From NCBI GenBank assembly GCA_028749115.1, contig JAQURD010000003.1:1-64000 (forward strand): a stretch of DNA of 64,000 nt, read 5' to 3'. Below the pieces are notes generated by a model that saw only the letters and a program-made list of their open reading frames with translations, was not told the origin of the DNA and did not search any database. Numbering within the stretch: the first letter of the stretch is position 1; each line of letters starts with the position of its first letter. Positions 1-64,000 of the stretch are shown here, piece by piece. Both the position numbers and the translations under genes were made by a program. This stretch comes from Acidobacteriota bacterium (GTDB lineage Bacteria > Acidobacteriota > Aminicenantia > Aminicenantales > Saccharicenantaceae).

Positions 1-141
1 AAGCAAATTTTTCCTCCGAATCTTGAAGATATTTTGGCCCCATATTGGGAAAAGGAACTTGGCAGGCTGATCGCTCCGCTGCCTGAGATGAAAACAGTTA
101 TTAGCGATCTAAAAGATATGTTAGCCGCCCTTAACCTTTAG
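1..141 (+). CDS. 3' end of a truncated CDS (start outside window), unknown product
   Basis: Open frame from base 1 to TAG at 139-141: KQIFPPNLEDILAPYWEKELGRLIAPLPEMKTVISDLKDMLAALNL*. Confidence 0.5.
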   Translation, partial: KQIFPPNLEDILAPYWEKELGRLIAPLPEMKTVISDLKDMLAALNL

Positions 142-699
142 GGCTTTTATTATAGCTTATTGATATCTATCTTACATAACCTTCCTAATATGAAAGCAAT
201 ATAAGATATATATCAACCTGGATAGTTGCCCTGGAAGGAATCAGAGGGTTACTGGGATACGTATTAATAGGTACACAGAAAACCGCCCGATAAAAAAATA
301 GGAAATATAGACTGTGTCCCCAGTTTCCACCCATTTTCCTTTCCCTATTTTCCTTCCCTTTTTCTTTTTGACTTTTATTTTGCTAAAGAGTTATCATCAT
401 TTATCAATGAAGTGAAGGGGAAACGTGATTAAAATTATCAGGAGTTCAAAAACAAGTCAGAGGCTCTAGTCCTGTGCCACCAATATGTTTCTTTATGAAG
501 CGGCACTCCTTGGGCAAGAACTTACTAGCTCGGGAGCCAGTCCACTTAAAAAGGGCCTCTCTGGTTAACTGCGACCTTACCCTTACCTCATAAATTCTTA
601 AAGGAGATTTAAGATATAGTAGAAGAGACAAGATCTGAGATATGGCGAGTATTATCAGAAAAAATTGGTCACATTGAGGGATTCGCATCCGAACGGGAC

Positions 700-1626
700 A
701 TGGAATCCTTTCTTATGAACAATCCGTCTGTTATCGGCTGTTCTGTTACTGATGCTCAAAGTAATCAACCACTGGTGAGAGCTCAGGTCATAATCAAATC
801 AGACCAGGGCGGGTCGGGGAAGATTGATATTATTGGCCTCGCGCCACGTGAAGACAATGGTTTTGAACTTCGCATCTTCGAGCTAAAAAAGGGAGAAATA
901 GATGTGGCTGCTGTCGAACAGCTCATCTACTATCTCAGAAACTGGCAACCTAACTCCACCGCCAGAAAACAGGTTAGAGAATGGGCCTTACGTTTAGGCC
1001 TCAAGGGTGTTGATGAGACCACTATTGATGATATTCTTGACCAGCCCATTGGTGTCTTAATAGGGACTAATTTCCAAGCCGAGGCGATCAGAGCAGCTCT
1101 CGACTCAGACTTCAAACAGCAAATACGCGGTTTAAGATTAGCCAGATTCAGGGGGACGTCAAAATCTGAATACTATGTCATTGCCGAAGACCAGATTGGA
1201 ACCATTAGAACTAAAAAGAAACTCTGGAGTTGGGGTGCGCTCATTAAGGCAGGGCTTATTGATAAAGACGATACATTTATTTTGAAAGAGACCGGGCTTG
1301 TCGCCAGACCAGATACTGAGCGTCTTGATTATAACTGGATTATGCTGATCTTTGACGAGCCTTCAACCCAACTTCTACTTTCAAAGGAAGAGGAAATTTT
1401 GGCCAAGGCTGAGGCTCAGAATGATGCCTATGTAAAGAGATGGGTGCCAAGGGCACTGGACGCTCTGAGAAACAGAAACAGCATGGCTATAACCCTGGCA
1501 ACCGGCTTGAGCTTTTTTGCCTTTGGATCACCGGTAAGTTACTGGGTTCCTACTGATTACTGGTTTCATCAAAAATCGGACAAGTCTTTGAGCGAACTCA
1601 AAGGAAGTCTTTTTAAGAAGAAATGA
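700..1626 (+). CDS. NucS/DUF91-like PD-(D/E)xK nuclease-family protein; reading frame extends upstream of the called ATG
   Basis: Motif IDIIGLAP...FELRIFELKKGEIDVAAVEQLIYYLRNW resembles the NucS/DUF91 core; in-frame coding-like sequence from ~616 (VEETRSEIWRVLSEKIGHIEGFASERDM). Confidence 0.6.
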   Translation: MESFLMNNPSVIGCSVTDAQSNQPLVRAQVIIKSDQGGSGKIDIIGLAPREDNGFELRIFELKKGEIDVAAVEQLIYYLRNWQPNSTARKQVREWALRLGLKGVDETTIDDILDQPIGVLIGTNFQAEAIRAALDSDFKQQIRGLRLARFRGTSKSEYYVIAEDQIGTIRTKKKLWSWGALIKAGLIDKDDTFILKETGLVARPDTERLDYNWIMLIFDEPSTQLLLSKEEEILAKAEAQNDAYVKRWVPRALDALRNRNSMAITLATGLSFFAFGSPVSYWVPTDYWFHQKSDKSLSELKGSLFKKK

Positions 1627-1837
1627 AATGTTGTTAGCAAAGTCATTCTGTTTATTCCATATTTTACTGAAAAGAAATATCTGAGATCGTACCCAATTTA
1701 CCAGATTATATCCTTGCCAGGTTGGGCCTACACGGAAGCTAAGGAGAATCTCTAAAAAATCAGACACAGCAGAAGCGAATATGGAGAGATAGAAGCGTTG
1801 AACTTTGAGAGCGACGCCTATGTTATAAATTCATTGG

Positions 1838-2719
1838 CTATTGGCTTGGAAAACAGTGAATATCTAGGGTGTCCCCATTTTTCACCTGCCTGGCAAATCT
1901 GATGAAATCGGCAGTCATCCCCGGCAAGCGACCGTTTTTCCCTATGGATTTAGTGCACTCTTTAAAATTGCCGCTCCCTATTAACCATAAGGCTCTATCA
2001 ACCATGCGGGGTGAAACGCCTGCTTTCTTGGCAATTATGTTCAGGGCGAGACTAAAATCATAATCATGGTCTTTTCTCTCGCACATACCAAGCCCGACAA
2101 GAATGTTTTTTATGTGAACATCGGGTTTTCCGTAATTCCTATAGCCCAGAGCCATGAGAAAATCACAGGCGAGGGCATAACCAATTCCTCTGATGGCATC
2201 TGCTAAAAGTATCGGAACTGCCAGATGAACGCGTGGATCAGGATGATTAGCAAAGGGGTCAATAAACCGATAAAATTCTTCCGCTGATCTAAAACTTGAC
2301 AGAAAGTTGGCGCTGTCGATGATTGTTTTGCAATAATTTGGCCGGGTACTCAGAGACCCCTCGCGCATTTTCCCGCTAGGGTGAAGCTGAGTCTGGATTG
2401 TATTGAACAGGGTCTCCCAGGATGTAAATCTTTCTTTTACATAACAAGGATCAAAATTGCCAAGAACCCGCCCCAGTCGCTCAACCCCTTCTTCGCCTAA
2501 ACTCTTGCCGATAATTTTGGATTTACCTTGGGCATTCTGTGCAGATTTAAGCAGGGTTAGATATATTCCGTTGAGTGAATCGGGTTTCTTTTTGCCCTGA
2601 TCATCTTTTTTAAAGAAGCAATCCAGTAATTCTCTGGTGATCCCTTTCTCTTTCTGATTTAAAAGAAATTTTATAGCTTCCTTGTAAATAGCTCCCTCTT
2701 TTATTTTTCTTTTACTCAT
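1838..2719 (-). CDS. Helix-hairpin-helix DNA glycosylase-like protein; C-terminus formed by an inserted repeat
   Basis: ADAIRGIGYALACDFLMALGYRNYGKPDVHIKNIL resembles an HhH/GPD glycosylase core; last residues KNGDTLDIHCFPSQ are the translated 29-bp repeat and its flank. Confidence 0.5.
   Translation of the reverse strand: MSKRKIKEGAIYKEAIKFLLNQKEKGITRELLDCFFKKDDQGKKKPDSLNGIYLTLLKSAQNAQGKSKIIGKSLGEEGVERLGRVLGNFDPCYVKERFTSWETLFNTIQTQLHPSGKMREGSLSTRPNYCKTIIDSANFLSSFRSAEEFYRFIDPFANHPDPRVHLAVPILLADAIRGIGYALACDFLMALGYRNYGKPDVHIKNILVGLGMCERKDHDYDFSLALNIIAKKAGVSPRMVDRALWLIGSGNFKECTKSIGKNGRLPGMTADFIRFARQVKNGDTLDIHCFPSQ
1855..1883 (+). repeat. 29-bp dispersed direct repeat, copy 1
   Basis: agtgaatatctagggtgtccccatttttc, identical to 11199-11227. 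Confidence 0.9.
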
Positions 2720-2936
2720 ATTTAGGCGCCCTCCTTTTTATTGATGTATTTAATCGACCTTGGACAAATTATATTTGTTAAGCTTTCAATAGGCTATTGT
2801 TTTTTTATCCTGGTTTGGCTGTAAATATCAAGTTGAGATCCATATCAAGAAGGTCCTCTTATCATTCATCCAAATTACCATTACCCCCTTCTTATTTAAC
2901 ACACTTTTGGCTGAACAGCCGTACTATTCCACTACT

Positions 2937-3008
2937 GTGGTAAGGATATTTCCCAGGGGCACGGTAAGGATATTTCCCACCCTCGTGGTAAACAGATTTC
3001 CCATACCC
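2937..3008 (+). repeat. Three tandem 24-bp units, likely IS21-type terminal repeats
   Basis: GTGGTAAGGATATTTCCCAGGGGC / ACGGTAAGGATATTTCCCACCCTC / GTGGTAAACAGATTTCCCATACCC. Confidence 0.75.
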
Positions 3009-3035
3009 GATTGGAATGATTCAAGCCTCCTTTCT

Positions 3036-3257
3036 TTATTTATTGATACGATAAGATTCTCCGTCCAGGGTAAAGACCCTGGCGTGATGAAGCAGCCGAA
3101 CTCCCTCCTTAAACTGCAATCTGACCGTCCGACTAAGATAGCCGAGGTAATTGCGGAGAGTCTGCTCGTTGCCCGGTAAACTCCAATATCTCTCCTCCAG
3201 ATAGTCATATACCGTAGCCCAGCACTTAATGTAAAAATTGACGATATTAATGTACAT
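3036..3257 (-). pseudogene. C-terminal remnant of IstB-like IS21-family ATPase
   Basis: C-terminal VRLLHHARVFTLDGESYRINK resembles the IstB tail (RLLHHAHxxxxxGESYRL); adjacent to IS21-style multiple terminal repeats; no complete istA or istB present. Confidence 0.5.
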
Positions 3258-3797
3258 AGCAGTCTTAATTATATTTTTTCTGAGATAACAATTATTCCCC
3301 CCAACGGTGCTTGCCTTATAAGAGATATTTCGATCAAAGTTCCTGCCGGCGAACCACCAATGAAGAAATTCGATATTGGATATTTACTTGAACACTCAAA
3401 TACTAGAATCCTTCGCTTTAATATGCATTATGATAACTTACTCGGGAGTCACTATATAACTTCGGAACAATTAAGCCAGGAAGTCTTCCATTTTGAGGCT
3501 ACTAAAAAGATCACTTCTCAAAAAGACAAACGCAAAGCATAGACTAATGCTTTTTGTCTGAAAGATGGCTTAACGTGCGTAATCCGATGATTGCGGCCAT
3601 CTAATCCAGTAGAAATCCAATCGTGGATAGCCACCCTTCGGAGCGTAGCAACGATGGGCGTAAATGTTTTATCCTAGGTGGCCCGCATCCCATTGGAATA
3701 CCCGGCCGACTTGTGTTGGAATACGCAATGTCCAACAGTCCGAAAAAATTGCCTATAAAAAATGCGCCTATGCAAGGAATCTAATCTTCAACTTTCT

Positions 3798-6700
3798 CTA
3801 TCCTAAGTTGTCAGCCAAAAATCGCTCTACAATCCCTCTTTTAAGTTGTTCATGACAAAATTGATTTTGATAGCCTCTCAAGCAACCATAGCAACTCGTC
3901 TCTTCCCCGCAGGTGCATTTCTTAACTCTCTCCCATGCACTCTCGATCACTTGATAAAGATTATTATCCTCTATAATCCTTTTTACATGACCTGCACCTC
4001 CCGGAACCGTGTCAAACATAACTAGTGAAGTTATGCCCCGCAATGGATATAATGTACCATCAATGTCTTGCCGCCTAATTCCTAAAGATTGGCTCGATCC
4101 TTCTAAAATTGCATATAAAAGAGACAACCAAAAATCCTGGTTCATATTAATTGCATAATTGTTCTGATAATTTTCTAGGGTGAGCGAAATCACGTCCGTT
4201 TTAAATGTATGACCCAGATGAATAGGTCCCTTTGCAGGCGAATAACATTTCATTCCCATTGGGGTTCGATGCGAATCTCTTGGTTGGCTAGAAAATGCTG
4301 CTCCGCAAGTAAAGCAGATATAAAACCCTTGTCCTTTTTTTCCTTTGCAGATAACCGCCAGTTCTCCCGCTGTTGAATATTGGCATTGAATCTTAAGTTT
4401 TTTAACTGCAATTTCTTTTAATAATGGCTCTTTATAGTCGAAAAAATAAGGCCTGGTTGTATATTCTCGTTTTGGCCTTGATTCACCGGGAATTTTCGGT
4501 GGTTGTTCTTTGGCTGTAACAAAACCAAAAATTGGCGTAACAAATCTTTTTATTAATCGTTTGTCTATGTTTTCGTTACAGTTCCTACATGACATTACAG
4601 GTATAGTCTCTTCTATAGTACCACTCTTAATTTGAAATTGATGGCATTGAGGGCAGAGTGCATACCAAAATATGGGCCAATTTCTATCTTTTACGACTTC
4701 TAAGCCAGCACTTTCCCAAATGTATCCATTAGCAATAACCTGACTTCCAGGCGCAAATTCGGCTATTGCCATCCTTAGATCTCTTTCTAATCTGATACAC
4801 TTTGCCTCTTTTAAATCAGAAAACGGGGTCAACTCTACAACATCGACAGGAAATCCATACTTAGGTATTACAGTATTTGTTGCCAGAAAATCTATTAAGT
4901 TTCTATTTTTTATGGTCTCCATTCTATCCTTTGCCCAACTTCGATCATATGTTAGCTTAGTTTCTCTTGTTTTATTACCTCCTTCATCTATTATTTTTTT
5001 CAGTTCTTCACCCTTTTCATGCCAGTAATCCTTTAGATGCTTATATTCCTCCTTTACTTTTGCATCAGCTATTCCTAGAGAACCATCCTTTCCCACTAGT
5101 GCTTCGACCCATCCCCAATTTTCAATTTCAAATCTATCATGCATATTTTTCGGAATCGTTCTTTTCAGTGATATTTTTAGGTCATTTGGCTTGGATTCAA
5201 TAAACTGAATAACCTTTTCCAGTCCTGTCTCTTTTTCCCCTTCAAGGCAGAAAAATGCATTTAAGCAGCCGAAATAATTCTGATTTTCTCGAAAGAATCT
5301 GGACATAACTACTGAATGCAAATGACGTCTAATAATCTTCTCATTACATATTTCAATAATAGGTGGAATAATCTTGCCGTTAACCATCTTTTCTGGCTCT
5401 CTAAAATATGTCAGATCATGGGAACGAAGCTGAGAAAAGGTCAGGGTAAATCCTGCAGAGCTTAATCGCCTCCCTGCTCTCCCGGAACGTTGTATATAGT
5501 TTGATGGTTCTGGAGGCACATTCCGTAAAAATATCGCTTCTAGTTCACCTAGATCAACGCCGAGTTCAAAAGTTGTTGAACAACTTAAGATGTTTATTCT
5601 ACCTTCTATAAATTGTTGCTGGATACTAGCAGCATAATCTGTGTCCAATTGGGCAGTATGCTCATGGACTACCACGCTCTCTGGCAAAAGTTCCCGATAC
5701 AAAAATCTATAATGATTGTTCTCGACTTCCTCTTTATCATTAATAGGATCTAACCCAGATAGTTTCCCCCGGCAATTGTAAGTAGGGCATACACCCTTCA
5801 AGCTTAGAGGCGACATCATTCCACATCTATCGCATATAAACCATCGCGTCGTTGGGTAGCCCGCGACTGCTTGCCAAAATCTATAGTCGAGTTGCGAGAG
5901 TATTCCTTCTTTTTTCTCTGGATCCGAAAAGCTGAAAATACCCCGACCGATCCAGCGGTTCCCTAAGTCTTCCCAAAGCATTTTGAGCAATTCCTTGCAT
6001 TTGTTGCTGTTGTCCTCTTGTCCGTTGATTCTGAGGTATAGTTTTTTTAGGAAATCCAACCTGCTATTTGTTCTATTTTCAGATGGAATCCATGAATATA
6101 TCCCCTTTTTAATATTTGACCCTTCAAGACGAAACTTATACTCCCTGTTTCTATGGAATCGTTCAAATACTTCATCATCGTGTGCTGGCCCTCCTTGTGG
6201 AAGAGTTATGGCTTTATTAAAGCGAAGAGTATTCAAAAGGATTATATACAAACATACTGCTTCCTCTCGATTCAACCCCCAACGAGGAGAAAAAAGTTCA
6301 TCTATCGGGCCCCAGTCTTTAGGTAAGATGGGAAGATAAGTTAATAGGCCGATGCCTTCTAAGCAATTCCTTCTATCCAATGCACAAAATTCTTGAAGAA
6401 TCCATCCCCATATCTCTTTCCTTTCATCTGCACCCGGCAACAATACATTAACCTCTTTAGCCAAACGAAGCAAATCGTTATAAAGTTTTTCTAATGTGTA
6501 TGCATCTTCAGAATCTATGTCTTTGGCTACTTCCGCGATTAGGCGCCTATATAAAAGTCTTTTATGCGTTGACTCGAAATAAGGCGCAAAAAATGCTGCA
6601 TCTTGCCTGCTATCAGAAAAAACTAGTACCTTTTTTCCCTCAGGAGATTTTTTCTTTATGTGCTGGAACAATGCTGTAGCTAAAACGGCAGTAGGAGCAT

Positions 6701-8630
6701 CTTGTTGAAAAATGAATTTTCTTACGATATTCACAGATCTTAATCCACATGCATGGCAAACGTTAAGACTATCGTCTTTTGGGATAATCTCAATCAGGGT
6801 TAGAAAAGCTGCTTTCCCATCGTTCTTCTCTTTCTCGTTACAGCTGCATAAGGGCCGCTGATTCTCTTCCCATATGGCCCCGCATTTAGAACACAGGTTC
6901 CAGATCTTCCCTTTATCTGCCATTTCTTCGGGTACTGCAACTTCTTCATCTTCATTTTGATCCGTACTGATTCCAGAATCGTAGAGGAGAAAGTATCTAT
7001 TTTTCTTTTTGCCTTCACCATATTCGACAGAATGCTTAAGCTTGTTATCAACAATCTCTCCCACCAGATATTCCTGCCCACATCTTCTACATGTAGCAAG
7101 ATCGAAAACTGGATAGCCTCCTTCATTTATCTCTTTCCTCTCGAGATATATCTTTGATTCAGGGAAAAAAGAAACAAAGGCACCCTCAGGGGCTCTGACG
7201 AAAAGATGATAGCGAGCAGGCAGGATGGGAAGGGATTCGTCATCCTTCTTGGCCCAAATGGCAATATTTATCATGTTAACTATCAAAGAGATATCCTTTT
7301 CAGAAAGATTGTCCGATCTACTTAACGCTTTAACACATTTTTCAAGGTGGACAGCTCCTGACTCTAGCATTTCTATTAGTTCTTCAATGTTTGCGTCTCT
7401 GGACACTATTTCATATAAGAATTTTTTAGCGTTATTTTCTGCAATTCTCGCCGCTTCATTTACAACATAGCCAGGAAAATTGTATTTCTCGCATATATCA
7501 GAGAGCTCTTTTATACCCGGCAGTTCTGCCGGGTTATTTTTGATGATTTCTTCAATTTTTGAGTAAAACTCAAGCGGGATTCGGCATTTCCCTCTATCGA
7601 TTCTAAAGGCTGTTCTTTCGCCTTTTATAATATCTTTGTTCTCGTCCTTTGCCTCCCATTCAAACTGTTCTCCAAAAAGATTCCTGGCAAATTCTGCTAT
7701 ACGACCAAAATCCTCTTCTTCCTTCATTAACGTAGCACTGGTCGCTATGCAGCTCAGGACTCCTTCTTTTCCCTCGCAGACTCTATCTTTTAATCTCCGA
7801 ATTAACATAGCCATTTCTACGCCGTTGGCACCATTGTAGATATGAGCTTCGTCCAAAACTAGAAACTTCCAATTTCTCGCATATTCTCCATCGAAAAAGA
7901 AAGAATCATAGGGTCTTAATAAAAGATACTCTAGCATCGCATAGTTCGTTATTAAAATATTAGGCGGACTTTGTCTCATTTCTTCTCTAGATAACAATTC
8001 ACCCTTAACTGGTTCCTGTCCCGGATTATTGAACCTGAAGTTCTCCTCTCCCTCTTTCCTTGTCTCTTTTGTATCACCCACATACCGGCCAAAGGTTATG
8101 GGAATTCCCGGGGACTTTTCTTCAATTTTTCTCGAAATCGAACGGAGCTTTCTTAATTGATCGTTGGCCAGCGCATTCATCGGGTAGATTAAGAGAGCCC
8201 TCACACCCAGATTAAGCTTTCTTTCTTTGTATTCTCTGAGAAGATGGTCATAGATAGGTATTATGAAGCTTTCAGTCTTGCCACTGCCCGTACCTGATGC
8301 TATAACAACATTTCTTTTTCCTAATATTTTTCTTATGGCTTTTTCTTGATGAAGATATAATGGATTATCCTTTAAATAGGGAAGCGCATCATAGATGAAG
8401 TCTTCTATCGTCTTAATCAAGACTCCCTCTTCCACCAAATCTCCAATTGAACGACCTCGTTTGAATGGCGGAGTTGCTTCTATTAGAGGGCCATTTGTAT
8501 AAGAAAATTTTTTAACCTGGTCATAAAATGACTTCCTGAGCCTTTTGTCCTTAAGGCGGAAAGAACTTTTCAAATATCGAACATATCCATCGCTTATATC
8601 CATTGTTAACTGAAGCGGATTGATACTCAT
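3798..8630 (-). CDS. DEAD/DEAH-box helicase with DUF1998-type C-terminus, DruE-like
   Basis: GTGSGKT, LVLDEAHIYNG, CIATSATL, VLVFSDSRQDAAFFAPYFE, CSTTFELGVDLGELEAIFLRNVPP...QRSGRAGRR; several CxxC ribbons and C-terminal CTCGEETSCYGCLRGYQNQFCH. Confidence 0.85.
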   Translation of the reverse strand: MSINPLQLTMDISDGYVRYLKSSFRLKDKRLRKSFYDQVKKFSYTNGPLIEATPPFKRGRSIGDLVEEGVLIKTIEDFIYDALPYLKDNPLYLHQEKAIRKILGKRNVVIASGTGSGKTESFIIPIYDHLLREYKERKLNLGVRALLIYPMNALANDQLRKLRSISRKIEEKSPGIPITFGRYVGDTKETRKEGEENFRFNNPGQEPVKGELLSREEMRQSPPNILITNYAMLEYLLLRPYDSFFFDGEYARNWKFLVLDEAHIYNGANGVEMAMLIRRLKDRVCEGKEGVLSCIATSATLMKEEEDFGRIAEFARNLFGEQFEWEAKDENKDIIKGERTAFRIDRGKCRIPLEFYSKIEEIIKNNPAELPGIKELSDICEKYNFPGYVVNEAARIAENNAKKFLYEIVSRDANIEELIEMLESGAVHLEKCVKALSRSDNLSEKDISLIVNMINIAIWAKKDDESLPILPARYHLFVRAPEGAFVSFFPESKIYLERKEINEGGYPVFDLATCRRCGQEYLVGEIVDNKLKHSVEYGEGKKKNRYFLLYDSGISTDQNEDEEVAVPEEMADKGKIWNLCSKCGAIWEENQRPLCSCNEKEKNDGKAAFLTLIEIIPKDDSLNVCHACGLRSVNIVRKFIFQQDAPTAVLATALFQHIKKKSPEGKKVLVFSDSRQDAAFFAPYFESTHKRLLYRRLIAEVAKDIDSEDAYTLEKLYNDLLRLAKEVNVLLPGADERKEIWGWILQEFCALDRRNCLEGIGLLTYLPILPKDWGPIDELFSPRWGLNREEAVCLYIILLNTLRFNKAITLPQGGPAHDDEVFERFHRNREYKFRLEGSNIKKGIYSWIPSENRTNSRLDFLKKLYLRINGQEDNSNKCKELLKMLWEDLGNRWIGRGIFSFSDPEKKEGILSQLDYRFWQAVAGYPTTRWFICDRCGMMSPLSLKGVCPTYNCRGKLSGLDPINDKEEVENNHYRFLYRELLPESVVVHEHTAQLDTDYAASIQQQFIEGRINILSCSTTFELGVDLGELEAIFLRNVPPEPSNYIQRSGRAGRRLSSAGFTLTFSQLRSHDLTYFREPEKMVNGKIIPPIIEICNEKIIRRHLHSVVMSRFFRENQNYFGCLNAFFCLEGEKETGLEKVIQFIESKPNDLKISLKRTIPKNMHDRFEIENWGWVEALVGKDGSLGIADAKVKEEYKHLKDYWHEKGEELKKIIDEGGNKTRETKLTYDRSWAKDRMETIKNRNLIDFLATNTVIPKYGFPVDVVELTPFSDLKEAKCIRLERDLRMAIAEFAPGSQVIANGYIWESAGLEVVKDRNWPIFWYALCPQCHQFQIKSGTIEETIPVMSCRNCNENIDKRLIKRFVTPIFGFVTAKEQPPKIPGESRPKREYTTRPYFFDYKEPLLKEIAVKKLKIQCQYSTAGELAVICKGKKGQGFYICFTCGAAFSSQPRDSHRTPMGMKCYSPAKGPIHLGHTFKTDVISLTLENYQNNYAINMNQDFWLSLLYAILEGSSQSLGIRRQDIDGTLYPLRGITSLVMFDTVPGGAGHVKRIIEDNNLYQVIESAWERVKKCTCGEETSCYGCLRGYQNQFCHEQLKRGIVERFLADNLG

Positions 8631-8631
8631 A

Positions 8632-10863
8632 TCAATTGGCCTTTCCCATCCTTTTTAAAGCTTCCACATTTATCGCATGACAAGTTTTTCTTCTTTTATC
8701 ATAAATACAATTCATCTGCCGCAGCTTTTCTATAGTAAGACCAGCCGCGAATATCTCTTTCCTGCTAAAGCCTTTTCCATTTCTAAACCCGTATCTATTT
8801 TGGACAAGAACCAGCATCGGCTGGCCTCTTTTAGAGATCTTGCACGCGTTTTTGAACCTAATTAGTTCAACAATTCCCACTAATTGAGATTCTTTTTTAA
8901 TTTTTACCTTCAGGGCAAGACTGTTCTTATATGTTTTTACAGTATCATATAATTGACCGAGACCCAAAACATAGTCAAGGCCTTTTCTTACCAATTTTGC
9001 CTCTTGCACTTGATTTCCCTTCTTTTCTAAGACGGCAATTAAATCGTATCTATTCTTGAAGTCATTGCTTCTAATCATAATGACGTCACCAAAATCGAAT
9101 CCATCTATTTTAGTAACACATGGTCTATTTCTCCACTTGTTTTCTTTTCTAAATTTCCATTTCAGTCTTGACATTACAACCTTCAAGTTGATTTTTTTAT
9201 CTGCACTGCCCTTTCTTGCAATATAAAACTGGACCCCATCTATCTCAGACTCGACTAACAGTATCATGGTCATTTCGTCTACGATAATTGACTTTATATT
9301 TTCCGCCACACTCAGCTGCCAATCTTTTAGGTCATCCAACTTAATTATGACTCTTTCGGTCCTGCTCCCCGTTTTTGGATCAGGAATTAAAAGTTCTTTG
9401 GGATATTTCAAGTCGATATAATTGATCCATCTAAAAAATAATGTTTCTTCAGAACTATCAGGATTTTTTTGACAAATATCCAACTGAAATTCGCCATATT
9501 CACAGGGCAAATCTTGGGGAAGATTAAGCGTTAAGGTATCCTCTCCGTCCCATCCATCGGCCACCATTTTCGAGCTGGCTTTCTCGGATTGTATCCAGAC
9601 CTGCCATTTGGAGAAATTTTTTCTTGGTGCCCTAATCTTTAAATTACCACCACAGAAAAGTGGGCTTTGATCTACAAAATAATCTTCTACCAAACAATCT
9701 CCCTCGATTGAGAAAGAACCACAACAAGGAATTTTCTTTATAATTCCTCTCGCTTTTTCTTCGATTATCACATGATCAGCTCTTTCCAAATTAACAGTAT
9801 ATAGACTATATGAATCCCACAACAACCGCATATCTTCTACGATTACATCTATTCCATCATCCCTCAAAACATATTCATCACTGAGCGCTACCCAAACCTT
9901 CTTTTTAGGAATTGGATTTATATTTGCCGTCTCATCGCAGAGATAAAAAAGACGACCCCTATTAGCTCCTCCACCAAGGAAAACATAAAGATCTGCACAA
10001 AGATGTTTATAATAATATATTCTTCTTTCTTGAATTTCGCAGGGGTATTTTACTTCAAGGCTTTTCAAAGGTTCTTTAAGCCGAATCCGGCTTTCTTCTA
10101 TATAGGCTAAAGATTGATTTGAGATGTCACACTTAACTGGGATTTTTTCTTTAACTCCATCATTTATCCTAACTTCATAAGCTTTTTCGAGGTCAGGATT
10201 ATCATAAGAAACGGTTTTAAGTCGTTGTTCTGGTAGCACTAAATAGGCCACAACTTCGTCTAATACTTCGTTTCCCAAGTCTATTTCTATAAATGGACAT
10301 TTTATTATAGATTGATACCCACTTTCTTTAGTTGATTTTTCTTTTTTATCGAGTTCACTTTCGTATTCTTTTCTTGGTTTTTTTCGTTTAGGTCTTGTTT
10401 TGCCATGTCCACCCAAATAAATAGGAGTAATCCTTGTTTTTGAGCGGCCAGGTGCCCCATTTCCAGACGCTATCTCGGGATGTCTGGCCTCCCCTTCCGT
10501 TGGCGGCTTAATAATCTTGGGCTTTTTAGGTTTTTCTTCCTCATGAAGTTCGGATTGAACCCAAGGTATAGGGGCCTGTTTTTCTTCAGTCGTGATTAGT
10601 TCTTTTGACTCTGGTTCCGTTTGCGTCTCGTCTTCTTCTTGTCCAAAGACCTCTTTTTCCTTTCTTCTAGTTTCCTCTCCCTGGGGCTCAAAATAGCCAT
10701 CCCCGTATGGTCCAGGTATCTCAATAGGTTCAACGACAGTTTCTTCTTCATCTTTTTCGCCGCGTTTTTTCAACCGAAAACTAAATAAACATCGTATCCC
10801 CAGCAATAAAGCTTTTATTTGTGCCCCTATGCGACCAGCAATATTTCGGAATCTTCCCCCCAT
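8632..10863 (-). CDS. 743-aa uncharacterised helicase-partner protein with charged low-complexity N-terminal region and L13e-like C-terminal segment
   Basis: Stop is 1 nt from the helicase ATG (TGA-T-ATG), implying co-translation; C-terminal GKGFSRKEIFAAGLTIEKLRQMNCIYDKRRKTCHAINVEALKRM. Confidence 0.75.
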   Translation of the reverse strand: MGGRFRNIAGRIGAQIKALLLGIRCLFSFRLKKRGEKDEEETVVEPIEIPGPYGDGYFEPQGEETRRKEKEVFGQEEDETQTEPESKELITTEEKQAPIPWVQSELHEEEKPKKPKIIKPPTEGEARHPEIASGNGAPGRSKTRITPIYLGGHGKTRPKRKKPRKEYESELDKKEKSTKESGYQSIIKCPFIEIDLGNEVLDEVVAYLVLPEQRLKTVSYDNPDLEKAYEVRINDGVKEKIPVKCDISNQSLAYIEESRIRLKEPLKSLEVKYPCEIQERRIYYYKHLCADLYVFLGGGANRGRLFYLCDETANINPIPKKKVWVALSDEYVLRDDGIDVIVEDMRLLWDSYSLYTVNLERADHVIIEEKARGIIKKIPCCGSFSIEGDCLVEDYFVDQSPLFCGGNLKIRAPRKNFSKWQVWIQSEKASSKMVADGWDGEDTLTLNLPQDLPCEYGEFQLDICQKNPDSSEETLFFRWINYIDLKYPKELLIPDPKTGSRTERVIIKLDDLKDWQLSVAENIKSIIVDEMTMILLVESEIDGVQFYIARKGSADKKINLKVVMSRLKWKFRKENKWRNRPCVTKIDGFDFGDVIMIRSNDFKNRYDLIAVLEKKGNQVQEAKLVRKGLDYVLGLGQLYDTVKTYKNSLALKVKIKKESQLVGIVELIRFKNACKISKRGQPMLVLVQNRYGFRNGKGFSRKEIFAAGLTIEKLRQMNCIYDKRRKTCHAINVEALKRMGKAN

Positions 10864-11080
10864 TTTTACTCGCCTCTTTGATTATAGAACCCAGCCTAAA
10901 TAAAATGAGAATAAAAGCATAGTCGTTAACGCTGTTTTAACTGAAATAGTTTTGCCCTCTCATAATTCATACCAAGACATCATAAATATGTCAACTCATT
11001 GTTACAATTTTGCTATTCCAAGAGTCTTGGTAATCTATACCGTTTCCTGTATATCAGTTTACAACACACGGATTTGGGCA

Positions 11081-11227
11081 GTTAATTTTAAATTGAAAAG
11101 AGGCAGGTTCCGCTTTCGCTTCACGAGGGGAAAAATGGAACATATAGCGACTTCCGATTTTCGGGCTGGCGACAGCATGGTCCGTGCCCGAAAACAATAG
11201 TGAATATCTAGGGTGTCCCCATTTTTC
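11081..11227 (+). repeat. Composite repeat: 40-bp box A (11081-11120) and 29-bp box B (11199-11227), copy 2
   Basis: Box A matches 16018-16057 at 34/40; box B identical to 1855-1883. Confidence 0.85.
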
Positions 11228-11310
11228 GTGGGAGCCGGCCCAGCTGGGGCTGACTTCGTTTCGCATCCCTACACCCGAACAGCATCCCTTAACCTAAACG
11301 ATGAAAGTAC

Positions 11311-11370
11311 TTGACTTTTTATTTATTATTTATTATCAAGTAATTATAACTAATTATAACAGTTGATAAC
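11311..11370 (+). promoter_or_regulatory. Putative promoter and operator of the HTH-DUF4338-NurA-HerA operon
   Basis: TTGACT-17 bp-TATCAA, followed by tandem taattataac/taattataac/agttgataac. Confidence 0.4.
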
Positions 11371-11391
11371 TATGAACAAAAGGATATTGTT

Positions 11392-11580
11392 ATGAACAAA
11401 TGGTTAACTCTTGAACAAATAGCTGAATATTTGCAGATGAGTAAGTCTTCTATTTATAAGATGGCTCAGGGTGGTAAGATCCCTGCTTACAAGGTTGGTA
11501 GGCAATGGAGATTTAAGGAAGAAGAAATTGACACTTGGGTTGCAAAAAGAAAAGTTGTGAGGCAAAAGGATAAAAAATAA
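11392..11580 (+). CDS. Excisionase-family helix-turn-helix (HTH_17-like) protein
   Basis: MNKWLTLEQIAEYLQMSKSSIYKMAQGGKIPAYKVGRQWRFKEEEIDTWV is a typical excisionase-family HTH; RBS aaagga upstream. Confidence 0.85.
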   Translation: MNKWLTLEQIAEYLQMSKSSIYKMAQGGKIPAYKVGRQWRFKEEEIDTWVAKRKVVRQKDKK

Positions 11581-11582
11581 AA

Positions 11583-12722
11583 ATGACACTAAATCAATCT
11601 CAAAGAAAACTCCGAGAGAAAATCATTCAGGACTTACAAGAACAAGGATTTAAAATAAATCCCCATGTGAGGCCAAAGGGATATAGCAAAGCTACATACC
11701 GCAGAATTCAACAAAAGGCACGATTTGAGCAATTATCTTTGCATAAGACTTCTTTAGTAGATTCAATTAAAAAAGTAAAAAATTATTGTAGAGACGGTTC
11801 TGAAATCATCCCCGAGAGAATTTCTTTAGAATTAAGAGAGGTGCAATCAGATTCTTTCGAAGAAACCTTATTTAGATGGTGGAATTTAATCTGGTGGAGT
11901 ATTCCATTTCAACGCTCATATGGTCGCCAGATGAGATTTTTATTATGGGACACAACACATGACGCACCATTTGGTTTGATTTGTCTCCAAAGTCCAGTAT
12001 TAAAAATGGCCGTTCGTGATAGGTGGCTTGCTTTACCTAATGATGAGTTAGACATATGGGTAAACAGATCATTGAATGCACAGCGAGTTGGAGCTTTACC
12101 TCCTTACAATGAAATATTAGGAGGGAAAATGGTTGCTCTTACTTTGTCCTGCAATGAAATAAGAGAAGCTTATGAGAGGAAATACAAAAATTATGTATCA
12201 ATCATTAAAGAGAGAAAATTAGAACCTAAACTTTTATTTATTACTACTACAAGTGCATTTGGAAGAAGCAGTTTATATAATCGGTTAAAGTATAATGGCG
12301 AGGTTGTGGCAGAATGTTTAGGTTATACGCAAGGTTCAGGCACATTTCATATTCCAGAAGAGTTATATGAGGAAATCCTTGAGTTTTTAAGAGATCGTGG
12401 GGTTGATATAGCAAGGGGCTATGGTTATGGCCCTTCAAGAAAATTAAAACTAATAAGTCTTGGTCTAAAATATCTTAAACTTCCAAAATTTGAATATCAT
12501 GGCATTAAACGCCAGTTTTATTTATTTCCCCTTGTCAAAAACCTAAGAGAAGTTATCCAGAAAAGAAAAAGACCTATTTGGGTTGATCGTCCTTTCAATA
12601 ATCTTGAGGATTTCTGGAAGGAGAGATGGGCAATACCAAGGGCAAAAAGAATGCCTGAATGGAAAAATTTTAATAGCAATAACTTTTTAAAAAACGCAGA
12701 AAGAATGTTGAAGGAGTTATAA
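11583..12722 (+). CDS. DUF4338-family (Druantia DruA-like) protein
   Basis: GYSKATYRRI...FGLICLQSPVLKMAVRDRWLALP...NAQRVGALPPY...PKLLFITTTSAFGRSSLYNRLKYNGEVVAECLGYTQGSGTFHIPE resembles the DUF4338/DruA pattern. Confidence 0.75.
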   Translation: MTLNQSQRKLREKIIQDLQEQGFKINPHVRPKGYSKATYRRIQQKARFEQLSLHKTSLVDSIKKVKNYCRDGSEIIPERISLELREVQSDSFEETLFRWWNLIWWSIPFQRSYGRQMRFLLWDTTHDAPFGLICLQSPVLKMAVRDRWLALPNDELDIWVNRSLNAQRVGALPPYNEILGGKMVALTLSCNEIREAYERKYKNYVSIIKERKLEPKLLFITTTSAFGRSSLYNRLKYNGEVVAECLGYTQGSGTFHIPEELYEEILEFLRDRGVDIARGYGYGPSRKLKLISLGLKYLKLPKFEYHGIKRQFYLFPLVKNLREVIQKRKRPIWVDRPFNNLEDFWKERWAIPRAKRMPEWKNFNSNNFLKNAERMLKEL

Positions 12723-13862
12723 ATGGAAAAAGTTGAACAAACTCCTTTTGCTGAATTGCCGGAAGCTTTGGTAGAAGAACTGCTTTCCAAAAGTGAGCTA
12801 GTCGGTGATATGCTTTATGATTCTTTTAAGGAAATTCAAAATAATAAAGCTAAAATGCGGAAACAGTTGCAAGAACAAAATATTCTGAAACAGGATACAG
12901 AAGTGGGATACCCAGGGATACCAACGACTTGTGGCGTAGATGGTTCGTATGCGGTCGAGAAACTTTTAGCAACTGATTTTGCTGCTTGTGCAGCCGTGGC
13001 AATTGAGGGATTAACTCCACCTTCTGAAAAAAGACACTGGGAAAAACCTCATCACAGAGTATTTATTCATCCAGAAAAGCATGATCCAGACACAGGCACA
13101 ATTATCAGAGGATTAATGATGGAAATGGAACTTGAACTTGGAGCAAAGGCCCCTCATGATATAGTTTTCTTAGACGGTTCTCTCACAACACCTTTAATAT
13201 ATATGAATCAAGCAATAAATAAAATGGCAGAATCTAATAATACCGTCATAGATAAGAATCTTTCAGAAAAGTTTAAGAATTTTCTTGAATCATACAAAAC
13301 TGTTCTAGAGTCCTTAAGAACCGATAAATTATGGGTAAGTATGCCAAAATACACTACAAGAAGGGAGTTAGGCAATAGGCTAAGTTGGTCATCTCATTAT
13401 GATGACAGAGCGATTTTGACAACCATTTTATCTCCGGGCGAATTTACCTCACCGATCCCATTAGAAGAACCTCAACAGCCCTGGCACTTAAGACTTCCTT
13501 TCAAAGATAAAGAACTTGAAGGATTAAGAGATGAGGTTATATCAGCCATAAATAGGCTTTATGTTATGTATTACAGACCTCATAATTGGACACCAGTTTT
13601 TAGGATTGAGATGGCATCTTCAATTGCGACAAATAATTCTCGGATAGCAGTATTACTTCAAGGTCTTAAATATCAATCAGGTACGCCCGGCATTCTTGAA
13701 CCATATCCTCTCTATATAGCAGACCGTATGGTAAAACACCTCGGTAGCGCTATTCCTGCCTTTAGACAAACTGCTACCAGAAGAATGACGGAATTACATC
13801 AAGGAGATATCGGAGAGATTTTTTTTAGCATGCATGGTTATAGAACCGAAAGTGGGAGGTAG
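12723..13862 (+). CDS. NurA-domain nuclease-like protein
   Basis: CGVDGSYAVEKL and IVFLDGSLTTPLIY (NurA DGS/LDGSL motifs), C-terminal YPLYIADRMVKHL; immediately upstream of a HerA-like gene. Confidence 0.75.
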   Translation: MEKVEQTPFAELPEALVEELLSKSELVGDMLYDSFKEIQNNKAKMRKQLQEQNILKQDTEVGYPGIPTTCGVDGSYAVEKLLATDFAACAAVAIEGLTPPSEKRHWEKPHHRVFIHPEKHDPDTGTIIRGLMMEMELELGAKAPHDIVFLDGSLTTPLIYMNQAINKMAESNNTVIDKNLSEKFKNFLESYKTVLESLRTDKLWVSMPKYTTRRELGNRLSWSSHYDDRAILTTILSPGEFTSPIPLEEPQQPWHLRLPFKDKELEGLRDEVISAINRLYVMYYRPHNWTPVFRIEMASSIATNNSRIAVLLQGLKYQSGTPGILEPYPLYIADRMVKHLGSAIPAFRQTATRRMTELHQGDIGEIFFSMHGYRTESGR

Positions 13863-13865
13863 GTT

Positions 13866-15644
13866 ATGAGTGAAGAAAGAAAAAATATCGACCAACTAAT
13901 CAGCACTTCTGAACGTATTGGTACAATAGGTTCCCCATCTTCTACTAGCAATCTTTCATTAGATATCCTTGGAACTGCTGTTGACAAAAAATTAGTAGGG
14001 GAGCTTGCACTTTTTAGATTTTCTCAGGATGGGAAGCCACATTATGCATTAGGCCAAATAACGGAAGTTCAACTAAAGAATATCTGGCTTGAAGACCCAA
14101 CAATGAGGTCCCTTGCAAGACAAAGAGGTCAAGTAAATCCTGTTAGTGGACAGCAAGATACTCATTTAGGTGATATGACTGTAAGTGCAGTATTTAGCAA
14201 CGATGGGCATAGATTTGAACCGAGTATTTTGGGTACTGTTCCAGCTACTGGAACCGCTATCCATTTAGCAACTGACGAGATATTAGATAGGTTGTTAGAA
14301 CTCTACAGGGATGAAATATTTTATTTAGGTCATGTTTATGGTTCAACACCAAAACTACCTCTTTGGTTTAAACATTTTGGAACAGGTCCACATGGAGCGG
14401 GTGAAGCATACCACATTGGAATCTTTGGTAAAACTGGGTCAGGAAAGTCAGTTCTTGCAAAGATGATTGTCTTGGCATATTCACGGTATAAGGATATGGG
14501 GATATTTATATTAGATCCTCAAGGAGAATTTGCAAAAGGGCTTAAAACGTCCTCTATGTTTATTGAAATGGAGAACATTTTGTGTCTACAAACACTATCT
14601 AATCTCCAAAAACCCTTTAAAATATATGACTTAGATAAAATTGCTTTGGACAGATGGAGTCTATTTGCTCAGCTTTTAATGGAATTCAGATTCTTTTTTG
14701 AATTAGGAATTAAGTCCTACGAGTATCAAGAAATAGCTGCAGATTATGTAGAAGATTTACTGAAAAGTGACTCAAACATTACTTTTAAGAATTTAAACAC
14801 AGATGTTTTACTCCGTATTCTTGAGCATTTGAATGGAAATATTCAGAGGATTTATGGTACTTCAACAGGTATAGATAGAGTTAGACAATTTATCAGTGAG
14901 TATAGACAGAAAATTTCGTCTTCTACACAAAATAAGATTCTAGAAATTTGGAATAGAACTGTAGGTTTGTTCAGACCTACCGCTGATAAAAGATCACCTA
15001 AAGAAATTATTAAAGAAATAATTTCCCAGAGTAGTATCCGACCTGTTGTCATTATAGATCTGTCAAAAAAACCGGAAGAAATATCTCAATTTATTTGGGA
15101 TGAAAAAATAAAACCCCTTATAATTGAATGCTTTTTAAGTAATTTAGTTATCACAGCAGATTATTTTTATAAAGGAGATAAAAGTTTAAATACTTTAGTT
15201 ATTATAGATGAAGCACATAGGCTCGCTCCTCGCGGGAAGTTAGAAAACGAAAAGAAAGAGAAAATACGTTCTACTTTAATTGATGCAGTTAGAACAACTC
15301 GTAAATACGGTTTAGGATGGTTATTCATAAGTCAAACACTTTCCAGCCTTGATAAAGAGATTATTGAGCAACTACGAATAAACTTTTTTGGATTTGGATT
15401 ATCTATGGGAACAGAGCTTCAAGCTCTTAAAGAGTTAGTAGGTGGTATTCCCAATGCTCTTAAACTTTATCAATCGTTTCGTGATCCACATAGTGCCTTT
15501 GACATTGCCTCCAGGCAATATGCTTTTATGACTATTGGACCAGTCTCACCTCTCTCATTTGCTGGCACCCCTCTTTTCCTCACAGTTTATAATACCCCTC
15601 AACAATTTTTAAGAGCAAATCAGCTCTTGAGAGACGGTAATTAA
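13866..15644 (+). CDS. HerA-like FtsK/HerA-superfamily ATPase
   Basis: Walker A GIFGKTGSGKSVLAK, ILDPQGEF, Walker B LVIIDEAHRLAPRG, RTTRKYGLGWLFISQ; paired with NurA-like gene. Confidence 0.88.
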   Translation: MSEERKNIDQLISTSERIGTIGSPSSTSNLSLDILGTAVDKKLVGELALFRFSQDGKPHYALGQITEVQLKNIWLEDPTMRSLARQRGQVNPVSGQQDTHLGDMTVSAVFSNDGHRFEPSILGTVPATGTAIHLATDEILDRLLELYRDEIFYLGHVYGSTPKLPLWFKHFGTGPHGAGEAYHIGIFGKTGSGKSVLAKMIVLAYSRYKDMGIFILDPQGEFAKGLKTSSMFIEMENILCLQTLSNLQKPFKIYDLDKIALDRWSLFAQLLMEFRFFFELGIKSYEYQEIAADYVEDLLKSDSNITFKNLNTDVLLRILEHLNGNIQRIYGTSTGIDRVRQFISEYRQKISSSTQNKILEIWNRTVGLFRPTADKRSPKEIIKEIISQSSIRPVVIIDLSKKPEEISQFIWDEKIKPLIIECFLSNLVITADYFYKGDKSLNTLVIIDEAHRLAPRGKLENEKKEKIRSTLIDAVRTTRKYGLGWLFISQTLSSLDKEIIEQLRINFFGFGLSMGTELQALKELVGGIPNALKLYQSFRDPHSAFDIASRQYAFMTIGPVSPLSFAGTPLFLTVYNTPQQFLRANQLLRDGN

Positions 15645-15668
15645 AAAAATGCAGGGTGCAATTCACAC

Positions 15669-15917
15669 AAGGGTATCAAGGATAATCAAGCCGAAAAAGA
15701 ATTTTCATCTTGTGAAGTTCAAGAGCAGAAGCTAAAAGCTTTTGTTAAGAGCCAGAATAACGGGGAGCTTTCTAAGGATTATGCTAACTCGGTTACATTT
15801 GAGAAATAGAAAGTTGATTTTATTCCTATCACTGAAAGGTTTGATACCTATCAATAGGCGAATAGTATTACTAGACCGAAGGCACTGGTCGATGGGATTA
15901 TAAGAACCATTCTTTAA
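15669..15917 (+). pseudogene. Decayed reading frame with two in-frame TAG codons
   Basis: KGIKDNQAEKEFSSCEVQEQKLKAFVKSQNNGELSKDYANSVTFEK*KVDFIPITERFDTYQ*ANSITRPKALVDGIIRTIL* in one frame. Confidence 0.4.
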
Positions 15918-16017
15918 TAGCCCTCTTCACTGGAATACACCCTGTGCCGGGAGCTATTAGGAAGATCAGTCAAAACGAGTAGGCGGGGAACATTTTGAGA
16001 AGAAAGGGATTGGGTTG

Positions 16018-16101
16018 GTTAATTTTAAATTGGAAAAGGACAGGTTCCTCTATCGCTGGGCTCACGAAAAATAGTGTATATCTAGGGTGTCCCCATCTTT
16101 C
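16018..16101 (+). repeat. Composite repeat copy 3: box A (16018-16057) and box B (16073-16101)
   Basis: gttaattttaaattggaaaagg...agtgtatatctagggtgtccccatctttc; box B differs from copies 1/2 at 2 of 29 positions. Confidence 0.85.
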
Positions 16102-16406
16102 TGTTGAATATTCGCCCAGAAAAATGATAATAGAGGATAATAAAATAAATATTTGAAAGGCGGCTGAAAGAGTTTTGGAAGGGTTTAGAATGGTTTCGGG
16201 CGGTGATCAAAGGCTCTTAAAGGCTTATGAAAGGCCTTCAGGCAGTTCCCGAAAGGCTCCCTCTTACAACTCCGGCAACCAAATCGACGACAGGAACACT
16301 CCCCGGAGGACTTTTAATACCTCTGGGAAGCCTTTTGATGGCTCTCTGCTCCCCCTTGACCGGAGCCTGACCGCACCCAAAAGCTCTTATTAAAAGGTCC
16401 TCAACC

Positions 16407-17282
16407 ATGGCAACCAGCGACATCATTAGAACACTACGCCCCAAGCAGTGGATTAAAAACCTGTTTGTTTTCGCTCCCCTTGTTTTTTCTGTCCAGTTCT
16501 TAAATCCACCCTCCGTTCTCGCCGCAATCCAGGCCTTCCTCAGCTTTTGCCTCATCTCAGGCGCCCTTTATACCTTAAACGACCTTTTTGATATTGAGGA
16601 AGACCGTCGCCACCCCATAAAGCGCAACCGCCCGCTCGCCTCGGGCCGCCTCAAGAAAAAAACCGCCATAATCACCCTGATTATTTCCGGCGTGGCCGGC
16701 CTCGCCCTCGCCTTCTCCCTCAACCTCACCTTTCTTCTGATAATTCTTGGCTACATCATTCTTCAGTTGCTATATTCTCCCTGGCTCAAGCATGTGGTCA
16801 TCATCGACATCTTTGTGGTCGCCGCCGGCTTTTTGCTCCGGGTCATCGCCGGGGCTGTAGCCATCCGGGTGGCTATATCATCCTGGCTCCTTATCTGCAC
16901 GACCCTCCTCGCCCTCTTCCTGAGCATGACCAAAAGGCGCCACGAATACTTCCTTCTGCCCGGAGAGGCCTCGGCCCACCGCCCCGTCCTCAATGAATAC
17001 AGCCCTTATCTTCTCGACCAGATGATATCGGTGGTTACCGCCTCAACCCTGATCGCCTATTGTCTTTATACCGTGTCGGAAGAAACAATCGCCAAATTTC
17101 AGACACGCAATCTTATACTAACGACCCCCTTTGTCCTTTACGGCATATTCCGTTATTTGTACCTCGTTCACCAGAAGAATCAGGGCAGCACGCCAGAAGA
17201 ACTGATCATCAAAGATAAACCGCTTCTCGTCGATATAATTCTCTGGATAATCTCCGTCGCCGTGATTTTGTATTTCAGATGA
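16407..17282 (+). CDS. UbiA-family prenyltransferase, decaprenyl-phosphate phosphoribosyltransferase-like
   Basis: RPKQWIKNLFVFAPLVFS, NDLFDIEEDRRHPIKRNRPLASG; multiple TM segments. Confidence 0.85.
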   Translation: MATSDIIRTLRPKQWIKNLFVFAPLVFSVQFLNPPSVLAAIQAFLSFCLISGALYTLNDLFDIEEDRRHPIKRNRPLASGRLKKKTAIITLIISGVAGLALAFSLNLTFLLIILGYIILQLLYSPWLKHVVIIDIFVVAAGFLLRVIAGAVAIRVAISSWLLICTTLLALFLSMTKRRHEYFLLPGEASAHRPVLNEYSPYLLDQMISVVTASTLIAYCLYTVSEETIAKFQTRNLILTTPFVLYGIFRYLYLVHQKNQGSTPEELIIKDKPLLVDIILWIISVAVILYFR

Positions 17283-17339
17283 TTTAGAATTGATTTGAAA
17301 CTGGCTTATAATTAGCCGTCTGTATGGAGGCAGCACAGG

Positions 17340-18422
17340 ATGACACGCTCAAAAGTGGCTGTGATTAAAACTTCACCCGCTACCGTCCTTGAAGATTATA
17401 CCCGCCTGATGCACCTGGCCGACTATCAAAGCTACATCCCCAAGGACACCCAGATTGGCCTTAAAATCAACATCTCCTGGCACTTCTACTACCCGGCCTG
17501 CTCTACTCCTCCCTGGCAGCTCGAGGGCGTGATCAAAACTCTCCTCGACGATGGTTACCCGCGTGAGAATCTCTATGCCTGCCACAACCGGACCGTAGTT
17601 GTCTCAGCTAAACGCGGCGAGCGAAATAACAAACATCTCCCGGTTGTTCAAAAATATGGCCTGCGCAATGTCCATCTCTATGAAAATGAAGAGTGGATCC
17701 CATATGAGCCTAAAGGCAAGATTCGTGTCCTCTACGATATTTTTCCCCAGGGCATAAAAATACCGAAGCGCTTCCTGGGCAGCAGCATTATCCATCTGCC
17801 GACGATGAAAACTCATGTCTTTACCACCATGACCGGCGCCATGAAAAATGCCTTTGGCGGCCTGCTCAATGAAAAGCGTCACTATACCCATTCGGTCATT
17901 CACGAAACCCTGGTTGACCTCCTGACGATCCAAAAAGAAATTCATCCCGGCCTCTTCGCTGTTACCGACGGTACAATTGCCGGTGATGGCCCCGGGCCAA
18001 GATGTATGGTTCCTCACATCACCAATTATATCCTTGCCTCGGCCGACCAGGTAGCCATTGACGCTATTGCCGCCAGAATGATGGGCTTTGAGCCACTCGA
18101 TCTCAAGTTTATCCGCTTAGCCCACGAGGCCGGACTTGGCTGTGGCGACCCCAAAGAAATAGACATAGTCGGCGAAGATATTTCAGAAGTCAATTTTCAT
18201 TTCCAGAAAGACAAAAACACCTTAGCCAGCAAAGGTCAGAAGCTAATCTACTGGGGCCCGCTCAAACCTTTAGAGAAAGTCCTGCTGCGCTCTTTCATCA
18301 CCCCCTGGTCTTATGTGGCCTCAGTTATTTTCCATGACTATATGTGGCATCCATTTATCGGTCGGCGAAGAACCAAGCAAATCCTTAAAACTGATTGGGG
18401 CCAATTGTTCAGGCAGTATTAG
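17340..18422 (+). CDS. DUF362 domain-containing protein
   Basis: IKINISWH...LPTMKTHVFTTMTGAMKNAFGGLLNEKRHYTHSVIHETLVDL...VTDGTIAGDGPGPR. Confidence 0.75.
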   Translation: MTRSKVAVIKTSPATVLEDYTRLMHLADYQSYIPKDTQIGLKINISWHFYYPACSTPPWQLEGVIKTLLDDGYPRENLYACHNRTVVVSAKRGERNNKHLPVVQKYGLRNVHLYENEEWIPYEPKGKIRVLYDIFPQGIKIPKRFLGSSIIHLPTMKTHVFTTMTGAMKNAFGGLLNEKRHYTHSVIHETLVDLLTIQKEIHPGLFAVTDGTIAGDGPGPRCMVPHITNYILASADQVAIDAIAARMMGFEPLDLKFIRLAHEAGLGCGDPKEIDIVGEDISEVNFHFQKDKNTLASKGQKLIYWGPLKPLEKVLLRSFITPWSYVASVIFHDYMWHPFIGRRRTKQILKTDWGQLFRQY

Positions 18423-18561
18423 TCCGGAGACTTTTACCAAAATCTATATTCGGTGTTTCAATAATCTTAAGTGAAGCGATAGAGCGCAGAGTTCCCGATA
18501 TTTTTTTATATCCTAATTGCTTTTTCGGTTGCTGAGTCGCATTAAGCTAAGAGAAAGTTCA

Positions 18562-21054
18562 TCACCCGTGGCGCTTTTTCTTAGCATAAAAATATGCCCA
18601 GCCAACAATGACCGAAAATAAGGAAAGCAGGCTGATTATAGAGCCCAGAATGAAACTATCTGGCCAATACCTTAGCATGACCAGATGCTCTCCTGGCGGC
18701 ACGACAACTCCTTTAGAAAAAAGGTTGGCCTCAAAAATATCAACCCTTTTCCCATCTACCCAGGCTTTCCAGCCTTGAGCCCAGTTGCCCGGGAAAATAG
18801 CCAGACCAGCAGCCGGGCTATTTATTTTATATTGGCCGTAGCCAGCTTTTTCTTCCAGAATATCAATAGAATAAGCTTCGCTCCGACCCTGACTACCTGC
18901 ACCAAACATATCCTTAATTCCATTATTTTCGCACATCATGAAATCCTTACTGACAATAGCAGTTTTTTCAGGATCGAATTTAGAATCGATAAAGATGTCG
19001 AGCCTCTCCTGTGCAGTTTCTGCTTTCATCAGGTCATAAACAACCAGAGGCCTGGCTGGTTTTTCAGATATAGTCTCAAGATACTGGGTAAAGCCCTCAA
19101 CTATAATTCTCTTCGATTTTTCCGGCGAGAAAAGCGGTTTATTACCAAGATAATATTGACAACCAACATATCTTAAAAACTTTAATTTTTTTTCAGGCGC
19201 CAGGCTTTTTATTTCCCTGATCATCTCATTTTGCCCGGAGGGATAGGTGGCCATAAAATCACTGCTTAAGGTATAGCAGATACCATAAGGAAACCCGGTA
19301 AAGGGGAAAAGTGTGTGGCGATAAAAAGACATTATCGTGACTTCTGGTATTTCCTCCTGGTTTAAAGTAAAAGACTCATTTTCACTGCGATAAATCAAAG
19401 CAGGAGTGTTCATTTCGTTTAAGACAAGCGGTGTGCGGAAATAAGACTCATCTACCGTCGGGTTAATATACCGGTTATGATAAACAGGATCAATAAGGCA
19501 GATAGCCAGCAAAAAGGTTATCAGATAGGTGCGGGCACGATTGGTTCTGTCTATCAAAATAAAACAGATAGTATATAAAACCAGAATAAGAAGTCCAGAG
19601 ATTATCGAATTCAAAAGATGTTCGGCAGAAGCAGGACTATCTATGACCAATAGCCTGATGAGAAAAGAAACAATTTGCTGCCTGAAAATAATAAAGCCAA
19701 ACACCAAGAGGGCAGAGCCAGCTATCAACCACTTTTTAAAGGCAGCAGGCAGGCCAGGTCTCTCCAGCCTGTCCACTGCCAAACCCGCCATCAGGCTGAG
19801 GCAAAATACCGACCCAATAAAAAACTTTACCGGATATCTTATGGATGAAAGAAAGGGTAGATGCTGATAGATAAAAAAGAAAGGCGAATACCGGCCGCAG
19901 GACATTAGGAAAAACAATGCCCCCAGTATTAACCAGAGTTTTATTTTCCTGTCTTTAAGGCTAAAGAGCGATAAAAAGAAAAGGAACAAAGCTCCAAAAC
20001 CAATATATAGGCTGTAATAAAGAGGATAGCCACGGTTAAAAAGATGACCACCCCAGAAATCATTTCGTCCTGGTTGGCGCTCGTCACCAAAAATCCCAGG
20101 GAAAGCCAGGTTGGCTGTCTGAATCAACTCTAAAGGCCAGATTTCCGCTTGAGATGAACGTTCAGTTTTAGCCAGCATTTCAAAGGAAGGGATAAGTTGA
20201 ACTGAAGAAATCAAAACCGCCAGGAAAACTGTTATGATTAACTTAAAGAAATAGCTTTTAAATGGCTGGCTGGTAATAAAGGCCTGGCCAAGCACGAGGA
20301 TGCCAGCTATTATGATAAACTCAGGTGCCCCGGCCAGAATCAAAAGAACCCAGACCAGAATGTTAAAAAAGAAGGTTGAAGATCTTATCGGCCGGTTCAA
20401 TCTGGCTAAAAGGAGTGCCCACATCATCCAGGCAATAGCCGCTAAGTGGTTATAAAATTCAAAAGAGGAAAGATACATACCACTGAAAAAAAACAGACTG
20501 CTGGCCAGAAAAGAAGCCCTCCTGGAAAGCCCATAAGATTTCCCCAGAAGGTGCATTCCCAACCAGCCGATTATCGGATGAATTAAATAATGAATTTTAA
20601 AAGCCACAAAAAATGGAAGAAATAGATAAAGCCAGGTAGTTGGATAAAAGACAGCGGTTTTCATATTAGCCAGGAAAGGCTGGCCCTGGCCGTGTGAATC
20701 TGTCCAGAGGGCAAAATTTCCTTCCTTTAGAAGCTGAACAGCATGCATTCTAAGCGGTATTTCCAGTAAAGTTGAATCCCGCTCATAAAAGGTTCTGGCT
20801 CTGAAGAAAAAAGAGGAGAAGAGAAGAAGAAAAATTATGATAAAAACAAGAAAATAAAATAAATCAACTCTTCCCAGAAGGGCTGCCCCTCTATTTTTTT
20901 CTGTTTCCATCATCATCGGCTTATTAAATCTTACGGGCTTTTTCATTTTCCAGACGCTTATTAGTTTATCCTTATCCTGATGGTAAATCACGAATTTATT
21001 AGACAATTTTAATATGCATAGATTCTTTATGAAAATGAATATCAAAAAGAGCAC
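18562..21054 (-). CDS. YfhO-like multi-pass membrane protein (real start probably downstream, MKKPVRFNK)
   Basis: Many TM segments, C-terminal SPAAGLAIFPGNWAQGWKAWVDGKRVDIFEAN typical of YfhO proteins. Confidence 0.7.
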   Translation of the reverse strand: MLFLIFIFIKNLCILKLSNKFVIYHQDKDKLISVWKMKKPVRFNKPMMMETEKNRGAALLGRVDLFYFLVFIIIFLLLFSSFFFRARTFYERDSTLLEIPLRMHAVQLLKEGNFALWTDSHGQGQPFLANMKTAVFYPTTWLYLFLPFFVAFKIHYLIHPIIGWLGMHLLGKSYGLSRRASFLASSLFFFSGMYLSSFEFYNHLAAIAWMMWALLLARLNRPIRSSTFFFNILVWVLLILAGAPEFIIIAGILVLGQAFITSQPFKSYFFKLIITVFLAVLISSVQLIPSFEMLAKTERSSQAEIWPLELIQTANLAFPGIFGDERQPGRNDFWGGHLFNRGYPLYYSLYIGFGALFLFFLSLFSLKDRKIKLWLILGALFFLMSCGRYSPFFFIYQHLPFLSSIRYPVKFFIGSVFCLSLMAGLAVDRLERPGLPAAFKKWLIAGSALLVFGFIIFRQQIVSFLIRLLVIDSPASAEHLLNSIISGLLILVLYTICFILIDRTNRARTYLITFLLAICLIDPVYHNRYINPTVDESYFRTPLVLNEMNTPALIYRSENESFTLNQEEIPEVTIMSFYRHTLFPFTGFPYGICYTLSSDFMATYPSGQNEMIREIKSLAPEKKLKFLRYVGCQYYLGNKPLFSPEKSKRIIVEGFTQYLETISEKPARPLVVYDLMKAETAQERLDIFIDSKFDPEKTAIVSKDFMMCENNGIKDMFGAGSQGRSEAYSIDILEEKAGYGQYKINSPAAGLAIFPGNWAQGWKAWVDGKRVDIFEANLFSKGVVVPPGEHLVMLRYWPDSFILGSIISLLSLFSVIVGWAYFYAKKKRHG

Positions 21055-21336
21055 CAGGAGCCGACCTGCTCAACAAGCCTATTTCTACTCCAATATCGAA
21101 TGCCAGAACTCAGAGAGTTTATTACGAGGCCTCAATATTAATCTCCTCTCTGGCGAGAAAGAAGTAGATGAGAAGCAAATTTGTGATTGCCGGGCATTCA
21201 CTCTAATCTATCTATCTATATATAACGCCGGATGATAAGGATAATAGTTATCTAACTTTCTATACACTAAAAAACAACTGCTGTTGACATGGGGCACACA
21301 TGGTTTCTCCTTCTTTATTGCAGGTTTGTTTAAGGT

Positions 21337-21365
21337 ATAAAAAAAGGGCGGCCGAAGCCGCCCTT
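21337..21365 (-). terminator. Rho-independent terminator of the pilin gene
   Basis: AAGGGCGGC-ttcg-GCCGCCCTT followed by a T run on the minus strand. Confidence 0.9.
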
Positions 21366-21391
21366 CGCTCATCTGCAAAGTTAAAGTCTGA

Positions 21392-21961
21392 TCAGGTACC
21401 AGCTGAGCCAGCAGCTGTACGAGGACCAATAACCAGGCTACCATTCCAGTTGACAATTTCGTTGTTAAAATCCTGCATGGTGTTAACTTCATACAGGCTG
21501 GCGGTAGGATCTTCGGGATCGTATGTTATATCATCGTTGGTTCCATCTCTGCCCCCTGAACCGATAATAAATTCATCATCTCCCATCTCTGCCGCATCGG
21601 CATAAGCAATACCATATTCATTTCCCGCGCAATTAACACCAGTATAAGCATAGAAGAAGTTGCCCCACTGGTCTCTTATCGGGACAGTCTTAAGATAAAA
21701 ACCCTGAAGAGCTTGGACCAAAGGGTCACTGGTTCCAGCAAACACACCATTGTGCAGAGTAGTATCACTAAATCTGCCTTTATCAGTAATATAGTCCATC
21801 AAACCGGTAGCCAGAGTGTTAGTGTCCTTCATGGTGCCTTTTTGCTTGGCTTTCTGCAGGGCGGACATGGCGTTGGGGATTAACAGAGCGGCCAGAATAC
21901 CGATAATGGCCACGACGATGAGCATTTCGATGAGGGTGAATCCTCTCATCTTTCTTAACAT
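21392..21961 (-). CDS. Type IV pilin / pseudopilin
   Basis: MRGFTLIEMLIVVAIIGILAALLIPN class III signal peptide. Confidence 0.9.
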   Translation of the reverse strand: MLRKMRGFTLIEMLIVVAIIGILAALLIPNAMSALQKAKQKGTMKDTNTLATGLMDYITDKGRFSDTTLHNGVFAGTSDPLVQALQGFYLKTVPIRDQWGNFFYAYTGVNCAGNEYGIAYADAAEMGDDEFIIGSGGRDGTNDDITYDPEDPTASLYEVNTMQDFNNEIVNWNGSLVIGPRTAAGSAGT

Positions 21962-22036
21962 TTTAATACCTCCTAATTTCTCGCCGACTATCCGCCGGCT
22001 GAGATGTTATTATTTCTTTTTACACTTATTTATATA

Positions 22037-22052
22037 TGCAAATTATGTGCCT
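22037..22052 (-). promoter_or_regulatory. Sigma-54 (-24/-12) promoter of the pilin gene
   Basis: Minus strand AGGCACATAATTTGCA: GG-N10-GC spacing, close to TGGCACN5TTGCW, ~75 nt upstream of the pilin ATG. Confidence 0.75.
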
Positions 22053-22308
22053 GATTCATTATATATGATATCTTATTGATATTAAACAATTTAACAATAA
22101 TGCCATCTTGTATCCACCCCATTAATGAACAAATAATGTCATCCTCAGCCGACAAATATTGCCACTTTCTTCCCCTCCCTGCCACCTTCCTCATATGTAT
22201 CTCTCTCCAGCTCGGTTTTTAAGTTTATCATAAGAAAAAAAACATGTCCAGTGACCGGCTTTTAGCTGAAACATTCTCTCCTGCCTTACCCTCATTTTTT
22301 CTGCCAGC

Positions 22309-23805
22309 TTAGTGGCTGCCCTCTCTTTCGGTTTCTTTTCCGGCTGTCCGACCATTATTGACAGCTGAAACACGCATTTTCTCTGCCTTCCTACTATTTG
22401 CAATCTCCTCCACTTCATCTTCACCAATCAGGTCGCTTACTCTGGGTTTAAGTCCATATTTATTAATCAAATAGCGTAGGGTGCGGTAACTTACCCCCAG
22501 CTTCGGGGCTGCATCTTTTATCTTCCCTCCACTTACTTCCAGAGCTTTAACTATGTACTTTCTGGCGATATCATCAAGGTAGTCATTTAGATTGAAACCA
22601 TTTTTGAGATTCACCCGCTGGCCATTGGACTGCCCCTGGCCGAGCATCTCTGCCGGCAGACAGGCCGGAGTAATTGTCTCCCGATCTTCAATGGCTACAA
22701 TTCTTTCAATCACATTTTCGAGTTCCCTGATATTTCCCGGCCAGCTATAAGCCTCAAAAAGACTGATCACATCAGGCGCCAGCCGCTTCATCTTTTTCCC
22801 CATCTGCTGGCAGTACTTCTGCAAAAAATGCTGGATAAGAAGCGGAATATCTTCCGTTCTTTTCCGAAGTGGAGGCATCTCAAAGGAAATAACATTCAGC
22901 CGGTAATAAAGATCTTCCCGGAATTTGCCTTCCTCAATAAGCTTCTTCAAATCCTGATTGGTAGCCGCTATTAAACGGACATCAACCGGAATCTCCTCCG
23001 TTCCGCCGACCCGCCTGATCTTCTTTTCCTGCAGGGCACGAAGCAGCTTGACCTGCGTCCAGGGAGACATGTCGGCTATTTCATCGAGGAAAAGAGTCCC
23101 TTTATGGGCGACCTCAAACATGCCTTTCTTGTCGGAAATAGCCCCGGTAAAAGACCCCTTAGTATGTCCGAAAAGCTCGCTTTCCAGGAGATTTTCGGGC
23201 AGAGCTGCACAATTGATGGTGATAAAAGGTTTATCCTTTCTCCGGCTCAAATTATGGATAGCCCGGGCAGCCATTTCTTTGCCAGTGCCACTGTCGCCGG
23301 TAATTAGCACTGTGCTGTCCGTACCGGCCACTTTATCAATCAGAAGATAAATTTCCTGCATCAGCCGGCTTTTACCGATCATGTTTTCAAATTTATATTT
23401 CTCTTTAAGGTCTTTTTTGAGCAGGATGTTTTCAATCTCTAAATGCTTCCTCTCCAGCCCCCTGGCCACCAGAATCTTGATCTCCTCTATATCAAAGGGC
23501 TTGACAATATAATCAAGCGCTCCTGCTTTCAGGGCTTCAACCGCCTGTTGAATGCTGCCATAAGCCGTGATGGCGATAACCGGCACCTCCGGCTGATTCT
23601 CTTTGACATATTTGAGAATTTCCATACCGCTGAGATGGGGCATCCTGATATCGGTAATAACCAGGTCAACACTGTTGTTGGTCAAGATATCAAGGGCTTC
23701 GGCCCCGGAAGCAGCCGTCTTAACTTCATAGCCTTCCTTTTTAAACATCATGCCCAGAACATCCAGCAGGCTTTTTTCATCGTCTATAATAAGCAGCGTG
23801 TCCAT
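22309..23805 (-). CDS. pilR: NtrC-family sigma-54-dependent response regulator, PilR-like
   Basis: Receiver domain, GDSGTGKEM, GAFTGA (ELFGHTKGSFTGA), C-terminal Fis-type HTH; next to PilS-like kinase. Confidence 0.85.
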   Translation of the reverse strand: MDTLLIIDDEKSLLDVLGMMFKKEGYEVKTAASGAEALDILTNNSVDLVITDIRMPHLSGMEILKYVKENQPEVPVIAITAYGSIQQAVEALKAGALDYIVKPFDIEEIKILVARGLERKHLEIENILLKKDLKEKYKFENMIGKSRLMQEIYLLIDKVAGTDSTVLITGDSGTGKEMAARAIHNLSRRKDKPFITINCAALPENLLESELFGHTKGSFTGAISDKKGMFEVAHKGTLFLDEIADMSPWTQVKLLRALQEKKIRRVGGTEEIPVDVRLIAATNQDLKKLIEEGKFREDLYYRLNVISFEMPPLRKRTEDIPLLIQHFLQKYCQQMGKKMKRLAPDVISLFEAYSWPGNIRELENVIERIVAIEDRETITPACLPAEMLGQGQSNGQRVNLKNGFNLNDYLDDIARKYIVKALEVSGGKIKDAAPKLGVSYRTLRYLINKYGLKPRVSDLIGEDEVEEIANSRKAEKMRVSAVNNGRTAGKETEREGSH

Positions 23806-23866
23806 TTTATTTTCCTTTGTTAATTTATTTAGCAGTTTAATTTATTAAGCAATTTAAGCCATCTAT

Positions 23867-25150
23867 TTATTGCCTGCCATTTAAAGCATTTTCATTGACG
23901 GGAGGTAGAGTAATGATAATTTCTGTCCCCTGACCTTCCTTAGAATTTATTTGAATTTTCCCCTCATAGTCTTCGACCAGGCGCTTGACGGTGGCCAGGC
24001 CCAGCCCCCGCCCTTCACCAAAGCCAGAATAAAAAGGCACAAAGAGATTTTCCTTATCCTTCTCACTCATTCCCTGGCCTGTATCGGACACAATAAATTT
24101 TAAGCCATCTCGTCTGGAATTATAAAAACTCAGGCTCAGCCGTCCCCCATCTGGCATGGCTTTAATGGCATTTTTAACCAGATTCCAGAAAATCTGCTTA
24201 AAATGATTCGGGTTGCCATAATAGGTAATCTTCCTGACTAAATAATTGCCCTCGATGCGGATCCTGTTTCCATCCAGGTCGCCACCAGTGCGCAGTGTCT
24301 CCAGTGTTTCATGCAGGAGCATTCCCAGATCGATCTGGGTAAACATTTTCTTGGAAGGGGCAGAAAAATCCAGAAACTGTTCCAGAAGCTGCGAGACACG
24401 ATTGGACTCCTTGACAATAATCTCCATCAGGCGGGCTTGTTCGCCGTTGCAATTCAGTCCGCTCTTCAAGAGCTGAACAGCACTGGAGATAGAGGCTAAG
24501 GGATTCCGTATCTCATGAGCTAGAGTAGCCGAAACTCTCCCGCCCTCAGCCAGCCTCTCTCTCAAAATGATTTCTTTCTGGGCTTGAGCAAGAGCCTGCC
24601 TGGTTTTGCGCAGGTTGCGTGATAGATAACTCATAAAAAAGGCCACCGCAAAAAACACCGCCCAGGCCAGTATCAGATTAAATAAAACCGTCCCGAAAGG
24701 AGGATTACTGGCCTGCTCCTGATTAAAATGAGGGATATAACCAAAATAAGTCCCATCGACCAGAACACCAAACAGAATAGCTGACAGCCCGGCTGCTAAA
24801 TAAGTTGCTTTGACAGAAATCACCAGGCTGGCCGCAATGATAGCAAAAACATACAAAAAATAAGTGGCAGTAGTCACCCCCTCAGAGATATAGACCAGAA
24901 AGGTAATCAGCAGTAAATCCATAATCAACTGCAGATAGGCCTGCCCGACCAGCCATTTTCCCCAGAGATAAAGCAAATAATAAATAAGCGATAGACCATA
25001 GAAACTGGCCACAGCATAAAGGAAAACGGGCGGGAAAGGATTACCGGTTGAATACTGAATGATTAAAGCCGCAATCAAAATGCAGGTGATAATAAGCAGG
25101 CGAAATAAAATATAGCGGAGAAGATCCTTTTTTTCGACTGTCTCTTTCAT
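23867..25150 (-). CDS. pilS: Membrane sensor histidine kinase, PilS-like
   Basis: N-terminal TM helices, LAHEIRNPLASISSAVQLLKSG H-box, N and G boxes. Confidence 0.8.
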   Translation of the reverse strand: MKETVEKKDLLRYILFRLLIITCILIAALIIQYSTGNPFPPVFLYAVASFYGLSLIYYLLYLWGKWLVGQAYLQLIMDLLLITFLVYISEGVTTATYFLYVFAIIAASLVISVKATYLAAGLSAILFGVLVDGTYFGYIPHFNQEQASNPPFGTVLFNLILAWAVFFAVAFFMSYLSRNLRKTRQALAQAQKEIILRERLAEGGRVSATLAHEIRNPLASISSAVQLLKSGLNCNGEQARLMEIIVKESNRVSQLLEQFLDFSAPSKKMFTQIDLGMLLHETLETLRTGGDLDGNRIRIEGNYLVRKITYYGNPNHFKQIFWNLVKNAIKAMPDGGRLSLSFYNSRRDGLKFIVSDTGQGMSEKDKENLFVPFYSGFGEGRGLGLATVKRLVEDYEGKIQINSKEGQGTEIIITLPPVNENALNGRQ

Positions 25151-25407
25151 GACATCTGACCTAATAACCTCAGAAATTCCCTCTTCGCTCCCTTTGACCT
25201 GCTTCTGCTTCTTTTCCTTGAGATTTTGAGTTCTGGATCATCCGCCCGGAACTCTGCTCCTTAAAACCAGGAAAAGTCAGCTTCAGAGTCACTCAGCCTT
25301 CTTCGGTGCTGTGGTCACCAGCTAATTACCAGAAATATTTCCATCGAGCTTCTTAAAAGCTCGAATTATCGGCTTGAACTCTTTGCTTCTTTCCCTCCAC
25401 CACTTGC

Positions 25408-26616
25408 TCAGAATTGCTGAATGAGGTTAAATAGCGGCAGATACATCGAAATAACCAGTGTGCCGACAATGCCGCCAACAAAAATCAGAACCAGAGGTTC
25501 GAGAGCCGACAGCAGGGTGCTAACTGAGTTATCAACTTCGTCATCAAAGAAATTGGCCAGTTTGCCGAGCATTTCATCAAGAGTGCCAGTTGATTCGCCG
25601 ACATTAACCATTTGAATCATCATGGGCGGAAACTTGCCCTCGCCGGCCTGTTTAAGAGAATCATTCAAGCTCTTGCCTTCTGAGACCATTTGTCTCGCAT
25701 TTAAAACCTGCCTCTCAATAATGAGGTTATCGGTCGTAGTAGAAGAAATTTTCAAGCTTTCGAGCATGGGCACGCCACCAGAGATCAGGGTGCTCAGGGT
25801 TCTGGTAAATCTCGACAGGGAAATCTTCTGCGTCAGATTACCCATAATGGGCAGCTTTAACTTGGTGCGATCAACAACTTCCCGGCCGGCAGGTGTTTTT
25901 GACCACCGCCGGTAAAAGACAACAATAACAATCAAGCCACCAACAATAATAAGAATATAGCGGCTGACAAAATTGCTCAGGGCAAGGACAGCCGCCGTCA
26001 AGCCAGGTAAACTTGCACCAAGTTCCTGATAAATCCCGCCAAAAACCGGTATAACTTTCCACAGCATAAAAATAGCAACAATTATGGCAAAGGTGACAAT
26101 AGCTGAGGGATAAATCATAGCCTGCTTGACCTTGGCTCTTAATTTGATCATGCTCTCCTGGTAGTCAGCCAGTCTCTTCAGCATGGTATCGAGTGAACCG
26201 CTTTGTTCACCTGAGGCCACCAGGTTGCAGAAAAGGTCATCAAACACCTTGGGATGCTTGCGCAGAGCCTGATTAAAAGCCGAGCCAGCTTCAACATCTT
26301 CTTTAACTTCAGTAATAACCCTGGCGAAATATTTATTTTTCTGCTGTTCAGCCAGGAGCCCCAGGCTCTGGATAAGAGGCAATTCAGCATCAATCAAGAC
26401 TGACAGCTGACGGCTGAAGAAAGACAGTTCTTTGAGTTTGACCTTTTCTCTTTTTAGAAAAGGTATAGCCAGTGCCGCACGTTTTGGTTTTATGCTGATA
26501 ATGGCAATCTGATCCCGCTGGAGAGTTCTGGTCAGATCTTCTATGGATTGAGCTACCCTTTCTCCGCCCACAACATCTCCGTATCTGTTTTTCCCTTTCC
26601 AAACATAAACCGCCAT
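25408..26616 (-). CDS. pilC: Type II secretion F family / PilC inner-membrane protein
   Basis: FSRQLSVLIDAELPLIQSLGLLAEQ...FTRTLSTLISGGVPMLESL. Confidence 0.9.
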   Translation of the reverse strand: MAVYVWKGKNRYGDVVGGERVAQSIEDLTRTLQRDQIAIISIKPKRAALAIPFLKREKVKLKELSFFSRQLSVLIDAELPLIQSLGLLAEQQKNKYFARVITEVKEDVEAGSAFNQALRKHPKVFDDLFCNLVASGEQSGSLDTMLKRLADYQESMIKLRAKVKQAMIYPSAIVTFAIIVAIFMLWKVIPVFGGIYQELGASLPGLTAAVLALSNFVSRYILIIVGGLIVIVVFYRRWSKTPAGREVVDRTKLKLPIMGNLTQKISLSRFTRTLSTLISGGVPMLESLKISSTTTDNLIIERQVLNARQMVSEGKSLNDSLKQAGEGKFPPMMIQMVNVGESTGTLDEMLGKLANFFDDEVDNSVSTLLSALEPLVLIFVGGIVGTLVISMYLPLFNLIQQF

Positions 26617-26672
26617 CTTTTTTCTCCTTCTTTTTTAAAAATCCCCAAGATCTGTTATCATCTTATTTGCCT

Positions 26673-27788
26673 CTATTTTCCGGCCGTGGTAGAGGCAGCG
26701 CCCTTCTTCGCGACTATTCCTTCGTGTCTCTGAATAATATCAATTAATTCCTCCGGATTAGCTGTAACTGACATAGCTGTTTCATAAGTAATAACCCGGC
26801 GCAAATAAAGGCTGGCCAAACTCTGATTCATCGTCTGCATGCCGAACTTTTCCTGACCCATTTGCATAGCCGAATAAATTTGATGAATCTTGTTTTCGCG
26901 GATGAGGTTTCTCACCGCCGGATTGGGAATCAAGATTTCCATAGCCAGCACCCGGCCTTTCCCATCGGCCCTCGGCAGAAGAGTCTGGGTCATAACCGCC
27001 TCCAGAATCATGGAGAGAGTCACCCGAACCTGGGACTGATACTGGCTGGGGAAAATATCAATTATTCTCGTAATTGACTCGGCGGCTGAATTAGTATGAA
27101 GAGTAGAAAAAGTCAGGTGGCCAGTCTCTGCTACCCGCATGGTTGCTTCGACTGTTTCATAATCCCGCATTTCGCCCACAAACACCACATCCGGGTCTTC
27201 CCGCAGGACTGACCTCAGAGCATTAGCATAAGACAGAGTATCAGTGAAGAGTTCTCTCTGGTTAATGATCGCCCGTTTAGGCATAAAGTAATATTCAATC
27301 GGGTCTTCGACCGTCACGATATGAACGTCCCTTTCATGGTTTATATGATCAAGCATGCAGGCAATGGTCGTTGATTTACCGCAGCCGGTAGGCCCGGTGA
27401 CCAGAATTAAACCACGCGGCAGGTTACAAAGCTGCGCCACACGTTGGGGAATTCCCAGTTGAGCAAAACTCCACATTTGCGGCAGGAAACGCCGGAAGGA
27501 AGCCGCCACCGCCCCTTTCTGTTTAAAAACATTGACCCTGAACCTGCCCAGATCTTTCATACCAAAAGATAGGTCAAGCTCCCATTTTTCCTCAAATACC
27601 TTTTTCTGTTTATCATTAAGAATGCTATAAATCAGCTCCTGGGTTTCTGATGGCTGAAGAGGTGGATGATCAATATTTTTTAACCGTCCATCAACTCTGA
27701 TACGCGGGGGTGCGTAGGTAGTAATATGAAGATCACTGGCGTTTTCTTCAACAGCAATTTTCAAGAGTTCATAGATTGCCTTGGCCAT
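26673..27788 (-). CDS. pilT: Twitching motility retraction ATPase PilT
   Basis: ASDLHITTYAPPRIRVDGRL, GPTGCGKSTTIACMLDHIN, VFVGEMRDYETVEATMRVAETGHL. Confidence 0.93.
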   Translation of the reverse strand: MAKAIYELLKIAVEENASDLHITTYAPPRIRVDGRLKNIDHPPLQPSETQELIYSILNDKQKKVFEEKWELDLSFGMKDLGRFRVNVFKQKGAVAASFRRFLPQMWSFAQLGIPQRVAQLCNLPRGLILVTGPTGCGKSTTIACMLDHINHERDVHIVTVEDPIEYYFMPKRAIINQRELFTDTLSYANALRSVLREDPDVVFVGEMRDYETVEATMRVAETGHLTFSTLHTNSAAESITRIIDIFPSQYQSQVRVTLSMILEAVMTQTLLPRADGKGRVLAMEILIPNPAVRNLIRENKIHQIYSAMQMGQEKFGMQTMNQSLASLYLRRVITYETAMSVTANPEELIDIIQRHEGIVAKKGAASTTAGK

Positions 27789-27803
27789 AAATTCCTCCTA
27801 TTT

Positions 27804-29540
27804 TCAATCCCGGACAGTCTCTCTCAGGACTTCCTCGACTGAGGTAATGCCATTTTTGATTTTTATCAGGCCGCTGCGGCGCAGAGTCAGCATGCCATTT
27901 TCAATGGCTTTCTTCTTGAGATCCCGGCTGGTTGCCCGGTTGAGAATCATTTCCTTTACTTCATCGGTAATCTTCATGACCTCAAAAAGAGCAATCCTGC
28001 CTTTATAACCCGTATTATTGCAAGCTTCACACCCGTGGGCCTTAAAAATATGGATATCATGAATTTCATTTTCGTTAAAGCCCATATCCAGCAGGGCCCT
28101 CTTCGGCAGATCATGGGGTTCACAACATTTCTGACATAGCCGCCGGATAAGTCTCTGAGCAACTATTAAAACGACCGAGTCGGCAATTAAGAATGGTTCA
28201 GCATTCATATTGATTAAACGGGAAATGGTGGAAGGAGCATCGTTGGTATGAACGGTGGAGAAAACCAGATGGCCGGTCAGGGCAGCCTTGATAGCCACAT
28301 CAATCGTCTCATTATCGCGGATTTCGCCAACCAGCATGATATCGGGGTCCTGACGGAGAAAAGACCTCAGGGCACTGGCAAACGTTAAACCAATTTCCTC
28401 TTTGATCTGCACCTGGTTGATCCCGGGGATATAGAACTCAACCGGGTCTTCCGCTGTCATGATATTGACATCAATGGTGTTCAGATTGGAAACAGCCGAA
28501 TAAAGAGTATTGGTCTTGCCAGAGCCGGTTGGGCCCGTGACCAGAATGATTCCCCAGGGCCGGTGAATAGCTTCCTGGAAAATTTCCAGCGATTCGGGTT
28601 CGAAGCCTAACTGAGTCAGGTCGAGCTTGAGCATTTCCTTATCTAAGATACGGGCAACGATTTTCTCTCCAAACATCGTTGGAAGAGAGGAAACACGCAT
28701 ATCAACTTCCTTCTTCTTGCCATTATCGAGCTTCACCCGGAGTTTAATTCTTCCGTCCTGAGGCAAGCGTTTTTCAGCTATATCCATATTGGCCAGGATT
28801 TTTACTCTGGAAAGAACCGGACTCCTGAATTTTAGAGGCAGATCGGCCATTTCATACAGGTCACCATCTATCCGGTAGCGAATGCGAAATTTCTGCTCGT
28901 AGGGCTCAAAATGGACGTCACTGGCTCCCTTTTTAATGGCATCTATAAAAGTCTGATTGACCAGAGTAATGATGGGCGCTTCATTGCTCGCCTGCTCCAT
29001 CTCGGCCACATCATAATCAGAGCCCTCCGTTATTTCTTTTTCATCTATGAGATTTATTGGGCCTTCTTCAGCCATTTCAATATCTTCAATCAGCTTTTTT
29101 ACTTTGAGAGCATCACTAGTCCCATAATATCTATTGATGGCATTATTAATGCCGGTTTCGGTTGAAATGACCGGCTGAACACTCAGCCCTGTCCGGAATC
29201 TGATATCTTCAATCACCTCTAAATCGGTTGGATCAACCATAGCTAGAGTTAAAAAGGATTTTATCTTGTGGATAGGCATAACGAGATCTTTTTTTGCTGT
29301 TTCAGCCGGAATTAGACTGATAACTTCAGGAAAGACTTCAAACTGGTCAAGATCAATATAAGGATAACCGAGCTGCCGGCTTAAAGCCTGAGCAATCTCT
29401 TCTTCAGTCAGAAAGCCAAGCGCCACCAGGGCGGAGCCTACCGGCAGGTTATTCTTTTTATGATAATCAATAGCCTGCTGCAGTTTATCTGCATCAATAA
29501 TTTTTTCCCTGATCAGGAGTTCGCCGAGTTTGGATGCCAT
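27804..29540 (-). CDS. pilB: Type IV pilus assembly ATPase PilB
   Basis: N-terminal MshEN-like KLGELLIREKIID..., GPTGSGKTNTLYSAV, IMLVGEIRDNETIDVAIKAALTGHLVFSTVHTND, CxxC zinc site. Confidence 0.93.
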   Translation of the reverse strand: MASKLGELLIREKIIDADKLQQAIDYHKKNNLPVGSALVALGFLTEEEIAQALSRQLGYPYIDLDQFEVFPEVISLIPAETAKKDLVMPIHKIKSFLTLAMVDPTDLEVIEDIRFRTGLSVQPVISTETGINNAINRYYGTSDALKVKKLIEDIEMAEEGPINLIDEKEITEGSDYDVAEMEQASNEAPIITLVNQTFIDAIKKGASDVHFEPYEQKFRIRYRIDGDLYEMADLPLKFRSPVLSRVKILANMDIAEKRLPQDGRIKLRVKLDNGKKKEVDMRVSSLPTMFGEKIVARILDKEMLKLDLTQLGFEPESLEIFQEAIHRPWGIILVTGPTGSGKTNTLYSAVSNLNTIDVNIMTAEDPVEFYIPGINQVQIKEEIGLTFASALRSFLRQDPDIMLVGEIRDNETIDVAIKAALTGHLVFSTVHTNDAPSTISRLINMNAEPFLIADSVVLIVAQRLIRRLCQKCCEPHDLPKRALLDMGFNENEIHDIHIFKAHGCEACNNTGYKGRIALFEVMKITDEVKEMILNRATSRDLKKKAIENGMLTLRRSGLIKIKNGITSVEEVLRETVRD

Positions 29541-29858
29541 TTTTTAAAACCTTTTTACCATTCAGGGCAAAATTTGTCAAAAGAAATCTTTCTTTGCCTG
29601 AAATATCTTCTAAATTTGTATTTTCCTTCTTATCACGTCAATAATCAATCCGGGCTAACTCCGGGGTGAAATTAACATTTTTTGTCTCACCCTAAAAGGT
29701 TAACTACCTGCCTTTGAGATTTACAGTGAACTTACCGCCACAGCGAGTCCCCCTGTTTTCTATCCGGAATTAGAGATACTATTTTACACTTTTTTTCAAT
29801 TTTTAGCTACTCTAGGCGACTCAATATGGTGAGGAGGAGAAGGCTGAGGTGTCTTTAA

Positions 29859-30869
29859 ATGGCCATTAAAAATATCCAAAGCATTAGCCTGGAAATTATC
29901 AGAACCATTATAGATAATACGAAAGAAAGTATTTATCTTGCATCTTCTGAGGGTTTTGAATACGTTAATCCTGCTTTTGAAAAATTAACCGGATATAAAA
30001 AAGAAGAAATCTATGCCAGGAATTTTAATTTTCTCCGTCTGGTTCACCCCGATGACCGGCATCTATTCTCAGCGGCCAAAGGGTCCTTTCCCAAACCAAA
30101 TATATTGGCAGGAACAGAGCTTCTCGAGTTCAGATTGATGAATCTCAAAGGTGAGCTAAAATATGTCGAAGCCAGCACTTCTCGTCTGGAAGAAAACCCT
30201 TGTTTAACTCTGGTTATTTTGAGAGATATCACTTCAAGGAAAAAAACAGAAATAGAGTTAAAAGAAACGCTGGACAAGCTAAGAAAAACTATGGGGGCAA
30301 CGATTCAGGCCATCTCCCTGACAATTGAGTCAAGAGACCCATACACGGCCGGACACCAGAGGCGGGTATCTGATCTAGCTCGCTCTATTACCACCAGATT
30401 AGCTTATCCGACGGAAGAAATTGATGAAATCAGGCTGGCGGCTCAGGTGCATGATCTGGGAAAGATTTCTGTCCCGGCTGAAATTCTGAACAAACCCGGT
30501 GCACTCAATCCGGACGAATTTGAAATGATTAAAGACCATCCGCGAGTTGGTTATGAAATTCTCAAGACGATAGAATTTCCCTGGCCCGTAGCCCAGATAG
30601 TTCATCAACATCATGAAAGGCTTGACGGCAGCGGTTATCCCTTAGGATTGAAGGATGGGCAGATTCATCCCATGGCTAAGATTCTGGCCGTAGCTGATGT
30701 CGTTGAAGCTATGCTGTCACATCGTCCTTACCGGCCAGCCTTCTCTCCAGAGACTGTTATTCAGGAGATAACCGCTAACGCTGGCAAGTTATATGATCAG
30801 GCAGCCGTCAAGGCCTGTACCGACATCATTCAGCAAAAATTCAAATTGTCAAATGTCAGCTTTGACTGA
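29859..30869 (+). CDS. PAS domain and HD-GYP domain protein
   Basis: PAS-like EGFEYVNPAFEKLTGYKKEEIY; HDLGK...HHERLDGSGYP. Confidence 0.9.
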   Translation: MAIKNIQSISLEIIRTIIDNTKESIYLASSEGFEYVNPAFEKLTGYKKEEIYARNFNFLRLVHPDDRHLFSAAKGSFPKPNILAGTELLEFRLMNLKGELKYVEASTSRLEENPCLTLVILRDITSRKKTEIELKETLDKLRKTMGATIQAISLTIESRDPYTAGHQRRVSDLARSITTRLAYPTEEIDEIRLAAQVHDLGKISVPAEILNKPGALNPDEFEMIKDHPRVGYEILKTIEFPWPVAQIVHQHHERLDGSGYPLGLKDGQIHPMAKILAVADVVEAMLSHRPYRPAFSPETVIQEITANAGKLYDQAAVKACTDIIQQKFKLSNVSFD

Positions 30870-30993
30870 TTAGATGGGGCCGGTCAAGACTTCCTCTGAA
30901 TAATTTCCTGATTGGCAAAAAGTGTCATCAGATCTAACCAGGTGCCGTCGCCTTGAACAATACGTGAGTGAGCCAGGTGCAGAAAAAGAAAAA

Positions 30994-31067
30994 CGCGCCT
31001 GGAGGGATTCGAACCCCCGGCCCGCTGCTTAGAAGGCAGCTGCTCTATCCTACTGAGCTACAGGCGC
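30994..31067 (-). tRNA. tRNA-Arg (anticodon TCT)
   Basis: GCGCCTGTAGCTCAGTAGGATAGAGCAGCTGCCTTCTAAGCAGCGGGCCGGGGGTTCGAATCCCTCCAGGCGCG folds as cloverleaf. Confidence 0.95.
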
Positions 31068-31089
31068 ATCATCGCCTCAGGTGAGAAAA

Positions 31090-31164
31090 TCGGGGAGATC
31101 GGATTTGAACCGACGACCTCCTGCTCCCAAGGCAGGCGCGCTAGCCAGGCTGCGCCACTCCCCG
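31090..31164 (-). tRNA. tRNA-Pro (anticodon TGG)
   Basis: CGGGGAGTGGCGCAGCCTGGCTAGCGCGCCTGCCTTGGGAGCAGGAGGTCGTCGGTTCAAATCCGATCTCCCCGA folds as cloverleaf. Confidence 0.95.
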
Positions 31165-31242
31165 TCTTCTTAATTTTAATTCCGAAGAACACGAGCCTGT
31201 TTTGAGTAAAAATCTTAACAGAAAAACCCGCAAATTGTCAAT

Positions 31243-33009
31243 TTAACTTCCCTGGCCAGGCTGCCGGCCGAGTGTTCTTTCTATTTTATCACGGCTGATT
31301 TCCACGATGACCGGCCGACCATGGGGGCATACGCCAGGGTGCTCAGTTTGAAAAAGTTCGGCTGCCAGAAACTCCATTTCTGGCTGGCTCAACGGCTGTC
31401 CCGCTTTGATAGCTGCTTTACAGGCCATCGTCGCCAGCATCTTATCTCTTTTATCTTTAAACCGCTCAGGTCCGCCCTCATTGAGAATCCCTTTAAGAAT
31501 TTCAATCGCTCTTTTCTCATCAAAAACATCAGGGAAGGCTTTTAAAGCATAACTTTTCTGGCCCATGGTCTCAAGTTCGAAACCTGAGGCGGCCAATTCA
31601 GACTCAAGCTCCTCAAACCGCAGCATTTCCTCTGGCGTTAGCTCGAGGACCTGGGGGAAAAGCATCTGACGGCTGGCCCAGCCATTCTCTTTATCAAGTT
31701 TCTTAAACTTCTCAAATAAGACCCGCTCATGAGCATTGTGCTGGTCAATAATCAGCAGTCCTTCTTCTGATCCAACTACCACATAAGCATTTAAATACTG
31801 GCCAAGAACCCGCCGGCCTGGCCATCCACCAGTTTGTTTTTCCGCTATTTCTTGGCCTCCTGATAGCCATGATGGCCGCCCGGTCTGGCTTTCCCGGGTT
31901 TCAATCTTTTTTTCTCCCTCTTGTTCTTCTTCTGAAAGATTCAAAGATGGCTCTTCAGTGCTCTCTCCCGGCATATCTTCTTCTCTGGGTCCTTCACTTA
32001 TAATCACCGGTTTTATCAGGCTTTCACTTCTGGCCGCAACTTCAATCCCCCGTAGGACCAGGCCATAGACTTCCTGTGGCTCTTTGAACCTGATTTCCGC
32101 CTTAGCTGGATGAACATTGACATCAACCCGGTCGTAGGGCAGATCAAGGAACAGAAAGCATTCCGGGCTTTTTTGCCTTTCCTGCATTCCGAGATAGGCC
32201 TGACTCAGAGCAGCACTCAACACCCGGTCTTTAATCGGCCGGCGGTTGACGAAAAACAACTGGTGCTGGCGGTCAGCCCGCCCGGTAAACGGCCTCGAAC
32301 TCAGGCCGCTCAACCTGTAGCCGTTTTCGGTATAATCCACCGCCATCAAGCCTTCCAGCACCTGGCGGCCATAAAGCTGATATACCCGTTCTTCCAGGCT
32401 GGAAACAGCCGGGCAATTTATCACCTGGCGGTGGTGGTGAATCAAAAGAAATTTTACAGCGGGAAAGGCTAAGGCCACCTGGGTTACATAACTGGTGATA
32501 AGATTTAGCTCTGACCTTTCTCCCCGTAAAAATTTCCGCCGGGCTGGCAGATTAAAGAAGAGGTCTCTGACTTCAACCATTGTTCCCCGGGGGAAAGCTA
32601 TTTCTGAGAAACGGATGAGCTTATCACCTTCCCTCTCCGCCTGATAGCCCTTATCACCCTGGCCATTGTAAGTTTTAAGGATTAACCTCGACACAGATGA
32701 AATACTGGCCAGAGCTTCGCCACGGAAGCCAAGAGTAGCTATTCTTTCCAGGTCTTCTTCCTTTTCTAACTTGCTGGTAGCATGACGTTTAAAGCAGAGA
32801 ACAGCATCCTCCTGACTCAGGCCGCAGCCATTATCCTGAAGGCGAATCATTTTTTTCCCGCCCTCAAATATTTCGATTTTGATCTCCGTCGCCCCGGCAT
32901 CTAAGGAATTCTCAACCAGTTCCTTGACCACAGAAGCCGGACGCTCAACCACCTCCCCAGCCGCAATTTTTTGGGCGACTTCCGCTGGCAAAACTTTTAT
33001 TTTCGCCAT
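31243..33009 (-). CDS. mutL: DNA mismatch repair protein MutL
   Basis: IAAGEVVERPASVVKELVENSLDAGATEI...GFRGEALASISSV. Confidence 0.95.
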   Translation of the reverse strand: MAKIKVLPAEVAQKIAAGEVVERPASVVKELVENSLDAGATEIKIEIFEGGKKMIRLQDNGCGLSQEDAVLCFKRHATSKLEKEEDLERIATLGFRGEALASISSVSRLILKTYNGQGDKGYQAEREGDKLIRFSEIAFPRGTMVEVRDLFFNLPARRKFLRGERSELNLITSYVTQVALAFPAVKFLLIHHHRQVINCPAVSSLEERVYQLYGRQVLEGLMAVDYTENGYRLSGLSSRPFTGRADRQHQLFFVNRRPIKDRVLSAALSQAYLGMQERQKSPECFLFLDLPYDRVDVNVHPAKAEIRFKEPQEVYGLVLRGIEVAARSESLIKPVIISEGPREEDMPGESTEEPSLNLSEEEQEGEKKIETRESQTGRPSWLSGGQEIAEKQTGGWPGRRVLGQYLNAYVVVGSEEGLLIIDQHNAHERVLFEKFKKLDKENGWASRQMLFPQVLELTPEEMLRFEELESELAASGFELETMGQKSYALKAFPDVFDEKRAIEILKGILNEGGPERFKDKRDKMLATMACKAAIKAGQPLSQPEMEFLAAELFQTEHPGVCPHGRPVIVEISRDKIERTLGRQPGQGS

Positions 33010-34257
33010 TTAAACTACCTTGGCGGTGACTCTAAATGGCGTCACCCCGGTTATTCTTACCGAAATTAGCTCTCCTCTCTCCACTTCCGGCAGTTCATTT
33101 AGAGTGACTTTTATATAATTATCAGTCAGGGCTTCTGCTCCCTGGTCTTTTTTTCTTACCACTATTGCCCTCCGGCTGGTATTTAAAAACGCCTCTTTAA
33201 AAGCCAGATTTTTCCTCTGGGAAATTTTCCGCAGCTCATCTGCTCTGTCTTTTTTTATCTTTTCAGGCACTCCGGGCCAGCGAGCGGCAGGCGTCCCGGG
33301 GCGTGGCGAGTAGGAAAATACATGAAAATAAGTCAGTGGAGAGGCCTCCAGAAAAGTTTTTAGAAACAAAAAATCTGCCTGACTTTCCCCCGGAAAGCCG
33401 GTAATAATGTCAGCCCCGAGATTGGCCTCGGGCCGGTGCTGTCGCAGGTAGTTGAGAATCCTGGTGTATTCCTCTGCCCGGCTTTTCCTCCCCATCTTTT
33501 TAAGTACTTCATTGGAAGCATGCTGAAGCGACAGGTGAAAGTGTGGGCAAATTTTTACTTCGCCAGCGATAAACTCCAGCCAATCTTCTGGCAGAATTCC
33601 CGGGTCAAGCGAGCTCAACCTCAGGAGTTCAAGCTCCGGAATCTTGACTATTTCCTGCAGGAGGCTAACCAGGGAAAGTGCCGGAGTCAGATCCTGGCCA
33701 TAAGCACAGAGATGGATGCCAGCCAGTACAACTTCCCTGTAGCCGCGGGCCAGAGCCCTTTTTATCCTGGCGATAACTTCTTGAGGCGGAGTACTGCGGA
33801 CAGGTCCCCGCAGGTAAGGTATGAGGCAAAATGTGCAGCGGGCATTGCAGCCATCCTGAATTTTAATCAGCGCCCGGGAGCGGTAATTAACTGGCCGAAT
33901 TTCCTCCCCCGCTCCGCCCGCCAGATTAACCAGCTTATTGACCAGCATTTCTTTAGCTGAATTGGGAATAATGGCCGAGACATTTTCATACTGGCTAAAA
34001 TCTTCACGATTTTTCTCAGCCAAACAACCGGTCACCACCACCCGGGTCCGGGGTTTTTCACGCTGGAGTTTCCTCAAAAATTGCCGGACATCAGCTTCAG
34101 CTCTCCCCGTTAAGCCGCAGGTGTTAACCACCACCAGGTCAGATGCACGCCAGTCTTTCTCGACTGGCAGCCCAGCCCCGGCCAGCTTTTCCGACCAGTC
34201 AAAGGCTTCTGCTTGATTCACCCGGCAGCCAAAATTATGAATGAAAACCCGGGTCAT
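33010..34257 (-). CDS. mtaB: tRNA methylthiotransferase MtaB-like (radical SAM)
   Basis: NFGCRVNQAEA, QDGCNARCTFCLIPYLRGPVRS. Confidence 0.88.
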   Translation of the reverse strand: MTRVFIHNFGCRVNQAEAFDWSEKLAGAGLPVEKDWRASDLVVVNTCGLTGRAEADVRQFLRKLQREKPRTRVVVTGCLAEKNREDFSQYENVSAIIPNSAKEMLVNKLVNLAGGAGEEIRPVNYRSRALIKIQDGCNARCTFCLIPYLRGPVRSTPPQEVIARIKRALARGYREVVLAGIHLCAYGQDLTPALSLVSLLQEIVKIPELELLRLSSLDPGILPEDWLEFIAGEVKICPHFHLSLQHASNEVLKKMGRKSRAEEYTRILNYLRQHRPEANLGADIITGFPGESQADFLFLKTFLEASPLTYFHVFSYSPRPGTPAARWPGVPEKIKKDRADELRKISQRKNLAFKEAFLNTSRRAIVVRKKDQGAEALTDNYIKVTLNELPEVERGELISVRITGVTPFRVTAKVV

Positions 34258-34745
34258 AATTTTTCTTTGATCCTCCTGGAGCTGTCCTCAACTTTCTCAG
34301 CCATCTTCCGCCTGTAAGCAGCCAGCTTTCTTTTAAGCTCATCATCAGACAAAGCCAGAATTGAGATAGCCAGTAGAGCGGCGTTAGCTCCGCCCGATTT
34401 TCCCAGAGCGACGGCTGCCACCGGAATCCCCTTAGGCATCTGAACAACCGAGAAAAGAGCATCCAGGCCAGCCAGCGCCGTGCTTTCTACCGGAACACCA
34501 ATAACTGGCAGGAGCGTCTGTGAAGCTACAACTCCAGGCAGATGAGCTGCTTTCCCGGCGACGGCGATAAAAACTCTTGTCCCGCTTTTTTCTGCTTCTT
34601 CAATTAGCCGGGATGTCCTTTCCGGCGTCCGGTGAGCTGAAGTTACTTCTAAACTAAAAGGAACTTCAAATTCTTTGAGGATGTCCAGTCCTTCTTTAAT
34701 AATCTCAAAATCAGAATCACTGCCTAAAAAAACCGTCACCCTCAT
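34254..34745 (-). CDS. purE: N5-carboxyaminoimidazole ribonucleotide mutase
   Basis: GSDSDFEIIKEGLDILKEFEVPFSLEVTSAHRTPER. Confidence 0.93.
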   Translation of the reverse strand: MRVTVFLGSDSDFEIIKEGLDILKEFEVPFSLEVTSAHRTPERTSRLIEEAEKSGTRVFIAVAGKAAHLPGVVASQTLLPVIGVPVESTALAGLDALFSVVQMPKGIPVAAVALGKSGGANAALLAISILALSDDELKRKLAAYRRKMAEKVEDSSRRIKEKL

Positions 34746-36019
34746 TTACCCTCCTTCATGGCTCCAATATCCTTGCGGTAAAACATGCCTTCAAAATAAA
34801 TGGCCGGAACATACTCATAGATTTTTTTCATCGCCTGAGTCAAAGTTAGCTCTGAGGCGCAAACATTTAAAACCCGTCCCCCGCTGGTGTAAAAATGGCC
34901 TTCAACCAACTTTGTGCCGGCGTGAAAAATTACCAGGCCCGGGACTTTACTAACCTCTTCCAGTCCGGCTATTAATTTGTTTGTTTCATATCTTAAAGGG
35001 TAACCACCGGAAGCCAGGACGACGCAACCCGATGGCTTTGGACTCCATTTAATTTCTTCCCGGAGTAAATCTTCTTCGACGATCGACATTAAAATTTCAA
35101 CCAGATCAGACTCCAGCCGGAGCATTTGAGCTTGAGTTTCCGGGTCACCAAACCGGCAGTTGTACTCAAGGACTTTCGGCCCTTCCTCTGTAACCATCAA
35201 ACCGGCGTAAAGTGTTCCCTTGAACCGCCGGCCTTCTTCTAGAAGCCGGGTGATGGTCGGAAAAATAATTTCATCCATAATCTGGCTAAACAATTTCTCG
35301 GAAACAAAAGGAGAAGGTGATATGGCTCCCATCCCACCGGTATTAGGGCCTTTATCTCCATCATAAGCCGCTTTATGGTCCATGGTCGTGACCAGGGGCT
35401 GAACCCGGACACCATCAGTAATGACGATAAAGGATAATTCCCTTCCTTTGAGATACTCTTCAATCAAGATCCGCTCCCCGGCCGAGCCAAATTTCTTTTT
35501 AACCATCAGGTCATTAATGGTATCCTCGGCCCGCTTGATATTGGCACAGATTGACACCCCCTTGCCGCCAGCCAGGCCATCCGCCTTAATAACCACCGGA
35601 AAACTGAACTCGCCAGAGTTCAAAATTTTTAGCGCATTTTCTGGAGTGTCAGCTATTTTGAAATGGCCAGTCGGGATACGGTGTCTGGCCATAAATTCCT
35701 TGGCAAAAATTTTACTTCTCTCTATCTCGGCCGCTTTTTTATTTGGCCCGTAAATATTAAGACTCCTGGACTCAAATTCATCTACAATACCGAGGGATAG
35801 AGGGACCTCCGGGCCAACCACCGTTAGATCAATCTTTTTCTCGCCAGCCCAGGCTGCCAGCTCGGAAATATGGCTTTCTTCAATCGGTACAAGCTCAGCT
35901 ATCTGGCCCAGGCCTCCGTTCCCCGGGGCGCAGTAAAGTCTCTTACAGTGCTTGCTCTGACTGATTTTCCAGGCCAGAGCATGTTCACGTCCTCCAGACC
36001 CGACAATAAGAATCTTCAT
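34742..36019 (-). CDS. purD: Phosphoribosylamine-glycine ligase
   Basis: MKILIVGSGGREHALAWK...YNCRFGDPETQ. Confidence 0.95.
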   Translation of the reverse strand: MKILIVGSGGREHALAWKISQSKHCKRLYCAPGNGGLGQIAELVPIEESHISELAAWAGEKKIDLTVVGPEVPLSLGIVDEFESRSLNIYGPNKKAAEIERSKIFAKEFMARHRIPTGHFKIADTPENALKILNSGEFSFPVVIKADGLAGGKGVSICANIKRAEDTINDLMVKKKFGSAGERILIEEYLKGRELSFIVITDGVRVQPLVTTMDHKAAYDGDKGPNTGGMGAISPSPFVSEKLFSQIMDEIIFPTITRLLEEGRRFKGTLYAGLMVTEEGPKVLEYNCRFGDPETQAQMLRLESDLVEILMSIVEEDLLREEIKWSPKPSGCVVLASGGYPLRYETNKLIAGLEEVSKVPGLVIFHAGTKLVEGHFYTSGGRVLNVCASELTLTQAMKKIYEYVPAIYFEGMFYRKDIGAMKEGK

Positions 36020-36036
36020 CTTTTCCCCTTTATTAG

Positions 36037-37488
36037 CTAACTGGTCAGCCCCTTTACCTTTCTGGCTAAGCCATCAACCAGTCTCTGACTGAATTCTTTT
36101 GACGGGAAAAGGCTTAACAACAAATTCGAGGCCAGTCCAATAGATTCTTTTTCCGGCAAGCAATAGTGCATCTCAAGAAAATTCTGCCGGTAGCGTCTGA
36201 CCTCTTCCCTGACGGTCTTATTTTTCATAATGACTTCAGCCATCAGACCAGCCAGGATTTCAAAATCTTTTTCCTTCAGGCCAAATCTGGTCATTTCTTG
36301 CACACCCAGCCTTATACCTGATGATTCCAGAAAAGTTGTATCATCAGGCAGAGCCTGGTAGTTTACTATTATATTATTATCTTCAAGCCGGCGGGCAATT
36401 TCCTGACCAACGCCAAAGTTCTTCACCCGGATCAATACCTGATGGGTTTCAGTAAAGCCATCAGCCTCATCACCTTCAACCTGAATCCCGGCATCTTTAA
36501 GATAGCCGGCCAGAGCCTTAGCATTTTTCCTGACCTGGAACTGATAGGCCTCTTTAAATTCATTCATTTCATAAGTGGCTAGAAGGAGGCCCAGCAAAGT
36601 CCCTAAATGATGGTTAGAAGTTGAACCAGGGAAAGCCCGGGCCTGAATATCTGTCCAGAGCTGCTGCCAGGGACTGTCTTGAGCAATATTGCCGGCAATC
36701 ATTCCTCGCTGACTGCCAAAGAAAGTTTTATGTGTGCTGCCAGTGACAATGTCTGCTCCCTCTTCGAACGGTGCCTGAAAAGCCCCGTAAAGGCCAAGCA
36801 CATGTGCCATGTCATACATCAGGAGGGGACGCTCTGGCCAGTCCTTAACCAGTTGATAAACAAATTTTACTGGTTCAGGGTAAATAAACATGCTCTTGCC
36901 AAAGACCACCAGTTCCGGGTGGTGATCCTTTAGCAGCCCGGCCAGCCTGTCCAGATCAACCTTATAAGGATTATCTTCCCGGACAGGGATATTGATTATT
37001 TTCTCTTTCCCTGTAGCAGGATCTTCTTCTACCATATTGAACAGGGCACCCATCGGTTGAGAGCTCAAATGCCCGCCCTTATTAAGGTCATTGTTCATCA
37101 CCAGACGGAGACGGCGAAAAGGCTCACCCTTCGGCCTTTTCCTGTTTACAAATTTGACCAGCCCCTTAAAGACGACCTCATTAGCCATCTGGCCCGAAAC
37201 CGGGCGGAGTTCAACATCCTGGCAGCCGAAATAGGCCCTTAGCTCTTTTCTTGCTTCAAGTTCAACATCACGGATAAAATCCGTTCCCTGATAAAAATAA
37301 ACCTCCTGACCTTTCATTGCCCGGTGTTCAGCATAGCGTCCAGCCGGATCAGCTATTTCAGCTAGTTTAACCAGAAGGGAAGGAGTATTTTCAGAAGGAA
37401 TCAGGTTAAAACATTCCTGCTGGCGCCAGCGATTATTTTCCTCAATCCGGTCTGACCAGAAGGTCAATTTTTCCTTGAGTCGAGTCAT
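36037..37488 (-). CDS. glyA: Serine hydroxymethyltransferase-family PLP enzyme (divergent)
   Basis: NLIPSENTPS, GSTHKTFFGSQRGMI PLP-lysine motif; ~483 aa. Confidence 0.75.
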   Translation of the reverse strand: MTRLKEKLTFWSDRIEENNRWRQQECFNLIPSENTPSLLVKLAEIADPAGRYAEHRAMKGQEVYFYQGTDFIRDVELEARKELRAYFGCQDVELRPVSGQMANEVVFKGLVKFVNRKRPKGEPFRRLRLVMNNDLNKGGHLSSQPMGALFNMVEEDPATGKEKIINIPVREDNPYKVDLDRLAGLLKDHHPELVVFGKSMFIYPEPVKFVYQLVKDWPERPLLMYDMAHVLGLYGAFQAPFEEGADIVTGSTHKTFFGSQRGMIAGNIAQDSPWQQLWTDIQARAFPGSTSNHHLGTLLGLLLATYEMNEFKEAYQFQVRKNAKALAGYLKDAGIQVEGDEADGFTETHQVLIRVKNFGVGQEIARRLEDNNIIVNYQALPDDTTFLESSGIRLGVQEMTRFGLKEKDFEILAGLMAEVIMKNKTVREEVRRYRQNFLEMHYCLPEKESIGLASNLLLSLFPSKEFSQRLVDGLARKVKGLTS

Positions 37489-37499
37489 TAGTATTCTCC

Positions 37500-38048
37500 T
37501 TATTTGATCTGAGGCTTTTCAGGCGGTCCTTTTTCAGGCAGCCATTGAATTTGCCCGTTAGAGCCAGGTAAAGGCTGTTTGAAGTTTTCCTCTTCCAGCT
37601 TTTTTATTTTATTAAGACGCCGCTCATGGCGGCCACCTTCAAATTCAGTTCCAAGCCAGATTTTAACGATGGCCAGAGCCATTTCCTGGCTGAGCACTCT
37701 CCCCCCGAGGCAAAGGCAATTAGAATTATTATGACTCCGGCTGGCAGCAGCCGTAAATTCATCCCAGCAAGGGGTAGCGATTATTCCTGGAAATTTATTA
37801 GCAACAATGGCCATGCCGAGTCCTGTCCCGCAGAAAAGTATCGCCCGGTCAAATTCACCGCTAACGACCTTTCTAATCGCCTCCGCTCCATAATCAACAT
37901 AATCTACAGTTTCTCCTACCTGGCAGCCAAAATCTACAAAATTAATCCCGGTTGACTCAAGATAGCGGATGACGGCTAATTTTAAATCATAGCCAGCGTG
38001 GTCAGAAGCTAGAGCGAGTTTCATTTCCCACTCCTTTTTGACAGTCAA
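37500..38048 (-). CDS. rpiB: Ribose-5-phosphate isomerase B (RpiB/LacAB family)
   Basis: LASDHAGYDLK...VDFGCQVGETVDYVDYG...CGTGLGMAIVANKFPGI. Confidence 0.92.
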   Translation of the reverse strand: MTVKKEWEMKLALASDHAGYDLKLAVIRYLESTGINFVDFGCQVGETVDYVDYGAEAIRKVVSGEFDRAILFCGTGLGMAIVANKFPGIIATPCWDEFTAAASRSHNNSNCLCLGGRVLSQEMALAIVKIWLGTEFEGGRHERRLNKIKKLEEENFKQPLPGSNGQIQWLPEKGPPEKPQIK

Positions 38049-38076
38049 ATAATCAAGTAAAACAGGCTTTATCTCT

Positions 38077-39663
38077 TTACCTTAAAAATCCTGCAGCCTC
38101 AGGCATGACGTCAATGGCTTTCAGCACTACCGGATCAGACTGACGCGAAATCTTTACACCTTCTTCCGGGCCGATGACAGAAGAAAATATTTCCCTTTTA
38201 ATTTCTCCTTTAATTTCATCCAGTGCCTCATTAAACTTATTCTGGTCATAACTGATCTTAGCCTGGTCAAGATATGTCTTGAAATCTTCTATCACTTCTG
38301 ATGTCACTTTGAATTCATCATCAAATATCACCGCCCCAGGAGGCAGCACCTGGCCGGTTTTAAGTTCTTGAGGAAAGACATACTTCTTTGATAGAGAGGT
38401 TTGATGCTGGCCGAATCGCCGGCCATAGCTAAAAAAAGCACCTTTGAACATCAGCTCGACGGTAAAGATTTTATAAGTTGATTTAACTTCATAATCAGGA
38501 GTGATGCCCCCTTCGCCAAAGACTTTGCGTCCCTTCTTCAGAGTGTATTTTATATCCCGCTGGTCTTCAGGAGCCTTTTTAGCCAGATAATACTCCTCCA
38601 GATGAGAAAAATCCCGTTGAATTAGCCGGCCGCTGGGGGTAAGATACTTGGCTGTGGTAAGAGCTAAAGCCATATCGGCGGCCAGTGGGAAAACAGTCTG
38701 AACCAGTCCTTTTCCCCACGAATCTTCCCCGACAATCAATCCACGGTCATTGTCCATAATCGCTCCGGCGACGATTTCCGAAGCGCTGGCCGTTCCCTGA
38801 TTGATCAGAATGACTACTGGTAAAGTTTCATACTGCCCATTGCGGCTGGCATTAAAATCACGGTTATAAGCCTTGTTGCGTCCCCTCATAGAGACAATCA
38901 GAGTTCCTTTTGGCAAGAACTCATCAGCCATATCAACTGCCTGGAAGACAGGCCCGCCAGTATTGCCTCTTAAATCGAGAATGAGGCTCTTCATGCCAGC
39001 AGTGGACAGATCTTTCATCCTGGCTTCAAGTTCACCCACTGTATTCCGGCCAAATGACCGGACAAAAATATAGCCGGTTTTTTTCTGCTCATCTATCATA
39101 AAAGCATAAGGCACACTCAGGAGAGGAATCTCTTCCCGGGCAATGGTCAAATCAAAAGGCTTATCCAGGCCGTCCCGCTGAATGGTAATAGTTACTTTTG
39201 TGCCTTTTTCTCCACGCAGTTTCTGCATGGCCTCAACACTGCTTAGAGGTCTGGTGCTCTGCCCGTCTATCTGGGTAATTACATCTCCAGGTTGAATACC
39301 CAGCCTCCAGGCAGGGGTGCCTTCAATCGGAGCAATGACTACCAGCCGGTCTTCCTGTTTTTGAATCTGAATACCAAGGCCATAATATTTCCCGGTATAA
39401 TCTTCAGTAAAACGCAGGGAAGATTCCGGGTCAAGAAAATAGGAATGTGGATCAAGCGTATCGAGCATCCCCCGGATGGCAGCAAAGGCAAGTTTCTTAG
39501 TATCTTTATCATCGTAGTAATTCTGCTTGACGACGGAACTGATTAGCACAACTTTATTTAGCCCGTGTTCCCAGGGATCAACAGCGACTAAGAACCCGCC
39601 CAGCAGAAAAAGAATAGAAAAAAATAGAGCCAGATAAACAACTTTTTTTCGTTTGCCTGTCAT
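38077..39663 (-). CDS. S41-family C-terminal processing peptidase (CtpA-like)
   Basis: PDZ domain, LDLRGNTGGPVFQAVDMADEFL, NQGTASASEIVAGAI. Confidence 0.92.
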   Translation of the reverse strand: MTGKRKKVVYLALFFSILFLLGGFLVAVDPWEHGLNKVVLISSVVKQNYYDDKDTKKLAFAAIRGMLDTLDPHSYFLDPESSLRFTEDYTGKYYGLGIQIQKQEDRLVVIAPIEGTPAWRLGIQPGDVITQIDGQSTRPLSSVEAMQKLRGEKGTKVTITIQRDGLDKPFDLTIAREEIPLLSVPYAFMIDEQKKTGYIFVRSFGRNTVGELEARMKDLSTAGMKSLILDLRGNTGGPVFQAVDMADEFLPKGTLIVSMRGRNKAYNRDFNASRNGQYETLPVVILINQGTASASEIVAGAIMDNDRGLIVGEDSWGKGLVQTVFPLAADMALALTTAKYLTPSGRLIQRDFSHLEEYYLAKKAPEDQRDIKYTLKKGRKVFGEGGITPDYEVKSTYKIFTVELMFKGAFFSYGRRFGQHQTSLSKKYVFPQELKTGQVLPPGAVIFDDEFKVTSEVIEDFKTYLDQAKISYDQNKFNEALDEIKGEIKREIFSSVIGPEEGVKISRQSDPVVLKAIDVMPEAAGFLR

Positions 39664-39973
39664 CAGTTTCTCAATAAATTAAATTTGAATTAGGTTAAAT
39701 CTTACCAGAGGGGGTAGCCAAAGTAAAGCCGAATCTTACCTGAATGACCAGATGAATTTAAAGGTCGATTCACCGCCATGTTTCTTTATCTTATTTATTA
39801 TAAGCAACCTGCTAATTACCCCTATGAATACATAGTGTCTATGTTTTCTCTTTCTTCATACGTCTGGCTATTCATATTAGCCGGTAGATTGAGGGACTAT
39901 TATTCTGATTTGCTGGTTAACTTGACTCATCCCGCTCTTAAGGTTATAGTCTAGGAAGAAAAGCGAAAAAAGT

Positions 39974-40282
39974 ATGTTTGGCAGTATCGGTTTACCCGAG
40001 CTAATTATAATTTTTGTTATCGCCCTGCTTATTTTTGGACCTAAAAAGCTACCTGAGGTTGGTAAATCAGTCGGCAAAGCTATCAAAGAGTTTAAGAAAG
40101 CTTCGGATGAACTAAGAACTAAAGTTGAAGATGAAATTAACGCGACGGAAATCAAAACCGAGATCAAAGAAGTCCAGAAGGATTTGGCCAGTGTGACGAC
40201 TGATCTTAATGAACTTCAAGATTCAATAAAAAAGGATATAAAAGCCGATGAGCCCGAGGAAGGCCACAAAGTCTCCGGATGA
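39974..40282 (+). CDS. tatA: Sec-independent translocase TatA/B
   Basis: MFGSIGLPELIIIFVIALLIFGPKKLPEVGKSVGKAIKEFKKA. Confidence 0.93.
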   Translation: MFGSIGLPELIIIFVIALLIFGPKKLPEVGKSVGKAIKEFKKASDELRTKVEDEINATEIKTEIKEVQKDLASVTTDLNELQDSIKKDIKADEPEEGHKVSG

Positions 40283-41054
40283 AATGACCTTCCTTGAACA
40301 TCTGGAAGACTTGAGGAAAAGGCTTTTTTATTCGGCCATTGCCATTCTGCTGGCCGTTGCTCCTGGCTGGATATTCAGCCGGCAGCTTTATGAAATTCTG
40401 GCCAGGCCAGTTACTCAGTATTTGCCCGAGGGAACCAAACTGGCCTATACTACGCTGACCGCTCCCTTCATGCTCTATATGAAAATTTCTTTTCTGGCCG
40501 CTCTGTTCTTTACTTCACCTTTCGTTTTTTTCCAGCTCTGGATGTTTGTGGCTCCGGGCCTGTATCAAAAAGAAAAGAAATATGTTATTCCCTTTGTCTT
40601 TTTCACTACTTTTTTCTTTATTCTGGGAGCACTTTTTGGCTATTTCGTCGTTTTCCCCTGGGCCTGCCGCTTTTTCGTCAATCTGGCCAAGGGTTTCCAG
40701 CCGGTTATAACTGTTGACCAGTATTTCAGCTTTTCCATCAAAGTCCTGCTGGGCATCGCTCTAATTTTCGAATTACCAACACTGGTCTATTTTCTGGCCA
40801 GGATGGGCTTGATTACCGCCCGCTGGATGACAAAAAGTTTTCCCTATGCGGTTTTAGCTGCTTTTATTATTTCAGCCATCATCACCCCCACTCCAGATGT
40901 TATTACTCAAAGTGTCGTGGCTGTTCCCATGATTGTTCTTTATGGCTTGAGTATTCTAATTGCTCTGGTCGTCGGGCGTAACAAGGAAAAGCAAAGGCAG
41001 AAAATAGCTTTAGAGACAGTTAATGAAAATGGAAAAGAGCACCTGGCTGGCTGA
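40248..41054 (+). CDS. tatC: Sec-independent translocase TatC
   Basis: MTFLEHLEDLRKRLFYSAIAI, six TM segments. Confidence 0.94.
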   Translation: MSPRKATKSPDEMTFLEHLEDLRKRLFYSAIAILLAVAPGWIFSRQLYEILARPVTQYLPEGTKLAYTTLTAPFMLYMKISFLAALFFTSPFVFFQLWMFVAPGLYQKEKKYVIPFVFFTTFFFILGALFGYFVVFPWACRFFVNLAKGFQPVITVDQYFSFSIKVLLGIALIFELPTLVYFLARMGLITARWMTKSFPYAVLAAFIISAIITPTPDVITQSVVAVPMIVLYGLSILIALVVGRNKEKQRQKIALETVNENGKEHLAG

Positions 41055-41125
41055 CTGGCTGTGCGTTAGGCCAAACACATTGGTAACACTTGATGTAAGA
41101 TAGGTGTGCCATACATATACAACCT

Positions 41126-41174
41126 ACGACCACCTAGGGTTTACTCATTAATGGCTCTGAGTACATCCGGTCGT
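41126..41174 (+). other. Inverted-repeat structure in the intergenic region upstream of the kinase/deaminase pair
   Basis: ACGACC(41126-41131) pairs GGTCGT(41169-41174); TACTCA(41142-41147) pairs TGAGTA(41158-41163). Confidence 0.5.
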
Positions 41175-41358
41175 TAGTCCAGCAAGGCAAGATCTGAGGA
41201 GGCGAGCAGGAGGCTCCGAAGGTATCACGCATGTGCTAACCTGATATATTATTTTCTTTTCTTTGGAGTTAGGATATATTCTTATTTACATTAATATTAA
41301 TGGTTGATATTCATGGCCGGCTCGGGCTGGCCGAATTGCTCTTAACGGTAAATGGACA

Positions 41359-41913
41359 ATGGAAAGAGACATTAAGATTAGTGATTTTCGTTTAATTGGA
41401 TTAACGGGAACAAATGGGGCAGGTAAAGGAGAGGTTGCCGCCTTTTATCAGAAAAAGGGCTACAGCTGCATTTCACTCTCTGACGTGATCAGAGAAGAGC
41501 TCGAAAGCCGTTCGCTTCCGCCTAGCCGGGAGAATTTAATTGCCTGCGGGAATGAACTTAGAGAAAAATTCGGGGCCGACATTCTGGCCCACCGGGCAGC
41601 CGCCAGGATTTCGGGTCCAGCAGTCATTGACAGTATCCGCCATCCGGCCGAAATTGAATATCTCCGCAGCCTGGGGAGTTTTATTCTCATCGCCGTTGAT
41701 GCCCCGGTGGAGATGAGGTTTAACCGGGTAAAAAAAAGGGGGCGGGACGAATCAGCTTCAAGCCTGGAGGAATTTATTCAGCAGGAAAACCGGGAAAAAG
41801 CCAGCGGGGGTAATAACCAGCAGCTTGACCGCTGTTTCGCTTTAGCTGACCTCATAATCATCAATGACGGCAGCTTAGCTGAATTGCATCAAAAACTGGA
41901 AAAATTAGGATGA
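41359..41913 (+). CDS. P-loop nucleoside/nucleotide kinase-like protein
   Basis: LIGLTGTNGAGKGEVAAFYQKKGYSCISLSDVIREEL Walker A and kinase fold pattern. Confidence 0.75.
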   Translation: MERDIKISDFRLIGLTGTNGAGKGEVAAFYQKKGYSCISLSDVIREELESRSLPPSRENLIACGNELREKFGADILAHRAAARISGPAVIDSIRHPAEIEYLRSLGSFILIAVDAPVEMRFNRVKKRGRDESASSLEEFIQQENREKASGGNNQQLDRCFALADLIIINDGSLAELHQKLEKLG

Positions 41914-42470
41914 ATGACAAGCCTGGCCAAATCAACCGACAGAACAAACGAATTTCTAAGGATGAATATTATCTGGGTATAGCCCGCGAGGTGTCCAGAA
42001 GAAGCACCTGCTTCCGCCGGGCCATCGGGGCCATTATTGTCCGCGATGACCAGATTATTTCTACTGGCTATGTCGGGGCTCCCCGAAAAACCAAAGATAG
42101 CCTGGAACACGGCTTCTGCCTCCGCGACCAATTGAATATTCCTCATGGCCAGAGATATGAGCTCTGCCGCTCAGTCCATGCCGAACAGAATGCCATTATC
42201 AATGCGTCCCGAGCCGGAGTCAGCCTGCTGGGCGGTGATATGTTTATCTATGGCAGCGATCCCAAAACCGGCCAGCCGATAGATGCCTTTCCCTGCTTCA
42301 TCTGTAAAAAGATGATCATCAACGCCGGGCTCAACCGGGTAGTCTGCTCGACGGCCGACAGCCGGTGGAAAATATTTTCTGTAGGCCGCTGGGCCCGCGA
42401 CTGGCGGGAAAATGATATTCTCGACGATACGCATCAATATGGAAAGACAGGTGAAGGAAATCATGACTAA
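41910..42470 (+). CDS. Deoxycytidylate (dCMP) deaminase-family protein
   Basis: HAEQNAI and PCFICKKMIINAG zinc motifs; 4-nt overlap with the upstream kinase-like gene. Confidence 0.9.
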   Translation: MNDKPGQINRQNKRISKDEYYLGIAREVSRRSTCFRRAIGAIIVRDDQIISTGYVGAPRKTKDSLEHGFCLRDQLNIPHGQRYELCRSVHAEQNAIINASRAGVSLLGGDMFIYGSDPKTGQPIDAFPCFICKKMIINAGLNRVVCSTADSRWKIFSVGRWARDWRENDILDDTHQYGKTGEGNHD

Positions 42471-44658
42471 GAATCGACCAGGCTTTAAACTTTTCAGGCG
42501 GGTTGTCTGGTTAGCTTTAATCCCTACTATTTTAGTAGTATTTATGGCCGCTCAGGAAACGCCAAGGCAGGAGGCGGCTAAAAGCCAGTCAGCCAGCCTG
42601 CTGGAGCTGCTGGGAATTGAAGTTTCGCCTGAATCCCTTGATTATCTTCAGGACAAAACTCAATTTCAATTGCATACCCTGCTAACCGAGCAGCGACATC
42701 CTAAGACCTGGAATCTAAGCGAAAAAATCAAAACGGATACGGCCGGCAGCCTCCACCTGCTTTTTTCGGTGGATGAGGACATCGTGGCTAAGCTCAATGA
42801 ATTAGCCGCCTCACCGGAAGTCCTCAAGCAACTATCCTCCGAAATTAAAAAGACCATTCTTAGCGGTCATAAGATTTATTTCTATGGCTGCGGGGCTACT
42901 GGCCGGCTGGCCAAACAAATGGAAAGTGCTTTCTGGCGCCCCTTCTGGAATTCTTTGAAGGCAGATAAAAACCTCTGGCCAAGAATCGAAAAATATTTGG
43001 GCCCGGGAATCAGCGAGAAGCTAATAGGGGAAATGACCGGTGGCGACCGGGCTCTGATCTCTTCTCTTGAAGGATTTGAAGACCTGCAGTTAATCGGCCG
43101 CCTCCAGCTAAAAGACCGGGGAATAGAAAAGGGAGATCTGGTTGTGGCCGTGACTGAAGGTGGTGAAACCTCCTCGGTCATCGGGACAATCCTGGCCGCC
43201 CTGGATGATTGGCGTGAGGCACCTGATTATTCAGTAGCGGAGAGCCGGAAGAAGCTCTATTTCGTCTATAATAACCCTGATGATAAATTGCGTCCTTTTG
43301 AAAGAAGCCGGTTAGTAATAGATGAACCGGGCATCACTAAAATCAACCTAACGACCGGCCCCATGGCCATCACCGGTTCGACCAGGATGCAGGCCACCAC
43401 GATTGAAACCTATGTTCTTGGAGTCGCACTGCAAGCCGCGGTTTATGATCTACTGAAGGATTGTCTGGACTTGAAGGAACTGCCGAAGGCTGGCTTTAGT
43501 CATCCTTATTTAATTACTGACAATCTGAAAGCTCTGGCCCCGGTGCTCACCAGGATAAATCAAGCTGTTCCGGCTATTGCTTCCTGGACAGATCTCGAAT
43601 CCAGTACTTACGAGGGCAGGCACTTTTCTACCTATTTCGCTCAAAAGGCCATGATTACTGTTTTTATTGATAGTACGGAGAGGAGCCCAACCTTCAGGCT
43701 CTACCCGCTTGATACAGTTGATCTGCCCAAACGGCGGTGCTGGATCCAGGTCTGGACGTCTGCCGCCAATGGTCGGCAGGCCTGGCTGTCTTTTCTTGGC
43801 CGCCCTTTCCACGGCTTGAGTGAGGATTTCTACCGGCCGGATTTTGAAGAAAAAATAGACGATCCCTATCTCAAGCAGACTGCCCTGGAAAGCCTTAAGA
43901 AGGCCGGTCAGGAGCAGCAGGATTTATATGATTTCTCTTTCTCAGAATTTAATCTTAAAAAAAGAGGACCTCAGCCAGGAGACACAGGCGTAATCGTTAG
44001 TTTAAGCCCCGAGGAAAATTATCTTCTGACCAGTGCTTCCCCTTCCAGCCAATTTGTCCGGCTATTCCTCGACAAAAAGGCTTCAGTCGTAGCTGTGAAT
44101 GTCACTGGCCTCGATGAGAAAAAAATAACTCAAGGCGAGAAGAGAATAAACAATTTTTATCAGATAAAAGATTTAATATCCGGGCAGAAATTCCTTCAGG
44201 TCTGGCTGCCGGTTGATTCGGCCAATGATCCTTTCCAGCTCAGACAGAACATGGCCCTAAAAATGGTTCTTAACGCTCACTCGACAGCCGTCATGGCGAA
44301 ACTTGGCCGGATTGTTGGTAACACCATGACTAATGTCAGCCCGAGTAATTTAAAATTAATCGGCCGGGCCACCTATCTGATTCAGTCCCATGTTAACGAT
44401 TGCTTGAAAAAGCCTGAGTGGATAAAAAAGTACGGACGGCGTGAAGCTATCAGTTATGGTGAGGCCAATGCCGTCTTGTTTGACTCGATCACTTACCTCA
44501 AAGACAAAGAAAATGTGGCCGGCCAGACAGCCGAAGTTGCACTGTCGATTATCCGAGTTCTGGAATCCTTGAGGCAGAAAAGAGGATTGACCAACGATGA
44601 GGCTCTGGCTATTCTTCAGCAACAGGGCCTGGCCAATTATCTAACAGGAATAAACTGA
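42463..44658 (+). CDS. Large SIS-domain phosphosugar-binding protein (MurQ-like region) with N-terminal signal/anchor
   Basis: FRRVVWLALIPTILVVFMAA hydrophobic N-terminus; FYGCGATGRLAKQMESAFW; VVAVTEGGETSSVIGTI. Confidence 0.75.
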   Translation: MTKNRPGFKLFRRVVWLALIPTILVVFMAAQETPRQEAAKSQSASLLELLGIEVSPESLDYLQDKTQFQLHTLLTEQRHPKTWNLSEKIKTDTAGSLHLLFSVDEDIVAKLNELAASPEVLKQLSSEIKKTILSGHKIYFYGCGATGRLAKQMESAFWRPFWNSLKADKNLWPRIEKYLGPGISEKLIGEMTGGDRALISSLEGFEDLQLIGRLQLKDRGIEKGDLVVAVTEGGETSSVIGTILAALDDWREAPDYSVAESRKKLYFVYNNPDDKLRPFERSRLVIDEPGITKINLTTGPMAITGSTRMQATTIETYVLGVALQAAVYDLLKDCLDLKELPKAGFSHPYLITDNLKALAPVLTRINQAVPAIASWTDLESSTYEGRHFSTYFAQKAMITVFIDSTERSPTFRLYPLDTVDLPKRRCWIQVWTSAANGRQAWLSFLGRPFHGLSEDFYRPDFEEKIDDPYLKQTALESLKKAGQEQQDLYDFSFSEFNLKKRGPQPGDTGVIVSLSPEENYLLTSASPSSQFVRLFLDKKASVVAVNVTGLDEKKITQGEKRINNFYQIKDLISGQKFLQVWLPVDSANDPFQLRQNMALKMVLNAHSTAVMAKLGRIVGNTMTNVSPSNLKLIGRATYLIQSHVNDCLKKPEWIKKYGRREAISYGEANAVLFDSITYLKDKENVAGQTAEVALSIIRVLESLRQKRGLTNDEALAILQQQGLANYLTGIN

Positions 44659-44667
44659 ACTGGTTTT

Positions 44668-45771
44668 TTAAACCCGCTGGCTGTCAGCCACAAAACATGG
44701 CGGTTGCGGCCGGCTTCTCTTGCGTCTGACCGTCTTCACCTGTGGATAAACAAAAAGTTCACCGGCATAATTTCTGAGGACAACTTTCTCATCTGAAATT
44801 GACTGGACATATTCAGGGATGAGAGGAATTTTACCACCGCCCCCAGGAGCATCAATAACATATTGAGGCACAGCCAGGCCGGAAGTCCAGCCTCTTAAGC
44901 CCTGGTAAATTTCCAGTCCTTTTTCAACTGTCGTCCGGAAGTGATCCGTCCCACGGACGTAATCAGCCTGATAAATATAATATGGCCTGACTCTGACTGT
45001 CAGGAGCTTCTGCATCAGCTTTCTCATCGTCTCAACATTATCATTAACCCCTTTAAGAAGAACAGTCTGATTGCCGAGAGGAATACCGGCATTAGCCAGA
45101 AGGTTAAGTGCCCGGGCTGCTTCCGGTGTAACTTCGTCCGGATGATTGAAATGAACATTCATATAGAGTGGATGATATTTTTTTAGCCTGTCTGCTAATT
45201 TTTCAGTGATTCTCTGCGGGAGATAGCATGGCATCCTTGTTCCAATTCTAATAATCTCGACGTGAGGGATAGACCTGACCTGACTCAGGATGCTTTCCAG
45301 CTTCTCGTCGTTGAGAATCAGCGGGTCGCCGCCAGAAACAATCACATCGCGGACTTCCGGGTGATCCTTTATGTAATTTATCCCATCTTCAATGTAACGC
45401 GGATTAATTTTGGTGATATCACCGACCTTTCTTTTCCTGGTGCAGAACCGGCAGTAAGAAGCACAATTATGGGCTACCAGGAAAAGAACCCGGTCTGGAT
45501 AGCGATGAACAATACTTGGTACTGGTGAATCGAGATCTTCCTCTAAGGGATCATCGTCGCCAGAGTTTTCAGCCAGTTCGGCCAGATCAGGCACGACCTG
45601 CCGGTAAATCGGATCCCCTTTTCTTTTGATTAAATTGGCATAATAAGGAGTAATCTGGATTTTAAAAGCCTGACTTATTTTTCTAACCTCCTCTACATCC
45701 AGGCAGAAATGTTCTGCTATCTCTTCTGGAGTTCTTAAACTATCGCGCAAAAGTTGTTGCCAGTCGTCCAT
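44668..45771 (-). CDS. kamA: KamA-family lysine 2,3-aminomutase-like radical SAM protein
   Basis: CASYCRFCTRKRKVGD, VIVSGGDPLIL, IDAPGGGGKIPL. Confidence 0.92.
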   Translation of the reverse strand: MDDWQQLLRDSLRTPEEIAEHFCLDVEEVRKISQAFKIQITPYYANLIKRKGDPIYRQVVPDLAELAENSGDDDPLEEDLDSPVPSIVHRYPDRVLFLVAHNCASYCRFCTRKRKVGDITKINPRYIEDGINYIKDHPEVRDVIVSGGDPLILNDEKLESILSQVRSIPHVEIIRIGTRMPCYLPQRITEKLADRLKKYHPLYMNVHFNHPDEVTPEAARALNLLANAGIPLGNQTVLLKGVNDNVETMRKLMQKLLTVRVRPYYIYQADYVRGTDHFRTTVEKGLEIYQGLRGWTSGLAVPQYVIDAPGGGGKIPLIPEYVQSISDEKVVLRNYAGELFVYPQVKTVRRKRSRPQPPCFVADSQRV

Positions 45772-45783
45772 GTTCCCCTTATT

Positions 45784-46266
45784 TCACTCCTTTTCCCTGA
45801 GATGTTTTCCGAAAATAACCCGGTCATCTCCTGGCCGGTAAAAGTCAGGAATATGGGCCATTTCGGCATAACCTAACTTTTGATAAAATTTCCTGGTCGG
45901 CAGGTATTTGGGCTGTGAAGAAGTTTCAATTATAATGAGCCTGCCGTCTTTTTTTCTAACCTCATTTTCCAGATAGTGAACAAGTAGCTGACCATAGCCC
46001 TGGCCCTGAACTTCGGGAGAAACCGCTATCCAGTAAAGATCCCAGGTGCCTTCGGTCAGCGGGGTTGGTCCATAGGTCATATAGCCAACAACCCGGCCAG
46101 CCTCATCCTCTACCACAACAATAAAGTAGTCCTGTTGATCTGGCTGGTTGAGATAAATATCAATCAGCTCCTCGGCCACTTTTATTTCATCCGGAAGAAA
46201 AAAGTGCGTGGCTTTAATCAGCCTGACAACCTGTTCACGGTCAGTGTCTATCATTGGCCGTAGCAT
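45784..46266 (-). CDS. GNAT-family N-acetyltransferase
   Basis: WIAVSPEVQGQGYGQLLVHYLENEV acetyl-CoA motif A. Confidence 0.88.
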   Translation of the reverse strand: MLRPMIDTDREQVVRLIKATHFFLPDEIKVAEELIDIYLNQPDQQDYFIVVVEDEAGRVVGYMTYGPTPLTEGTWDLYWIAVSPEVQGQGYGQLLVHYLENEVRKKDGRLIIIETSSQPKYLPTRKFYQKLGYAEMAHIPDFYRPGDDRVIFGKHLREKE

Positions 46267-47311
46267 CGCTTTCCTTCCTTTTCAAAGCGTTGGTAATCAA
46301 CAGCTTCCAGAAATCAGCATAATTTATGCCGGCTGCCTTAAGTGCCCGGGCATAACCAGCGTCAAGGCTGACATCCGGATTGGGATTCACTTCGAGAATA
46401 AATAATTCACCCCGGTCGTTCATCCTGAAATCTATCCGGGCATAGTCACGGCAGCCCATAATTTTAAAAGCATTAATGGCCAGAGCCTGCAACCTGGCTT
46501 CCAGACCGGCCTCGATCGGCGCCGGGCAAACCGGACAGGTGGTTTGATATAAAAGGTGCTCTGGATACCACTTGGCCTCATAACTGCAAATATGCGGATA
46601 GCCGGCGGGCATGGTAGAAAAGTCTATTTCTGAGACAGGCAGTGGCCTTGGCTCGCCATCATCGAGAATTGCCACGTTAAACTCCCGGCCATCAATGAAT
46701 TCCTCAACAATGGCCGGCTGCTCATATGCCTCAATAACTTTTTTAATCTGCTCGGCCAGAGCCTGCCGATCATAAGCGACAGATTCTGGATGAACACCAA
46801 GGCTGGCATCCTCAGAGTTAGGCTTAATAATCATTGGAAAATGGAGTTCAACAATTTCATCGGCGCAAGTAATCAACTGGCTGGCAGCTACCGGCAGGTT
46901 AAAAGAACTGAGGATCGCTTTGGCCTGATGCTTATCCTGGCAGAGAGCTAAGGTTCTGGCTCCATTACCAGTGAAGGGAATATGCAGAACTTCCATCACG
47001 GCCGCGACATTAGATTCCCAGTGAGGATTGCCGAAAAAACCTTCACATAGATTGATAATCACCTGCACATTGAGTTCCTTAATTTTCCGCAGAAAATTAA
47101 ACATGCTGCGTTGAAGTGGAATCAGAACAGCTTCAACACTCGATTTAATAAGGGTCTCACAGACGATCTCAGCTACTTTAGCAACAGAGTCCTCAGATAC
47201 TTTTTCCCGGCGGTATATAAATGGCTCGTGAGTATTAAAAGCCACCCCGACTTTCAGGTTATCAGCCGCCATGGTTGCCCCCAGCACTCCGGGAAAAGCG
47301 GCGAGTCTCAT
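46241..47311 (-). CDS. ATP-grasp ligase, D-Ala-D-Ala ligase-related
   Basis: MIIKPNSEDASLGVHPESV, ARIDFRMNDRGELFILEVNPNPDVS. Confidence 0.85.
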   Translation of the reverse strand: MRLAAFPGVLGATMAADNLKVGVAFNTHEPFIYRREKVSEDSVAKVAEIVCETLIKSSVEAVLIPLQRSMFNFLRKIKELNVQVIINLCEGFFGNPHWESNVAAVMEVLHIPFTGNGARTLALCQDKHQAKAILSSFNLPVAASQLITCADEIVELHFPMIIKPNSEDASLGVHPESVAYDRQALAEQIKKVIEAYEQPAIVEEFIDGREFNVAILDDGEPRPLPVSEIDFSTMPAGYPHICSYEAKWYPEHLLYQTTCPVCPAPIEAGLEARLQALAINAFKIMGCRDYARIDFRMNDRGELFILEVNPNPDVSLDAGYARALKAAGINYADFWKLLITNALKRKESDATANDRH

Positions 47312-48413
47312 TGTCAGCTATCTTCTGAAGCAAACCATAGCGCCTTGAGGCCTCTTCCACCACTCTATTTATAAGCTGTTCATAAGCATAACCGGCTGCC
47401 CGGGCAGCTTTAGGCAAACAGGAGTTATCCTCGGGCTTAGGCAGAATCCCGGGCAGAGGATTTATCTCAATGATATTTGGCTCACCATTCTCATCCAGTC
47501 TGACATCTATCCTGGCCCAGTCTCTTATCCGGAAGAGCCGGCAGGTTTTAACGATAACCTGTTTTATTTTTTGCTCAAGGTCCGAAGATATATCGGCCGG
47601 ACAGCAGAAGATATCAAGAGGTTTATCAGGTGTGTCCCAGACCCATTTAGCTTCATAGGAATAAATCGGCCTGGCTCCGGCCGGGAGCTGACTGTGGTCT
47701 ATTTCAACAATGGGTAAAATTTCGAGCCGGGGATAATTGCCCAGAACTCCTACCGTGAATTCCCGCCCGCTGAGAAATCTTTCAACAATAGCTGGCTGTT
47801 TATATAATTCTTTTACCTCGTAAATTCTTAGCTTTAACTCCTCAAGGCTAAAAACAACAGAATTATTTTTTATGCCCTTGCTCGAGCCCTCATATAATGG
47901 TTTGACAATACATGGATAGCTCAAGTCAATCGGCAGATCATCTTCTTCGTCCACCACCCAGAAAGCCGGCGTCGGAAGGCCATGGTAAGCCATGATTTCT
48001 TTCGCCCTGGCTTTGTCCAGGCAGAGTCCAAGCGTTAGCGGATCAGAGCCGGTATAAGGAATGTTTAAAATTTCACAAATGGTCGGGACATGAGATTCAC
48101 GATTGGGACCGAATAACCTTTCGGCCATATTAAAAACAAGGTCCGGTTTTTCTTCAAGCAGCTTGATATAGGCTGACTCATCAGCTTCAATCGGAATTAC
48201 CTGGTGATACCTTTCGAGCGCTTGCTCGACGGCTTTGATCGTCTCGTCACTGTCGCCTTCAGCAAGCAAGTCAGGTGGAGGTTCTTCGCCCTCATCCATT
48301 TTTTCATCAAAAAGGCAGGAAGCGAGTGCCCGGGCCATGCCCTGTTTCGAACTGAAAAGTAATGCTAATTTCATTTTCATTTGTATATATACAACAATTT
48401 TTGTTGATGTCAA
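47262..48413 (-). CDS. ATP-grasp ligase, D-Ala-D-Ala ligase-related (start may be internal, MKMKLALLF)
   Basis: CIVKPLYEGSSKGIKNNSV, ARIDVRLDENGEPNIIEINPLPGI. Confidence 0.85.
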   Translation of the reverse strand: MTSTKIVVYIQMKMKLALLFSSKQGMARALASCLFDEKMDEGEEPPPDLLAEGDSDETIKAVEQALERYHQVIPIEADESAYIKLLEEKPDLVFNMAERLFGPNRESHVPTICEILNIPYTGSDPLTLGLCLDKARAKEIMAYHGLPTPAFWVVDEEDDLPIDLSYPCIVKPLYEGSSKGIKNNSVVFSLEELKLRIYEVKELYKQPAIVERFLSGREFTVGVLGNYPRLEILPIVEIDHSQLPAGARPIYSYEAKWVWDTPDKPLDIFCCPADISSDLEQKIKQVIVKTCRLFRIRDWARIDVRLDENGEPNIIEINPLPGILPKPEDNSCLPKAARAAGYAYEQLINRVVEEASRRYGLLQKIADNETRRFSRSAGGNHGG

Positions 48414-48455
48414 TAGTTTTTTTCATATTTGTATACTTTTTTTTGTATTTTTATT

Positions 48456-48480
48456 TGAAAAAGACACTATTAGTGGTGTC
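48456..48480 (-). terminator. Weak intrinsic terminator overlapping the stop codon of ntpD
   Basis: Minus strand GACACcactaataGTGTC-TTTTT; TAA stop lies inside the hairpin. Confidence 0.5.
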
Positions 48481-49081
48481 TAACGATTTCTTTGACTCTC
48501 ATCAGCTGAATTTGATAGGAACGCTCTATTTCTTCCAGCCTTGAAGAAATAGCATGAATGGTTTCTTTCAGGTTCGGAATTAAAATATATTCAAGCGCAT
48601 TGACTCTTCTTCTGGTTACTTCTATTTCTGCCGTTAGCAGCTCAAGCTTTTTCCAGAGACTGGCATATTCTAAAAGCTTTGGCCAGAGCTGTTTAAAATG
48701 CTTCAGTGCAACTTCCAGTTCACCTTCTGTCCGGATAAAATCATAGTCACCAGGTTGGAGCTGGCCGGTTTCAAATTCGGGCACAGCCAGATTGAGCAGC
48801 CTTCCGGTTTTAACCTTAAGCTGAAGTATTCCATCTTCAATGATTAGTGGCAGTTCAGATTGAGCTTGATTAACCCGCACCATAGCCAGCGACCTGGTAA
48901 TAACTCTAAATTCTTGATCAACTTCTTCTTTAATCCGGTTGAACTGCCTGGCCGCTTCCAGAAAATTCCGCATCAGCTCTTCGAGCTTGTCTTTAAGAAG
49001 TTTATGTCCCCTTTCGGCCAGAGTCAGACGGCGTCTGAGCCTCATCAACTCCATCCGGTTAGGATTAACTTTAAGCTTCAT
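48470..49081 (-). CDS. ntpD: V-type ATPase subunit D
   Basis: NPNRMELMRLRRRLTLAERGHKLLKDKLEELM; RRVNALEYILIPNL. Confidence 0.92.
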   Translation of the reverse strand: MKLKVNPNRMELMRLRRRLTLAERGHKLLKDKLEELMRNFLEAARQFNRIKEEVDQEFRVITRSLAMVRVNQAQSELPLIIEDGILQLKVKTGRLLNLAVPEFETGQLQPGDYDFIRTEGELEVALKHFKQLWPKLLEYASLWKKLELLTAEIEVTRRRVNALEYILIPNLKETIHAISSRLEEIERSYQIQLMRVKEIVRHH

Positions 49082-49107
49082 CTAAAGCTCCAGTTTCACC
49101 ACTAGTG

Positions 49108-50478
49108 TCAGCTCCGGTAATATTTTTCCAGATATTCAGGCCTGATTCTTTTCAACTCTTTTTCGGGCAGTATCCGCAAGAGCTTCCATCCAATATCAAT
49201 GGTCTCAGTAATTCCTCTGGCTTCCAGTTCTCCCTGCCGGACAAATTCGTTCTCAAAACGGTCTGCAAATTTTAAATAGAGCTGATCGAGATCACTTAGA
49301 GCAGCCTCACCAAGAATCAGGGCCAGCTCTCGAGCTTCTTTCCCCCGGGCATAACAAGCAAATAACTGGTTGAGAACATCAGCATGATCTTCCCTTGTTT
49401 TGTCAGCACCGATACCTTTATCTTTAAGCCTGGATAATGAAGGCAGAACATCAATAGGAGGATAGATTCCACTACGGTGAAGTTCACGGCTGAGGATAAT
49501 CTGACCTTCTGTGATATAACCGGTGAGGTCAGGAATCGGGTGAGTTTTATCATCATCGGGCATGGTTAAAATCGGGATCATGGTAATTGAGCCTTTTTTC
49601 TCTTTAATCCGGCCTGCCCGTTCATACATAGTGGCCAGGTCAGTATAAAGATAACCTGGATAACCGCGGCGGCCCGGAATTTCTTTCCGGGCGGCTGAGA
49701 TTTGCCGCAGGGCTTCAGCATAAAAAGTCATATCAACCAGAATAACCAGAACATGCATATCAAGATCAAAAGCTAAATATTCAGCGCAGGTCAGGGCCAG
49801 GCGCGGGGTGGCGATTCTTTCAATAGCCGGTTCATTGGCCAGATTGAGAAAGAGGACAGCCCTTTCTAAAGCTCCTGTGCGGCGGAAATCTTCAATAAAG
49901 AAGTTAGCCTCTTCAAAGGTGATACCCATAGCGGCAAAGACCACGGCAAATTTTTCTTCCCGGCCAAGGACCTTAGCCTGCCGGGCGATCTGAGCAGCAA
50001 TCTGGGGATGAGGCAAGCCGCTGCCGGAAAAGATGGGCAGCTTCTGACCGCGAACTAAGGGATTCATTCCGTCAATAGCTGAAATACCGGTCTGAATAAA
50101 CTCCGAAGGATAATCGCGCGCTTCGGGGTTGATTGGACTTCCATTAATATCAAGCATCTTTCTGGCGATGATCCGCGGGCCGCCATCACGCGGTTCGCCA
50201 GAACCATCAAAGACCCGTCCGATGATTTCTTCAGAAACAGGCAGCTGCTGCGACCGGCCTAGAAATCTCACCCGGGATCGGTTGACATCCAGCCCAACTG
50301 TTCCTTCAAAAACCTGAACAACAGCCTGATTGGTCGAAATATCGAGGACTGTCCCCCGCCGCCGGTGGCCGGAAGCATCCTCAATTTCTACCAGTTCGTT
50401 GTATTTAACGGCCGAGATTTTTTCAACAATAATCAGCGGGCCAACAATATTGGAAACTGTTAAATATTCTTTCGCCAT
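49108..50478 (-). CDS. ntpB: V-type ATPase subunit B
   Basis: [31 protein letters not shown]. Confidence 0.95.
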
Positions 50479-50483
50479 GATTT

Positions 50484-52241
50484 CTAACCTCGACTGGAAA
50501 GTTCTTTGAATGAATTGTCAACCTGCTTTTCTACCGCCAGCAGGGCCTGCTCATCCTGAGGTAAATATTTCATTCTGGCCAGTTGCTCGCGGACATCAAG
50601 AGAAACGATATCTTTAAAATCCAGACCTTCATCCAGTGCCTGGCTGGCTTTATTATGAAAATAAAGCAGGTTGCGAAGCATCAAATATTGCTGGCGCAAA
50701 GGAGTATAAGTATCCTGCGGATGGTAAGCATTCTGGTGGAGAAAATCTTCCCGGATAGAGCGGGCCGTTTCAAGAACCAATCTGTCTTTAAAAGACAGAG
50801 ATTCCACTCCAATTAAGCGGGCAATCTCCTGAAGCTCTGACTCCATTTCCAGGATTTTCATAGCTTCCTGGCTGAGATCGATAAAATCTTCAGCCACTTT
50901 CTCGGCCATATATTTTTTAAGCGTATCTCTGTACAGCGAATAGCTCTGCAGCCAGTTGATGGCCGGAAAATGTCGCATATTGGCCAGCTGATCATCCAGA
51001 GCCCAGAAAACCTTAACCACCTTGAGTGTAGCCTGAACGACCGGATCAGACAGGTCACCACCGGGCGGGCTGACCGCGCCAATAACGCTCAGTGCTCCTT
51101 CCCGGTGGTCTGAACCGAGGCAAACAACCTTGCCGGCCCGTTCATAGAACTCGGCCAGACGGCTGGCTAAATAGGCCGGATAACCTTCGTCACCTGGCAT
51201 TTCCTCCATTCGGCCACCGATTTCGCGCAGAGCTTCAGCCCAGCGAGAGGAAGAGTCAGCCATCAGTGCCACTGAATAACCCATATCCCGGAAATACTCG
51301 GCAATGGTAATACCGGTATAGATCGAAGCTTCACGGGCAGCTACCGGCATATTGGAAGTATTAGCAATAATGATTGTCCTCTCCAGTAATGGCCGGCCGG
51401 TGGATGGATCTTTTAGCTCTGGAAAGCTTAACAACAGGTCGGCTACCTCATTGCCTCGCTCACCGCAAGCTACATAAACAATAATCTGGGCATCTGACCA
51501 TTTGGCCAACTGATGCTGAACAACTGTCTTCCCGCTGCCAAAAGGGCCGGGAACACAGGCTGTGCCCCCTTTGGCTAAGGGAAAAAGTGTATCCAGAATA
51601 CGCTGACCGGTAATTAGCGGTTCGACCGGCATCATTCTTTCTTTAACCGGCCTTTGTTTTCTAACCGGCCAGACCTGAAACAGCTTGATTTCAACTTCGG
51701 AACCGGTCTGAGTTTTTATCAGGCAGATCGTCTCATTCACAGTAAATTCCCCACTTTTAATGTCAGTTATTTCACCGTTGGCGCCATCAGGGACAAGAAT
51801 GCGGTGCTGGATAAGCGGGGTTTCCTGGACATGGCCAATGATATCACCGCTAACCACTCTGTCTCCTTTCTTCTTCTGGGGCATGAAATTCCATTTTTTA
51901 TCACGTCTTAAAGCTGGCATTTCAATGCCGCGCCAGACAAAATCACCGTGCTCGCGGCGAATGACATCAAGCGGCCGCTGGATACCGTCATAAATAGAGC
52001 CAAGAAGACCTGGCCCAAGCTCAACCGATAAGGGGCGTTCGGTTAAAGTCACCGGCTCGCCAGGACCGACTCCAGTTGTATCCTCATAAACCTGGATGTA
52101 AGCCAGGTCATTATTCAGTTCAATTATTTCACCGATGAGCCCCTGCTGGCCGACTTTGACCATGTCATACATTTTGGCCCCTAAACAGTCTGAAGCTACG
52201 ACCAGCGGGCCAGCTACTCTGATTATCTTTCCCTGTTTCAT
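50484..52241 (-). CDS. ntpA: V-type ATPase catalytic subunit A
   Basis: [35 protein letters not shown]. Confidence 0.96.
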
Positions 52242-52242
52242 T

Positions 52243-52575
52243 TTAAGTCCTTTCTCTAAAAAGTGCGTCTGAACCGGTGGCCCGAATCGAAAGTTCCATG
52301 ATAGCCCTGGCCACCGCTTCGGTAGCTCCTCGATAATCAGAAAAACCGAGGCACACGGGCAGAAATTTATGGCTGAGAGCGGAAATTTCCGCCTTTAATG
52401 GTTCAAGCCATTTTTCCTGGATGAGGCAGAGGCTGTACTTTTCCTGAACAATTTGCTCCAGCCTTGCCCTGGCTTCATCCAGGTTGGCCGGTGAATAGAC
52501 TGCCAGGCCAAAAAGACGGAAGAGCTGGCAGAACTCAGCCTCTCCGATCATAGCAATTCTCGCCGGTTCAGACAT
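52243..52575 (-). CDS. ntpF: V-type ATPase subunit F
   Basis: Small protein between A and C subunits; ARIAMIGEAEFCQLFRLFGLAVY. Confidence 0.8.
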   Translation of the reverse strand: MSEPARIAMIGEAEFCQLFRLFGLAVYSPANLDEARARLEQIVQEKYSLCLIQEKWLEPLKAEISALSHKFLPVCLGFSDYRGATEAVARAIMELSIRATGSDALFRERT

Positions 52576-53356
52576 AGGTCTGGCTTATCCTTTCTTTAAG
52601 TAGAAAAGCTGGAATATTTAACATCTGGCCCAGGATTACCAGTCGGGTAAGCTTGAGCTCCTGCCGTCGGGCCAGACCGTAGGCAAAAAGCGGCTCGGGT
52701 CCGAAAGTGACTTTTTTAGCCGACTGGAGATAATCCATGACGAGATTTTCTGCCTCTCGCTCAAAAGCAATAAAACTATCCTGAGCCTGCAAAAAGTTCA
52801 GTCCTTCCCGCCAGAGCCGTTCATAGGAGGTGGCCTTTAAAAGCTGGGCAAAATCCTCCAGATTAGAGCTATAATTGTCGAGAAACATCTTTTTCTCCAG
52901 CTGTCCGCCAGAGACAAATTTTTCCTCAAATTGACTTACCGGACGGCCAGCATAACGGCAGCGCAGATAAATTTTAAGATTGGCCAGGTCAATTTTCAGC
53001 CGGAAAAAATCAAGAAAAAATGGCTCAGCAAGAAGAGAAAGAGAGCCGGCCACCCTGGCCACCTCATCGGCCAGCCGGTAAAAATCATAAAGTTTTTTGT
53101 CCAGAAAAAGCTCCCCCAGGGTGTCATCCAGAACAGAACGTTCTGCCTCCAGGAAAGCTTCCAGTTCAGCTGGCGTTCTTGCTTCGCGCAAACGGTCGGT
53201 TGTTTTCCCGGCTTCTGAAATTAATTCGGCTGCCCGTTTAAAATCAGGGGCTTCAGCTGCTTCCCTGAAAATACGGGCAGGAATTAAATAGTTTTCCAGG
53301 GCTTTAATTCGCCCGACGGCGAAAGCATAATCTAAAGGAGAGAACTTAGCTGCCAT
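52568..53356 (-). CDS. ntpC: V-type ATPase subunit C (V0D/AC39-like)
   Basis: DYAFAVGRIKALENYLI; position in operon. Confidence 0.82.
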   Translation of the reverse strand: MAAKFSPLDYAFAVGRIKALENYLIPARIFREAAEAPDFKRAAELISEAGKTTDRLREARTPAELEAFLEAERSVLDDTLGELFLDKKLYDFYRLADEVARVAGSLSLLAEPFFLDFFRLKIDLANLKIYLRCRYAGRPVSQFEEKFVSGGQLEKKMFLDNYSSNLEDFAQLLKATSYERLWREGLNFLQAQDSFIAFEREAENLVMDYLQSAKKVTFGPEPLFAYGLARRQELKLTRLVILGQMLNIPAFLLKERISQTYV

Positions 53357-53357
53357 T

Positions 53358-53774
53358 TTAGATCTTAAGCCAGGCTAAAATCTCATTCTCGATTTCAGGT
53401 CCTAACTCAGCTAAAAGCCGGTCAGCCTCGAGCGTTTCTTCTACTATCCCTTCTCTGGAGACAATTTCTTTTTTCAGCCTCACCTTTTTTAACTCTTCAT
53501 TCTTTAAAGCTTCAGTCAGTACCCGGGAAATCAACTCCCTTTTGGTTTTAAGGAGTTCCATTCTTCTCTGCAATTGAGCCTGGGTCAGAATCCGGCTGGC
53601 CTCCAGGCTGGCTTCCGTTTCAGCTTGTTTGATAATTGACTCAGCCTGAGCCCGGGCTCTGTCCTCAGCTTCTTTCTTCAGGCTATCGGCTTTTTTTCTG
53701 GCTTCGCCGAGAATAGCCTCAACTTCCTGGCTGGCTTCCTGCTCAATTTTGTCTAGTATCTTCTGAAGACTCAT
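53358..53774 (-). CDS. ntpE: V-type ATPase subunit E
   Basis: Coiled-coil KILDKIEQEASQEVEAILGEARKKADSLKKEAE; position in operon. Confidence 0.82.
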   Translation of the reverse strand: MSLQKILDKIEQEASQEVEAILGEARKKADSLKKEAEDRARAQAESIIKQAETEASLEASRILTQAQLQRRMELLKTKRELISRVLTEALKNEELKKVRLKKEIVSREGIVEETLEADRLLAELGPEIENEILAWLKI

Positions 53775-53789
53775 TTTTACCCTGGCTGA

Positions 53790-54281
<492 letters not shown>

Positions 54282-54296
54282 TCAGCAATTATTTTA

Positions 54297-56216
54297 TCAT
54301 TTGATAAATTCAATATATTTATTTTCTAATTTAACCGGCTGAAAAGGTTTCCCGCCGGCTTCATAAAATCTGCCAAAAAATTCCACAAACTGCAGCCTCA
54401 TCGAATGGACAAAAGCACCAAGAAGACCAATAGCCAGATTAAAAAGATGGCCTCCGGCAAAAATTAGAATAGCAACCAGCCAGCCAATGAAAGGGAAACC
54501 CCAGGCGATCTGAGCCAGCGAGTTAACCACCATGGCAATTACCCCGGTTGCCAGGCCCAGAGCCAGCAATCTGGAATAGGACAATGTATCAGAAAAATAG
54601 TTGGTTATACCATAAAGAGCATAAAGACCATTAAAAAAACGGGCAAAGATGTTTCGCGAAGGCGAACTGAAAAAGACAATACCGGCTGCCCCCACCAGAG
54701 TCAGGATGCCCAGGAGCGGTGGTTGCTTAAGAAGGAAATAAAACAGGAGAGAAGGAAGAAGCAGCAGCCAGCCGCCTTTGACGGCAATAGCAGTTACTTT
54801 GTTTCCCCTTCTGAACTCTTTCACCAGGCTGAGAAAGGTGGAGAGCATAACCTGAATAAAGCCAAGAGCCAGAGATAGAATTAAATAAGGAATCGGATTC
54901 TTAATCGGGTCAATAAGAACCAGAGGCTTGATCGGAAAGCCGAACCAGCCGCCAAAAAGTGTTCCAAAAATCATATTGGAAAGGCCTAAATAAAAAAGAA
55001 GGGTCATAAAGAGCCTGGTTCCGCCTTTGGGTTGAGCTTTTTTCAGATAGAACAAACTGAGCAAAGCCATAACCAGGCCATAACCACCCTCGCTGAGGCA
55101 CAGGCCAACAAAAACAAAGAAGAATGGGGCCAAGTAAATGGTCGGGTCTATACCTCCCGGACGCGGTAAACCATATAAGGTGGTAACTACTTCAAAAGGT
55201 TTAATTACTTCAGGGTTGTCCAGAATAACCGGAATATCGTCTCGCTCTTCCGGTTTTGGTTCCCTTAGATTCAAATAAATATCCTGTGAAAACCGGCTGA
55301 TCCTTTCTGCCAGATAATCAGCTTTGCTGGCCGGTACCCAGCCTGCTAACCAGGCAGTTTTTTCAGTCAGGCCAGCCAGACTGGCCGCCGCCAATTTTTG
55401 TTTCTCATTGAGCAGCACATCATAAACAGCCATCAGAGGCGAGCGGTGAACAGCAAAAGAGGTCATCTGCTTTTCCAGCTCGTTGATTTCTTCCCTGGCC
55501 CTGGACTTCTGCTGTTCCAGCTGGGCCAGCAGGTCAGAGACTTTTTCATCTCCCTTTAACCTCGAGAAGTAAGATTCAAGGGAAATATAAGTGAATTTAA
55601 AGCCAGAAAAAATAGCTTCGACCTCTTCTTTCAGACTCTGATGATAAATAACAAGAATGTAAGCCAGATTTTTCTCGGCTGAGATGACTGAGACAGCGGC
55701 CGGCTGCTCGGTGAGTTGCTCCTTTATATTTTCTAAATCCTCCCTTTTAACTTCAGCCATTTTTAGCTGGCAGCGGTCAAAACCGGTCAGGTGGCGAAGA
55801 GGGGCGTCCAGAGCCAGCAGGGGCTTCAAAAATTCTTCTTCTTTTTCAATCTGCTTTATGTTCTGCCAGAGCTGAGCCCGCTTCGCTTCCAGTGCCTCAT
55901 AATCTTCCACCACTTTCTGGTAACCATAATCAAGGAGAACTTTTCTCAAACTGGCCGAATATTTTGGCTTAGGCGTTAAGAGTTTCTCCAGGCCCTTTTT
56001 GGGCTCTGTTTCGGGCAGGTTTTGAATCACATGGTTGATTCTTCCCAGCCAGCGTTCATATTCTGTCAGCTCGAGCGGTGAGCTGGCCAGTTCCAGTTCT
56101 TCATAAGGAAGCGGGTCAAGCTGAGCTATTCCCAGCTCCTGGAGATAAGAGACAAAGCCTTCCAGCTCAGTTCTGGGCAGAAGGACTTCCATTCTCTTAA
56201 CTGGGGCTATAGCCAT
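54297..56216 (-). CDS. ntpI: V-type ATPase membrane subunit I
   Basis: C-terminal TM domain with LSYSRLLALGLATGVIAMVVN and GAFVHSMRLQFVEFFGRFYEAGGKPF. Confidence 0.95.
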   Translation of the reverse strand: MAIAPVKRMEVLLPRTELEGFVSYLQELGIAQLDPLPYEELELASSPLELTEYERWLGRINHVIQNLPETEPKKGLEKLLTPKPKYSASLRKVLLDYGYQKVVEDYEALEAKRAQLWQNIKQIEKEEEFLKPLLALDAPLRHLTGFDRCQLKMAEVKREDLENIKEQLTEQPAAVSVISAEKNLAYILVIYHQSLKEEVEAIFSGFKFTYISLESYFSRLKGDEKVSDLLAQLEQQKSRAREEINELEKQMTSFAVHRSPLMAVYDVLLNEKQKLAAASLAGLTEKTAWLAGWVPASKADYLAERISRFSQDIYLNLREPKPEERDDIPVILDNPEVIKPFEVVTTLYGLPRPGGIDPTIYLAPFFFVFVGLCLSEGGYGLVMALLSLFYLKKAQPKGGTRLFMTLLFYLGLSNMIFGTLFGGWFGFPIKPLVLIDPIKNPIPYLILSLALGFIQVMLSTFLSLVKEFRRGNKVTAIAVKGGWLLLLPSLLFYFLLKQPPLLGILTLVGAAGIVFFSSPSRNIFARFFNGLYALYGITNYFSDTLSYSRLLALGLATGVIAMVVNSLAQIAWGFPFIGWLVAILIFAGGHLFNLAIGLLGAFVHSMRLQFVEFFGRFYEAGGKPFQPVKLENKYIEFIK

Positions 56217-56218
56217 CT

Positions 56219-56596
56219 TTAGAACTGCCTTTCTCTTATAATCTGCAGGAGCCGCTCGGTGGTTTTTTCTACCGCCTGATTAAAATTGCCCGAAGCGATC
56301 TCCAGTAGCTGCTTTTTCTCTTCTTCCGTCTTTTCTTTTATCGCCCTGGCCTCTTTTTCAGCTTGCTGACGCGCTTCGGTTTTAATCCGGGCCGACTGGT
56401 TTCTGGCTTCAACCAGAATTTTTTCTGTGAGCTTCGAGGCTTCCTCCGTCGCCTCTCTGATTATCTCGGAGGAAGTTTTCTGCCGGGCTTCCTCAATTTT
56501 CAGGCGGGCCCGGGCCTCAGCCTCCTTCACCTTGAGAAGAATCTCAGAGGTCTGGGTTCCTTCTGATTGGCTTCCATTGGGCTTCTTATCTTCCAT
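56219..56596 (-). CDS. V-type ATPase peripheral-stalk subunit (G/H-like coiled coil)
   Basis: Charged coiled coil upstream of ntpI. Confidence 0.65.
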   Translation of the reverse strand: MEDKKPNGSQSEGTQTSEILLKVKEAEARARLKIEEARQKTSSEIIREATEEASKLTEKILVEARNQSARIKTEARQQAEKEARAIKEKTEEEKKQLLEIASGNFNQAVEKTTERLLQIIRERQF

Positions 56597-56695
56597 CTTT
56601 TATCCTGAATAAATAAATTTCTGTGTCTTTTTTCTTAGAATCACAGAGAAAAAATCTCCGTTTCTGGCTGCCCGGGGAACCCGGCTGAGTTTAAC

Positions 56696-57475
56696 TCAAG
56701 CCATGAAATCCTGATAAAGGTAAAATACCTTTTCAGGCAATTTTTTCTTATTCCATGAAGATTCAAGCCTGGATAGCCTGCTTCTGGTTTCAATCGGGCC
56801 AAAATTAAAGATCAAATGGGCACCGCCCTCACTAAGACTATTAATATAATCAAAAGAAGCCGGCATATCAAGATGAATAATCAGATGACTTTTTGTCTTT
56901 TTCATCTTCTTAAGAAGCTCAAGGATAACTGGCTGGCTATTTTCATCAAAAAACCGGTTGGATAGATGCAGCCAGCAGTTTTTTTTAGGCCATTCAGCCA
57001 GACTCTCCTCAGGCTGTCCGTGATGATAATAGACAAGGGTAGTGCCGCCGGCCAGGGTTTCCTCCGCCAGTCCTGCCAGCTGGCTGGTTTCCCAGCTTTT
57101 CTGGCGCGACGAAACAAAAACCGCTTCCAGTTCCGAGGCCAGTTTCGAATCAAAAACCTCAGCCTGAGAGCCATCTTCCAGAAAAAAATATAACGGGCAA
57201 TTTTTTTTCTTTAAAGTTTCAGCCATGGCGGTTAATTGCTGAAAATCAGGCCGGGCCAGGTCTCCACTGTAGAAAGAAAAATGGAAGCGAGAAAGAATGG
57301 TCAATTCATTCAGACCGAAAAGGCCAGTATCGAGGATGATTGGTTTTAGCTTTTTTCTGGAAGCCAGCTCCAGCACTCCCTGCAGTTCATTAAACTCATG
57401 AACATCATCACGGATAATCAGTCGCTGGCTTTTATTGAGCGATTCAACTTGTTCTTCGAGTTTTACCCAATCCAT
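56696..57475 (-). CDS. Hypothetical protein upstream of the V-ATPase operon
   Basis: 259-aa ORF with coding-like composition, same strand as the V-ATPase genes; no family recognised. Confidence 0.6.
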   Translation of the reverse strand: MDWVKLEEQVESLNKSQRLIIRDDVHEFNELQGVLELASRKKLKPIILDTGLFGLNELTILSRFHFSFYSGDLARPDFQQLTAMAETLKKKNCPLYFFLEDGSQAEVFDSKLASELEAVFVSSRQKSWETSQLAGLAEETLAGGTTLVYYHHGQPEESLAEWPKKNCWLHLSNRFFDENSQPVILELLKKMKKTKSHLIIHLDMPASFDYINSLSEGGAHLIFNFGPIETRSRLSRLESSWNKKKLPEKVFYLYQDFMA

Positions 57476-57629
57476 AATTAGATAAAATTAACATCTAAAG
57501 CGGGAGGTGTCAACCGTAGAAACTAACACCTGGCAGCCTTTAATTTGAGACCTGAAGCCAGGTGAGGTATGATAGAGGCAAAAGCGTTTGAAAAAGTCAT
57601 CAAGAATACGACAGCTAAAAGAGAAGAGA

Positions 57630-58349
57630 ATGACCCAATCGAGTAAGAAAAAAGCAACAGCTTGCGTGGTGCTGTTCTCAGGCGGAATTGACTCCACGAC
57701 AGCCCTCTACTGGGCCTTAAAGCAGTATCAAAAGGTCCAGCCGGTCATTTTTGATTATGGGCAGAGGCACCGGGTGGAAATAAAAATGGCTAAGAAGACC
57801 TGCCAGCGGCTCGGGCTTGAGCCCAAAATAATAAAAACAGATCTGAGGCAGATCGGCGGCTCAGCCTTGACGGATGAAAAGATAAGAGTGCCAGGGTTTA
57901 AGAAAATAGAAGAAATAAAAGAAGGTCTGCCGGTTACTTATGTTCCTTTTCGCAATGGAATTTTCATCTCGCTGGCTGCCGCCCTGGCTGAAACGCTCGG
58001 TATCGGTCATCTTGTATGTGGCTTCAATGTGATTGACTCGCCGAACTATCCCGACACGACCAGCAGTTTTGTCAGGGCCATGGAGAAGGCCACAAATGAA
58101 GGAACCGGAGCAAGATTGAAGGAGAAGAAATTAAGGATCATCACTCCTTTTCTTAAAATGAAGAAATCAGACATTATCAGGCTCGGTCTGAGTCTCGGGA
58201 CCGACTATTCTTATTCAGTCAGCTGTTACTCTGGTCAGGAAATACCCTGCGGACAGTGTTCCAGTTGCCTGCTTCGGGCCCGGGCCTGGCAAGAGGCCGG
58301 CCAGGAAGACCATCTTCTGCTACGCCTTAAAAAGGAGGGGAAAATATGA
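57630..58349 (+). CDS. queC: 7-cyano-7-deazaguanine synthase QueC
   Basis: VVLFSGGIDSTTALYWAL; C-terminal CGQCSSCLLRARAW; internal start with RBS preferred over 57588. Confidence 0.94.
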   Translation: MTQSSKKKATACVVLFSGGIDSTTALYWALKQYQKVQPVIFDYGQRHRVEIKMAKKTCQRLGLEPKIIKTDLRQIGGSALTDEKIRVPGFKKIEEIKEGLPVTYVPFRNGIFISLAAALAETLGIGHLVCGFNVIDSPNYPDTTSSFVRAMEKATNEGTGARLKEKKLRIITPFLKMKKSDIIRLGLSLGTDYSYSVSCYSGQEIPCGQCSSCLLRARAWQEAGQEDHLLLRLKKEGKI

Positions 58350-58690
58350 GCTGGAAACTCAAGGTCAAAGATAAATTTTCAGCCGCCCATTACCTTCGGG
58401 AATACCAGGGGAAATGCGAAAAGCTTCACGGACATACTTTTCAGGTTGAGGTGGAAATCGCCGTGGCCGAGCTGGATAAAACCGGCCTGGGCATTGATTT
58501 TGTTGAGATCAAGAAAAAGCTGGCTGAGATTCTGCCCGATCACAAACTCCTTAATGAAGTTTATGACTTCAATCCGTCGGCTGAAAATCTGGCCCGTCAG
58601 TTTTACCGTGAGCTTCGAGCCTTTTATCCGGTTTCAGCTGTGACCGTCTGGGAGTCTGAGGATGCAGCCGCCACTTACACTGAAGATTAG
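58346..58690 (+). CDS. queD: 6-carboxytetrahydropterin synthase QueD
   Basis: FSAAHYLREYQGKCEKLHGHTFQVEVEI. Confidence 0.93.
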   Translation: MSWKLKVKDKFSAAHYLREYQGKCEKLHGHTFQVEVEIAVAELDKTGLGIDFVEIKKKLAEILPDHKLLNEVYDFNPSAENLARQFYRELRAFYPVSAVTVWESEDAAATYTED

Positions 58691-59291
58691 TGAGATTTTC
58701 TTCTCTGCTGAAGGAGAAGGCGGACGCCAGGGACAGCCAACGATCTTTGTCCGGCTGTCCGGCTGCAACCTGCGCTGCGATTTTTGTGACACGAGCTACG
58801 CCTGGGATGAAGGCCGAGAATTAAGGTTGGAAACAATTCTTAGTATAATAGTAGGATTTAAAAACAAATATAACGCCAACTGGGTTTCGATTACCGGCGG
58901 GGAACCGCTTCTTCAGGACATCAAGCCACTGGTCGAAAAGCTCAGACGGGCTGGTTTTAAAATCCAGATAGAGACGAATGGAACAAAGCCTATAACTTTT
59001 GAGGTGAACTGGCTGACCGTTTCTCCCAAGCCACCGGATTTTTATACAACCACAAGCTGCCGGCAGCAGGCCACCGAAGTTAAGCTGGTAGTAACTAAAA
59101 AATTAAGGCTGGCCGATGTCGAAAAAGTAAGGAAGGATTTTCCAGCGAGAGTTCTCCTCTGGCTTCAACCCCAATCAAATGAAGCCTGGGGTTACCGCCG
59201 GGCCTGGCACCTTTTTCAACAGGCGGCCAGAACTGGCCTTAAAAATATCAGACTGGGTTGCCAGCTTCATAAAATTTACGATCTGAGGTAG
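58662..59291 (+). CDS. queE: 7-carboxy-7-deazaguanine synthase QueE
   Basis: FVRLSGCNLRCDFCDTSYAWDEG; ITGGEPLLQ. Confidence 0.94.
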   Translation: MQPPLTLKISEIFFSAEGEGGRQGQPTIFVRLSGCNLRCDFCDTSYAWDEGRELRLETILSIIVGFKNKYNANWVSITGGEPLLQDIKPLVEKLRRAGFKIQIETNGTKPITFEVNWLTVSPKPPDFYTTTSCRQQATEVKLVVTKKLRLADVEKVRKDFPARVLLWLQPQSNEAWGYRRAWHLFQQAARTGLKNIRLGCQLHKIYDLR

Positions 59292-59728
59292 CTCAAGGTA
59301 AAGTTTGCAGAGCAGAAAGCTTATACCGTGTGCCCATTGTCTTCAATCAATGCAGATTAGAAAAGTTTTAAAAAGCTGTTTTCTCTTGATAACCAGCTTC
59401 TAAGCGGCGCTGGTAGTTAGATACCAGGGCCTGACCACAGGCTTTACCAGCCTCAGAAATCTCCTTTGAAATCAGAAATGGACTTCTATCATCTCGTCGG
59501 CGAGCCAGCCCTACCTTTAAGTATATGCCTTTCTATAAATCTATTCTTTCCCGGTCTAATAAAGGCCTGCCCTTAGTTTATTTATTTCTGCCTGTAACTT
59601 ATTCTATATTGTCAGAGAGCAAACTTCTCATATCATCAGAGTTTCCATTGGTAGGCCAATAACTCAGCTTTAACTATTTGTTATTCTAAGCAGACGACTT
59701 TATTTATAATCTGGTTTTACAGGTTGAC

Positions 59729-61048
59729 TTATACTCTGCGATTTTGTTTGCCAGAAAGCCTGTGGCCGTTTCTGGCTAAGTAAACACCAAAAAAGATAAC
59801 TGGCACTCCCACCGCCTGAATCCAGGTAATCCTATCATGAAGAAAAATACAGGCAGTGAGGACGCCAAAAACAGGGCTCAGGTTGCCGAAGACACCGGTT
59901 CTGGCTCCACCTATTCTCTCAATTGACTTATACCAGATGATGGAAGCCAGGACGAGAGCCAGCAGAGCTGAGTAGAGAACTCCAAGCCAGCCACCTAAAG
60001 AGACACGAGTAAAATCCGTCCGGGCAAAATCTTTCCAGGCAAATGGTAAGTAGAAAAATGTGCCAAGAATATTAGTAAGAGCAGCCATCTTAAGCGGTGA
60101 CATATTCTTGAGGGCCGTCCGGGCATAAATCGTATATAAAGCCCACAGCAGACAGGAGATGAGATTGAAGGCGACGCCAGAGACTTCCGAGCCTTTAAAA
60201 TTAAGACCATCAGGTCTCCCAAGAATAACGGCATAAAGCCCGCCCACTGACAGCAAGATTCCCAGCCAGCCCGCTGGCCGCAAGCGCTCAAACCCCAGGA
60301 TGGCGCTCAACAAGGCGATTAAAACCGGTATCATGGCATTACTCATGGAAACAAGAGAAGCGGCTGCCCGGCTCAAACCAGCAATGAAGAAGACCTGATA
60401 AAAAGCAATCCCGGTCAGTGACAGAAATATAACGCGGGGAACATCCTGACGTTTAATGGTAAAGCTTTCACCACTTCGCCAGAGAATGAAAGCATAGATG
60501 GCAGAAGAAATAATGAACCTGGTCAGATTAAAGGCCTGAGGAGAAAACTCCGAAAAGGAGACTTTAATAATCGGCACATTGGCTCCCCAGATGATGGTGG
60601 TCAAAATCATCAGGAGATCAGTCAGGCCAAAGGCTGCCGGCCGGTCAACTGGCTCAAGTTTTCTGCTGGCTTTATTTTCATTGTAAAGAGCAAGATCATC
60701 GACTCTCCGGTTGAAAACATTTATCACCGGCTCAGGGGCAAACGAAGCCCCATTTGAATCGACCGCACATCGTCCTTCGGCCAGTAAGCCAGTCTCAAGC
60801 CCATCAGTAGAAGCCGAAGATATCTGTCTGGTAAGATCAAGCCGGGATGGCGAACGGCTAGCCGCCAGATCAGCCGGCTTTATGGGGCTGGACAAATCTG
60901 AGCTGGCGCACCTTATTGACTCTGATTTTGCCCGACCAGGGAAATCTGAACCAACTGCGCTGGTTGATTCTAATCCTGCGTCGATATAGGCTGACGCTGG
61001 CTGGATTTCAGTTTTCTGGTTGTATTTACAAGAATCCTTTTTTTCCAT
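59729..61048 (-). CDS. EamA/DMT-superfamily transporter with long N-terminal extension
   Basis: Ten-TM DMT pattern (IWGANVPIIKVSFSEFSPQAFNLTRFIIS...) preceded by ~140 hydrophilic residues. Confidence 0.8.
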   Translation of the reverse strand: MEKKDSCKYNQKTEIQPASAYIDAGLESTSAVGSDFPGRAKSESIRCASSDLSSPIKPADLAASRSPSRLDLTRQISSASTDGLETGLLAEGRCAVDSNGASFAPEPVINVFNRRVDDLALYNENKASRKLEPVDRPAAFGLTDLLMILTTIIWGANVPIIKVSFSEFSPQAFNLTRFIISSAIYAFILWRSGESFTIKRQDVPRVIFLSLTGIAFYQVFFIAGLSRAAASLVSMSNAMIPVLIALLSAILGFERLRPAGWLGILLSVGGLYAVILGRPDGLNFKGSEVSGVAFNLISCLLWALYTIYARTALKNMSPLKMAALTNILGTFFYLPFAWKDFARTDFTRVSLGGWLGVLYSALLALVLASIIWYKSIERIGGARTGVFGNLSPVFGVLTACIFLHDRITWIQAVGVPVIFFGVYLARNGHRLSGKQNRRV

Positions 61049-61086
61049 TTTTCTTCTTTTTATTTTTGCTGACAGACTGAAATTTT

Positions 61087-61509
61087 TTATTCGCCGCGTG
61101 GATAGCGAGCCTCAACAGTTGAGCTCAACCCACCCCGGGGACTAAATTCTCCCCTGACCAGAGCTTTTTTTGGCTGACAGGCTTGAACCACATCTTCCAG
61201 AATACGGTTCACAGCATTCTCATAAAATATTCCCAGGTGGCGGTAAGCCAGAATATACATCTTAAGCGATTTAAGCTCTATGACTTTTTTGTCTGGAATA
61301 TACCAGATGGTAATAACACCAAAATCAGGCAGGCCAGTTTTGGGGCAAACAGAAGTATACTCTGGAATATCAATGGTAATTTCATAATCAGGAAACTGAT
61401 TGGGAAAAGTTTCTATAGCGGGCAACTTAGCTTTTAGCCCGGCCTTAGCTTCTTTTTCTCCATAAGTTGTAGTTTTTACACTCCCTTTGGATACCATTTT
61501 CTTTCTCAT
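61087..61509 (-). CDS. queF: NADPH-dependent 7-cyano-7-deazaguanine reductase QueF
   Basis: YTSVCPKTGLPDFGVITIWYIPDKKVIELKSLKMYILAYRHLGIFYENAVNRI. Confidence 0.94.
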   Translation of the reverse strand: MRKKMVSKGSVKTTTYGEKEAKAGLKAKLPAIETFPNQFPDYEITIDIPEYTSVCPKTGLPDFGVITIWYIPDKKVIELKSLKMYILAYRHLGIFYENAVNRILEDVVQACQPKKALVRGEFSPRGGLSSTVEARYPRGE

Positions 61510-61707
61510 CTTAACTTAAGATATTTCTTTGTTTTGTTAATGATAGCCTAAAACCAAACAGGCGGCAAGAAAACGAATTGCCTCATCTAAAATCTGCTTG
61601 AAAATGGTACGTTGCTTCACAAGAAAATCTAGATAAAATCTTTTGCCTTCCGGTTTGGATTCAAGCTAAGATCTGGTCCAGGATCAGCCAGAAAGGACGT
61701 CTTTATC

Positions 61708-62133
61708 TTACTGACTTCGTGAAATAAACCACAGACATTTTTCTTTCCAGCCACAATCTCCACATATATCCTTAATATCAGAAATGCTCTTGAGCTTAGC
61801 CCTGGCCAGAGAAATAAAATCGCGGGCCCTGCCTTTTATCCCTTCCTTCAAATCTAAGTGCTGCAAAACTCGCCGGTCCATATCTTGAATCCCAGGAGCA
61901 GATCCAGGATCTTTCTGGCAAACTCCTTCAAGCTGGTGAGGACAATAAGAACAGATATCATCGCACCCGGTAATTATCTGCAATTCAGAATTTGACTCTA
62001 TCTTCTTGATAATTTCGGCCATGTTCCTGACAAAATCCTGACTGTAACCATATCCCTGAAAACCCAGCAGGCACAAAAGATGGTGAGCCCTGATATTTAT
62101 AATACTGTCATTCATCTGCCCTCTTCGCATCAA
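61708..62133 (-). CDS. DUF1284 domain-containing protein
   Basis: NIRAHHLLCLLGFQGYGYSQDFVRNM plus conserved cysteines. Confidence 0.8.
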   Translation of the reverse strand: MMRRGQMNDSIINIRAHHLLCLLGFQGYGYSQDFVRNMAEIIKKIESNSELQIITGCDDICSYCPHQLEGVCQKDPGSAPGIQDMDRRVLQHLDLKEGIKGRARDFISLARAKLKSISDIKDICGDCGWKEKCLWFISRSQ

Positions 62134-62764
62134 CTTCTCCGTTGTAAGCCTCCCTCGGTGTAATAGCTCCGGCCAGAGCGGCAGCAGTTATGATCTTAAA
62201 AAGATCCCCAATAATAAATGGCACAGTTCCCATCCAGAGGAGATTCCTGAGAGTCAAGCCTGTGCCTTTCGCTAAGTAAGACCATAGCCCGAGTTGTAAC
62301 AATCCTGGTATATGTATCAGGATAAAATCCGCAAATAACATTAAACCAAGCATAGGCAGAAAATTCCTGGCTCTAATGTATTTATCGGTAAAATGACCAA
62401 GGAACAAGGCTGCTAAAATAAAGCCAATAAGATATCCTCCAGTCGGTCCAAGAAGAGCACCAACACCTCCGCTAAAGCCAGCCAGCCAGGGAAGACCGGC
62501 TACACCGATTATGACGTAGATGACCTGGCTTATGCCTCCCCACCATCTTCCTAAAAGAACCCCGGCCAATAATACCGCCAGGGTCTGACCTGAAATTGGA
62601 ACCGGAGTCCAGGGAAGAGAAATTTTTAGCTGCGCAACCAGTCCGGTTAGACAGGCCATGCCCACAGCTAAAGCTATCTTATTTACCAGAGCCAGACCAT
62701 GCCGCCATCTAAAAAACAAATATCTTGCTCTGTGTAACTTATCAATCGCAATTATTTCTTGCAT
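62108..62764 (-). CDS. bioY: Biotin transporter BioY
   Basis: PWTPVPISGQTLAVLLAGVLLG...GPTGGYLIGF; RBS gaggaaagg supports start at 62764. Confidence 0.9.
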   Translation of the reverse strand: MQEIIAIDKLHRARYLFFRWRHGLALVNKIALAVGMACLTGLVAQLKISLPWTPVPISGQTLAVLLAGVLLGRWWGGISQVIYVIIGVAGLPWLAGFSGGVGALLGPTGGYLIGFILAALFLGHFTDKYIRARNFLPMLGLMLFADFILIHIPGLLQLGLWSYLAKGTGLTLRNLLWMGTVPFIIGDLFKIITAAALAGAITPREAYNGEVDAKRADE

Positions 62765-63000
62765 CCTTTCCTCCTGCCAATAATTGATGTTAGAGCACAG
62801 GGTAAGAGTGACGAAGCGGGGCAACTCCACTTCTCTTTAACCTTAGGACATGCACGCCATCTGCCTTCTGCCGCCCGCTACTGCCTGTCAACTTTTCACC
62901 CTATCTTAAGTCCTGCCAGGTAGGACTCAAAAATTAATGGCCTTATTATACCTGAATTTTTCTTCTTTTAAACCAGGCCAGCAGATCAAAAAGAAAATTT

Positions 63001-63780
63001 TTATTGTTGCTCCAGATTTTTTCTCAATCTGGCAAAAAATTTTTCCGCTTCTTCGTAATCCTTAGCCTTAATGATATGCTTAAGAAACTCGAGCCGCGAG
63101 CAGATCTTTTCCAGTTGCGGGATTGAGTGCGGATTAAACAGTACTTCTGCCAGCAGAAAATCATCTTCCTGCAGGACTTTCCTGGCGATTTCTTTATGAC
63201 GCTCGAAAGTTGTTCCCGGGACGATCTTTGAAGTCAGACAGGCAGCAAAGGTTATAGATGAAGTAAAAGGAAGTGTCAGGGAATAAGACATCAGCTCATC
63301 ATGTTCACTAAAGGAATATTCAAAGATATTCAGGCGACATTTCTCAAAGAACTTTAGCAAATGCTTTTTAGCTTCTTCATCCGACTCAGAAATGATGATG
63401 AGATTTTCATTTTCTATTTGATTCAGGACAGCAAATCTGGGACCAAACATAGGATGGCAGGAGGCAAAGCGGAAAGGACATTCCCGATAATATTCAGGCA
63501 GCTCACTCTTAATCGAGGTGATATCAGCAATGAAACAATCTCTGTCGAGAAAAGGTGCGGCTGCTTCAAAAGCTTCAATGGTATTTCGGAGGCTCACGGC
63601 ATTGAATAGAAACTCAGGCCGAAAATGACTGAGTTCTTCCAAGCTGGCCAGAGGACGGGCATTTTTTATGTTGGTCAGTCTGCTACTATCGCGGTCATAA
63701 ACCTCCACCTGATGAGAGCCAGCCAGCTCATGCACCAGCCAGGAACCCATATTACCTGCGCCGATAACTGCTATTCTCAT
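63001..63780 (-). CDS. Prephenate dehydrogenase-family protein
   Basis: MRIAVIGAGNMGSWLVHELAGSHQVEVYDRD; SCHPMFGPRF. Confidence 0.82.
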   Translation of the reverse strand: MRIAVIGAGNMGSWLVHELAGSHQVEVYDRDSSRLTNIKNARPLASLEELSHFRPEFLFNAVSLRNTIEAFEAAAPFLDRDCFIADITSIKSELPEYYRECPFRFASCHPMFGPRFAVLNQIENENLIIISESDEEAKKHLLKFFEKCRLNIFEYSFSEHDELMSYSLTLPFTSSITFAACLTSKIVPGTTFERHKEIARKVLQEDDFLLAEVLFNPHSIPQLEKICSRLEFLKHIIKAKDYEEAEKFFARLRKNLEQQ

Positions 63781-64000
63781 CTTTTCTCCTCCTGATAACA
63801 GCCGAGAAACTTATAGAAAGTTGCTTTCTGCTCAACCTCACACAGAGCTTCTTTGACCCTGTCTTCGGAATCTGAGCCCTGAAAATCAGCCAGAAAAAGG
63901 TAATGCCCCGGATGGAATTTCTGTGGTCTTGATTCTATTCTGGTTAGATTAATCCCGCGGTCTGAAAAGACTTTCAGCATCTCACACAAAGCGCCTGCCT
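63777..64000 (-). CDS. pheA: C-terminal ACT domain of prephenate dehydratase (continues beyond window)
   Basis: GALCEMLKVFSDRGINLTRIESRPQKFHPGHYLFLADFQG typical PDT ACT domain; frame open to window end. Confidence 0.8.
   Translation of the reverse strand, partial: AGALCEMLKVFSDRGINLTRIESRPQKFHPGHYLFLADFQGSDSEDRVKEALCEVEQKATFYKFLGCYQEEKR

Follow-up and report, generated by a model that had tools for sequence, protein, structure and literature searches.

What does an operon do that joins a DruA-family protein to a NurA nuclease and a HerA translocase? Four co-directional open reading frames on the plus strand at 11392 to 15644 of the window, the 64,000-nucleotide stretch of DNA that we analyzed, code in this order for an HTH_17/MAD1-like protein, DruA (DUF4338), NurA, and HerA (Table 1). 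The initial annotation, made from the sequence without database searches, had named these families, described the genes as tightly packed, and read them as a candidate undescribed defense system. We confirmed the four-gene arrangement: the coordinates and the gaps of 2, 0, and 3 nt were reproduced, and all four Pfam assignments exceeded the curated cut-offs. The PADLOC scores were 289.5 bits for DruA1 and 62 bits for HerA. The G+C content of the operon is about 0.36 to 0.37, compared to roughly 0.42 to 0.50 for the window beyond 16 kb.

Table 1. Features of the operon and its surroundings (positions are those of the window)
Feature	Position	Strand	Evidence
DruE-like YprA-family helicase, divergent neighbor	3798..8630	-	1610 aa; PADLOC DruE1 616 bits; Pfam DEAD, Helicase_C, MZB
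743-aa protein with L13e-like C-terminus, DruE partner	8632..10863	-	L13e 51 bits, below cut-off 96
HTH_17/MAD1-like small DNA-binding protein, optional member	11392..11580	+	62 aa; Pfam HTH_17 1.4e-19, 70.6 bits
DruA/DUF4338 protein, predicted GNAT-like fold	11583..12722	+	379 aa; Pfam DruA 3.8e-69, 233.5 bits (cut-off 27)
NurA-family nuclease	12723..13862	+	379 aa; Pfam NurA 8.8e-13, 48.7 bits (cut-off 21)
HerA-family DNA translocase, presumably hexameric	13866..15644	+	592 aa; Pfam DUF87/HerA 3.4e-18, 67 bits (cut-off 23.2)
Exchanged HerA segment, residues about 225-440	14538..15185	+	24-30% identity between relatives 95-98% alike in HerA-N; tree conflict
Decayed serine recombinase remnant	15681..15875	+	tblastn of the L012 gene: 36%, E 1e-13; stops and internal deletion

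A scan of one genome per species with NurA as the sole query yielded 61 loci, which by taxonomy fall into about 15 or more phyla, archaea included. DruA stood beside NurA-HerA in 57 of these loci, upstream in 56 and downstream in L048, and the intergenic gaps were mostly a few nucleotides or overlaps. With 57 of 61 loci found by NurA alone showing it, this arrangement is not due to chance, and the wide recurrence of the gene set that the initial annotation had proposed to look for was borne out. The four exceptions comprised two loci at a contig end (L019 and L046), a degenerate copy (L054), and L063, where the upstream gene was tested and no DruA was detectable. The HTH gene, which had been taken for an integral part of the operon, was found directly upstream of DruA only in the window, L012, and L017 and additionally near L027; with three to four loci, it is not a core member. 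NurA relatives were present in 2 of 60 near relatives and, across the phylum, in 2 of 396 genomes, with the genome of the window itself included; the operon was absent from 58 of the 60 near relatives. Many of the carriers are thermophiles. Cultured carriers include Caldanaerobacter subterraneus (L020) and Pyrinomonas methylaliphatogenes (L040). A search of viral contigs and phage genomes gave no relative of the window-type NurA, and the only NurA-HerA pairs on plasmids were two distant ones, from Rhizobium and Natribaculum; the gene just upstream of the Rhizobium pair was not recognizable as druA. The core looks like a mobile, horizontally spread three-gene unit, druA-nurA-herA.

The flanks of this unit vary among loci, and the largest cluster of flanking genes covers five of them. 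In four loci an additional gene separates druA from nurA; it codes for a Sacsin/NO-VEIN protein (L011 and L017), a pentapeptide-repeat protein (L012), or an HNH protein (L071). A UvrD-PD-(D/E)XK protein is encoded upstream in L030, and proteins of the same family occur in L027, L056, and L070. We compared 99 near genes (no more than three genes from the unit, taken from L011 to L043) with 99 far genes (at least five genes away). PADLOC families matched at 1e-15 numbered 90 for the near genes and 25 for the far genes, with many families overlapping. Close neighbors were often housekeeping genes. From the expected enrichment near known defense genes, only a weak excess remained (N6/N4 methylases, 4/99 near genes compared to at most 1/99 far genes); this excess of restriction-modification-type genes is suggestive but not significant.

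Beside the operon of the window lie a DruE-like helicase gene and a gene for a 743-aa protein, which are divergent from it and start 529 nt away. Neither this pair, at 3798 to 10863, nor the exchanged HerA segment described below had appeared in the initial annotation. The proximity of the pair raises the possibility that the operon is part of a larger Druantia-type system that includes both neighbors, and L044 indeed has a different DruE gene upstream, in one operon with druA-nurA-herA. However, among the loci DruE occurs only in the window and L044, and on this frequency we rejected it as a core member. No DruB, DruC, or DruD match was obtained with PADLOC among the six scanned proteins of the region. 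In addition, L084, from the same genus, encodes a related DruE beside a 708-aa protein, and no druA-nurA-herA was found there. The 708-aa protein matches the 743-aa protein weakly (E 1.4e-8), the two share the L13e-like tail, and two genes beyond the L084 pair there is a gene for a type I restriction subunit. We therefore consider a larger Druantia-type system highly improbable. Because of the related pair in L084, DruE and its 743-aa partner in our reading probably make up a Druantia-like pair of their own, located in one small island with the operon. The 743-aa protein had no plasmid relative, and a search of 396 genomes of the phylum at 1e-8 gave no further match. A short direct repeat, TATCTAGGGTGTCCCCAT, is located at 1861, 11205, and 16079; both modules are therefore bracketed by it. 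The recombinase remnant downstream of herA has an intact counterpart in L012, where a serine recombinase gene (Resolvase and Recombinase domains) begins 3 nt after herA.

The active-site residues of both enzymes of the core appear intact and catalytic, judged from their conservation. NurA D73, D151, and Y373 were kept in 56 of 56 sequences and E136 in 55 of 56, while the HerA Walker A motif, D448, E449, R479, K480, and Q490 were kept in all 56. HerA with Walker A and B motifs, an arginine finger, and a Q sensor is thus encoded next to NurA with its acidic catalytic residues, the features of a HerA-NurA machine. The AlphaFold2 (AF2) model of HerA (pLDDT 87.2) matched HerA structures in Foldseek with E values of about 1e-20, with likenesses to DUF4297-HerA, archaeal HerA-NurA, TdpA, and SIR2-HerA. 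A NurA profile built from these loci matched no solved NurA structure.

Comparison of closely related operons revealed that one part of HerA differs strongly between them. L011 is the closest relative of the window, and the two share 99% identity in NurA, about 96% in HerA-N (residues 1 to 210), and about 84% in HerA-C but only 27% in a segment between the DPQGEF and Walker B motifs. At the DNA level, most of nurA and herA-N showed 95 to 100% identity, with 81% in the initial 100 nt of nurA; identity was then 82% at about 14420 and 39 to 62% between about 14520 and 15220, and it returned to 99% at 15520. The segment is not simply hypervariable everywhere, since L011 and L015 are 83% identical in it at a NurA identity of 81%. 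A framework tree of NurA and HerA lacking the segment grouped the window with L011 (support 100), whereas the tree of the segment (residues about 225 to 440) grouped the window with L020 (100/99). The following AU test P values are to be taken as indicative, because the tested groups were picked post hoc, with the trees at hand, and because the window, L020, and L036 sit on long branches in the segment tree: window plus L011 was rejected on the segment (P = 1e-4) and window plus L020 on the framework (P = 0.009), the framework groups L034 plus L056 plus L058 (P = 3e-5) and L035 plus L055 (P = 5e-4) were rejected on the segment, and the conflict was not significant for L028 plus L036 plus L042 plus L045 (P = 0.185). 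Within this stretch of herA, identity fell locally to 69% for the pair L042/L045 and to 59% for L021/L024, the flanks being mostly more than 85% identical; these drops may represent replacement or fast divergence.

In the HerA model, a helical insertion (221 to 386) is followed by a strand (394 to 398), a helix (408 to 436), and the Walker B strand at 443, so that the exchanged segment is predicted to consist of a helix bundle, one core strand, and a helix. For HerA of Deinococcus, the putative entrance for DNA is a helix bundle that is inserted behind the second strand, and the exit is the HAS barrel, which binds NurA (PMC9960219). By analogy, the variable part would sit at the mouth of the motor, opposite the NurA-binding face. 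Among operons that are nearly identical elsewhere, this putative entrance domain has repeatedly been replaced or has diversified rapidly.

This exchange bears on whether the genes form a DNA repair or recombination module like archaeal HerA-NurA, with no role in defense. End resection is the best-known role of both families (PMC5715905, PMC9960219), and the many thermophiles among the carriers would fit such a module. It is, however, difficult to reconcile with the patchy, phylum-crossing distribution and absence from most relatives, with the constant DruA partner, with the exchange of one HerA domain, and with the decayed recombinase that adjoins the operon. A pure repair function therefore seems improbable to us.

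The third core protein, DruA, had been suggested to act as a recognition or nicking component. Its AF2 model (pLDDT 89.9) predicts a GNAT-like fold: the best Foldseek matches in the PDB were mostly GNATs, although weak (E 0.085 at best, probability up to 0.96), and a DruA profile matched no relevant PDB chain. A 2024 analysis likewise called DUF4338 a GNAT domain (PMC10853773). Nicking by DruA is unlikely because the model has a GNAT fold. Many residues are invariant in 52 DruA sequences, including PPYxxxxxGK and TxSAxGxSSxYxR, which suggests that the protein is active. A conserved VPPYxxLLGGKLVAL-like motif is similar to the canonical CoA pyrophosphate loop but does not match it. The DruA tree showed broadly the same major groups as the framework tree, and DruA and the exchanged HerA segment did not co-vary. 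DruA of L018, L020, and L066 is just 34 to 35% identical to that of the window; a swap of druA itself in these loci was considered and dropped, as the deep groups of the DruA tree broadly follow the framework.

Among viral models, the top matches of DruA were unannotated giant-virus and phage proteins, and phage Mom, a GNAT-fold base-modifying enzyme, ranked sixth (E 0.023, probability 0.93). The match to Mom, although among the weaker ones, brings up a three-gene system resembling restriction-modification, in which a GNAT-fold DruA would mark self DNA and HerA-NurA would degrade unmarked DNA in the manner of TdpABC. Such a system would agree with the nearly constant position of DruA beside NurA-HerA, as expected of a protecting enzyme, and with the resemblance of HerA to TdpA of the TdpAB complex. 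The fold matches of DruA are weak, however, its lack of co-variation with the HerA segment is not the behavior of a matched specificity pair, and no modifying activity is known for DruA of Druantia type I, so that we regard marking by DruA as possible but unlikely. Rather doubtful is a more elaborate form, in which DruA would mark self DNA by GNAT-type chemistry, HerA-NurA would destroy DNA lacking the mark, and the helix bundle at the HerA entrance would serve as an exchangeable specificity cassette. If it were true, the HerA entrance would be the motor's counterpart of the target-recognition domains in restriction enzymes.

We instead favor, as reasonably probable, druA-nurA-herA as a mobile anti-invader unit: HerA would feed DNA to NurA, and its entrance domain would contribute to targeting. 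For this anti-invader reading we counted the conserved unit with its varying flanks, the rarity among kin, the broad agreement of the DruA tree with the framework tree, the intact motifs, the resemblance of HerA to the DUF4297-HerA, archaeal HerA-NurA, TdpA, and SIR2-HerA structures, the segment exchange, and the position of the bundle at the entrance of Deinococcus HerA; against it, we counted the housekeeping neighbors, the repair role of archaeal and Deinococcus NurA-HerA, and the framework group without significant conflict (P = 0.185). We infer the defense function, the DNA path, and the role of DruA as follows. Double-stranded DNA, probably starting at an end, would enter a HerA hexamer at the face formed by the helix bundle and be pumped across the ring to the HAS-barrel face on the other side, where a bound NurA dimer would degrade it. 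The discrimination of self from nonself, or the activation, would lie outside the nuclease, in DruA and the HerA entrance domain. DruA, with its GNAT-like fold, would either act as an enzyme on DNA or on protein or serve as a sensor, and the entrance domain would contact a variable target or a variable inhibitor; its replacement or diversification is as expected for such a contact. The variable domain could reflect escape from inhibitors instead of target choice.

Under the anti-invader reading, the catalog of candidate defense systems gains a compact HerA-nuclease unit of wide distribution. The unit also places DruA, known from Druantia, in a small setting in which its role can be tested. Exchange or rapid change recurs at the putative HerA entrance domain, and naturally occurring pairs of operons whose main difference is this domain allow a direct test of how HerA motors choose DNA.

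The suggestion that this gene set corresponds to no catalogued system was supported by PADLOC-DB (2023), NCBIfam, and the literature searched (open-access papers and a minority of preprints): none of these described a DruA-NurA-HerA system. The operon nevertheless resembles several known systems in part. MADS (methylation-associated defense system) has an HTH protein, MAD1, to which that of the window comes close (NCBIfam, 78 bits, just below the cut-off of 80), but no other component was recognized save a generic HerA-like match to mad8. The archaeal and Deinococcus HerA-NurA machines share the two enzyme families, from which a ring-and-dimer architecture would follow here as well; they differ in that DruA is added here and the unit is patchy across phyla. 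DUF4297-HerA and SIR2-HerA likewise couple a HerA motor of the same fold to an effector, whereas the effector here is NurA, accompanied by DruA. Druantia type I shares DruA, with the Pfam and PADLOC DruA1 scores given above, and a DruE is nearby; in contrast to Druantia, DruE lies outside the conserved unit and is divergent in the window, and the core here is NurA-HerA. In its design, TdpABC comes closest to the operon: it has a HerA-fold motor (PDB 8wet for TdpA and 8wfd for TdpAB), a nuclease partner, and a third gene separating self from nonself, and it occurs in thermophiles. HerA of the window is no close orthologue of TdpA, since phmmer gave no match at E 0.01 and a broad profile only 2.8e-9; the two have a similar fold at 16 to 18% identity. 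The third gene of TdpABC codes for the phosphorothioation enzyme TdpC, whereas in the operon of the window this place is taken by DruA (DUF4338).

Both modules of the window, the DruE pair and druA-nurA-herA, are flanked by direct copies of the 18-nt motif TATCTAGGGTGTCCCCAT. Seven copies were detected across the genome (G000, ≤2 mismatches), those outside the window lying on contigs C4, C25 and C33, and the reversed control of the motif gave 0 copies in G000 at the same threshold. A dispersed mobile repeat may end in TATCTAGGGTGTCCCCAT. Three near-copies of GTGGTAAGGATATTTCCCA, arranged in tandem, look like insertion-sequence ends.

Features and their coordinates
Feature	Coordinates	Arrangement
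18-nt motif TATCTAGGGTGTCCCCAT	window 1861-1878, 11205-11222, 16079-16096	direct orientation
GTGGTAAGGATATTTCCCA near-copies	window ~2935-3005	tandem
L13e-tailed protein, ~700-740 aa	window 8632-10863; L084:11327-13453	beside DruE in both
Sacsin/NO-VEIN protein, ~1050 aa	L011:6854-9985; L017:2769-5933	between druA and nurA
GmrSD_N protein	L044:10105-11883	after herA
NurA-HerA pair	L006:9610-16985

A DruE helicase is directly adjoined in two genomes of the genus by a protein with a ribosomal L13e-like C terminus, the window copy of which matched no PADLOC model. In three other loci of the genus, each from a different genome (L085, L086 and L087), a ~1740-aa DruE adjoins a 464-aa protein (an AAA_14/DUF4143 ATPase in L085), which is apparently another DruE pairing.

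The Sacsin/NO-VEIN protein, placed exactly between its neighbors in two distant hosts, is an optional module of the druA-nurA-herA operon. The operon locus L044, with a GmrSD_N (type IV restriction) protein, also has DruE within the operon. On Rhizobium plasmid pRlX5 (L006), a distant NurA-HerA pair (25-32%) is preceded by two genes of ~390 aa and followed downstream by an HSP90-like ATPase; this locus is perhaps a sister system.
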